From: Alphaproteobacteria bacterium
GTDB lineage: Bacteria > Pseudomonadota > Alphaproteobacteria > UBA828
Length of the DNA: 36,107 nucleotides
Direction of reading: 5' to 3'
NCBI GenBank assembly: GCA_022826665.1
Contig: JAJDUK010000010.1
Coordinates: forward strand, 1 to 36,107
Below are positions 1 through 36,107 of this stretch, piece after piece (position 1 is the first letter of the stretch; the number at the start of each line of letters is the position of its first letter). The position numbers and the translations under genes are program-made. The notes below the pieces were generated by a model. That model saw nothing but the letters and a program-made list of their open reading frames with translations. It searched no databases and had not been told where the DNA came from.

Positions 1-489
1 AACTTCCTCATCAAGCAGGTCGTGGTCGAGCTCGCCTACGAGCTGCCCAACCTCAAGACCTTCGCCACTCTCTCGCCCATACCCGGATTCCGCGCATGGC
101 TCGCGTCGCTCGACAAGAGCGCCAACACGGCGGTCTCGACGGACGAGACCGAGGCGATGGAGCGTCTCTCGACCCCGGGCTGGCACCGGGACGAGGAGGT
201 CGCGGGGCGCATGCGGGAGCCGCTGACGCGCCTGTGCGCACGTTATCTCCTGGAGACCGGCCCCGGCGGCCGCTCCCTGGACCCTGTCGCCCGCTTCCAC
301 TTGCGCAACGGCGCACGTCTCGAACGGATCAACTGGCTCGGCGACGTATCCGCCAAGGGGCTGTCGGATTCTGCGGGCCTGCTGGTCAACTACCTGTACG
401 ACCCCAGGACGATCGAGCGCAATCACGAGGGCTACGTGAAGGAGGGCGGGATCGCGGCGTCTCCCGAAATCAGGCGTCTGCTCAGATAG
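1..489 (+). CDS. Malonyl-CoA decarboxylase, C-terminal part (5' end outside window)
   Basis: Decarboxylates malonyl-CoA to acetyl-CoA, a soluble enzyme of malonate and fatty-acid metabolism. The reading frame is open from base 1 and gives 162 residues, the C-terminal third of a family that is usually 400-500 residues long. Family signatures seen are LKTFATLSPIPGF near the start, the FHLRNGA block that carries the catalytic His of this GNAT-related fold, and GLSDSAGLLVNYLYD close to the end. The frame stops at TAG, and no strong terminator follows. Nothing suggests that it is broken; it is simply cut by the window edge. The next plus-strand genes are a small membrane protein and PPK2. Confidence 0.93.
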   Translation, partial: NFLIKQVVVELAYELPNLKTFATLSPIPGFRAWLASLDKSANTAVSTDETEAMERLSTPGWHRDEEVAGRMREPLTRLCARYLLETGPGGRSLDPVARFHLRNGARLERINWLGDVSAKGLSDSAGLLVNYLYDPRTIERNHEGYVKEGGIAASPEIRRLLR

Positions 490-694
490 CCGTCGATCCG
501 GTTGTTGTCGTGAGTCGCGCTGAGGACGATCATCGAACGCGACTATCGGCGGTTCGACGACCTCCATGTTCCTGGCGACGGCTGAGAACACGAGGTTGTC
601 GTCAAGTACCGCGCGTTCGTCGAGGGCACCCACCGTTGTCCGCCTGGTCAGGTTGATGGTTCGAAAGCAATCGCTCTGATATAGGTGCGGCGCT

Positions 695-841
695 GTGCCG
701 CTCGACCCCGCCTCGTCCGACTTGATCGCCGGCGTCGCACTGCTCGTCGCGTGCTACGTGCTCGCGATGGCCGTATGGTTGATTCGCCGCCGCCGCCGCA
801 ATCGCCCCGCGGACATAAACCCCAGAAGCCGAAAATGGTAG
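695..841 (+). CDS. Small single-span membrane protein, 48 aa
   Basis: A short GTG-initiated frame with an AGG element nine bases upstream. The product has a short polar N-terminus, one hydrophobic segment (about residues 11-30, LIAGVALLVACYVLAMAVWLI), then RRRRRNR and a short basic tail ending in RKW. Hydrophobic span followed at once by an Arg cluster is the usual layout of a real inner-membrane miniprotein with its C-terminus in the cytoplasm by the positive-inside rule. The function is unknown. An in-frame stop 18 bases upstream limits the start choice. It sits alone between malonyl-CoA decarboxylase and ppk2. Frames of this length can be chance in GC-rich DNA, so confidence is moderate. 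Confidence 0.5.
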   Translation: MPLDPASSDLIAGVALLVACYVLAMAVWLIRRRRRNRPADINPRSRKW

Positions 842-1024
842 TCGGTGAAGCGGCTGTCTCGTCGGCCCCGGGACAGCACCTGCCGTTGCTCCATCGCTGT
901 GCGCCGGGACGGCAGAAGGGAAGGGGCCGACGATGACAATTGCGCCGGCGACGAGGGAGATCGTCGCCAGTCCCGGACGGACATCGGCAAGCCGTCGCAT
1001 ATCTATCCCGAAGTGAGGCCCAAC

Positions 1025-1897
1025 ATGCAGGAAGGAACGACAAGGGGAAACGGAACGGGGCCGGAGGGAGCGGCCGCGGCAGACCCTGTGCGGGTGTTTC
1101 GGGAAGGGATCTACCCCTACGCGAAGCGCATGAAGCGGGCCGAGTACGAGCGCCTCAAGGCCGGGCTCCAGATCGAGCTGCTCAAGGCGCAGCACTGGGT
1201 GAGGGAATCCGGCGAGAAGGTGGTCGTCCTGTTCGAGGGACGCGACGCGGCCGGCAAGGGCGGCGCGATCAAGCGCTTCATGGAACACCTGAACCCGCGC
1301 GGCGCCCGTGTGGTGGCCCTGGAAAAGCCCAGCGACCGCGAACGCGGCGAATGGTATTTCCAGCGCTACGTCCGACACCTGCCGGCAGCGGGCGAGGTCG
1401 TCCTGTTCGACCGCTCCTGGTACAACCGCGCCGGTGTGGAGCGCGTGATGGGCTTCTGCACCGGCTCGGAATACCTGGAGTTCATGCGCCAGTGTCCCGA
1501 GTTCGAGCGGATGCTGGTGCGCAGCGGCATCCGTCTGTTCAAGTACTGGTTCTCGGTTTCCCAGGAGCAGCAGGCGCTCAGGTTCGAGAGCCGCAAGACC
1601 GATCCGCTGAAGCAGTGGAAGATCTCACCCATCGATCTTGCCTCTCTGGACAAGTGGGACGCCTACACGCAGGCCAAGGAGGCGATGTTCTTCTACACCG
1701 ACACCGCCGACGCGCCTTGGACGGTGATCAAGTCCGACGACAAGAAGCGCGCGCGGCTCGGGTGCATGCAGCACTTTCTTGCCAACCTGCCCTATCCGGA
1801 CCGTGATCCCGCGGTGGTAACAGGGCCGGATCCGCTGATCGTGGGCACGGCCGAGAAGGTGGTGGACCGCAGCGAGCCCATGAATTCGACCGCCTGA
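1025..1897 (+). CDS. ppk2: Polyphosphate kinase 2 (PPK2 family)
   Basis: Transfers phosphate between inorganic polyphosphate and nucleoside di- or monophosphates in the cytoplasm. The 290-residue product is normal length for a one-domain PPK2. Visible motifs are Walker A GRDAAGKGG (about residues 72-80), the lid region with conserved Arg/Glu (EKPSDRERGEWYF, about 100-112) and Walker B VVLFDRSWYNRAGVE (about 125-139). The start at 1025 was chosen over an upstream open extension because PPK2 homology begins soon after it (YPYAKRMKR) and GTGAGG lies just upstream; the extension is low-complexity. The gene converges on the next minus-strand gene with six bases between stops. A short GACCGC/GCGGTC hairpin (1888-1905) spans both stops. 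The class (I, II or III) cannot be fixed from these motifs alone. Confidence 0.93.
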   Translation: MQEGTTRGNGTGPEGAAAADPVRVFREGIYPYAKRMKRAEYERLKAGLQIELLKAQHWVRESGEKVVVLFEGRDAAGKGGAIKRFMEHLNPRGARVVALEKPSDRERGEWYFQRYVRHLPAAGEVVLFDRSWYNRAGVERVMGFCTGSEYLEFMRQCPEFERMLVRSGIRLFKYWFSVSQEQQALRFESRKTDPLKQWKISPIDLASLDKWDAYTQAKEAMFFYTDTADAPWTVIKSDDKKRARLGCMQHFLANLPYPDRDPAVVTGPDPLIVGTAEKVVDRSEPMNSTA

Positions 1898-1903
1898 GAG
1901 CGG

Positions 1904-2737
1904 TCAGGGCGAATAGCGCACCTCTACCGCTTCCGCATGGGCTGCGACTTCCTCCCCGCTATCGTGCCTCCACGCCTCCAGCAGATGCCGGTAGGTGCAA
2001 GGCATGAAGGCCACTTCGTCGCCCTTTACGAGCCCTGCGAAGCGGGCAATCTCCTCCCGGTGCGCGGCAACGGCGGCGGTGTCGACGCGCTGCCCGGTTC
2101 TGGGCCAGCAGGCAGGTTCCGCGTAGACGTAGTACAGGACGGGGAGAAGGCCGCGATGTCCGCCCGGTCCGTGAACTTCGGAACGCAGACCGAGGGCATG
2201 CTTGACCAGTTGCGCCGCATCGAGAAAGTCGAACAGGCGTGGGCTCTCGCGAAGCCGATCCCGCACTCGTTCGAATCCCTTCATGCGGTCTCCCCAGACC
2301 GGACGCCAGTAGGCGTCGCTGAATTCTGCGGGCTTGCCGCCGCGATAGGGCTCGAAGCGCTTGGACTCGATGCCGATGAGAGCGGAGGGCGTGACCACGA
2401 GACAGTCCAGCACCGGACGGCGGCCACCGCGCCACGGAAAACGCACGGTCTCTTCGAGCGACAGAGAACAGGCAGGCCACGACAAGTTCTTGCAGCCGGG
2501 CAAAGCCGGGAGCATTTGCGGCCGGTGGAGAAAAAAGCCGAAGGCGTTGGCGGCGAGCGCAGCAGAGGACTCCGGGCTGTCGAACTTGCCGCTGGCGATC
2601 TCGTCGCCCGGCGCAGCGTTGATGATTCGCTCGATGTCGGCGCCCGGAACGCCCGGCAGAAACCTGTTTCCAGGTGCCGCTGCTGCCGGCGTCGAGCCGC
2701 TCGACACATCGCTGGCCGAGTGGTCTTCAGCAGTCAT
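1904..2737 (-). CDS. Hypothetical protein with a PD-(D/E)XK nuclease-like core
   Basis: 277 residues from ATG 2737; an in-frame GTG at 2749 is an alternative start. I do not recognise the exact family. The middle carries RPVLDCLVV-(about 7 residues)-GIESKRFEPY, that is Asp111 then Glu124-x-Lys126 after two hydrophobic strands, the layout of a PD-(D/E)XK active site. An upstream acidic pair (LEE, about residue 95) could complete it. The rest is mixed alpha/beta with conserved-looking Trp and Tyr (DAYWRPVWGDR, LLPVLYYVYAEPACW). It could be a restriction- or repair-type nuclease, or a member of the NERD-like group of uncertain role. No partner methylase or helicase lies beside it. It is convergent with ppk2. 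Confidence 0.7.
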   Translation of the reverse strand: MTAEDHSASDVSSGSTPAAAAPGNRFLPGVPGADIERIINAAPGDEIASGKFDSPESSAALAANAFGFFLHRPQMLPALPGCKNLSWPACSLSLEETVRFPWRGGRRPVLDCLVVTPSALIGIESKRFEPYRGGKPAEFSDAYWRPVWGDRMKGFERVRDRLRESPRLFDFLDAAQLVKHALGLRSEVHGPGGHRGLLPVLYYVYAEPACWPRTGQRVDTAAVAAHREEIARFAGLVKGDEVAFMPCTYRHLLEAWRHDSGEEVAAHAEAVEVRYSP

Positions 2738-2742
2738 GAGCC

Positions 2743-2889
2743 ATGCCACGGTCGCTCAAGGCAGCGCGGCGTCCGGGCAAGGCTGAGCCGGAAGAAGAGT
2801 TCAGGATTGACGTCCATCTGGAGGAGGTGATCCACGAAGCGTTCCAACCGGCAGAGGACATCATCGAAGACTCCGAGGCGCAAGCGTGA
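2743..2889 (+). CDS. Possible small acidic protein, 48 aa
   Basis: ATG frame starting five bases from the divergent start of the nuclease-like gene. The product begins basic (MPRSLKAARRPGK) and turns strongly acidic (EEEFRIDVHLEEVIHEAF, then AEDIIEDSEA), a composition unlike a random GC-rich frame. There is no convincing ribosome binding site, and the near-overlapping divergent starts mean at least one of the two genes would need a very short leader. It is not recognised and is reported as a low-confidence candidate. Confidence 0.3.
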   Translation: MPRSLKAARRPGKAEPEEEFRIDVHLEEVIHEAFQPAEDIIEDSEAQA

Positions 2890-3387
2890 GAGAACCGGGG
2901 CGCCCCGCCTCCCTGCTGCAGGAAAGGGCGCTTCGGGGCCGGGGGCGTATCGATCACCCAGCGCCCCCGGCCACCTGTCGCGCCACCGTTGGCAGAAGCC
3001 CGAGCGCGTTCGACAGCTGGTTGCACAACCGGCGGAGCGCAACGACCGTGCCCTCATGGTTGCTGGCGTCGGTCTCCTCCGCCATTGATCGGAATGCGGG
3101 CTTCCATACCCGGATAGCCGTCAACGCCTGCTGCTTGAGATCGGGCGCGCGGCCTCTCCCTGTCGGGTTCCCGGTTGAGGCCAGCATCCCGCGACTGAGC
3201 GCGGGCCCCGTTGAGGCGCTGAGCGAGCGAATACGCGCCCCAACTCTCTCACCGACAGGGAAAGGCCGCCCGCCCGACAGCACAGGCGTGACAAGCGTGG
3301 AGAGCAGGCGGCCCTTGGTGCGAGCGCCGGCCGCACCGAACTGGCTCTCGCCTCGCGCCGCCGTCGGCGGCTGACAGCGCGCAAGGT
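2890..3387. other. Gene-poor stretch with hairpin and palindromic repeat
   Basis: No gene is convincing here. It contains a perfect 11-bp stem with a 14-base loop (arms 2937-2947 and 2962-2972, GGCCGGGGGCG and its complement) without a T-run, and the palindromic repeat described separately at 3141-3277. On the minus strand a frame at 2954-3187 would give 77 residues whose C-terminal half (AIRVWKPAFRSMAEETD onward) looks protein-like, but its start lies inside the repeat and it has no ribosome binding site. It is therefore left unannotated as a gene. Confidence 0.5.
3141..3277. repeat. 137-bp palindromic repeat (REP/MITE-like)
   Basis: The outer arms are 26 bp, at 3141-3166 and 3252-3277, and match at 24 of 26 positions when one is reverse-complemented (core CGGCCTCTCCCTGTCGG against CGGCCTTTCCCTGTCGG). 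The interior carries a second perfect hairpin CCCGCG-ACTGAG-CGCGGG and two copies of GTTGAGGC. Minus-strand translation of the arm gives GGRPFPVGERVGAR, similar in style to the read-through peptides of abundant intergenic palindromes in proteobacteria. Without the genome its copy number is unknown. Alternatives are an oriT-like structure for the neighbouring ribbon-helix-helix protein or a structured RNA. Confidence 0.7.
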
Positions 3388-3738
3388 TCACGAGTCTTCC
3401 CGGTCTAGACCGCGCTTCTGAGGGACCGCCTCTCCCTCCGGCAACGGTTCGGGAGCGACGCCGGGAACGATGGTGGCCACGTGCTCGAGGATTTGGTCGA
3501 CCTCGGTCTTGCGGCCTGCGGCGATCATGTCGAGCGCAATGGCCTGTGCGGCGAAGAGCGAAGCGCGCGCGACGCGGACCTGCACCTCGGATTGCGGCCA
3601 CTCCCTGGTCTCCAACCACCGCTCCGCGAGCTCGGCGAGAAGGCGGTTTGCGGTAGTATCCTGTTCCCCGGCCGCTGCTTCGAGGCGTTTCCAGAGCTCC
3701 TCGTCGATGCGGATGTGCTTGCTGATCGTGCCGGGCAT
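3388..3738 (-). CDS. Ribbon-helix-helix DNA-binding protein
   Basis: 116 residues. The N-terminus MPGTISKHIRIDEELWKRLE followed by EQDTTANRLLAELAERWLE fits a ribbon-helix-helix fold: one short basic strand (KHIRID) and two helices with a turn at the DTT/AN position. Such proteins act as dimers, either repressing their own promoter or serving as relaxosome accessory factors on plasmids and integrative elements. The C-terminal half is helical and acidic with no known domain. It stands alone with no toxin gene or relaxase adjacent, so neither an antitoxin nor a mobilisation role can be assigned. The ATG at 3738 is the natural start because the strand begins directly after it. Confidence 0.75.
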   Translation of the reverse strand: MPGTISKHIRIDEELWKRLEAAAGEQDTTANRLLAELAERWLETREWPQSEVQVRVARASLFAAQAIALDMIAAGRKTEVDQILEHVATIVPGVAPEPLPEGEAVPQKRGLDREDS

Positions 3739-5056
3739 GGTTCCTGTCCCCTCTGTAGCGCCGATGCGCGCACCATTTTCCGTGAAGCGGTGGGCATTCG
3801 CGACGGCGATTCGTGTTCATCGCGACGCCGGGACCGGAGTTTGGCGGAACCTTGAAGCTGAAACGGGGTTGTTTATTGGACGATTGGAGGGCCTCTGACG
3901 GAAACATTGTCGTCGATTTTGACTAGATTACGTGCTACCGAACGCAATGTGCAGCAGTTGGCCCTGCCCTGAATGCGGGTGCAGAACGGGATGCGGGTAT
4001 GGGAACAGGGTCATGTCTATCGGAGCGCCATGCCCGACGCCCTATCGAACGTGACGCTCAAGTCGTTGCTTCGAATGGCAAAAATATTATGTATCTTAGA
4101 GCGACGCAAAATGCGACGCAGTTATTCCGGCACCTCAGAGCTACGCTCTTCTACGAAGTATCGTAGCAGACTGTATCCCCCGCGTGCCTGAGCGTAGTGT
4201 TGTCGTAGGCCTGCAGCGAGCTGCGTCAGGTGTGAGAACAGAAGCGCGCAAGCGTCGAGGGGGGACACAAGTTCGATATAGAAACGGTCAGGGCCCCAAC
4301 TCGTTGCAGGACAAACGATCGGGTCGATCGATGCCTTGGCGTCAGCGCTCGCGACGCATCCGGCGGAGCGGTGTTGCAGGTCGTTGCGCGGCTTCGAGTT
4401 GCAAGCATAGGAAGCACTCACGACGAGGAAACGGTCGGCGGAACGGCAAGCGGGACGAGGTGAAGACGCTTGCGATCGCTGTCGGCGCAGCGAGCTCGTC
4501 ACGCCTGTCGTCGACGGTGCCGGGCGTGGTGACGCCGGGTCATGCAGTGACGGCTGCATCGCCGTCGGGCAGGGTGTCACGGCGCTCGTCGCCATCGGCG
4601 GCGGCACTGACGGGGAGGGTGCACAGGGGTCTCGCAGTTCGTCTTCCGGAGGTGAAGTTCAGCACGGCGGTAGCGGTCGCACTTGCTGGTGCACCATCGC
4701 CATCTTCATTGCCGCGATTTTCGTCACCGGCACAAGCGTGAGCGCGGGCAGTCCATGCGCGCGCTGCTGCGATGGCCGGCGACGGCGACGCGCTGCTTAA
4801 TCGCAGGCAGGCCTTCGCGGAGTGAGCCACGGTCCGTCTGTCTTCTGCGAGGCGAGCGTCCGGCGATGGCGCGTACGCGCCGAGCCAGACGCGGGGCGCG
4901 GAGGGATGTGGGATGGGCAGCTGCCGCAGCGAGCGCGAGCGCCGCCAGCGCGAAGCGCGGCGGCAAAGGCCGACGAGCGCGCACACCGTTGGCCGATACG
5001 GATGCCGGCAGTCGACCACACCGGACTGCTCGCATTGAGGTCCGTCGTGAGAACGC
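3739..5056. other. 1.3-kb stretch without a convincing gene
   Basis: Open frames here have poor composition and no plausible starts. The part at about 3895-4110 is clearly AT-richer than its surroundings and is a likely promoter or remnant region. It ends in two direct copies of GCGACGCA (4102-4109 and 4114-4121). A plus-strand frame open from 4411 to 4800 encodes a hydrophobic stretch (WCTIAIFIAAIFVTG) after a Gly/Ser-rich segment, but it has no ATG, GTG or TTG in a usable place. It may be a decayed gene. Confidence 0.4.
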
Positions 5057-5090
5057 AGAAAGCGGCCGGTGCCGTGAGGCACCGACCGCT
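5057..5090 (-). terminator. Intrinsic terminator after the DUF2493 gene
   Basis: On the minus strand, AGCGGtCGGTGCC-TCAC-GGCACCGgCCGCT forms a 13-bp stem with one mismatch and a four-base loop, followed by TTCTG. It begins about 20 bases after the stop of the DUF2493 gene, the expected place for its terminator. The T-run is short, so termination may be partial. Confidence 0.65.
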
Positions 5091-5110
5091 GTTTGTGTCT
5101 CGGGCGCCGA

Positions 5111-6028
5111 TCAGCTCGGCATAACGACCATGACGGGAATGCCGAGGCGCTTCGCTTTGTCGACCAGGTTGCCCGTGATCCCTGAGCCTGGGAACGCGAT
5201 GACGCCCTTGGGCAGCAGGTTGAGCAGCTCGTCGTTGCGGCGGAAGGGCGCGGCCTTGCCGTGAGCGCTCCAGTCCGGGCGGCAGACGACCTGGTTGACG
5301 CCTCTGGCCTCGGCCCAGCTCGCCGCGATCTTCTCGACGCCGGGGCCGCCGCCGTGGACCAGCACCATGTCGCCGTACTTCTCGCGGGCGCGGTCGAGCG
5401 TGCTCCAGACCGCGTCGGCATCGCTGACGGTCTTGCCGCCGGTGATCGCGACCAGGGTGCCGTCGGGCAGGTGCGCCTGTGTCTCGCGGTCCTTGCGGGC
5501 GCGCCTGAAGTCACGGGCGTCGATGGCGGCAGAGGTGAGCGTCCCTGTGCGGCTCGTGTGCGAGCCGTGGCGCGGGCGCCATGTATCGCCGGTCTCAGCA
5601 CGGTAGGCGTCGGCTGCGATGTCGCGCATCTTCTCGAAGGCGTCGCGCCGGTCGCCGAGGTTTTGGGCCCGATCCGTGAGGGTCTGCAACTCCCATGCCT
5701 TCACCTCCGATCCGTCCTGCGCGGTCTCGAGGTCGCGCATCTCGGGGGTGATGCGGTCGACGGCGCGGTCGAGCCTGGCGACCTGGCTGTGCAGCATGTT
5801 GACGAAGCCCCACATCAGCGGCTCGCGCTCGTCGGCCATCTGTGTGCCGTCTACGGTGACGCCGTCCACGATGACGCGGATGGCCTCGCTCAGCGCATCG
5901 ATGGCGTCGTCCTCGTCCCAGACGACCCTGCTGTCGAGCTCGCCGCGCTCGGGCGCCGTGCCGTAGAGGGCCATGCTCTCGCAAACGGTGGCAGTTGCAG
6001 ACGCGGTAGCGGTTGTGGTGTCGATCAT
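5111..6028 (-). CDS. DUF2493 / cpYpsA-type SLOG domain protein
   Basis: 305 residues. The start ATG (MIDTTTATAS) is preceded by AAGGGAGA at good spacing; an upstream open extension to 6109 is low-complexity. Residues 1-150 are mostly helical and acidic. Residues about 190-300 form the SLOG (Rossmann-like nucleotide-ligand) domain, with GTLVAITGGKTV, VLVHGGGPGVEKIAA (about 223-237) and GVIAFPGSGITGNLVDKAK (about 275-293). Such proteins are common on alphaproteobacterial plasmids and integrative elements, and SLOG domains are thought to bind nucleotide-derived ligands; no reaction is established for this group. A terminator follows it, and a long palindromic region separates it from the Toprim gene upstream. 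Confidence 0.85.
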   Translation of the reverse strand: MIDTTTATASATATVCESMALYGTAPERGELDSRVVWDEDDAIDALSEAIRVIVDGVTVDGTQMADEREPLMWGFVNMLHSQVARLDRAVDRITPEMRDLETAQDGSEVKAWELQTLTDRAQNLGDRRDAFEKMRDIAADAYRAETGDTWRPRHGSHTSRTGTLTSAAIDARDFRRARKDRETQAHLPDGTLVAITGGKTVSDADAVWSTLDRAREKYGDMVLVHGGGPGVEKIAASWAEARGVNQVVCRPDWSAHGKAAPFRRNDELLNLLPKGVIAFPGSGITGNLVDKAKRLGIPVMVVMPS

Positions 6029-6108
6029 GACGGTCTCCCTTGTCCAACCTCCGGGACCCTGTGCCCCGTCGTGGTGTCCTCCTTCTTCACGCGCGCGCAG
6101 GATCAGCA

Positions 6109-6437
6109 CCTGGCCTTAGGAACTCTTGGGCGGGGTGGTGCGGAAGTTCGGCGATGGTGCGGAAGATGGCGCGGCAGTGCCGGTGGGAACGGTGCTCCGC
6201 AGCAAATCCATTCCAGTGGTCCTTACGGCGCCGTGCCGGGCCGGCCCGCTTGGGCCTGCCCGGCGTCTAGGCGCCGCGACGAATGGTCCCGCGAATGGAT
6301 TTGATGCGGTGCAGCGTGACGCGTCGGCCCCGCGTCAGGGGCCGGCGCGCTGCAAGACGAGGCGGTCGGCGATTACACGCAAGCCATCTTCACGGTCGCC
6401 GAACTTCACGGCCCGCCTTAGAGTTCCTTGGGCCAGG
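6109..6437. repeat. About 330-bp imperfect palindrome (intergenic)
   Basis: The outer arms, 6109-6171 and 6383-6437, are related in inverted orientation over about 55 bp. Shared blocks include CCTGGCC, AGGAACTCT, GGCGGG, AAGTTCGGCGA and AAGATGGC. A second pair of arms lies inside (AGCAAATCCATTCC near 6200-6214, and GAATGGATTTGATGC near 6293-6307), and the centre has a GGCGCC...GGCGCC/GCCGGG...CCCGGC hairpin (6228-6275). The whole 500-bp gap 6029-6529 between DUF2493 and Toprim genes otherwise holds no credible gene. It could be a miniature inverted-repeat element, an oriT-like structure or a structured RNA. Confidence 0.7.
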
Positions 6438-6529
6438 CCGCAGGGAGCGAAGCGACCGGAGGACCCGCAGGGTTGCTGGTGCGAGCACGCGTGGAAGAAT
6501 TGGGGGACACGACGGAAGAGGATTCCATT

Positions 6530-7633
6530 TCAACACGCACGGCCTCCTGTTTCTTTCCTGCCTGCCGGCAGCGCCGCGGCGGTGCGGATCAGGGGCGCGA
6601 TGCGCGCGGCCAGGGCGTGCGGGCCGAGGGTCACGATGTCCTCGTTGAAGTCGCCGGTCTGGGAGACGACGACAGCGCACTCGATGCGCAGAGCAGAACA
6701 TCGCCGGCGGAGGCGAAGCGCGGCGCGCTCTCCTGCCTCGTCGTTGTCGCAGGCCACCACGAGGCGGGCGATGCCAGCCGGCGGCGTGAATGCGCCGAGG
6801 CCACCGGCCGAGAGCGCGGCTGCAGCGATGACGGCCGGCACGGCGGTAACGATGGAGAGCATCGTCTCGATGCCCTCCCCCACCACGAGGGTGCCGGCGT
6901 CGGGGTCGCCGAAGCGGACGGCATGGCCGTGGACACGGCCGAGGGCCTTGCGCGGGAACGACACGTCTGCCTTCGCGGGACGCCGGGGATCGAGCCACGT
7001 GCGATGGACGCCGACGATGGCGCCGTGAGCGGACTGCTGGCCTGGACCGGAGCGGTCGTCCAGACCGGGGTGTTCCCCTGGACCGGAGTGTTCCTCCGAA
7101 CCAGGGTGTTCCCCTGCGTGGGCGGTGACGGCGGCGACAAGGGCCGGCAGGCGGCGCACGCCGCCGCCGTCGCGGTAGAAGAGAGAGGGATGGAAGCGCA
7201 GCGCTGGGAAGCGGCATCGATGGATGGCGCGTGCCCTGAGGTACGCCTCGGCATGGGTGCCGTCGATGGCGCGGCAGCGCTGCCAAAGGCGGCGTGCCGC
7301 CTCGCTTGGGTTGTAGGTCGTGCCCGAGCCCGCTGCCGGCGCAGCCGGCAGGGCGAGGAAGGCGCGGGCCTCGGCCATGGCGTCGCGCAGCGGTACGCCG
7401 CCCATGCGGTGGCGGATGAGGTCGAGGAGATCGCCATGCGTCCCCTCTGCTGAGTCGGTCCACTTGCCGGGCACGCCGGGAGGTGTCAGGCGGACGAAGA
7501 GCGAGCGCCCGCGGGCGCCGCGAATGTCGCCGGCGGTCCAGTACCTGCCCTGCCTGCGCCCGTGGGGCAGGTAGGCACGGCAGACCTCCTCGGCGCGCTC
7601 GCCGAGGGCCTTGGCGATCCGGGTGGCGTTCAT
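6530..7633 (-). CDS. Toprim domain protein (plasmid/ICE primase-like)
   Basis: 367 residues from the ATG that follows GGGGGAGCCCC. The N-terminal part (YLPHGRRQGRYWTAGDIRG; then KWTDSAEGTHGDLLDLI) matches the DUF7146-type region that precedes Toprim domains in element-encoded primase-like proteins. The Toprim core is TLVVGEGIETMLS (Glu near 253-256) and LVVACDNDEAGERAA (DxD at about 296-298), the metal-binding set for polynucleotidyl transfer. It probably acts in element DNA processing or replication. Residues about 173-200 are a low-complexity insertion encoded by an 18-bp tandem repeat. The frame is intact. Neighbours (SLOG protein, SSB) suggest a plasmid-like housekeeping cluster. Confidence 0.85.
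   Translation of the reverse strand: MNATRIAKALGERAEEVCRAYLPHGRRQGRYWTAGDIRGARGRSLFVRLTPPGVPGKWTDSAEGTHGDLLDLIRHRMGGVPLRDAMAEARAFLALPAAPAAGSGTTYNPSEAARRLWQRCRAIDGTHAEAYLRARAIHRCRFPALRFHPSLFYRDGGGVRRLPALVAAVTAHAGEHPGSEEHSGPGEHPGLDDRSGPGQQSAHGAIVGVHRTWLDPRRPAKADVSFPRKALGRVHGHAVRFGDPDAGTLVVGEGIETMLSIVTAVPAVIAAAALSAGGLGAFTPPAGIARLVVACDNDEAGERAALRLRRRCSALRIECAVVVSQTGDFNEDIVTLGPHALAARIAPLIRTAAALPAGRKETGGRAC
7045..7116. repeat. Four 18-bp tandem repeats inside the Toprim gene
   Basis: Four units, 7045-7062, 7063-7080, 7081-7098 and 7099-7116, of consensus GACCGGGGTGTTCCCCTG. They encode about 6-residue units such as EHPGSE, EHSGPG and DRSGPG between the N-terminal region and the Toprim core. The frame is kept, so copy number can vary without breaking the gene. 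Confidence 0.85.
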
Positions 7634-7838
7634 GGGGCTCCCCCGCTCCGTCCAGAGAGTGCCCGCGTTCCGGCCGGTCTCGGACTCTCGGCGGCGCACG
7701 GCGGCGGGGAGGCGCGCGGCGCACCCGCGCGGCTGCCCGGCGGGACGGGGCTCTGGTCGTGCTGCATGGAAACGGGGGCGCGCGCACGCGCCGGCAATCG
7801 GCGCGGACGCGGCCCCCAGGGTGCCGGCGGTGACGCTA

Positions 7839-8138
7839 TCAGGCGGCCACGTGCTGCTGCGCCCGCCAGGCGGGGTGCACCATCGGCATCGCGGGCGCGA
7901 GGTCGCGGTCGACGAGCAGCTCGGCCACTGTCGCGCGCACGGCGCGCGCATCCTCGACCGGCACGGGTCCTGCAAAGTCGTCGTAGAGGTGGACGTAGTA
8001 GACCCCGTGATCCGGGGTGGTGTAGGCGGGGCGCTTCATGACGGTGCCGACGGTCTCGCCGTCCGCGATGACGAGCCACTCGTCATCGCCGCATGAGCGG
8101 AAGGCGATGTCGTCGGCGGTGAGGCTGTAGCCGGACAT
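7839..8138 (-). CDS. Hypothetical protein, 99 aa, of the mobile island
   Basis: Not recognised. The product begins MSGYSLTADDIAFRSCGDDE and is a small alpha/beta protein with several aromatic residues (GVYYVHLYDDF), an acidic middle and a C-terminus ending in HVAA. The start at 8138 was chosen because GGGAAG lies eight bases upstream; an in-frame ATG at 8153 has no such element. It lies between the ssb remnant and the Toprim gene, all on the minus strand, so it probably belonged to one island operon before the phage inserted. No signal peptide or membrane segment is seen. Confidence 0.6.
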   Translation of the reverse strand: MSGYSLTADDIAFRSCGDDEWLVIADGETVGTVMKRPAYTTPDHGVYYVHLYDDFAGPVPVEDARAVRATVAELLVDRDLAPAMPMVHPAWRAQQHVAA

Positions 8139-8215
8139 GGCGAAGCTTCCCATGCAAATGGCGCGCGGCGGCGCCCGCAGGGCGCTTGGCCGCGTGCCGT
8201 GGTTGAACGGGGAAG

Positions 8216-8255
8216 GGGCCGTGCCCCGCGCGGGAGAAGACGCGGAACACGGCCC
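8216..8255 (-). other. GC-rich stem-loop downstream of ssb
   Basis: Perfect 8-bp arms GGGCCGTG (8216-8223) and CACGGCCC (8248-8255) around a 24-base GC-rich loop, about 45 bases after the ssb stop. There is no T-run. It may stabilise or attenuate the ssb transcript. Confidence 0.4.
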
Positions 8256-8300
8256 CCGGGGCGAGCGGGCGGGAGGTCACCCGCTGCGAGGACGGGCGGC

Positions 8301-8584
8301 TCAGAATGGGAACGGCTGGCCCGAATCTTCGGCGTTCGCGGCCGCCGGCGCGTCGTCACCATTGGCCGGCGCGGAGCCGTTGCCGTTGGTGCCGGCAGGC
8401 TTGTCCAAAAATTGCACGCGGCCACCGGGGACGAGCAGGATCTCCGTCGAGAACCGGTCGCTGTCCTCGCCGTCCTTCCGCCACTTCCTGGTCTGCATCT
8501 TGCCGGCGACGTACACCAGCCGGCCCTTCTTCGCGTGCTTCGCCAGCATGTCGATCAGCCCGTCCTGGAATGTGACGACGCGGT
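8301..8584 (-). pseudogene. ssb: ssb, 3' part only: single-stranded DNA-binding protein cut by prophage insertion
   Basis: The remaining frame encodes the second half of an SSB OB-fold and its tail: NRVVTFQDGLIDMLAKHAKKG, then RLVYVAGKMQTRKW, RFSTEILLV, a Gly/Ala/Asn-rich linker, and a tip ending in PFPF (SSB tips end in Pro-Phe). In complete SSBs the stretch before HRVV/NRVV holds about 50-55 residues with the first strands of the OB fold; here the sequence before NRVV is unrelated and belongs to the phage end. The frame stays open upstream into phage DNA (to 8711), which is accidental. The missing 5' half should lie at the far end of the prophage. It is probably the island's own SSB, not the chromosomal one. 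Confidence 0.85.
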
Positions 8585-8660
8585 TGTAGCCGGACAAAAG
8601 TCGCTGCGAATCAGCGACAGATGTCGGTGAGAATCGCCGGAAAAATGGGCCGGAAATAGG
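8585..8660. repeat. Phage terminus with repeated GCCGGA(A/C)AA motif
   Basis: Starting at the proposed TG end, related motifs recur: GCCGGACAAAAG (8589-8600), GCCGGAAAAATG (8636-8647) and GCCGGAAATAGG (8649-8660). A perfect 7-bp hairpin GTCGCTG-CGAAT-CAGCGAC lies between. Repeated short motifs next to the end are the layout of transposase binding sites in Mu-like phages. The terminus position is inferred from where SSB similarity resumes (xAC codon of the conserved His/Asn). Confidence 0.5.
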
Positions 8661-8684
8661 CCCGAAAAGACCCCTGAAACGGGG
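8641..8684 (-). terminator. Two tandem intrinsic terminators ending the late operon
   Basis: On the minus strand the first is CCCC-GTTTCA-GGGG followed by TCTTTT (8665-8684), beginning directly after the stop of the last late gene. The second is GGGCC-TATTTCC-GGCCC followed by ATTTTT (8641-8663). Both have GC stems and T-runs. Together they would stop late transcription before it enters host DNA. Confidence 0.8.
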
Positions 8685-8685
8685 C

Positions 8686-9192
8686 CTATCGGGAAGGGGG
8701 AGCCTCGGCAAAACGCACGGTCAGGAGCTGGTCGCAGCCAGGCTGGAGAGGGAGCAGCCGCATGGCTCTGCCGGGCTGCACGGGCAACCAAGCGAACAGG
8801 CCGTGCGACCCCTGGCAGGCGCCCACTGCTGTCAGCGGCGGCATCGGGCTGTATTCCTCGTCGCATCCCTCCGCTCGGATAGCCCCGCCTATCACCACCA
8901 GGTCTCCTGGCTGAGCGCTGGCGTCGACGATCTCAGATGCATGTGGGTGCGACAGCAGAACGGCCCGAAACCAGCCTTCGCAGCTCCCGTAGCGCTGCAG
9001 CGCGGACTCCACGAGGGCGGGCACTGTCTTGTACTGATATTCCGCGGCGAGGACGGTGGGGGAGATTGGTACGCCGGTCAGCGCCTCCGCAACGGCAGAC
9101 GAGATCGCCAGGCAGTCTCGCTCTCCCCACCTGTAGGTCGTCCCGCTGAATGCGCTCAACACAGCGTCCGTTTTTGCGGCCCGGTCCGTCAT
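8686..9192 (-). CDS. DUF6950 / NlpC-P60-like phage protein
   Basis: 168 residues. YRWGERDCLAISSAVAEALTG (about residues 20-40) is the W-G-x-x-D-C motif with the catalytic-type Cys of the NlpC/P60-like DUF6950 family. Further on, PGDLVVIGG and GSHGLFAWLPV resemble the strand carrying the His of the triad. Family members in phages are tail-associated peptidoglycan hydrolases or tail-assembly proteases that act at the cell wall. It is the last gene of the late operon: its ATG follows the oxygenase stop by three bases and terminators follow its own stop. It could help fibre or tip penetration, or act in lysis; the sequence does not decide. Confidence 0.7.
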   Translation of the reverse strand: MTDRAAKTDAVLSAFSGTTYRWGERDCLAISSAVAEALTGVPISPTVLAAEYQYKTVPALVESALQRYGSCEGWFRAVLLSHPHASEIVDASAQPGDLVVIGGAIRAEGCDEEYSPMPPLTAVGACQGSHGLFAWLPVQPGRAMRLLPLQPGCDQLLTVRFAEAPPSR

Positions 9193-9195
9193 CCC

Positions 9196-10371
9196 TCAGT
9201 CCCCTCCCGCCCGCTGGAACCACACCACCAGGGTGTCCCTCACGCCGGCCTCGACTGGCAGGGCGGCATGGCGCTCGTCGGCACGGAAGAAGATGGCGTC
9301 GCCGGCGACCTGGTACGGGGTGCTGTCGCCTGCCCGCGGGAAGGTGGTGGCCCCGCCGCGCTCGGCATTCCTCAGTACGACGACGCAAGAGAGGGTCCTG
9401 CGCGCCGCAGGCCCCCCTCGGTCGACGTCGGCGTCGGCGTGCTCGCCGTACTTTCGCCCCGGCTTGTAGCGGGCGAATTGCATGGTCTGACCGCCACCGG
9501 AGATGTCGACCTTGTAGACCCGCTCGTTCACCAGCTCGGCCTGGCGGGCGAGCTTCGCATAGAGCCAGTGCCAGGGCTCACCCAACGATCCGTCGGCCCA
9601 GAACACGTCATTGTTCCGGATCTCCGGCCTCGGCCTGCCATCACCCACCCTCCCCGCCCGCCAGGCCGAATCGCCGAGCTGGCTGTAGACACAGGTGATG
9701 TCGTCCCGCGAGAGCACCTCCGGGACCAGCACATACGCCGGGACGCCGGTGGGCTCGGCGGGCCGGCGGCGCGACACCTGCTCGATGTTGAAGCTGACGC
9801 TGATACGCGGCTCCTCGCTCTCGTTCGGCTCGACGTGGTGCTGGATCCAGGACGGGAACATCACGAGCCGACCGGGCCGGCATGAGATGTTATGCAACGG
9901 CGCGATTCTGGAGGCCATCTTCCGCGCCTCACCGTAACTCGGCCGCCGCAGAAATGGTGCATTACCTCGCGGATCGAGCAGCACCAGGTCGCCGATGCCC
10001 TCGGGGGCGGCGACGTAATAGACGCCTGACCACAGGCAGCCCCCGTGATCGTGGATGGCGTTGAAGCCGCCCGGCCTGAGAACGTTCGCCCACATCTCGG
10101 TCAGGCGCACGCGCGATCCTCCGGCGTAGCCCTCCGCGCAAAACACGTCCGTCGCGGCCTCCACCACTGCCTTGACCAGCGGGACGAAGGCGGCGCGCTC
10201 GAAAGCGTTCACGCCGCTGTGCCAGGAGGCCGAGCGGTTGGAGCGAGGCATGCCGTCGGGGTCGATCGACTCCCACTCCACGATGTCGGCGCGAAGGAGC
10301 TGGTTGAGCGCATCTGCGCCCTCCACGTCCTGGGTGTAGAGCGGCGTCGAAAAAAGATCGGTCCGTTGCAT
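9196..10371 (-). CDS. Two-domain 2-oxoglutarate/Fe(II) oxygenase, C-terminal domain prolyl-4-hydroxylase-like
   Basis: 391 residues. Residues 1-200 fit the TIGR02466 type of putative 2OG-Fe(II) oxygenase: MQRTDLFSTPLY start, NAIHDHGG (His107-Asp108-His109), SGVYYV, then GRLVMFPSWIQHHVEP (His178/179) and Arg189 for 2-oxoglutarate. Residues about 270-388 are a P4Hc-type domain: ARYKPGRKYGEHADAD (His311-x-Asp313), ERGGATTFP, GDAIFF, then ERHAALPVEAG (His368) and Arg378. Both metal triads and both 2OG-binding Arg are present, so both domains may be active. The ATG lies one base after the stop of the Pro-rich protein gene, which implies translational coupling and makes that protein the obvious candidate substrate. 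In-frame sequence upstream of 10371 is antiparallel read of the repeats and is not part of the gene. Confidence 0.88.
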   Translation of the reverse strand: MQRTDLFSTPLYTQDVEGADALNQLLRADIVEWESIDPDGMPRSNRSASWHSGVNAFERAAFVPLVKAVVEAATDVFCAEGYAGGSRVRLTEMWANVLRPGGFNAIHDHGGCLWSGVYYVAAPEGIGDLVLLDPRGNAPFLRRPSYGEARKMASRIAPLHNISCRPGRLVMFPSWIQHHVEPNESEEPRISVSFNIEQVSRRRPAEPTGVPAYVLVPEVLSRDDITCVYSQLGDSAWRAGRVGDGRPRPEIRNNDVFWADGSLGEPWHWLYAKLARQAELVNERVYKVDISGGGQTMQFARYKPGRKYGEHADADVDRGGPAARRTLSCVVVLRNAERGGATTFPRAGDSTPYQVAGDAIFFRADERHAALPVEAGVRDTLVVWFQRAGGD

Positions 10372-10372
10372 G

Positions 10373-11146
10373 TCAGTACCAGTCCGGATCAGGGATGTCC
10401 GGCCCCTCCGTGCCACTGCCTGGGATATCCGGCCCCTCGACGGGGTCTCCCGGAACGGGGCGGCCCTCGACGGGGTCTCCCGGAACGGGATCGCCCTCGA
10501 CGGGGTCTCCCGGAACGTCAGGACCTTCTTGCGCGGGTACCCATCCTCGCCCCCCGGAGACGTCAGGCCCCTCGACCGGAGGTTCTCTCGATGCCGGGAT
10601 CCAGACGCGAGGCCCCTCGACGGGAGCGCCTTCGAGGGGCGGCGCCGGGACGGGAGCGCCTTCGAGGGGCGGCACCGGGACGGGAGCGCCTTCACTGCGG
10701 CTGACCGAGCGGCGCCTGCCATGAATCGATCCATAATTGCAGGGCACGTCACCGGGGGTGTTGTAGCTTTCACGGCGGCCCATTTTCCCGTCCTCTACCA
10801 GCCAGGAGCACGTGGTGGTCACGATGTCCGGGCCTTCACGGTCCGGCTGCGGGATGGGAGCGCCTTCACGGTCCGGCTGCGGGACGGGGTCTCCCGGAAC
10901 GTCAGGACCCTCGGTCCATCGGCCCGGAATTCGCGCGCCAGGAACGTCAGGCCCTTCGCCTGGGGGAAGCGAGCGCCAATAGCCCGCACGGCTGTCCGGC
11001 CCCTCGACGGGATCGCCCGCAACGTCAGGACCCTCGACCAAGGGGCGGACGTCAGGACCCTCTGTTCCCGAGCCTCTCGCGTCCGGCCCTTCGATCTGAG
11101 GCCGCTCGCTGCCGTAGATGATGACGTATGGCAGAGGGACGCCCAT
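10373..11146 (-). CDS. Pro-rich decapeptide-repeat protein, probable virion/fibre protein and oxygenase substrate
   Basis: 257 residues from the ATG that follows GGCGGATAGGGCGG. After MGVPLPYVIIYGSERPQ the protein is almost all modules starting Glu-Gly (18 of them), ideally EGPDVPGDPV with Pro at positions 3, 6 and 9. Variants are EGAPVPVPPL, EGAPIPQPDR and EGRPVPGDPV. It has 54 prolines (21 percent). One interruption (about residues 110-150) contains two Cys and many basic residues. The C-terminus is DIPDPDWY. No known domain is seen; regularly spaced Pro suggests an extended polyproline-II rod. It lies between the tail fibre and the prolyl-hydroxylase-type enzyme, 5 bases after the first and 1 base before the second. 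A fibre extension or tail-associated rod is inferred. Confidence 0.75.
   Translation of the reverse strand: MGVPLPYVIIYGSERPQIEGPDARGSGTEGPDVRPLVEGPDVAGDPVEGPDSRAGYWRSLPPGEGPDVPGARIPGRWTEGPDVPGDPVPQPDREGAPIPQPDREGPDIVTTTCSWLVEDGKMGRRESYNTPGDVPCNYGSIHGRRRSVSRSEGAPVPVPPLEGAPVPAPPLEGAPVEGPRVWIPASREPPVEGPDVSGGRGWVPAQEGPDVPGDPVEGDPVPGDPVEGRPVPGDPVEGPDIPGSGTEGPDIPDPDWY
10431..10520. repeat. 30-bp coding repeats (three perfect-register units)
   Basis: Units 10431-10460, 10461-10490 and 10491-10520 share CCTCGACGGGGTCTCCCGGA. Further 30-bp units occur at 10621-10680 (CGGGAGCGCCTTCGAGGGGC) and around 10837-10890 (CTTCACGGTCCGGCTGCGGG). They encode the ten-residue Pro modules. DNA-level identity shows recent expansion by slippage or unequal exchange. 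Confidence 0.9.
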
Positions 11147-11151
11147 CCGCC

Positions 11152-12111
11152 CTATCCGCCGTAGTCGAAGCGCTGGGCGACGAGCCGCAGCACGTTGAAG
11201 ACCCGCGTGAAGCCGAGGAACGTGATCGCGTCGGCATCCTGATCGATGACGCCGGTGAGCGCCCCCAGGTCCACGTCGGCCGGCAGCGTGAGAGCGTGGC
11301 CTCCCGTGGCGTCCTGCTTCACCCACAGGAAGTAGCTCTGCCCCTCGACGGTGTTCGATATCGCCAGGGCTCGGTCGGCGGTCAGCGTCAACTTCGCCGA
11401 TGCGTGCGCCGCCGCATCCCACTGCACCGTCGCGGCGTCGGCGAGCACGCCCACGCTGTAGTCCGGGATCGCGAAATCGATCTCCATCTCGTCGTCGTCG
11501 GCCGACACGCCATGCTGCTCGCCGGGATGCAGGATCTCCTTCACCGCCGCGTAGAGGTTGGCCTTGGTCGGGGTGAAGGCGATATCGATCTCTTTGTCGG
11601 CGTCGTCGGCGGTCACGGCTGCCTGGTCGCCGGGATGCAGGATCTCCTTCACCGCCGCGTAGAGGTTGGCCTTGGTCGGGGTGAAGGCACCCGGAATCGT
11701 GAGCGCGGCGAGCGCGGCCCTGACGAAGGCCGTCGTCGCCAGGCGTGTCGTGTTGTTGCCCGCCGGCGGCGTGGGCGCCTTGGGCTGGCCCGTGAAGGTG
11801 GGGTTGGCGATCCGCGCGTAGGCCGAGAGGTCGGTCGCCGGAATGGTGCTGATGGCCGCTGCCAGCTCGGTCGGGGTGATGAACAGCTGCAGCAGCGCGT
11901 CCCGGAACTGGTTCGGATCGTGATCGGGCGAGAGCGAGGCCTGCTCGATCACCGTGACGATCGCCTCGACCAGCATGTAGAAGGTGTAGGCGCCGACGAC
12001 GGTCGGATCGACGTTGCGCGAGCTGTCGCCTTCCGTGGGATAGCCCTCGCTGGGCGCCTCGGCCGAGGACGGCGGCGACGACGACGCGCCGCTGTAGTAC
12101 GCTCGTTTCAC
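11152..12111 (-). CDS. Tail fibre protein
   Basis: 319 residues, GTG start preceded by a G-run. The N-terminal low-complexity Ser/Pro/Glu segment (SSSPPSSAEAPSEG) is followed by a helical part and a Phage_fiber_2-like motif, NPTFTGQPKAPTPPAGNNTTRLATTAFV (shown here as a family pattern, about residues 103-130). Two copies of AFTPTKANLYAAVKEILHPG (about residues 141-160 and 177-196) come from a DNA tandem duplication. The C-terminal part is beta-rich (LTLTADRALAIS, TGGHALTLPA) and ends FDYGG. It follows gp48, the usual Mu fibre position, and probably contacts the host surface. It is short for a fibre, so a chaperone-like partner would be expected, but none is recognised downstream. Confidence 0.78.
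   Translation of the reverse strand: MKRAYYSGASSSPPSSAEAPSEGYPTEGDSSRNVDPTVVGAYTFYMLVEAIVTVIEQASLSPDHDPNQFRDALLQLFITPTELAAAISTIPATDLSAYARIANPTFTGQPKAPTPPAGNNTTRLATTAFVRAALAALTIPGAFTPTKANLYAAVKEILHPGDQAAVTADDADKEIDIAFTPTKANLYAAVKEILHPGEQHGVSADDDEMEIDFAIPDYSVGVLADAATVQWDAAAHASAKLTLTADRALAISNTVEGQSYFLWVKQDATGGHALTLPADVDLGALTGVIDQDADAITFLGFTRVFNVLRLVAQRFDYGG
11519..11688. repeat. Tandem duplication within the tail fibre gene
   Basis: A 62-bp block is identical at 11519-11580 and 11627-11688 (starts TCGCCGGGATGCAGGATCTC), a period of 108 bp or 36 codons. The flanking parts of the units have diverged (AVTADDADKEID versus GVSADDDEMEID), so the shared block is either recent or kept identical by conversion. 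Confidence 0.9.
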
Positions 12112-12125
12112 CGCCCCCCCTCCGA

Positions 12126-13295
12126 TCAGGTCGTGGTGACCGTGGCCGTCTGCGAGGCCCTCTGGCCCGCCGCGTCCACCACGCTGTAGACGATGTTCAC
12201 GTTCCGCCGCGTCGTTCCCGTGGGGTCACCGCCCCAATAGGTGCCGGACCACGTGCGGGTCGCGGAGCTGAACGTCATCTCCCTGCAGCCGGCGTATGTG
12301 TGGCCGCCATGGGACACCGCCGGACCCAGCGAATAGGTGTATGGCTCGACCCCGCCCGTCGCTGCCGGGAAGACCTTGGTGAGGTTCTCCAGGTGCCGGT
12401 GCCGGAAGTCCGCCACCGCCGGCAGGGTCAGCGCCGGCGGCGCGGCCACGGAATGCTCGAACGTCCTGGTGGCGACGTCGCCGTCCTCGTCCGTGGCCGT
12501 ATAGGTCATCTCCGTGTCCGCCACGGCCGTCGGCGCGCCGTCCCAGACCCGGCTCGCCGGGGTGAACGTCATTCCGGGCACGTCGGGGCTCAGCGCATAG
12601 GTGAGCGCGCCGTTGCCGCCAGCCGCCTCGGGCAGGGTGTACTCCACGTTGACGTTCCGGTAGCCGCTGATGTCCGGCAGCGCCGGCAGCACGGGCGCGA
12701 CGTCGTAGATGAACAGCAGCAGCATGTGCGCAGGGTTCAGTTTGCGCAGTCGGCACTCGATCTCGGCGCTCCGCTGGATCGTGCGCAGCGGCGTGTTCAC
12801 GGTGGAGAGGACGTGGAAGCGCCGGACCTTGCCGGCCGGGAGCTTGATCCACCAGACGTAGCGCCACCTGCCGCCGCTGGTATCGAGGCCCTGGACCGCC
12901 TCCGCCCTGGGCTGGTCGAACTCGATGACGTCGATGTCGACGCCGTACCGCCGCGCGGTGGCGACGAACGTCGCGGGATTGAGGTTGGCCTTGGTCACGA
13001 TCTTCTCGATCACAGCGGCGCGCCGCTGCAGGACGTCGTCAGCCAGCCCCCCCCCAGAGCAGCTGTCGGGCAGCCCCGCGACCCGCTCCCAGTCCGGCAG
13101 CAGGTCCGTGGCGTGATCCGGCAGAGCCCCGTTTAGGAGCGCGGTGAGGCTGGTGTCGACCCTGGCGAGTTCGGACGAGAACGCGGCGACCAGTCGGGCC
13201 ATGCGTGTGCCCACCCCCGTCGCCCAGGCGCGGCCGGTCGGCAGCAGCCCGTGCACCTGCTCGCTGTAGGCGGCCTGGTCGAGCGGCTGGACCAT
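12126..13295 (-). CDS. Mu gp48-like baseplate protein with two C-terminal Ig-like repeats
   Basis: 389 residues. Residues 1-185 match the Mu gp48/YmfQ (DUF2313) family: YSEQVHGLLPTGRAWATGVG at the start, then LPDWERVAGLPDSC, FVATARRYGVDIDVIEF, and FHVLSTVNTPLRTI with RKLNPAHMLLLFIYD. This protein bridges baseplate wedge and fibre. Residues about 195-389 are an addition: two putative Ig-like (He_PIG-style) repeats, GNGALTYALSPDVPGMTF...AVADTEMTYTATDEDGD and GVEPYTYSLGP...RNVNIVYSVVDAAGQ. Normal gp48 lengths are close to the first part alone, so this is a fusion that probably adds a glycan- or surface-binding extension. Confidence 0.85.
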   Translation of the reverse strand: MVQPLDQAAYSEQVHGLLPTGRAWATGVGTRMARLVAAFSSELARVDTSLTALLNGALPDHATDLLPDWERVAGLPDSCSGGGLADDVLQRRAAVIEKIVTKANLNPATFVATARRYGVDIDVIEFDQPRAEAVQGLDTSGGRWRYVWWIKLPAGKVRRFHVLSTVNTPLRTIQRSAEIECRLRKLNPAHMLLLFIYDVAPVLPALPDISGYRNVNVEYTLPEAAGGNGALTYALSPDVPGMTFTPASRVWDGAPTAVADTEMTYTATDEDGDVATRTFEHSVAAPPALTLPAVADFRHRHLENLTKVFPAATGGVEPYTYSLGPAVSHGGHTYAGCREMTFSSATRTWSGTYWGGDPTGTTRRNVNIVYSVVDAAGQRASQTATVTTT

Positions 13296-13296
13296 C

Positions 13297-14370
13297 TCAG
13301 CCTCCGGGCCAGGTGATATCGCCGAGCACGGGGATCTGGTTGGCCTGGACCGTCACGTCGCCCGCCGGCACCGTGATGTCGTGGTCGGTCTCGCCGGCCG
13401 CCGTGGAGATCGCCTCGCGCAGGTGCGAGAGCAGGATCGTGCCGCCCGGCTCGCTGTCCCTCAGGATGGTGTCGGCGAGCTCCGCCGCGATCGCCGCGCG
13501 GACGTCCGCCGTGTCCGGCGTCACGCTCGTGATGGTGATGTCGATCGCCTCGGCCACAGGCGCGGCAGAGGTCACCTCCGCCCCCACGGGCCGTCTGCGG
13601 GCGATGTAGTCCCGCATGGAGAGAATCACGGCGGCGGCTGGAATGCCGTCCTCCGTGACGTCGTCCGTCATCGCATACACCGTCACGGTGCCGAGCCCGC
13701 TCGCGCGGGGGCGCGCCCAGGCCCGCGTCACGTCCTGGTGGCTTTCGCGCGCCCAGGCCTCGTAGTCTTCCTCGTTGCCGCCTCGAGGCGGGTTTCGGAT
13801 GCGTTCGAGCACTCGCTGGCGCAGGGCCTCGACGCCCTCGATGTCGGCGCCGCCGGCGATCGCCGTGCTCACGGGGGCCGCGCTTTCCACGCCTGCGATG
13901 GGCGAGACCAGGGTGAGCGTCACGCCCGTGTCCGCGTTGCCCGCCGCGCCGGCCTCCGCCGCCCGCACCCTGAACTCCAGGGTCCCGCCGTCGCCGATCG
14001 CCGTCCGTCCCTGGTTGCCCAGGTATTCGACGCCCGCGCCCGACCGCAGGCGAACGTCGCGGCGGCGGATGCTGGTGCCGGGGGCGCCGGTGAAGGTCAC
14101 GGTGCCCTTGGCGATCTTCGCAGCCTGCCGCTCCACCCCCCAGATCGCCGCCCAGCGAAGCAACATCGTCTCCCCGCACGTGTCGGGGAAGATCTGGCGG
14201 TATATCCACTCGGCGTAGCCGTAGAGCTCGTGGATGGCGCCGGCGAGGGCGCGCCCCAGGATGCCGAGCAGGGTGACGCGCAGCAGGGCATCGGTGCCCG
14301 GCAGGCGGGACTGGATGTCCGCCGCCACGCGGGTGACGATCTGGCGCAGGGTGGGGCGTGGGAACGGCAT
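13297..14370 (-). CDS. Baseplate J-like protein (Mu gp47)
   Basis: 357 residues, the normal size for gp47/gpJ wedge proteins. Typical features are the N-terminal PTLRQIVTRVAADIQSRLPG, LYGYAEWIYRQIFPDT, LLRWAAIWGVER (about residues 70-81), the beta-rich centre with GTVTFTGAPGTSI and GNADTGVTLTLVSPIAGV, and PPRGGNEEDYEAWARE (about 195-210). It polymerises with gp46 and gp48 to form the baseplate wedges. The ATG overlaps the gp46 stop by one base, so the genes are translationally coupled. Confidence 0.93.
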   Translation of the reverse strand: MPFPRPTLRQIVTRVAADIQSRLPGTDALLRVTLLGILGRALAGAIHELYGYAEWIYRQIFPDTCGETMLLRWAAIWGVERQAAKIAKGTVTFTGAPGTSIRRRDVRLRSGAGVEYLGNQGRTAIGDGGTLEFRVRAAEAGAAGNADTGVTLTLVSPIAGVESAAPVSTAIAGGADIEGVEALRQRVLERIRNPPRGGNEEDYEAWARESHQDVTRAWARPRASGLGTVTVYAMTDDVTEDGIPAAAVILSMRDYIARRRPVGAEVTSAAPVAEAIDITITSVTPDTADVRAAIAAELADTILRDSEPGGTILLSHLREAISTAAGETDHDITVPAGDVTVQANQIPVLGDITWPGG

Positions 14371-14816
14371 CAGCCGGCCTGCAGCGCGTCGAGGAACTGG
14401 TATTCAAGGATGGTGCCGTCCGGCCTGGTGACCCTGACGTCCAGGCACATGAGCTGGGGCGGCCGCCACGCCGCGTCCGCCTCGGCCTTGCGCAGCACCC
14501 CGTCCTCGACCATCCAGGCGAGGGCGTCACGGCTATGCCTCTCGGCCTTGCGCAGCACCTCCGTGGTCTGCTTCTCGCGCCTCAGCGTCCACAGCAGCGA
14601 GCCGAGCCGGAAGCCGTCCTCGGCGAGGCTGTCTCCCCACCAGCCCCGGCGGTCGACCTCGCCGTCCGGCAGGTCGTCGGCCTCGGCGCGCCGGTCGGTG
14701 AACAGCGACAGCAGAATGGCGGTCTTCAGCCCGTCCTCGCTGGCGAGATCGGCGCCGTCCGTCTCGATATCGCCGACCGAGAGGCTCTCGTTCCAGCGCA
14801 GCAGGATGTCGGTCAT
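14370..14816 (-). CDS. Mu gp46-like baseplate wedge protein
   Basis: 148 residues from the ATG that overlaps the PAAR stop as ATGA. Family features are MTDILLRWNESLSVGDIE, then DGLKTAILLSLFTDRRA and RRGWWGDSLAEDGFRLGSLLW (Trp-Trp-Gly-Asp is characteristic of the GP46 family, related to gpW/gp25). It forms part of the wedge at the sheath-baseplate interface. No oddity is seen. Confidence 0.92.
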   Translation of the reverse strand: MTDILLRWNESLSVGDIETDGADLASEDGLKTAILLSLFTDRRAEADDLPDGEVDRRGWWGDSLAEDGFRLGSLLWTLRREKQTTEVLRKAERHSRDALAWMVEDGVLRKAEADAAWRPPQLMCLDVRVTRPDGTILEYQFLDALQAG

Positions 14817-15088
14817 TCGCTGAACACCCACGCCGACCCGGTGGACGCGTGCCCGCAGGTCGCGGCGTCGCCGGCGCGGCAGACGGGAATGCCGCCGATG
14901 AAGACGAAGGCGCTGGCGCCGGCCATGGTCGGCGAGCAGTGCACCGGAACGTCGGGGCAGGGCGGATGCGCCGCCACGGCGTCGCCGCGCACGACCTCGA
15001 GCGCGCCGTCGATATAGACGAAGCCGTTGCCGCCGCCGAGCTGGGTGCCGCCGGCGGTGTCCCGGCCGACTCGCGCCACGCCCGGCAT
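14813..15088 (-). CDS. PAAR-domain spike tip protein
   Basis: 91 residues, the normal size of a single PAAR domain. MPGVARVGRDTAGG opens the fold, followed by GGNGFVYIDGALEVVRGD, AHPPCPD, HCSPTMAGASAFVFIGGIPVCRAGD and TCGHASTGS. Cys and His positions match the zinc site at the point of the cone. It caps the gp45 spike and is the first part of the tail to enter the envelope. Its start overlaps the gp45 stop by one base. No effector extension is present. Confidence 0.9.
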   Translation of the reverse strand: MPGVARVGRDTAGGTQLGGGNGFVYIDGALEVVRGDAVAAHPPCPDVPVHCSPTMAGASAFVFIGGIPVCRAGDAATCGHASTGSAWVFSE

Positions 15089-15552
15089 CAGCCGGCCCTG
15101 CTGTGGTCGATCCGGACCGCCGTCATCGTGATGCCGGCGTCGGTCATGACGATCGAGGAGCGGCCTGCGTGGAGCTCGAGCCGCCGCCCGCGCTTGAGGA
15201 TCACCCGGTGCGGCGCGCCGGCCTCGTCCTCGTCGGTAAAGAGGATCACCTCGCCCCGCTGCAGGCCCGTGGGGCGGTACCGGCGGTCGCTCACCACCGG
15301 CGCCACCGCGTTCTGGCGCTCGCCGCCCAGCGAGAGCACGATCGCCTCGGCCTTCGGGTGCGGGTGCGAAGAGAAGCCGTAGGGCTCGTGGTGCTCGACG
15401 TCGTCGAGCGTCTCGTCGGCGAGCGCCTGCAACTGCAGAGTGCGCAGCTGAGGGCTGTCATCGGTCAGCGTGACCACGGCGCGGCCGGCCAGCAGCAGGA
15501 CGCGCCGCCACAGCTGCCGGAGAGCGCCGCGCGGGCGGCTCAGCCCCACCAT
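15088..15552 (-). CDS. Baseplate spike/hub protein (Mu gp45)
   Basis: 154 residues from ATG 15552. The N-terminal RGALRQLWRRVLLLAGRAVVTLTDDSPQLR, then HHEPYGFSSHPHPKAEAIVL and RRYRPTGLQRGEVILFTDED, fit the Mu gp45 OB-fold and the beta-helix that follows; the C-terminal strand part is short (GRSSIVMTDAGITMTAV). It trimerises into the membrane-piercing spike under the PAAR tip. The gene overlaps the end of the gp44 gene by 13 bases. It is slightly shorter than Mu gp45, mostly in the C-terminal helix. Confidence 0.88.
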   Translation of the reverse strand: MVGLSRPRGALRQLWRRVLLLAGRAVVTLTDDSPQLRTLQLQALADETLDDVEHHEPYGFSSHPHPKAEAIVLSLGGERQNAVAPVVSDRRYRPTGLQRGEVILFTDEDEAGAPHRVILKRGRRLELHAGRSSIVMTDAGITMTAVRIDHSRAG

Positions 15553-16598
15553 CCGGACCCCCTCTCCTCGGCCTCCTCGGCCTCGATCTGCATCTGGAAG
15601 GCGTCCTGCGGCATCAGGGTGAGCCGGGTGGTGGTGCCGCCGTCGCCGACCGAGAACTCCACTGCCGCGATCAGCAGGTCGCGCGCGAGGCCGAGCCAGC
15701 CGTCGCGGACCGGCACGAGCAGGCCGGGCGCCCACAGCGGCGCGCCGTCGCCCGCCCCCTGCCGCCAGCCCTGGACCGTGACCGTCACCTGGCGCGAGCG
15801 GGCGGCGCGGACCGAGGCTTCAAACCGCACGCGGTCCTCGGCCTCGGCCTCGTTCAGCCCCTGCTCGGCGATGACCGTGAGCGGCCGGTAGCGGGTGACG
15901 CCGGGATCCAGCGCCGTCGCTTTCACGTGCGCCGCCACCTCCGGCCCGAAATAGTTGCTGCCGCGCTGCTGGCCCTTCACCGTGTACTCGGAATGGCGGT
16001 CGACCCAGCTCTGCTCCCCCGTTGCAGAGAGGATGTTCACCCCGTGCACGAGCGATGCAGCGGCCCTGCCGCGCGTCGGCCGCCCGAGCTCGATGCCGCC
16101 GTTGCCGTCGGCCAGCGGCAGGACGCCCCGCATCCGGGAGAGCCGCTCGATCGCCTCGAAGGCCGTCTCCCCCTCCTGGATGCGGAACTTGCGGAAGGCC
16201 TCGCCGGGGCTCTGCTCGGAGACCTCGACGCCGAAGGGCTCGGCGATCGCCTGCGCGATCGCGAGCGGCAGGGCGTCGCTCCACTCGCCGGGCTGGGACG
16301 CGGCCGAGCAGTCCACCAGGTCGCCCGTGGCGTCGCGGCCGCCGATATCGATGGTGTGCGAGCGCGCGTCGTAGGAGACGCGGACCGTGTCCACGTAGCC
16401 GCGCAGCTGGCGCTCCCCCTCGAGCAGCACCTCGCAGGCGTCGCCCGGCCGCACGCTGCGGGGCGCGTCCTCGCCAGGCGAGCGCTCGGAGAGCGTGCAC
16501 TGGAAGGTGCCGGCGACGTTCTCGATCGCCCGCGTCACCGTGGCCGAGGTCCAGCCCCGGTAGCGCCGGCCCTTCACCAGGAGGGCGAAGTCCGTCAT
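15540..16598 (-). CDS. Baseplate hub protein (Mu gp44 / gpP)
   Basis: 352 residues from the ATG overlapping the upstream stop as ATGA. MTDFALLVKGRRYRGWTSATVTRAIENVAGTF and LRGYVDTVRVSYDARSHTIDI (family patterns) are typical of the gpP/gpD hub fold. QEGETAFEAIERLSRMRGV and DRHSEYTVKGQQRG are further family signatures. It forms the trimeric hub on which spike and wedges assemble. The C-terminal tail is acidic and ends SGWWG. No truncation. Confidence 0.9.
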   Translation of the reverse strand: MTDFALLVKGRRYRGWTSATVTRAIENVAGTFQCTLSERSPGEDAPRSVRPGDACEVLLEGERQLRGYVDTVRVSYDARSHTIDIGGRDATGDLVDCSAASQPGEWSDALPLAIAQAIAEPFGVEVSEQSPGEAFRKFRIQEGETAFEAIERLSRMRGVLPLADGNGGIELGRPTRGRAAASLVHGVNILSATGEQSWVDRHSEYTVKGQQRGSNYFGPEVAAHVKATALDPGVTRYRPLTVIAEQGLNEAEAEDRVRFEASVRAARSRQVTVTVQGWRQGAGDGAPLWAPGLLVPVRDGWLGLARDLLIAAVEFSVGDGGTTTRLTLMPQDAFQMQIEAEEAEERGSGWWG

Positions 16599-17239
16599 TC
16601 GACCAGCTCGAGCGGCCGCGCCGGCACGAAGCCCGGCCGGGGCAGGCGGTTGCGGGCGGCGATCTCGCCCGCCCGCGAGACGTCGCCGTAGATGGCGTAC
16701 GAGAGGGCCAGGGAGGGCCGCACAGCGGTGGGCGTGGCAGTGGTCACCCGAGGCAGGGCCTCGACCTCGCGCGCGACGTGGGCCGAAACAGCGGCCCTGA
16801 GGCGCCTGAATGCGGTGAAGGTCGGGGTGTCGGCGTAGGCGCTGCGGTCGTCGAGGCGGTCCGATACCTCGCGGCGCCGCTCCGTGGCCGCCTGCCGGTC
16901 GATGTAGTCCTCGATCGCGGAGCGCCGTGCCAGCGCCACCGTGGCGGCGCCGCGCACCAGCTCGGTGAGCGCCTCCTGGTTCTTGGCCTGCACGCGCCGC
17001 CACGACGTCGTGTCCGGGACCGCCGGCAGGGTCGCGCCGGTATCCGCGAGCGAGGCCAGGCGGCCTGCGTCCGTGATCTCCGCGACCGCCGCCACCAGCC
17101 GGGCGCCGAGGGTGGCCGGGGTGTGGACCAGGGCGACCGCCTCGGCCGCCATCTCGCGCGCGATCGGCGTCGCCAGCTCGTCCGCGATCGCCACGACCGC
17201 CTTCGCGGCCTCGTCCGCGATGTAGGACGGCGCCGTCAT
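16595..17239 (-). CDS. gpN-like tail protein, C-terminal half as a separate gene
   Basis: 214 residues, starting MTAPSYIADEAAKAVVAIADE. It is helix-rich, with TSWRRVQAKNQEALTELVRGAATVALARRSAIEDYIDR (family pattern) resembling the C-terminal region of Mu gpN, where the RxxAxV...AAxxA-type helices follow the DNA_circ_N domain. It ends with SYAIYGDVSRAGEIAARN, also typical. In Mu, gpN is one protein of about 490 residues; here its two halves are in different frames joined by an ATGA overlap. Because the overlap is clean and both halves look intact, this seems a stable gene split and not an error, but a sequencing frameshift is possible. Confidence 0.72.
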   Translation of the reverse strand: MTAPSYIADEAAKAVVAIADELATPIAREMAAEAVALVHTPATLGARLVAAVAEITDAGRLASLADTGATLPAVPDTTSWRRVQAKNQEALTELVRGAATVALARRSAIEDYIDRQAATERRREVSDRLDDRSAYADTPTFTAFRRLRAAVSAHVAREVEALPRVTTATPTAVRPSLALSYAIYGDVSRAGEIAARNRLPRPGFVPARPLELVE

Positions 17240-17709
17240 ACCGCGTAGTCCTGCTCGAAGCGGGTCAGCATCAGCGCGTCGGCGGCCTGCGCCGCTGCCT
17301 CGACCTCGACGCCGGTGTCGACCGTCGCCGCCGGGTAGCGGTTGGCGCCGGCGTCGACGAAGGTCATGGTCACCCGTGCCATCCGCCCCTCGCGCGTGGA
17401 CTCGGAGACCTTGCAGCCGCCGCACATCACCCGCCGGCTGCCGAGATAAGGATGGTCGAGCGCGCCGGCGCCGGGCTGGTCGCAGGCGTCGACCAGGGCG
17501 TCCCGCTGCGCAAAGTAGTCGTCGCCGATCACGTAGGCCGTGACCTCGAACTCCTTGGTCTTCTTGCCCAGGTCCTCCGGATAGGGCTCGTCGCGCCCCG
17601 GATACTCGTGCACGTGGAGCCGACGGCCGGCCGCCTCGGCCTCGTGGGCCTCGATCTTGAACGGCACGCCCCGGAAGCTCGCCGGGATCAGGTCGTCCTG
17701 CCACGCCAC
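17236..17709 (-). CDS. gpN-like protein, N-terminal DNA_circ_N domain
   Basis: 157 residues, GTG start (VAWQDDLIPASFRGVPFKIE). The sequence LIPASFRGVPFKIEAHEAEAAGRR, HEYPGRDEPYPEDLG, EFEVTAYVIGDDYFAQRDALVDACDQPGAGALDHPYLG and RVTMTFVDAG (family patterns) is the DNA_circ_N domain at the N-terminus of Mu gpN and related tail/baseplate hub-associated proteins. The name 'DNA circularisation' is historic; in Mu the protein is a tail component. It follows the tape measure gene by two bases and overlaps the next gene as ATGA. Confidence 0.87.
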   Translation of the reverse strand: MAWQDDLIPASFRGVPFKIEAHEAEAAGRRLHVHEYPGRDEPYPEDLGKKTKEFEVTAYVIGDDYFAQRDALVDACDQPGAGALDHPYLGSRRVMCGGCKVSESTREGRMARVTMTFVDAGANRYPAATVDTGVEVEAAAQAADALMLTRFEQDYAV

Positions 17710-17711
17710 GG

Positions 17712-19556
17712 TCAGAAGCTCTCCATCGCGTAGCCCGCGTTGAGCTCGAGGTCGACGTCGGGGTTGAGGTTGCCCCTGGTACGGTAGCGTGTCGCCGGCG
17801 GCAGGTTCTGGAAATCGACCTCGATCACCATCCTGTCGCGCCGGCCGACCACGTCCCTCGGGTTCGCGCCCGCAGCGCGGCTCAAGGGCGTCTCGACCGG
17901 CGCCCCCAGGTGCAATCGCCGAAACGCCGCGGCGCCGAGCAGTGCTGCGTTGTCGTTGGCCGCAGGCACGGGCGCGGCAATGCGGCCGAAGGCGTCGCCG
18001 AAGATGAAGTCCGTCGCGGTATCGCCCAGCACGTCGCGGACGTTGAGGGCCAGCTTGGCCCACAGGCGATCCCACTGATCCTCGATCCAGCCGAAGACGT
18101 CCGGCATTTCGGGGAACGATATCTCCAGCGCACCGACGTCCAGGCCGTCCCACTGGCGCTGGAGCCATCCCCAGGCGTCGATGCCCTCGAAGGAGATGGG
18201 CTTGTTCAGAAACTGGAGCCTGGCGGGCGTGTTGCGCTCGATCCAGGCAAAGGTGTTGTCCCAGGCGTCGATGAGCCCCTTGAAGGACTGGTGCGTGACC
18301 TCCCCGGCCGACGGCTGCTCGGGCTGACCGAAGAGCTCCATGTTGCGCTCCGGATCGGGCGGGCCGACCATGACCTCGTAGAGCGACTTGTCGCTCTCCC
18401 CGCGGATGTAGGCGGTGAACTCGTCCCAAGAACTTCTCAGCTTGGCCGTGCCGGTTTCCCAGCGCGCCTCGATCTCGTCCCAGTAGTACCAGGCCGCCAC
18501 GGCGGCGGCGGCCAGCAGCGTCAGGGTCAGCACAAACGGGTTTGCGAGGAGCGCCAGACCGCCGAAGAGAAACGACGCGCCCTTCAGCCCGAGGCTGAGG
18601 CCGACCAGCGCAGGCCCCGCGATGGCAGCGCCGGCGCCTACCTTGAGAATGATGTCCGCCGCTTCCGGGTTTTCGTCGGCGAACAGCCTGAAGTCGGTGG
18701 TGAGGCCCTGAATCCACTCGGTCAGCTTTTCCATGCCGGGCTTCACCTGGAAGGTGTCCTGCAGCTGGTCGCCGATCTCGGCGGACAGCAGCATCACGTT
18801 GTCCTTGAGGGTCGAGAACCGGCCGAAGAGCGTCTTGGACTGCTTCTCCATCTGGTTCTCGTAGACGCCGCCCTCCTCGGTGAGCAGGCCCATCGCTTCC
18901 CGCAGAGCCCTGAACGAGATCTCACCCCTCTCGGCCGACTCGTAGATATCGTCCTTCGAGATGGTGTTCCCGTACTTGGCGGCGAGCTCTATCAGGGCAT
19001 CCATGATCGGCACGCCGGCTTCGGAGAGCTGGTTGAGCTCCTCGGTCTGGACTTTGCCCTTCGCCAGTGACTTCGAGTAGATTTGCGCCAATTCTCCAAG
19101 CGGCTTACCGGTGCCAGCGGCGATGTCGCCGAGCACTTTCAACTCGCCCTGGATGTCCTCTGCCGCAACCCCTTGGGCGAGCAGCTGCTTCGTGGCCTGG
19201 GCGACCCCATCGAGCTGGAACGGCGTCCTGGCCGTGAAGTCCACAAGGTCCTTGACCATCTTCTTCGCGGCCTCGCTGCTGCCGAGCAGCGATTCGAACT
19301 GCACCTCGAACTGCTCGATCTTGCCCGCCGAATAGATCGAGAAGCCCGCGATGGCGGCCAGAGGTGCCGTGACTCTGGTGGACAGCGTGGTCCCGATGTT
19401 CCCAAAGGCACCGCTCAGTGCGTCCGCGCTTCTCGCGAGCCTGTCCAGGCCACGGAAGCGGCCGACATGCTGAACCTTCGTGCCCAGACGCTCCAGCGTC
19501 CGGCTGGCCTTGTCGTCCGCCGTGATCCTGATGCCGAGCTTGATGTCGCGGGCCAT
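17712..19556 (-). CDS. Tail tape measure protein
   Basis: 614 residues. The N-terminal domain has the tape-measure pattern KIEQFEVQFESLLGS (about 79-93), FTARTPFQLDGVAQATKQLL (about 107-125) and LSEAGVPIMDALIEL (about 177-191). A hydrophobic stretch follows at about 304-357 (FLFGGLALLANPFVLTLTLL), then Trp-rich helices (EARWETG, DAWGWLQRQWDG, FGWIEDQWDRLW). It sets tail length and is ejected through the tube. It is short for a tape measure and predicts a tail on the order of 90 nm if the usual 0.15 nm per residue holds. Its ATG directly follows the TAG that ends the frameshifted chaperone frame. Confidence 0.9.
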   Translation of the reverse strand: MARDIKLGIRITADDKASRTLERLGTKVQHVGRFRGLDRLARSADALSGAFGNIGTTLSTRVTAPLAAIAGFSIYSAGKIEQFEVQFESLLGSSEAAKKMVKDLVDFTARTPFQLDGVAQATKQLLAQGVAAEDIQGELKVLGDIAAGTGKPLGELAQIYSKSLAKGKVQTEELNQLSEAGVPIMDALIELAAKYGNTISKDDIYESAERGEISFRALREAMGLLTEEGGVYENQMEKQSKTLFGRFSTLKDNVMLLSAEIGDQLQDTFQVKPGMEKLTEWIQGLTTDFRLFADENPEAADIILKVGAGAAIAGPALVGLSLGLKGASFLFGGLALLANPFVLTLTLLAAAAVAAWYYWDEIEARWETGTAKLRSSWDEFTAYIRGESDKSLYEVMVGPPDPERNMELFGQPEQPSAGEVTHQSFKGLIDAWDNTFAWIERNTPARLQFLNKPISFEGIDAWGWLQRQWDGLDVGALEISFPEMPDVFGWIEDQWDRLWAKLALNVRDVLGDTATDFIFGDAFGRIAAPVPAANDNAALLGAAAFRRLHLGAPVETPLSRAAGANPRDVVGRRDRMVIEVDFQNLPPATRYRTRGNLNPDVDLELNAGYAMESF

Positions 19557-19960
19557 CTAGCGCTTCGCCCTCAGTTGCTTCGCGATGCGGGCCGCGTCGT
19601 CGCCCCATCTCTCGAGCTGCGCCCAAGTCATGCGCTCGAACTCGCTGGGCGGGAAGCCGAAGGCCCAGGCCACCTCGGCCCTCACGTCTCGCCAGTTTGC
19701 AGGGACTCGTCGAAAAAACCCGTGACCACTTCCTGTATCTTGGCCAAGTCCCGCCCCTCGATTTTCCTGATGGACGACGGCGGCAGGCCGGTCAGCTTGG
19801 ACGTCAGGCCGATTATGGTGGAGCCCTTGCTCAGGCCGGCGGTGGTCAGCTCGTACTCTTCCAGGTCTCCGAGGGTGGGGCCGCGAAAGGTCAGCTCCGT
19901 CACCTCCTCGCCGTGCGCCTGGATGGGCTCAGAGAGCGTGATCGTCTTGGGCGCCGCCAT
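19557..19960 (-). CDS. Tail assembly chaperone, -1 frameshift product (gpE-E' type), 134 aa
   Basis: The zero-frame protein is 92 residues (19682-19960; MAAPKTITLSEPIQAHGEE... ends LQTGET), a Mu gp41-like tail assembly protein. At GGT TTT TTC (codons 81-83) the message carries T_TTT_TTC, a canonical -1 slippery heptamer. After a -1 shift the frame reads RRVPANWRDVRAEVAWAFGF, then PPSEFERMTWAQLERWGDDA and a basic end, 51 residues ending at a TAG that abuts the tape measure ATG. The shifted part matches the GpE/E' type (W...F...PSE...M...L..W). Both proteins are expected to bind the tape measure during tail assembly and not to be in the virion. Confidence 0.88.
19712..19718 (-). promoter_or_regulatory. 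Programmed -1 ribosomal frameshift site (T TTT TTC)
   Basis: Six T then C in the phase GGT TTT TTC, near the end of the zero frame and upstream of a 51-codon -1 frame that encodes a recognisable GpE-like domain and has no start of its own. Position and phase are those used in tail assembly chaperone genes of many tailed phages. Confidence 0.88.
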
Positions 19961-20319
19961 CAGCTGATATCCCCCGAGAGGCCGTGCATGGCGAACTGGA
20001 AGTTCCCCTGCTCGGTGGTGCCGTCGCCGTCGGCCGAGAAGAAGCCGTTGCGCACGACCACGGTCTTGCCGTTGGCGAGCTCGAGCGTGACCGTCGCGTC
20101 GGTGAGGCTCAGCAGGGTCTTGTGGCTGAGCCCGCCGGTGTCGCTGACCTCGCCCTCGATGCGCGCCATCTGCGGCATCTCGGTGAAGCCCTGGGGGCCG
20201 TCCGGCCCGATCTTGGGCTCGCGCTTGGGATAGCCCAGGTTGTACGTGAACGACCCGGCCATGGCGTACTGGGTGCCGTCGACCTTGAGGTAGGCGACGC
20301 CCCCGATCCGTTCAGCCAT
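19960..20319 (-). CDS. Tail tube protein (Mu gpM)
   Basis: 119 residues, preceded by a strong GGAGGAGAGA. Family features are MAERIGGVAYLKVDGTQYAMAGSFTYNLG, KREPKIGPDGPQGFTEMPQ and ARIEGEVSDTG, typical of the Mu gpM/PF10618 tube family; the length is also typical. It stacks as hexameric rings inside the sheath. The stop overlaps the start of the chaperone gene (TGATG). Confidence 0.92.
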   Translation of the reverse strand: MAERIGGVAYLKVDGTQYAMAGSFTYNLGYPKREPKIGPDGPQGFTEMPQMARIEGEVSDTGGLSHKTLLSLTDATVTLELANGKTVVVRNGFFSADGDGTTEQGNFQFAMHGLSGDIS

Positions 20320-20377
20320 TCTCTCCTCCTCTCCTCGGCCCGCGCTGCGGGCGGTGTTGCTCTCCGCTCCGGCCGGC

Positions 20378-21856
20378 TTACGAGATGAACGCGATCTGCG
20401 CGGCGCCGGCGCGGAACTGGTTGATCAGGTTCGGCGACATCAGCCAGTCGAGCCGGTTGGGATCGTCGGCGTTGCGCTCGCAGATCAGGTCGTTCTCGAA
20501 CTGGTCGAAGTCCTCGATCAGGCCGCGCTCCTCCATCTCGCGCCCCCAGGCGATCGCCTCGGCCCGGCCGATGCCGGGCGTGATCACCGCCTGGCCGGGG
20601 CCGATCCGGGTGCCGTCGTTGGCGAGCTTGTGGCGCGCGAACTTGCGCCGGATGCGGTTGCGGAAGTTCGCGCGCAGGAAGGAAAGCGTCAGCGGCGTGT
20701 TGACGTCCAGATAGGCGGTGTTCGGCACGCCGTTGATGGTCTGGGAGGTCGTGATCAGCCGCTGGATGCTCACCACGCCGGCCTGGTCGACGTCGTAGGT
20801 CGAGATGCCGTCGGAGAGCAGGGCGTCCTGCTCGGCGAAGGTGCGCCGGTCCTTGACCTCGGGCGGCAGGATGCCGGGCAGCACGATCGTCTGGAACGGC
20901 CGCGCGGGATCGATCGACCCCTTCGCCGCCACGGCGCCGGCGACCGCCGCCGCCCACTCGTACTGCGGCGTCGGAGTCTTGCCGCAGTCCATGATCGTGC
21001 TGTGGGGCGAGTTTCGCGCGTCGCCGTAGGTCGTGCCCTGCGCGACGGTGCCGGCCAGGCCACGGAAGGCGCCGAAGGCCGCGCCGTCGTTCTGGTGGGC
21101 CGGCCCCCAGCGCGATGCGAGCTCGGTCTCGAGCGCGGCGATGTTGTCGGCATCGGCGTAGGCGGTCGCGATGACGTTGTACTGCACGTCGCCGATCGCG
21201 GCGATCGCGTCCGGGACGCCGGGGGCGCCCGCTCCCAGCGCAGTCGTGCCGCCCGTGGTCGCGATCGCGGCGGTGATGCCGGCCGGCAGCCGGTCGTCCG
21301 GCCTGTAGTTGGTCCGGATGTCGAGCTCGGGCGCCAGGCCCTTGTGCCGCGCGGTGACGGTGACCACCGCGTCGGCGACGGCAGCGGTCGCCGAGAGCTT
21401 CGTTCCCAGCGCGTCCATGGCGGTCTTGATCGCCGCGGCGACTGCGGTGGCGGCGTCGCCGGTCGAGACCGTGACCGCGACGCGGCGGCCGTTCACGTAG
21501 AGCGCGAGGGTGCCGCCGGCCGTTGCGGTGCCGGCGACGGTGATGATCTGGATCTCGGCGGTACCGGTGTTGAGGTCGTCGAGGGCGACGCCCCAGAGCT
21601 CGCCGATCGGATCAGTGCGCCGGTACGACTCCGTCATGTGGTGCAGCATCGAGCCCGCGCCGAAGGCGGAGGCCGCGTCGCCCACGGTGACGAGCTGGGT
21701 CGGCACAGCCGCCGCGACCACGCCGGTGGAGAGCCGCTGGCCGATCAGCAGCGAGCGGAACGTCTGCTCGCCGCTGCCGGCGCGGGACGCGTCGAACTCG
21801 ACGAAGAGGAACGGCACCCGGCTGTTGACCGGGACGTCGTTGAAGCCGATCGTCAT
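20378..21856 (-). CDS. Contractile tail sheath protein (Mu gpL)
   Basis: 492 residues, the length of Mu gpL. MTIGFNDVPVNSRVPFLFVEFDASRAG and the following QTFRSLLIGQRLSTG, ATAYADADNIAALETELASRWGP and PNTAYLDVNTPLTLSFLRANFRNRIRRKFARHKLAND (family patterns) are the diagnostic blocks. The presence of sheath plus tube shows a contractile, myovirus-type tail. The start overlaps the gp38 stop as ATGA and has GGAGGAGG upstream. The frame is intact and the domain order normal. Confidence 0.95.
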   Translation of the reverse strand: MTIGFNDVPVNSRVPFLFVEFDASRAGSGEQTFRSLLIGQRLSTGVVAAAVPTQLVTVGDAASAFGAGSMLHHMTESYRRTDPIGELWGVALDDLNTGTAEIQIITVAGTATAGGTLALYVNGRRVAVTVSTGDAATAVAAAIKTAMDALGTKLSATAAVADAVVTVTARHKGLAPELDIRTNYRPDDRLPAGITAAIATTGGTTALGAGAPGVPDAIAAIGDVQYNVIATAYADADNIAALETELASRWGPAHQNDGAAFGAFRGLAGTVAQGTTYGDARNSPHSTIMDCGKTPTPQYEWAAAVAGAVAAKGSIDPARPFQTIVLPGILPPEVKDRRTFAEQDALLSDGISTYDVDQAGVVSIQRLITTSQTINGVPNTAYLDVNTPLTLSFLRANFRNRIRRKFARHKLANDGTRIGPGQAVITPGIGRAEAIAWGREMEERGLIEDFDQFENDLICERNADDPNRLDWLMSPNLINQFRAGAAQIAFIS

Positions 21857-22065
21857 TTACCTGCCTCCTCCTTCTTGCCGCCCGCAGGCGGCGTGGGCTT
21901 GGGCGTCCTCGGCCGGGACGCCTCGACCAGGTCGCCGTCGGCGAGGCGGCGGCGGTAGTACGTGGTCAGCGGCACCTCGGCGCCTTCCTCCGGGATGTGG
22001 CCCCGCTCAGGCTGCTCGAAGCGCACCTTGAGGCCGGGGCCGGGTTTCACGAACTGCTTATGCAT
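21853..22065 (-). CDS. Mu gp38-like protein (DUF2635)
   Basis: 70 residues. FVKPGPGLKVRFEQPERGHIPEEGAEVPLTTYYRRRLADGDLVEA (family pattern) is the DUF2635 signature: a KPxPGLKVR start, then PxEGxEVPxxxYWRRRLxDGDV. Small conserved protein between gp37 and sheath in Mu-like phages, role not established. It overlaps gp37 by eight bases. Confidence 0.9.
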   Translation of the reverse strand: MHKQFVKPGPGLKVRFEQPERGHIPEEGAEVPLTTYYRRRLADGDLVEASRPRTPKPTPPAGGKKEEAGK

Positions 22066-22639
22066 CGTCGTCGTCCTCCTCTTGCCGGACGCCAAAGAGG
22101 TCGCCGGCATCGTCTTCGTCGCCCACACCCGGCAGGTCCCAGGTGACGCCGGCGCGCCGGAACTCGTTGTACGCCGCATGCGCCTGGTCCGGATCGAGAT
22201 CCATCTGCAGGCCGAGCATGATCGCGAACAGCGCCAGGCCCCTTTGGTCGAGCTCCTCGGTCCACATGTTGCGGAAGCCGGCGACGCGGATGAGCCCCAC
22301 CTCCGGGATCTTCGCGTTGTGCAGCCAGGGCGCGAGCAGCTCGACCAGGGCATAGTTCTCGTGGCGTCGCCTCTGCTCGCTGGGTCCCTGCCAGCCGGTG
22401 AGCACGTAGACCACCCAGCTCGTGTCGAGCGTGAGCTCGCTGCCGTCGTGTGCCGGCGCCTCGAGGAAGGCGACGCGGACCGCGGGCACGCTCTTGAGCA
22501 GCCGCTTGAGGTAGCCGTCCGACCAGTCGCCCGGCCCGGACTCGATGCTGCGGCAGGCCTCGCCCGCCAGGCGGCGGCACTCGTCCACCATCCAGCTCTC
22601 GGCCGCCGCGAGCTTTCCCGTTGCCGCCGCGCCGCTCAT
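22058..22639 (-). CDS. Mu gp37-like protein (DUF1834)
   Basis: 193 residues. After a helical N-terminus, LKRLLKSVPAVRVAFLEAP, LDTSWVVYVLTGWQGPSEQRR, YALVELLAPWL and LFAIMLGLQMDLDPD are the core blocks of the DUF1834/gp37 family, a head-tail or tail terminator-like fold. The C-terminus is strongly acidic (EDDAGDLFGVRQEEDDDDA). It lies between the gpG-like and gp38 genes; its ATG overlaps the gpG-like stop as ATGA. Confidence 0.83.
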   Translation of the reverse strand: MSGAAATGKLAAAESWMVDECRRLAGEACRSIESGPGDWSDGYLKRLLKSVPAVRVAFLEAPAHDGSELTLDTSWVVYVLTGWQGPSEQRRRHENYALVELLAPWLHNAKIPEVGLIRVAGFRNMWTEELDQRGLALFAIMLGLQMDLDPDQAHAAYNEFRRAGVTWDLPGVGDEDDAGDLFGVRQEEDDDDA

Positions 22640-23190
22640 GCCGCCTGCTCCAGCCAGTCCTCGAAGATCCGGCCGATGCGCCTCTCGTCGGAGGACGAGA
22701 TCCCGAGGAAGGGCCGCGCCGGCACCTTGGAGCCGGGATGCTGCACCTTCTTCACCGGGTGATTGAGGCCGGGCCAGAACAGCGCCTTCTTGCGCCTGGG
22801 CCGGATCACGTGGGGCCGCGTCTTGCCGCCGAACTGGTGGATCGCGGCGTAGACGACGTTGGTGCCGACGATCACCTCGTCCTCGGAGGCCTGGCGCGTG
22901 AACGACGCCCTGAGCCTGCCGGTGTCGGTGAGCGTCTGGCCGCGATCCGTGTGGCCGCCCCCCTTGGGATGGACGCCGCTGCCGCCCCGGTCGTAGCTCG
23001 GCATCGACGGCTTCCAGGGCTCGCCGGAGGGCGCCGTCTCGGTCTCGAAGCGCCGCTTGGTCGTGTGCTCGAGCGAGGCGCCGATCTCGTCCATGACGGG
23101 CGAGAGGTCCTTCATGCGCTTGCGCAGCCGCTTGAAGGCGGCGCGCCACTCGCGGTCGTCGACGTCGACGGTGATCGCGGCGCCCGGCAT
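22636..23190 (-). CDS. Phage virion morphogenesis protein (Mu gpG / P2 gpS family)
   Basis: 184 residues. ITVDVDDREWRAAFKRLRKRMKDL, TKRRFETETAPSGEPWKP, LTDTGRLRASFTRQASEDEVIVGTNVVYAAIHQFGGK and RPFLGISSSDERRIGRIFEDWL (family patterns) match this family, whose P2 member is a tail completion protein. In Mu, gpG lies upstream, between gpF and gpI; here the gene lies between gp36 and gp37, closer to the P2 arrangement. The ATG overlaps the gp36 stop by one base. Confidence 0.9.
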   Translation of the reverse strand: MPGAAITVDVDDREWRAAFKRLRKRMKDLSPVMDEIGASLEHTTKRRFETETAPSGEPWKPSMPSYDRGGSGVHPKGGGHTDRGQTLTDTGRLRASFTRQASEDEVIVGTNVVYAAIHQFGGKTRPHVIRPRRKKALFWPGLNHPVKKVQHPGSKVPARPFLGISSSDERRIGRIFEDWLEQAA

Positions 23191-23666
23191 CAGACGTTCC
23201 TCATGGCGTCGCGGTCGAAGCGGGGCTCCGCGCCGGTCACCGCCGCAGCGGAGCGCCGGGGCGCCCTGGCGCCGGCGTCGTTCACCAGGTAGGACTTGCC
23301 GTTCTGGATCCCGGTCAGCCTGGAGCGGGCCTTCATGGCCCGGTTCTTCGGCTCCTCCAGGCTCTGGTCGTCGTAGAGCCGGTGGCGCGCCAGGTCGGAC
23401 GCGATCATGACCAGCAGCGGCCAGGTGCCGGCGGGCAGCGGCAGGTCGTAGGCGACGGCGATCTTGCCGTCGATCTCCGCGTCGGCGTCCGCCAGCGCCG
23501 CCGCCATCCTGGGGTCGCCGGGCTGGGGATCCAGCACCGTGCCGTCGCCGTCGACGAAGCGCCCCTCGGCGTCGATATCCTCGGCGCCCTCCGGCAGCGG
23601 GGCGAGCATGCGGATCTCGCCCGCGCCGAAGCGCCGCTCGAGGTCGAGGCGACGGGCGTAGGTCAC
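23190..23666 (-). CDS. Mu gp36-like head-tail connector protein (DUF1320)
   Basis: 158 residues, GTG start (V TYARRLDLERRFGAGEI). Family blocks are LERRFGAGEI, AALADADAEIDGKIAVAYDLPLP and LVMIASDLARHRLYDD; these are the DUF1320 pattern of a helical head-tail adaptor. A 35-base gap separates it from the 603-residue orphan upstream, the largest gap inside the late operon apart from the one in front of the sheath region. Confidence 0.9.
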   Translation of the reverse strand: MTYARRLDLERRFGAGEIRMLAPLPEGAEDIDAEGRFVDGDGTVLDPQPGDPRMAAALADADAEIDGKIAVAYDLPLPAGTWPLLVMIASDLARHRLYDDQSLEEPKNRAMKARSRLTGIQNGKSYLVNDAGARAPRRSAAAVTGAEPRFDRDAMRNV

Positions 23667-23702
23667 TAGCAGCGCTCCTGCGCCAGCCGCGCGACCTCGG
23701 CC

Positions 23703-25514
23703 CTATATGTTGCCGTACTCGGCACGGATTTCCTCCCACGTCTTGAGGAACGGCCCCTCGCGGCGGCAGCCGTTCCAGTCGTGGGAATGCTTCACCCGGC
23801 ATGGCCCATTGAGGGCGTTCTGCTGATACAGGCGAGGCTTCGGCTCGGTGCCGCCAAAGTCCGACGCCAGATACAGGATAGCCTCCTCGTACTCGCCATC
23901 GCCGATGCAGATGTACTGGCCGCTGGCGATGCTGCCCTGCCTGATCCAGCCGAACCAGACATAGCCTTTCGGCGGCACCTGCGCCTTGGCCTTTGCCTTG
24001 GCGAGGGCGGCCACCGCGTGCCAGTCACCTGCCGCCACAGCGGCGGCGATGTCTTCGGGCGTCGGCGCATCCTTGGCTGCCTCCTCCAGGATTTTCTGCG
24101 TCCGTGCCGCGAGGGCAGCGTTGTCGCCGGGGATCGCTTCCCGCAACGCCTTCTGCTGCGCGACCTGGGCGTCGGCCGCCTTGGCGGCCTCTGACTTGTA
24201 CTCTCGGATGGAGCCGTCGGCCTGTATTTGGCCGAACCTGCCGTCCATCCAGTTGAGGAACTGATCGTACTGGCTTTTGAGGTCGCTGCCGTCCTCCCCG
24301 GCCTCCACCATCTCGATCATCTTGCCGAACACGTCGTGCTTCACGACGGGGTGGTAGGCACCATTGTTCACCCTGGCCCACTCCCGCTCGACCTGGAGAT
24401 ATTCGATGAAGCCGTCCTTGTGCTCGGGCGGGATTTCCAGGACGGGCTGAGTCACCGTGGCCGGGCTGAGCACGTCGAGCGTGTTGGTGTCGGGATTGTA
24501 CTTCCGAACCTCGACATCGGGGCGCTCGTTGATGACCTTGAGCGCCTTCTCAAGCTGAGCCTCGGCGTCCTGCGCGCCGCAGGACAGGGAGGAGTCCGCG
24601 GCTGCGTCCGAAGGTGCGGGCACACCCGCCGCCCCGGAACTCTGCTGTGCTTCGAGCCGCTCCAGCGCTTCGCGGACCGGCTTCCAGCCGCTCCAGATCT
24701 TCTCGCTCTCCCGCGCCTCGGCGGCGGTGTAAGGCTTCAGGCCGGCCTCCTGGCGCGCCCCGAAGGCGACCAGCACGCGCAGCCAGTTCTCACCGTGGCC
24801 GCGATCGGCGCGATCCTTGTTGCTCTCGTAGTAGCCCGCGACCCGCTTGATCAGGCCCTGCGGCACTGCGTTTGCACCCCCCAGCCGCTTCTCCACTTCC
24901 GCATCCGGGTCGAGCCTCTTGGTGATCGCCCACTGCCGGATGCCGTCCTCGTTGTCGTCCCAGCGCCCGATGGTCTCGCCTCGCTCGTTCAGGATGCGGC
25001 CGTCCACGTGGCTGCGGGTGGATCGAAGCCCGCCACCGCTGGCCCGGACGGCCCGCGCGTGCTCCGCCTTTTGCTCCGGCGTCATGCTCTCGAACGCCTC
25101 GCGGGCGGCCTTGTCCTCGTCCGTCATGCCCCGGATGGCGTCGATCTCATCCTGCGGAAGCCGGTCCCACAGAGCGGCGGTCTCGGCCTCGTACTCGTCC
25201 CACTTGTCAGCCGGCGCGTCTCCTGGCGGCTGTCCGTCGCGCCAGATCGGCTGATGCCAGCGGGTGATCGCCATGATGGGTTTGGCGGAGGGATGGCCCA
25301 GCTCCTCCAGCTTCTTCTGCAACTGGAGGTTCCAGTAGGCCATGAAGTCGCGGTCGCGCCCCGTCCATTCCGAGAGAATGACGTAGGAGTGCATCTGGTC
25401 GTACTTCCGATACTCCCGCTCCCACGGCGTCATGTCCGCCTGGCCGATGTACCGATCGGTCGAGGGCATGTCGCCCCGGCCCGGAATCTTCGGTTGCAGG
25501 TGCTTGATCGTCAT
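23703..25514 (-). CDS. Hypothetical phage protein, 603 aa, unrecognised
   Basis: No known domain is recognised. The N-terminal 120 residues are Trp/Tyr-rich (MTPWEREYRKYDQMHSYVI, FMAYWNLQLQKKLEELG, PIMAITRWHQPIW). The middle (about 120-480) is highly charged and helical, rich in Ala/Glu/Lys, with likely coiled-coil stretches (AEAQLEKALKVINE; AADAQVAQQKALREA). The last 100 residues are different: GYVWFGWIRQGSIASGQYICIGDGEYEEAILYLASD and two Cys (GPCRVKHSHDWNGCR) form a compact C-terminal domain. It is one of the largest proteins of the phage and sits where none exists in Mu. It could be an internal head protein, an ejected protein or a cargo gene co-transcribed with late genes. Its base composition is less GC-rich than its neighbours. 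Confidence 0.72.
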   Translation of the reverse strand: MTIKHLQPKIPGRGDMPSTDRYIGQADMTPWEREYRKYDQMHSYVILSEWTGRDRDFMAYWNLQLQKKLEELGHPSAKPIMAITRWHQPIWRDGQPPGDAPADKWDEYEAETAALWDRLPQDEIDAIRGMTDEDKAAREAFESMTPEQKAEHARAVRASGGGLRSTRSHVDGRILNERGETIGRWDDNEDGIRQWAITKRLDPDAEVEKRLGGANAVPQGLIKRVAGYYESNKDRADRGHGENWLRVLVAFGARQEAGLKPYTAAEARESEKIWSGWKPVREALERLEAQQSSGAAGVPAPSDAAADSSLSCGAQDAEAQLEKALKVINERPDVEVRKYNPDTNTLDVLSPATVTQPVLEIPPEHKDGFIEYLQVEREWARVNNGAYHPVVKHDVFGKMIEMVEAGEDGSDLKSQYDQFLNWMDGRFGQIQADGSIREYKSEAAKAADAQVAQQKALREAIPGDNAALAARTQKILEEAAKDAPTPEDIAAAVAAGDWHAVAALAKAKAKAQVPPKGYVWFGWIRQGSIASGQYICIGDGEYEEAILYLASDFGGTEPKPRLYQQNALNGPCRVKHSHDWNGCRREGPFLKTWEEIRAEYGNI

Positions 25515-25523
25515 GGTCAGTCC

Positions 25524-26372
25524 TCACTTCTTGGCCTGAAGCGTCAGGCTCCAGGCCACCTTGAGATCCCGCGCGTAGAGCAGCACCGTGCCGCTGCTGA
25601 CGACCTCATAGCGCCGCGGCTTGGCATCGGCGCTCTCGAGGACGATCGTGCGACCCGGCAGACCGTTCCGCACGCTGACCACGAGGTCGCCCGGCGCGGG
25701 GTTGCCCGTCACCGGCTCGATCCGCACGCCGGCGTCCCGGATCGCGCAGTCGCTGAGCTCGAGACGATCGCCGCCGGCGACGCCCGGCGCGTAGGTCCGG
25801 GTCTGCGGCGTCGCGCCCTCGACCGTGCCCTCCGTGATCTTGATCTGGCCGAAGGCCTTGAGCGTCACGAACTTCCCGACGGTGGCCAGGATCCGCTCGG
25901 CGATCGCCGTGGCCGCGGCGCCGCGCGTCTCCGCCTCCTCGCGGGTCTCCGTCTCCGCGCTGAACGGCGGGCCGAGCAGGGTCTTCGCGTCGTCGTCGTC
26001 GAGCGCGAGGACGGCGGCCACGACGCGGTCGCGGTCGCAGATGGAGATGACGGGCCAGTGGTTGTCGTGCCACTTTCCCGCCTCGATAAAGGTCGTCCCG
26101 ATGAAGCTCCATGCCCGCGACGCCGCCACCATGATCGGCTTGGAGTCATCGAGCCCGAGCGCCAGGGTCGCGGCCGCGTTGATGATCCGGTGATCCCAGG
26201 TGCTGTGATCGAGGGCGGTCGCATATACGTCGAACTCGGCGCCGGTGGCGCGCAGGTGCTCGACGAGCACGTAGCGCGCCAGGGCGTCGCGCCCGTCGTC
26301 GTAGGCTGAGCTGTGGGTGCCGCTGTGCGTGTCGACGTGCGGATCCGTGTGCTTGGTTTCGGACAACTCCAT
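25524..26372 (-). CDS. Hypothetical phage protein, 282 aa, unrecognised
   Basis: Starts MELSETKHTDPHVDTHSGTHS, an His/Thr/Asp-rich segment, then a helical part (ALARYVLVEHLRATGAEFDVY; IINAAATLALGLDDSK) and a beta-rich C-terminal half with regular strands (LELSDCAIRDAGVRIEPVTG, GDLVVSVRNGLPGRTIVLE). No motif of a known enzyme is seen. The beta half could be a decoration or fibre-like domain. It sits six bases after the cement-like gene and ten before the 603-residue gene, within the late operon. Confidence 0.65.
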   Translation of the reverse strand: MELSETKHTDPHVDTHSGTHSSAYDDGRDALARYVLVEHLRATGAEFDVYATALDHSTWDHRIINAAATLALGLDDSKPIMVAASRAWSFIGTTFIEAGKWHDNHWPVISICDRDRVVAAVLALDDDDAKTLLGPPFSAETETREEAETRGAAATAIAERILATVGKFVTLKAFGQIKITEGTVEGATPQTRTYAPGVAGGDRLELSDCAIRDAGVRIEPVTGNPAPGDLVVSVRNGLPGRTIVLESADAKPRRYEVVSSGTVLLYARDLKVAWSLTLQAKK

Positions 26373-26377
26373 CCCCT

Positions 26378-26734
26378 CTATCGATAGCCCCAGACGACCA
26401 GGACCCGGTCGTCGGTGCGTTTTGCGTCGGCGAACACCACGCCGATCGGGAGCGGCGCCCCCCTCGTGGCATCCCTCTCCGCGGTGACGAACTTGATGCC
26501 CGTCTCCGTGACGTCCGCGAGCTCGCCGGCCTTGTGGACCTTCGAGTCGTTCGGCACCGACACCAGCGCGGCCTCGATGCAGAACTCGCCAACCGCGTCC
26601 TTCTTCACGTCGTGCAGCCAGAAGCCGGCGGCGAGGCCGCAGATCCCGATGTCGCCGGCGGCCGCGTCGGCCTTGGCGGCCGGGCGGATGGTCCGGACCG
26701 GCCCGCGCAGGATGGTGATCTTCTCGCCGGCCAT
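26378..26734 (-). CDS. DUF2190-like capsid cement protein (second decoration-like gene)
   Basis: 118 residues. AAGDIGICGLAAGFWLHDVKKDAVGEFCIEAALVSVPN, HKAGELADVTETGIKFVTAERD and LPIGVVFADAKRTDDRVLVVWGY (family patterns) have the layout of DUF2190 cement proteins: a 'property, value, strand' beta fold ending in a 'xGVvxxa...vxVxl' block. Assignment rests on pattern only. If right, the phage has two such genes (the other at 31652-32116). The start overlaps the upstream stop by one base (TGATG). Confidence 0.5.
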   Translation of the reverse strand: MAGEKITILRGPVRTIRPAAKADAAAGDIGICGLAAGFWLHDVKKDAVGEFCIEAALVSVPNDSKVHKAGELADVTETGIKFVTAERDATRGAPLPIGVVFADAKRTDDRVLVVWGYR

Positions 26735-27543
26735 CAGGCGATCTCCTCGACCGCGAGCACCGACGCGCGCATGGGCCAGGTCGCGACCGACTGGCCGTCC
26801 GGGTAGCTCACGGTGAACTGCGAGCCGGCCGCCCAGCCGCCGGTATCGGCGTCGGTGGCATAGCTGATCAGCCCGGTCAGCAGCGCGGTCGCGCGCCACA
26901 CGGTGGTGCTGCGGTCCGCCGCGCCGTACCAGGTCTTCACGCCCAGCGTCTCGAGCTCGCGGATGTAGCCGAAGCCTGCGCGCGCGCCGGAGTCGGGACC
27001 GTGGAGGGCCTCGCGCCAGGCGGTCTTCGCGTTCGCGAGGTCGGTGGCGTCCGGAGTCTCCTGCGCCAGCAGCGCCCGGTACGCCTCGGCCGTGGCGACG
27101 CAGCGCCGCGTCCACGGGATCATCCAGCCGTGCAGCAGGTCCTCGACCCAGGAGTGGCCCGCGACCTCGCGGCGGTCGGTGCGCTCCCACACCAGCAGCT
27201 CCTGCAGATCGAGGTCGGCCTGCGCGTAGATGTTCTGGAAGCGCCGCAGGTCGAGATTGAACTGGTGCTTCGCAGCACCCGTCTCGGAGCGCGGCCGCGT
27301 GCGCTGAACGCGCTTGGCGGCGCTCTCGGTGGTGAGATACCAGCCCGGCTCGACGAGCGGATCCCACCCCGCTGCAGCGTCGTCGATGGTGGCGACGCGG
27401 TTGCGCGCGACCGTGTAGACGGTGTGGTCGAGGCCGCCCGCGTGCAGCGCCGCGACGCTCACGCCCACGCCCCGGATGAGTCCGTGGTCCGGCAGGTCGT
27501 GCTCGCCGTCGAGGTAGTCGATCGCGAGATAGCGGGCGGTCAT
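26734..27543 (-). CDS. Hypothetical phage protein, 269 aa, unrecognised
   Basis: MTARYLAIDYLDGEHDLPDHG opens a beta-rich N-terminal domain of about 80 residues, followed by a helical, Trp/Arg-rich middle (FNLDLRRFQNIYAQADLDLQELLVWERTD; WVEDLLHGWMIPWTRR) and a C-terminal beta part (STTVWRATALLTGLIS, SQFTVSYPDGQSV). No motif is recognised. ATGA overlap with the upstream gene shows coupling to it, so the two products are probably used together. Confidence 0.65.
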   Translation of the reverse strand: MTARYLAIDYLDGEHDLPDHGLIRGVGVSVAALHAGGLDHTVYTVARNRVATIDDAAAGWDPLVEPGWYLTTESAAKRVQRTRPRSETGAAKHQFNLDLRRFQNIYAQADLDLQELLVWERTDRREVAGHSWVEDLLHGWMIPWTRRCVATAEAYRALLAQETPDATDLANAKTAWREALHGPDSGARAGFGYIRELETLGVKTWYGAADRSTTVWRATALLTGLISYATDADTGGWAAGSQFTVSYPDGQSVATWPMRASVLAVEEIA

Positions 27544-28898
27544 CGCAGCAGATACCCGGTCAGCCGGCCGTGGAGATTGGCGTTGCGCCGGCTCCAGACC
27601 CGCACCTGGTTGAAAGTCGCGAGCCGGCGCGTGCCGTCCGCCTCGCCGGTGTTCTCGAGGCGGAGGAAGCAGGCCATCTCGTCGTCGGTGCCGGTGGCGA
27701 TCGCGGTCCCGATCATGCGGACGTACGACGCGAAGTCCGTTCGGAAGTTGACCCGCGCGGTCACTCCGGCCTGCCAGGCGGGAGTGCCGGCGCTCGGCGC
27801 GACCGCGCGGATGAGCGGCGTCGGGATGTCGAGCCAGGTGCGCGCCCCGTCGCGGGTGCCCTCGGTCCACTCCCAGACCAGCAGCAGGATCTGCGCGGCC
27901 GTGAGATTGAACGTGCGCCCGCCGAACGTGGGCAGCGCGAGGATGGCGGTGCCGTCGTCGGCGTCGCCGAACGTGCGGTCGAGGCACTGCACGTAGACGG
28001 TCTCCGCACCGCGCAGCCGGTGCGCGGCCCAGGTCCCGTCGCCCTGACGGTAGCGCACCCACTCGTCGGTGGCCGTCGCCGGCGGCACGTGCCAGGGGCC
28101 GGCCTCCGCTGCGGCGTACATCGTGGAGAAGCCGTCGTCGCCGAGCTGGTAGACCCAGTCGGTCGGGGCGCGCCACCGCGACTGATCGAAGTTGTAGAGC
28201 GCGGTGCCCGTCGCGATGACCTCGTGCTCGCCGCCCGGAATGGTGATGGGGTCGTCGTAGCGCGACCAGGCGCCGAGGGCGCCCGTCACGTCCTCGCCGT
28301 CGTAGCCGACGGTCTCGGGGATCGTCCCGGCGGCCGCGACGCTCGCGGCCGCACGGTGCAGCGCGACCGAGTGCTGGGTCTCGACCGCCCGCAGATCCTG
28401 GACCCGCTGGCCGAGCATCCCCTCGCGCCAGCGCTCGTCATGGACCGTCACCTCGATCGCCGACGGCAGCGCCGCGTAGTCGCCGCCCGCGTCCTGGACG
28501 AGCGCGCGGTCCGCCTCGTTGATCCCGACCCGGCACGCCTCGGTGCCGTCGGCGCTCCGCGCCAGCACGTAGTGCGTGAGCGCGGTCTCGCTATCGGAGT
28601 CCGTGCGCTCGAGATCGCGCACCGCGCCCGCCACGCACCGCAGCTCGTGCAGCGTGCCGTCGTCCGTCCACGAGACGCGGATGGTGTCGGTGAGCGTCTT
28701 GACGGCGCGATCGCCGGCGATCTGCAGGTTCGCGAAGCTCGATGTGATCTGCCCGAGCGTGCGCCGCGTCGGCGTCGCGCCGAGCAGCAGAGACTGCTCC
28801 TCGGCGGGCACCCCGCCGGTGTGCTCGGCGAAGGCGTAGCGCTTGGCGGTCCCGGCCAGCGGATTGGGGTCAGCCTCGAACAGGCGGCGGACGGACAT
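27540..28898 (-). CDS. Hypothetical phage protein, 452 aa, unrecognised
   Basis: A long beta-rich protein starting MSVRRLFEADPNPLAGTAKRY. Segments such as DTIRVSWTDDGTLHELRCVAGAVRD, GGDYAALPSAIEVTVHDERW and TFGDADDGTAILALPTFGGRTFNLT suggest repeated beta-sandwich domains; there is no recognisable catalytic motif. It ends RNANLHGRLTGYLLR. It overlaps the 269-residue gene (ATGA) and the 324-residue gene (one base). A structural, surface-exposed virion part is likely from the context only. Confidence 0.65.
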   Translation of the reverse strand: MSVRRLFEADPNPLAGTAKRYAFAEHTGGVPAEEQSLLLGATPTRRTLGQITSSFANLQIAGDRAVKTLTDTIRVSWTDDGTLHELRCVAGAVRDLERTDSDSETALTHYVLARSADGTEACRVGINEADRALVQDAGGDYAALPSAIEVTVHDERWREGMLGQRVQDLRAVETQHSVALHRAAASVAAAGTIPETVGYDGEDVTGALGAWSRYDDPITIPGGEHEVIATGTALYNFDQSRWRAPTDWVYQLGDDGFSTMYAAAEAGPWHVPPATATDEWVRYRQGDGTWAAHRLRGAETVYVQCLDRTFGDADDGTAILALPTFGGRTFNLTAAQILLLVWEWTEGTRDGARTWLDIPTPLIRAVAPSAGTPAWQAGVTARVNFRTDFASYVRMIGTAIATGTDDEMACFLRLENTGEADGTRRLATFNQVRVWSRRNANLHGRLTGYLLR

Positions 28899-29872
28899 CA
28901 GGCGGCCTCCACGACGCGCAGCAGCACGTCGATATCGCCCGCGTCCGCGGCGAGCTGCCCGGAGTGGTAGAGCCGGCGGGTGACGTCGGTAGCGGTCGCG
29001 AACGAGCCGACCCGGTTGTCGCCGGCGATCGAGATCAGGTCGAGCTCGTAGGCGAGCGGCAGGATGAAGTGCAGGTAGCGCCCGAGCGCGCTCGCGAACG
29101 ACATGGGCACGAGGCCGCGCCCGACGTAGGCGATCCGGGTGACCCGGTCGGCGGCGTCGGCGGGCAGCGTGGAGCGCGCCGCGCCGTCGCGCCAGCCGTA
29201 GACGTCGACGGCCCGGCCGGCCGCGTCGACGGAGCGCGTCAGCGGCGCGAGCTGGAGCGTCCAGTTGGCGCCGTCACCGGACACCAGCATCTGCGCGTCC
29301 TCGCCGGTCTGGAGCCGGTAGTAGGCGGCATGGGCGCGCGCGTCGTCAGGCGCCGCGTAGGCATGCCACGCAGCGGTGTCCAGCGGGTCCGCGTAATTCG
29401 GCTCTCCGTAGTCGGCCGCGCCGCTGGAGGGGTCCACCAGTATCCGCGCCCCGCCGGTCGAGACACCCGCGGGAGCGCGCAGGTAGACGGCGCTCACGCC
29501 GGGGCTCGCGATCGTGCCCGCTATCGAGAAGTCGGCGTCCGTGAACGTGCCGTCGCGGGACGGGTACATCCCCCACAGCGCGGCCAGGTCGTCGGCCGTG
29601 GCGGCGGCGAAGTCGCCGCGCGTCTCGGTGACGTGCCCGAGCCCGTCGAGCGTGGCCCGGTTCTCGTCGGCGAGCGCGCGCACCGCCGAGACGTCGCCGT
29701 CCGCGTCGTGGTAGGCGATTGCGCTGCCGGCCGCGTTGACCCTGGGATACTGCCCGGCGACCTTGCGCCGGGGCGTATCGGTCAGCCCGTCGAAGGTCGT
29801 CGCACCCCCGCCATCGCCGCCGCCCTCCGAGCTGGAGGAGCCGCTCCCCCCGCCACGCCGCCGCGCCGGCAT
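28898..29872 (-). CDS. Fibre-like phage protein, 324 aa
   Basis: The N-terminus is a Gly/Ser run (RRRGGGSGSSSSEGGGDGGG), then TTFDGLTDTPRRKVAGQYPRVNAAGSAIAYHD (family pattern), which matches the F-x-x-L-x-D-T-P...VN-x-x-G-x-x-x-x-x repeat of phage tail and head fibres. The centre has beta-rich blocks (DFSIAGTIASPGVSAVYLRAP) and the C-terminus is smaller and mixed. Together with the 452- and 269-residue genes it forms a coupled trio. A head fibre or a second fibre is the best guess; receptor binding is not shown. Confidence 0.55.
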   Translation of the reverse strand: MPARRRGGGSGSSSSEGGGDGGGATTFDGLTDTPRRKVAGQYPRVNAAGSAIAYHDADGDVSAVRALADENRATLDGLGHVTETRGDFAAATADDLAALWGMYPSRDGTFTDADFSIAGTIASPGVSAVYLRAPAGVSTGGARILVDPSSGAADYGEPNYADPLDTAAWHAYAAPDDARAHAAYYRLQTGEDAQMLVSGDGANWTLQLAPLTRSVDAAGRAVDVYGWRDGAARSTLPADAADRVTRIAYVGRGLVPMSFASALGRYLHFILPLAYELDLISIAGDNRVGSFATATDVTRRLYHSGQLAADAGDIDVLLRVVEAA

Positions 29873-29873
29873 G

Positions 29874-30179
29874 TCAGATCTCCGCCGAGACGATGCGGGA
29901 CGCGCCGTCGGCCTTCAGCCACCAGGACCAGCCCGCGCGAGCCTCGAACTCCAGCGGCTCCTCGGCCTGCGGGTTGTGGGTGGTGCCCTTCGGATCCGCG
30001 CGGTTGAAGTGCACCAGCGCGTCCTCGTCCGACGCCGGCGGGCCGGAGCCTTCGACGTCGAGCGCGCGGATGAGCGTGTCGGCCGGCCCGTGGAACTCGA
30101 CCACGTAGCTGTCGCCGTCGCTCATCGAGAGGCCCGCCTTCGCCTCCTGCCACTCGCCCGTGAGGTCCATGCCCGGCAT
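29874..30179 (-). CDS. Hypothetical phage protein, 101 aa
   Basis: MPGMDLTGEWQEAKAGLSMSDGDSYVVEFHGPADTLIRAL (pattern) and later GWSWWLKADGASRIVSAEI form a single beta-sandwich-like small domain with alternating hydrophobic strands and no Cys. It is not recognised. It lies between gp35 and the fibre-like gene. Its small size and strand pattern fit a capsid-associated accessory or a head-tail joining protein. Confidence 0.6.
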   Translation of the reverse strand: MPGMDLTGEWQEAKAGLSMSDGDSYVVEFHGPADTLIRALDVEGSGPPASDEDALVHFNRADPKGTTHNPQAEEPLEFEARAGWSWWLKADGASRIVSAEI

Positions 30180-30183
30180 GCGA

Positions 30184-30723
30184 TCAGCCCCCGGTCAGGC
30201 CCTTGCCGTCGTTCGCCAGGAACGACTCCCAGGCCTGGTCCCTCTGGTCGGCCGTGATGTCCACGCCGAGCGCCTTCTCGAGCGCCGTCACATGCGGCGC
30301 CCCCGAGGCGATCCAGGACGCCGGGTCCTTGCCCAGGACGAGCACGGCGATCGCCGCCTCGATCAGGTTATCGGGCGCGCTCTCGCCGTGCAGAGCGGCG
30401 CGCACGCCCTCGATCTCGGCCGCCTCGGCGGCAAAGGCCCGGACCTCCTCCGGCGTGGCGCGGCCGAGCGCCTTGAGGGCGGTCTCGAGCGCGGCCTGGA
30501 CGGTCGGGGTCGTGGGGATGGCCGAGGCCTCGGCCGCGACGGCAGCGTCGACGGCCGCCGCAGCGCCAGCGCCGTCGACGACGACCAGCAGCGGATCCGC
30601 CCGGAGCTGCGCGAGCTGGTCGTCGGTCCAGTGGCCGGCCTCGTAGGATACCGCTGCGGGCGTGTGCTCCACCCCGCAGCGCCAGCGCGACTCCTGCCGC
30701 GCCGAGATCGTGACCGCCGTCAT
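30184..30723 (-). CDS. Mu gp35-like protein with HI1506/FluMu N-terminal domain
   Basis: 179 residues. The first 45 residues (SRWRCGVEHTPAAVSYEAGHWTDDQLAQLRADPLLVV, family pattern) match the HI1506-type domain of Mu-like gp35: 'R-x-G-x-x-H...y-x-x-g-x-x-t-x-x-Q-l-x-x-L-x-x-d-P-x-l-x-V'. The C-terminal 130 residues are an Ala-rich helical extension (AAAVDAAVAAEASA; LEKALGVDITADQRDQAW). The position directly after the major head gene is as in Mu. The start overlaps the gpT stop by one base. Confidence 0.87.
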   Translation of the reverse strand: MTAVTISARQESRWRCGVEHTPAAVSYEAGHWTDDQLAQLRADPLLVVVDGAGAAAAVDAAVAAEASAIPTTPTVQAALETALKALGRATPEEVRAFAAEAAEIEGVRAALHGESAPDNLIEAAIAVLVLGKDPASWIASGAPHVTALEKALGVDITADQRDQAWESFLANDGKGLTGG

Positions 30724-31637
30724 CACGCGAGCCACGGCACGACGACCAGCTCGGCCGTCCCGCGATAGACGTTGGTGGCGCCGGCGGCGTTGCGCTCGGC
30801 GTTCAGGATCTCCAGCCCCTGCTTCTCCAGGGCGGGCGGCACGACCAGGTGCGTCGGCATGATGCCGAGCGGGCGGCCGTAATCGCCCTTCATGCCCAGC
30901 ATCGCCGTGCGCGCCCGCTGGTAGGCCGCGGCATTCAGCGCCTTCTTCGAGCCGTAGCTCCTCTGCCAGAGCCCGAAGCCGACGTTGTCGCGGCAGTGGA
31001 CGCCGTAGACGAACTCGCGCCGCATGAAGACGTTCTCGTCCTCCTCGCGGTCCATGCGCACCAGGTTGTCGGCGCGCTTGCGCTGCTGGAAGACGATCGG
31101 CTTCATCGTCCCGCGCAGGTCGAGCAGGAACCAGGTGCCGCCGGCGACGTCTGCGCCGGTCGCGTCCACGTTCGACACCGTGGTCGTGCCGCCGTCGGCG
31201 TCGAGCACCGGGTGGTCCGTGTCGAAGAAGAACTGCCCGTCGTAGCAGGCCGTCGCGAACCCCGCCTTCAGCAGCGGCCAGACCAGCTCGTCGGCATGGG
31301 CCATCACGGCCTCGCCCAGCGCCTCGAACATGGTCGAGTAGACGCCGTACTGGTCGTCCTCGATCTGGTTCCGGTCGACCGAGATCGTGTCCTCGTAGTC
31401 CTTGTTGCGGATCGCGAAGCCGTGCTGGCGCAGGTTCTCCACCACGCGCTCGCCGACCCACTCCTTCATGCCCGGAATCTTCCCGAGCCAGGGGTACACC
31501 TCCTCGGAGGTGCTCGACGGCACCGTCATCGCGACGATGCCGTACTGGCTGTTCGCCTGCATGCCGATCAGGCCCTGCCGGAAGGCCGCGTTGTAGGCCG
31601 CGAACAGCGTGTTGAGGTTGGTTCGGTTGATGATCAT
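30723..31637 (-). CDS. Major head (capsid) protein, Mu gpT family
   Basis: 304 residues from ATG 31637, GGAGG nine bases upstream. Diagnostic blocks are TNLNTLFAAYNAAFRQGL, EVYPWLGKIPGMKEWVGERVVENLRQHGFAIRNKDYEDTISVDRNQIEDD, and DGQFFFDTDHPVLD, all typical of the Mu gpT HK97-fold subunit. The length is that of Mu gpT. No N-terminal delta domain is fused; scaffold is provided by the upstream protease gene. Frame intact. Confidence 0.95.
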   Translation of the reverse strand: MIINRTNLNTLFAAYNAAFRQGLIGMQANSQYGIVAMTVPSSTSEEVYPWLGKIPGMKEWVGERVVENLRQHGFAIRNKDYEDTISVDRNQIEDDQYGVYSTMFEALGEAVMAHADELVWPLLKAGFATACYDGQFFFDTDHPVLDADGGTTTVSNVDATGADVAGGTWFLLDLRGTMKPIVFQQRKRADNLVRMDREEDENVFMRREFVYGVHCRDNVGFGLWQRSYGSKKALNAAAYQRARTAMLGMKGDYGRPLGIMPTHLVVPPALEKQGLEILNAERNAAGATNVYRGTAELVVVPWLA

Positions 31638-31651
31638 GGAAGCGGCCTCCG

Positions 31652-32116
31652 TCAGATCTTCGGGTCGAAGCGGAAGGGGAGTCCGGTCGCGACCCAGGCA
31701 CCCTCGTCGTCGACCGCGATCAGGATGCCGACCCTGGCCGCCTCGGCGTTGCCGCCAGCGGCGGTCTGCGCGTCGGTCTGGATCGTCTCGGCGTCCGTGC
31801 CGTAGACCGTGTCGCCGATGTGGGCCTTCGTCGCGAGCTTGCCCGCCGTGTCGTTGTTCCAACGGAACACGCCGATCCGGGCGCGGACCTTCTTGTCGCC
31901 GGCGCTGCCGTCGGCGTTGTCCACGGTCTCTTCGCAGCGCCCGACGACGATCTCGGTCGCCGTCACGCCGTCGGCAGCGGCCGCGTACTCCTTGGCGTTG
32001 CCGGCGGCGTTGAGCGCCACCATCTTGCCGGCCTCGATCTTCGTCGAGGCCGCCACGTCGTAGCTCTCGACGTAGTCGATCATCCCCGTCCGGCGGGGGG
32101 TTGCGCGCTCAGCCAT
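31652..32116 (-). CDS. Capsid decoration/cement-like protein
   Basis: 154 residues. MIDYVESYDVAASTKIEAGKMVALNAAG, VTATEIVVGRCEETVDNADGSAGDKKVRARIGVFRWNND and IGDTVYGTDAETIQTD (family patterns) resemble DUF2190-like decoration proteins that sit between protease and major head protein in Mu-like phages. It probably binds the outer capsid after expansion. It overlaps the protease gene by eight bases. Confidence 0.75.
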   Translation of the reverse strand: MAERATPRRTGMIDYVESYDVAASTKIEAGKMVALNAAGNAKEYAAAADGVTATEIVVGRCEETVDNADGSAGDKKVRARIGVFRWNNDTAGKLATKAHIGDTVYGTDAETIQTDAQTAAGGNAEAARVGILIAVDDEGAWVATGLPFRFDPKI

Positions 32117-32780
32117 TGCCAGTCTCCTCGGCCTCGCCCGCCAGCGCCTTGCGGGACGCGATGAAGTCCTTCTCGCTGAGCCCGGTCGCGCGGCAGACCG
32201 CCAGCTCGTCCTCGGTCAGCGTGTCGCCGCCCGACGACGGCGCGGGCATCGCCCGCCGGCCAGGCACCACGACGGCCGGCGCGTCCTTCACGAAGTCCGC
32301 GAAGCCGCCGGGATCCTTCTTGGCGTAGGCCAGAGCCCAGTCGCGGTTCGCAGGCGCGAGCTTGCCCGCCCTCACCGCCTCGTCGACCGCCGACGTGGCC
32401 TTGTCCTCGGCGCCCGTGGTCTCGAGCGCGGTGAGGCGCTCGCTGACGCGGTCGAACTCCGAGCGCGGGACGAACGCCGCCGGGTCGGGGGCGGAGGCGG
32501 ACGCGGCGGCCTTCGCCTCCGTCGCCGCCGTCTCGATCGCCGAGCCCTCGGCGTCCTCGGCGAGGCCGAGCGCCTTGGCGACCGCCTTGCGGCCCGTGAC
32601 CAGGGCGCCCGCCGCAGCGGCCGCGCTGGCGGCTGCGGTGTCCTCGGCCAGGCCGAGCGCCTTGACGACGCTGGCGAACGCGGTCTGCGCCCCGGCAGCG
32701 GCCGTGGCCGCAGCGAGGATCGCCTTCTCGTCGGCGTCGTCGGGAAGGCCCAGAGCCTTCCGCAGTTTCGCGAGGTCCAT
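32109..32780 (-). CDS. Scaffold protein from an internal start in the protease gene (Mu Z-like)
   Basis: In frame with the protease, ATG 32780 (MDLAKLRKALGLPDDAD) has GAGGAGG six bases upstream, the strongest ribosome binding site in the gene. The product would be 223 residues and hold exactly the scaffold half. Mu makes its Z scaffold from an internal start of gene I in the same way. Confidence 0.75.
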   Translation of the reverse strand: MDLAKLRKALGLPDDADEKAILAAATAAAGAQTAFASVVKALGLAEDTAAASAAAAAGALVTGRKAVAKALGLAEDAEGSAIETAATEAKAAASASAPDPAAFVPRSEFDRVSERLTALETTGAEDKATSAVDEAVRAGKLAPANRDWALAYAKKDPGGFADFVKDAPAVVVPGRRAMPAPSSGGDTLTEDELAVCRATGLSEKDFIASRKALAGEAEETGNG

Positions 32781-33278
32781 CTGGTCCTCCTCATGGTCTT
32801 CAGGGTTTGCCTGCGCCAGCGCACGCATGTAGAGCGCCGGATCGTTGGTGAGACCGGCGCCCGTCAGACGGTGAACCGCCCGAGTCGCCTTGTCGTACAT
32901 GAAGGTCGGCGAGATGAAGCGGTACTCCTTGGCCGCGATCATCGCAGCGGCGCGCTCGGTCCACTCCACCGCGCCCCAGACCGCGCCGTCGCGCGCGAAC
33001 ACGCGCTTGATCCACCCCGCCGCAGGGGCGGCCTGCCCGTTCTGCGCCGAGCGCTCGGTCTGGTGCTCGTAGTCGATCGGAAGGTCCAGCGAGAGCTCCC
33101 GCGTCGCGGCGACCACCGCGTCCGCGTCCGCGTTGCGCCAGGGCGCACGCCCGTCGTGCGGCCGCGTCGGGATGTCGCCCGCGGGGAGGAGTAGGATTTC
33201 AGAGGGCGCAGACGCGCCCGCCGGAAGCTCCGACGGCGTTGCCGCCCGCGCGAGATACCTTGCCATCGCGGCGATCAT
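32109..33278 (-). CDS. Mu gpI-like head maturation protease with fused scaffold domain
   Basis: 389 residues, or 384 from an in-frame ATG at 33263. Residues about 1-160 are the Mu-like_Pro protease: EILLLPAGDIPTRPHDGR, LSLDLPIDYEHQTERSAQNGQAAPAAGWI, VWGAVEWTERAAAMIAAKEYRFISPTF and LTGAGLTNDPAL. Residues about 167-389 are the Ala/Glu-rich scaffold with KALGLPDDAD and two further KALGLAED repeats. A scaffold-only start is embedded (separate entry). It processes scaffold and itself during procapsid maturation. It is the first gene of the minus-strand late run; a 26-bp palindrome lies 20 bases upstream. Confidence 0.92.
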   Translation of the reverse strand: MIAAMARYLARAATPSELPAGASAPSEILLLPAGDIPTRPHDGRAPWRNADADAVVAATRELSLDLPIDYEHQTERSAQNGQAAPAAGWIKRVFARDGAVWGAVEWTERAAAMIAAKEYRFISPTFMYDKATRAVHRLTGAGLTNDPALYMRALAQANPEDHEEDQMDLAKLRKALGLPDDADEKAILAAATAAAGAQTAFASVVKALGLAEDTAAASAAAAAGALVTGRKAVAKALGLAEDAEGSAIETAATEAKAAASASAPDPAAFVPRSEFDRVSERLTALETTGAEDKATSAVDEAVRAGKLAPANRDWALAYAKKDPGGFADFVKDAPAVVVPGRRAMPAPSSGGDTLTEDELAVCRATGLSEKDFIASRKALAGEAEETGNG

Positions 33279-33297
33279 GGCGCATCGGCGCGCGGAA

Positions 33298-33323
33298 GTT
33301 CATCGGACCATGGTCCGATGAAC
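33298..33323. promoter_or_regulatory. Perfect 26-bp palindrome in front of the late operon
   Basis: The half-site is GTTCATCGGACCA followed by its exact complement, with no spacer. It lies 20 bases upstream of the first late start (33278). The 10-base half GTTCATCGGA occurs again at 36062-36071. A dimeric regulator operator is the likely role; a late-gene activator site is inferred. It is too symmetric and too poor in T to be a terminator. Confidence 0.6.
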
Positions 33324-33420
33324 ATTCGGCGCCCGGCATGCTGGAATCGACCGGATTGCCCTTGCCGGCGGGCCTCCGGAAAGGCCGGGCGGGGGCCGGG
33401 ATGCGCGAACATCCCGAACC

Positions 33421-33504
33421 GGGAGCCTGAACTCCCACGACCGCAGCAGGCCAAGCCTTGGCCGTCCCGCCACCCCGCACGGGGCGGGAGCATTATCGTG
33501 GGAG
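33421..33504. other. Structured intergenic segment upstream of dam
   Basis: Contains GGGAG-CCTGAA-CTCCC (33421-33436), a GC-rich hairpin CCCGCCA-CCCCG-CA-CGGGG-CGGG (about 33467-33489), and an outer 9-bp pair CTCCCACGA (33432-33440)/TCGTGGGAG (33496-33504). The GGGAG of the last arm also serves as the ribosome binding site of dam, so folding could hide it and limit translation. Confidence 0.5.
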
Positions 33505-33510
33505 CGCTCA

Positions 33511-34335
33511 GTGCCGTCGACTCAGGATTCAACCCCCGGCCCGCTCCGTGACGTCCAGCCGGCCAAGCCGCTCGCACCCTGGCTTGGCGGCAAGCGCAAC
33601 CTGGCCGGCCGCGTCATCGAGCGCATCGAGGCGGTCGAGCACAGCTGCTATGCCGAGCCCTTCGTCGGCATGGGCGGGATCTTCCTCCGGCGCGCCAGGC
33701 GCCCGCAGACCGAGATCGTCAACGACATCGACGGCGATCTCGTCAACCTCTTCCGCATCGTCCGCGAGCACCCCGACGAGCTCGACCGCCAGTTCGATTG
33801 GTCGCTGGCGTCGCGCACCGAGTTCGATCGGCTGCTTGAGGTCGCGCCCGAGACGCTGACCGACGTCCAGCGCGCCGCACGCTTCGCCTACATGCAGAGC
33901 CTCCGCTTCGGCGGCAAGCCGGGCGGCTCCAGCACCAACTTCGGAGTTCACTATCCGAACAGGATGAGGCCGAAGCGCATGCGCCAGCTCATCCGGGGCA
34001 TGCACGAGCGACTGGCCGGCGTCCACGTCGAGTGCATGCCCTGGGAGGAGTTCATCCGCCGCTACGACCGGCCGTTCACGCTCTTCTACATCGACCCGCC
34101 CTATTGGGGTCACGAGAGCGACTACGGCAAGGGGCTATTCTCGAGGGACGAGTTCGCGCGCATGGCGGAGATCCTGCGCGGCCTCAAGGGCCGCTTCATC
34201 CTGTCGCTGAACGACCGGCCCGAGGTCCGCGAGACCTTTCAGGGCTTCGCCTTCGAGGAGGTGACGACCAGCTATTCCGCGAACGCCAAGAGCGCGAAGC
34301 GGCGGGTCGGGGAGGTGTTGATTAGTAGCGGGTGA
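33511..34335 (+). CDS. DNA adenine methylase (Dam-type, phage)
   Basis: 274 residues, GTG start with GGGAG seven bases upstream. Motifs are WLGGKRNL (about 24-31, the PF-K/GGK block), EPFVGMGG (about 49-56, SAM-binding motif I), NDIDGDLVNLF and the catalytic DPPYWG (195-200). The length and order (group alpha/D12 class) are those of Dam-family enzymes that methylate adenine N6, often GATC. It could protect phage DNA from restriction or mark replicated DNA. It is the only plus-strand gene inside the late/lysogeny region, convergent with the repressor-operon genes. Confidence 0.92.
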   Translation: MPSTQDSTPGPLRDVQPAKPLAPWLGGKRNLAGRVIERIEAVEHSCYAEPFVGMGGIFLRRARRPQTEIVNDIDGDLVNLFRIVREHPDELDRQFDWSLASRTEFDRLLEVAPETLTDVQRAARFAYMQSLRFGGKPGGSSTNFGVHYPNRMRPKRMRQLIRGMHERLAGVHVECMPWEEFIRRYDRPFTLFYIDPPYWGHESDYGKGLFSRDEFARMAEILRGLKGRFILSLNDRPEVRETFQGFAFEEVTTSYSANAKSAKRRVGEVLISSG

Positions 34336-34344
34336 TCGAGCGGG

Positions 34345-34629
34345 TCATTCGCTCTCAATGCAGCGGAGCAGGCTTTCCAGTGACAGTGCAAATGTCCCAT
34401 CCGCCTCCACGTAGCGGGAGAAAAGATCGGTCAGCTTGCTGTGGGGCAACGCCCGGCCTTCGTTCATGGCCTTGTTGACCTCGTCCACGATCCCGCGCTT
34501 GTACGCCACCGTGTTTTCGAGCGGCCCTTCGACGATGCCACCGCACCTCAGCGGCACGTGCGCAGTCGCAGGCGCCGCAGCGGTCTGCAGCAGCGCGCAC
34601 GCGGTGAGGATTAGAAGCGCCCGCTTCAT
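34345..34629 (-). CDS. Small exported protein co-expressed with the repressor
   Basis: 94 residues. MKRALLILTACALLQTAAAPATA is a clear signal peptide (Lys-Arg, hydrophobic core, Ala-x-Ala before His-Val-Pro); LTAC could be read as a lipobox, but the span before it is short. The mature part has two Cys (LRCGG, LLRCIES), which may form a disulfide in the periplasm. The function is unknown. The ATG overlaps the repressor stop (ATGA), so it is made in the lysogen: a candidate conversion, exclusion or immunity-type gene, by inference only. Confidence 0.65.
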   Translation of the reverse strand: MKRALLILTACALLQTAAAPATAHVPLRCGGIVEGPLENTVAYKRGIVDEVNKAMNEGRALPHSKLTDLFSRYVEADGTFALSLESLLRCIESE

Positions 34630-35273
34630 TCGTTACCCTCTACCCCCCCCCTCGGCACGAAGAACCTCCCAGCCCACACGATCTGCCCTATCAGAGACTC
34701 GTCCTCGGCCCATGGAACAGCTGCTATATCGCGGCGCCTTGCCACCAGCATCCGCCTGCCGGACTCCTCTCGCGCCTGGCGGATCGCGTCCTCGCCGACG
34801 CCCGCCAATCGAATTCCATAGAAGGCGCCGCCCACCCACTTGCGGCGCGCGGTGTCGGCCACCGCCCCGGTGCCGCGCAAGAAGAGCGGCTCCATTGAAT
34901 CGTCGAGCAGCCAGACGGCCGTGATCGTCGATGGGCAAAGCCGGTAGTGGCGCAGGCTGCGGTCGGTGAACCATAGACAGCCCGTGGGGGAGGGGCTGCC
35001 GTCCGGCGGTGCCGACGTTACGGGCCATGCGTCGATCTGTGTTGTGGGTGGCCCCTTGCCGGTCGAGCGGCCGTCGCGCGGGCCAAGCACATAAGTCATG
35101 CCCAGCGCTTCACAAATGCATGCGGCCGTCGCCAGAGGCGGCTGCGTCGGATTGGCGGCTGCGTAGCCCTGCAGGGTACTTTGAGGCACGCCCGTGAGCG
35201 CAGCAGCAGCGTTCACAGATAGGCCCTCGGCCTCAAGGTGCGCCAACAGTGCGTCTCGGAACTGCGCTCGCAT
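34626..35273 (-). CDS. CI-like phage repressor (HTH + S24-like C-terminal domain)
   Basis: 215 residues. Residues 10-45 form a helix-turn-helix (SVNAAAALTGVPQSTLQGYAA) and residues about 115-205 an S24/LexA-type domain: WLLDDSMEPLFLRGT with Ser126, then AFYGIRLAGVG and IAAVPWAEDESLIGQIVWAGRFF. The Lys that normally activates the Ser about 35-40 residues later is not seen; that stretch reads GEDAIRQAREESGRR. Either autocleavage is lost or the Lys is displaced. Its promoter has TTGTGC and AATAAT with 17 bases between, and the ATG is six bases after the -10, so the message is predicted to be leaderless. A TGGCA-TGCCA operator covers the -10, which implies autoregulation. Confidence 0.88.
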   Translation of the reverse strand: MRAQFRDALLAHLEAEGLSVNAAAALTGVPQSTLQGYAAANPTQPPLATAACICEALGMTYVLGPRDGRSTGKGPPTTQIDAWPVTSAPPDGSPSPTGCLWFTDRSLRHYRLCPSTITAVWLLDDSMEPLFLRGTGAVADTARRKWVGGAFYGIRLAGVGEDAIRQAREESGRRMLVARRRDIAAVPWAEDESLIGQIVWAGRFFVPRGGVEGNE

Positions 35274-35368
35274 GGCACATTATTGCCATTCCTCGCGCGG
35301 CGCACAACCCGTTTCCCGGTTGACTTGTTACCGTGATATCGGCAACATATTGCCATGATCACGGTAAC
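35272..35368. promoter_or_regulatory. Divergent repressor/Cro-like promoter-operator region
   Basis: Minus promoter: -35 TTGTGC, 17-base spacer, -10 AATAAT (35279-35284). Plus promoter: TTGACT (35320-35325), 17 bases, CAACAT (35343-35348). Operators: TGGCA-N6-TGCCA (35273-35288) over the minus -10, GGCAA-CATA-TTGCC (35341-35354) over the plus -10, and an outer perfect 11-bp pair GTTACCGTGAT (35327-35337)/ATCACGGTAAC (35358-35368). There is no Shine-Dalgarno sequence before either ATG. Confidence 0.75.
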
Positions 35369-35609
35369 AAAGCTCATCGAGATCATCGACGTGATGGCGG
35401 CCCACTCTGGATTGAGCCCTCACAGCGTCGGTCGTTACGCCGGTGGCAGCGGCGATTTCTACGGGCGGCTCCGCGCCGGCCACGACATCACCACCCGCCG
35501 CGCTGCTCGCGTCGCCCAATGGCTTTCCGACCACTGGCCCGCCGACCTCGAGTGGCCGTCCGACATCCCGCGGCCCGAGCCCAACCCCGACCGGGAGAAG
35601 GCCGCGTGA
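35355..35609 (+). CDS. Cro-like small helical DNA-binding protein
   Basis: 84 residues. MITVTKLIEIIDVMAAHSGLSPHSVGRYAGGSGDFYGRLRAG and TRRAARVAQWLSDHWP (patterns) suggest a helix-turn-helix: SGLSPHSVGRYAGGS with a recognition-like helix DFYGRLRAG. It is divergent from the repressor gene, the standard Cro position, and has its own operator at the start codon. The ATG has no ribosome binding site upstream, in line with a leaderless message. The Pro-rich tail is acidic/basic mixed. The assignment rests on context and fold pattern. Confidence 0.68.
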   Translation: MITVTKLIEIIDVMAAHSGLSPHSVGRYAGGSGDFYGRLRAGHDITTRRAARVAQWLSDHWPADLEWPSDIPRPEPNPDREKAA

Positions 35610-35690
35610 TGGGTCGCCGGGGGGGGGCGTGATGCACGTCGGGCGCGCTGAGCGCCGGTGCCGCTCTCCATTCGCGATGAGTCTGAACGT

Positions 35691-35722
35691 CAGCGCCGCC
35701 GAGTTGGCCCTCGGCGGCGCTG
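35691..35722 (+). other. Perfect 13-bp stem-loop between early genes
   Basis: CAGCGCCGCCGAG, loop TTGGCC, then the exact complement. It is followed by TTGTGAG, so there is no proper T-run. A weak terminator, attenuator or RNA-processing site between the Cro-like gene and the next early gene is possible. A 50-residue frame over it (35631-35781) ends five bases before the next start but has no convincing composition. Confidence 0.5.
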
Positions 35723-35786
35723 TTGTGAGCCGGAAGCCGCGACCGGTGAACCTCGCGGCATCGACAGAGAAGAGGAAGTGAACCAC

Positions 35787-35975
35787 ATGCTCGAGATCCC
35801 GATCAAGACCAAATTCGACGGCGTCGAGACCGACGTCGTCGTCACGGTCCGCAAGTTCCGGGTCCCGCACGTCGAAGGCGCCGGGCCTCGGGTGATGCTG
35901 GACGACTACAGCGTCGCCTACCCCAACGGCGAGCTCGTTTCGGCCGAGGCCCTGGATTGCAACGACACCTGTTAG
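35787..35975 (+). CDS. Hypothetical early phage protein, 62 aa
   Basis: ATG preceded by AGAGGAAG at eight bases. The product, MLEIPIKTKFDGVETDVVVTVRKFRVPHVEG then MLDDYSVAYPNGELVSAEAL (patterns), is a small beta-rich protein with regularly alternating strands and an acidic C-terminus (DCNDTC) with two Cys. It is not recognised. It is the second gene of the plus-strand early operon. Longer versions with upstream starts give a low-complexity Arg-rich extension and are not supported. Confidence 0.65.
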   Translation: MLEIPIKTKFDGVETDVVVTVRKFRVPHVEGAGPRVMLDDYSVAYPNGELVSAEALDCNDTC

Positions 35976-36107
35976 TGACGGTGAAGAAGTGCACTTATTT
36001 GCTGAAGTCCGACGGCTGGTGGCTTGGGATTAGGAGCAGCCGGGCCTGATATAGTGCTGCAGTTCATCGGATCTGTCGGTCATCGGTTTCGAGGGTTTCG
36101 CCGGCGC

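Follow-up and report, generated by a model that had tools for sequence, protein, structure and literature searches.

The 36,107-nt contig analyzed here (the window) encodes, judging from its gene content, a Mu-like phage or prophage, and the tail operon of this phage includes a predicted enzyme in which two 2OG/Fe(II) oxygenase domains are fused in one 391-aa chain with their signature residues intact. The enzyme gene directly follows the gene of a repeat protein rich in proline, glycine, and acidic residues, a pairing known from this one phage only. Tentatively, and with somewhat less than even confidence, we favor an explanation in which the fused two-domain hydroxylase is coexpressed with the tail proteins and modifies a tail-associated protein, likeliest the adjacent repeat protein.

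The window spans contig C30 completely; the draft genome to which it belongs is 4.6 Mb in size. Its Mu-like content comprises a sheath, tape measure, gp44/46/47/48 baseplate, tail fiber, head protease, and a repressor-like gene. Based on the DNA alone, an initial sequence-only reading had placed the gene pair behind the tail fiber in the late operon, with TGA, one base, and ATG between the two genes. Both points are confirmed: the pair sits after the tail fiber gene within the Mu-like tail operon (Table 1), and the repeat-gene TGA is followed by a single base (10372) and then by the enzyme ATG at 10371. Because stop and start are only one base apart, this suggests translational coupling of the repeat protein and the enzyme. 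Third-position G+C is lower in the enzyme, repeat, and DUF6950 genes than in the tail genes; as the DUF6950 gene is low too, these three genes may have been acquired jointly. Within the tail fiber, about 36 residues are duplicated in tandem (window positions 11471-11688; 108-nt unit, 90% match).

Table 1. Coordinates of the enzyme, its domains, and the neighboring genes in the window.
Feature	Coordinates	Strand	Evidence
DUF6950 protein, directly downstream of enzyme	8686..9192	-	PF22262, E 8e-9
Two-domain 2OG/Fe(II) oxygenase (enzyme), 391 aa (P0001)	9196..10371	-	Sequence and profile matches
C domain (residues 203-391), P4Hc/PF13640; H311-x-D313, H368, R378, GGATTFP	9199..9765	-	
N domain (residues 1-205), TIGR02466/PF13759; H107-x-H109, H178, R189	9757..10371	-	
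Pro/Gly/acid-rich pentapeptide-repeat protein, 257 aa (P0002), orphan	10373..11146	-	
Tail fiber-like protein, directly upstream of repeat gene	11152..12111	-	PHROG 4209 tail fiber, E 1e-14
Mu-like baseplate genes gp48, gp47 (J), gp46	12126..14831	-	

Both enzyme domains score above curated cut-offs. The N domain was assigned to TIGR02466 by score and by its conserved HxH/H/R residues: it matches PF13759 (E 9e-27) and TIGR02466 (120.4 bits vs an NCBIfam cut-off of 62.5), and H107, H109, H178, and R189 are invariant among 21 sequences. We modeled the two domains separately with AlphaFold2 because C-domain sequences aligned onto the N domain in a mixed full-length alignment. The N domain model (pLDDT 90.8) has its best PDB match in 3bvc and also matches 2rg4; these are structures of TIGR02466 proteins, which have the same invariant residues as the window N domain. 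The TIGR02466 relatives that we found differ from the window enzyme in having no fused P4Hc domain.

The C domain has the P4Hc metal triad (HxD...H), the 2OG-binding basic residue, the profile match (PF13640, E 1e-17; 65 bits vs a cut-off of 27), and the predicted fold. H311 and H368 are invariant among 21 sequences, while D313 and R378 are nearly invariant. The leading PDB matches of its model (pLDDT 85) are mostly prolyl hydroxylases: an algal P4H bound to a (Ser-Pro)5 peptide comes first (Z 20.4) and the Pseudomonas putida P4H with EF-Tu second (Z 19.5), with the PBCV-1 P4H (Z 18.9) and PHD2 (Z about 18) further down. The PKHD-like structure 3dkq falls below the prolyl hydroxylases (Z 16.1), and classification as a PKHD-type hydroxylase (YbiX, PRK05467) was rejected, with a best score of 42.9 bits against an equivalog cut-off of 143. 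The best solved sequence relative is the PBCV-1 P4H (PDB 5c5t; E 7e-6). Altogether, sequence and predicted fold convincingly mark the enzyme as prolyl-4-hydroxylase-like, though a common fold is no proof of the substrate or of the residue modified. The sequence-only reading had recognized the signature residues of the C-terminal half, which stand, and had overlooked the second oxygenase domain in the N-terminal half. The metal residues, whose loss in close homologs it had set as a check, are retained in the relatives of both domains.

The repeat protein contains 54 Pro, 41 Gly, and 45 Asp+Glu among its 257 residues, with 18 "EG" starts, mostly EGPD[VI]..., plus VPGDP/IPGSG pentamers; the earlier description of 54 prolines, mostly in EGPDVPGDPV-like modules, is thus accurate. 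Its units are pentapeptides (e.g., EGPDV, PGDPV, EGDPV, and PGSGT). Shifted one residue earlier, the register reads V-[P/E]-G-x-P, closer to elastin-type pentamers than to collagen triplets; there are nine Pro-Gly sites. We considered and rejected a collagen-like protein: Gly-X-Y is absent, and the protein is built from pentapeptides such as VPGDP/VEGPD. The sole Pfam match is Extensin_1 (18.8 bits vs a cut-off of 105).

The repeat ORF probably codes for a protein, because its copies stay in frame and vary synonymously. Within the gene, the offset is a multiple of 3 in 608 of 618 pairs of similar 15-nt windows. Codon position 3 is the most variable among aligned repeat copies (site means 0.404 vs 0.307 and 0.335; P = 2e-4 and 4e-3, for sites that are not fully independent). 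Of the codon differences, a share of 0.34 is synonymous in the repeat frame vs 0.10-0.20 in other frames; the exception is one antisense frame with a share of 0.35, but it has 6 stops inside, and the antisense frame that is open has the lowest share (0.105). Judged by these patterns, the repeats are under protein-level constraint. Third-codon-position G+C of the gene is unusual (0.705, where other late genes have 0.77-0.96) and its codon usage is not phage-like. Such atypical usage would suit a gene that was acquired recently or is not under selection, and it counts against our favored explanation.

Full-length relatives of the enzyme were found in none of the phages, viral contigs, genome contigs, or plasmids searched. 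Likewise, 22 order-level and 398 phylum-level genomes held no full-length relative, only N domain matches, and a C-domain search of 240 class-level genomes returned only weak matches of C-domain length; peptide-pattern scans detect close relatives only, and a distant tandem homolog could escape them. The repeat protein has no relatives in any collection searched. A DNA search with a degenerate EGPD-VPGDP pattern hit viral contigs twice, both times by chance, and a search with the non-repeat middle of the protein gave none. We also collected 86 Mu-like loci via the baseplate J protein, some of them short enough that absence is uncertain for a given locus, and these contained neither the enzyme nor EGPD repeats. 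The check proposed in the sequence-only reading, that relatives should carry both genes together, therefore failed: the repeat protein is an orphan, the Mu-like loci lack both genes, and the marine P4Hc-TIGR02466 loci described below have no proline-rich neighbor. In the Chromohalobacter phage YPCBV-1, the equivalent place behind the Mu-like baseplate genes holds a diversity-generating retroelement with a SUMF1/EgtB-type protein (L038:10291-13070).

The N-domain profile search yielded 80 viral and 79 genome loci. In 76 of the 80 marine viral loci, the TIGR02466 gene is immediately preceded by a separate P4Hc gene, homologous to the C domain; the loci are closely related to one another, so these 76 are not independent cases. 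The same order occurs in one of the 79 genome loci (L218), whose gene content is like that of the viral contigs, and in none of the 78 cellular loci; in five cellular loci that we inspected, the TIGR02466 gene sits amid differing, mostly housekeeping-like neighbors. Where the pair loci have sufficient flanking sequence, a Kelch/fiber-like gene is found upstream in 43 of 53 and a virion structural gene downstream in 41 of 49. Genes flanking the viral pairs include further 2OG oxygenases and, in 22 of 80 loci, a sulfotransferase; a proline-rich neighbor occurs in 0 of the 80 viral loci. Because marine phages encode both enzymes side by side near virion genes, the window enzyme is best read, from sequence, as a fusion of two functionally linked enzymes whose genes are neighbors in other phages. 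The marine viral arrangement, found in many contigs and analogous to that of the window, favors virion-protein modification and supports a function of the window enzyme close to tail assembly.

In these viral loci (L136-L215; e.g., L194:2739-7232), as many as five 2OG oxygenase-like genes form a compact cluster between fiber-like and virion-structural genes, and it is possible that the cluster is a protein-modification cassette. One member, the PHROG 2954 "ferrochelatase" (L194:6588-7232; homologs in 76 of 80 viral loci), has, like a 2OG oxygenase, an HxD motif (RHKD) and a later His, so its "ferrochelatase" label may be wrong.

Viral prolyl hydroxylases are already known. One such enzyme, the small prolyl 4-hydroxylase of the chlorella virus PBCV-1, is active, with known activity on peptides (PMC7019647). 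Like the window enzyme, it (5c5t) is a virus-encoded P4H, and it is a close match to the C domain by sequence and structure, but it has a single catalytic domain without a TIGR02466 fusion and belongs to a eukaryotic virus. Hydroxyproline was sought in PBCV-1 virion proteins and not found (PMC7019647); since such attempts failed in chlorella viruses, this result counts against our favored explanation. Marine-phage 2OG oxygenase clusters (PHROG 61 and 81; PMC9599517) share with the window the presence of P4Hc and TIGR02466 together near virion genes. However, they have two genes, P4Hc then TIGR02466, where the window has one fused gene with the opposite domain order, and they lack a proline-rich repeat protein. 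In light of the PBCV-1 P4H (PMC7019647) and the pelagiphage clusters (PMC9599517), the earlier claim that no phage system of this kind is described was too strong.

Two other systems resemble the one proposed here. Mimivirus, with its collagen and lysyl hydroxylase L230, modifies a repetitive extended protein (PMC5802723), and collagen-like phage fibers are built from repetitive extended proteins (PMC3368898). The Mimivirus protein is a Gly-X-Y collagen with a lysyl hydroxylase and the phage fibers are collagen-like, whereas the window repeat is not Gly-X-Y. Our literature search, largely without subscription papers, turned up no phage reported to hydroxylate a virion protein of its own, and nothing on hydroxylation of elastin-type pentapeptides. 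According to a Baltic Sea virome study, the purpose that P4H serves in viruses "remains cryptic" (PMC9301287).

In the explanation that we favor, the enzyme would be a virally encoded protein hydroxylase, probably active, that is produced together with the tail proteins. The C domain would hydroxylate prolines and the N domain perhaps other residues. The enzyme likely acts on a phage structural protein, and we infer that its most likely target is the product of the repeat gene, which ends one base before the enzyme gene begins; the extended X-Pro-Gly/X-Pro pentapeptides of this protein would be suited to the open groove that prolyl 4-hydroxylases have. A candidate substrate peptide is VPGDPVEGPDIPG, with the tail fiber and EF-Tu as rival substrates. 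The repeat protein would be present in the virion, and its hydroxylation would give a stiffer or surface-altered elastin-like linker or appendage. The sequence-only reading, that the phage hydroxylates its own repeat protein, holds as to the P4H-like enzyme and the tail-assembly context; it fell short on co-occurrence, and its substrate is presumptive. We saw no support for its suggestion of further modification by glycosylation.

Since the enzyme's marine relatives have no proline-rich neighbor, they count against the repeat protein as substrate. These phages keep the unfused P4Hc-TIGR02466 pair among fiber-like and virion genes, as would be expected if the enzyme targeted another virion protein, such as the baseplate or the tail fiber encoded next to the repeat gene, and had no connection with the repeat protein. 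We consider this somewhat unlikely for the window, where the enzyme start adjoins the repeat gene and not the fiber gene, and where the tail fiber is not proline-rich. A host protein such as EF-Tu might instead be the target during infection or lysogeny: the P. putida P4H, which ranks second among the structural matches of the C domain, hydroxylates EF-Tu Pro54 (PMC6235002). The late tail-operon position of the enzyme gene makes this improbable, and the analogous pairs of other phages are likewise among virion genes.

We give a lower rating again to a moron or auxiliary gene with a metabolic or 2OG-consuming role and no virion protein substrate. Low third-position G+C in the enzyme, repeat, and DUF6950 genes fits such recent acquisition, and the literature files genes of this type as auxiliary: pelagiphage 2OG oxygenases are described as clustered, co-located auxiliary metabolic genes beside "ferrochelatases" (PMC9599517), and a 2OG-modulating role was proposed for those of cyanophages (PMC3037559). 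The prolyl-hydroxylase-type fold, the fusion of two protein-hydroxylase-like domains, and the recurring place beside structural genes argue otherwise. Finally, the orphan status, atypical codon usage, and open antisense frame of the repeat ORF would suit a short DNA repeat that spread and stayed open by chance, with no functional protein. This is very improbable given that the frame is kept across many different offsets, that the copies vary synonymously in the repeat frame, and that the synonymous share is lowest in the antisense frame that is open.

Modification of a tail-associated protein by the fused hydroxylase thus remains our preferred reading. The broader proposition, which we regard as possible but doubtful, is a dedicated phage system that hydroxylates its own repeat-built tail appendage, with the fused prolyl-hydroxylase-type enzyme and an elastin-like proline-repeat substrate encoded side by side and translated together, and with conserved tail-modifying hydroxylase cassettes across marine phages. 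The claim is open to direct test by expression of the two genes and mass spectrometry. If true, this would be, to our knowledge, the first demonstrated case of a phage hydroxylating a protein of its own virion, and the many unexplained 2OG oxygenase genes of marine phages, commonly classed as auxiliary metabolic genes, would gain a role. Altogether, the fused double oxygenase and the repeat protein behind the tail fiber gene suggest, tentatively, chemical modification of tail proteins by the phage itself.
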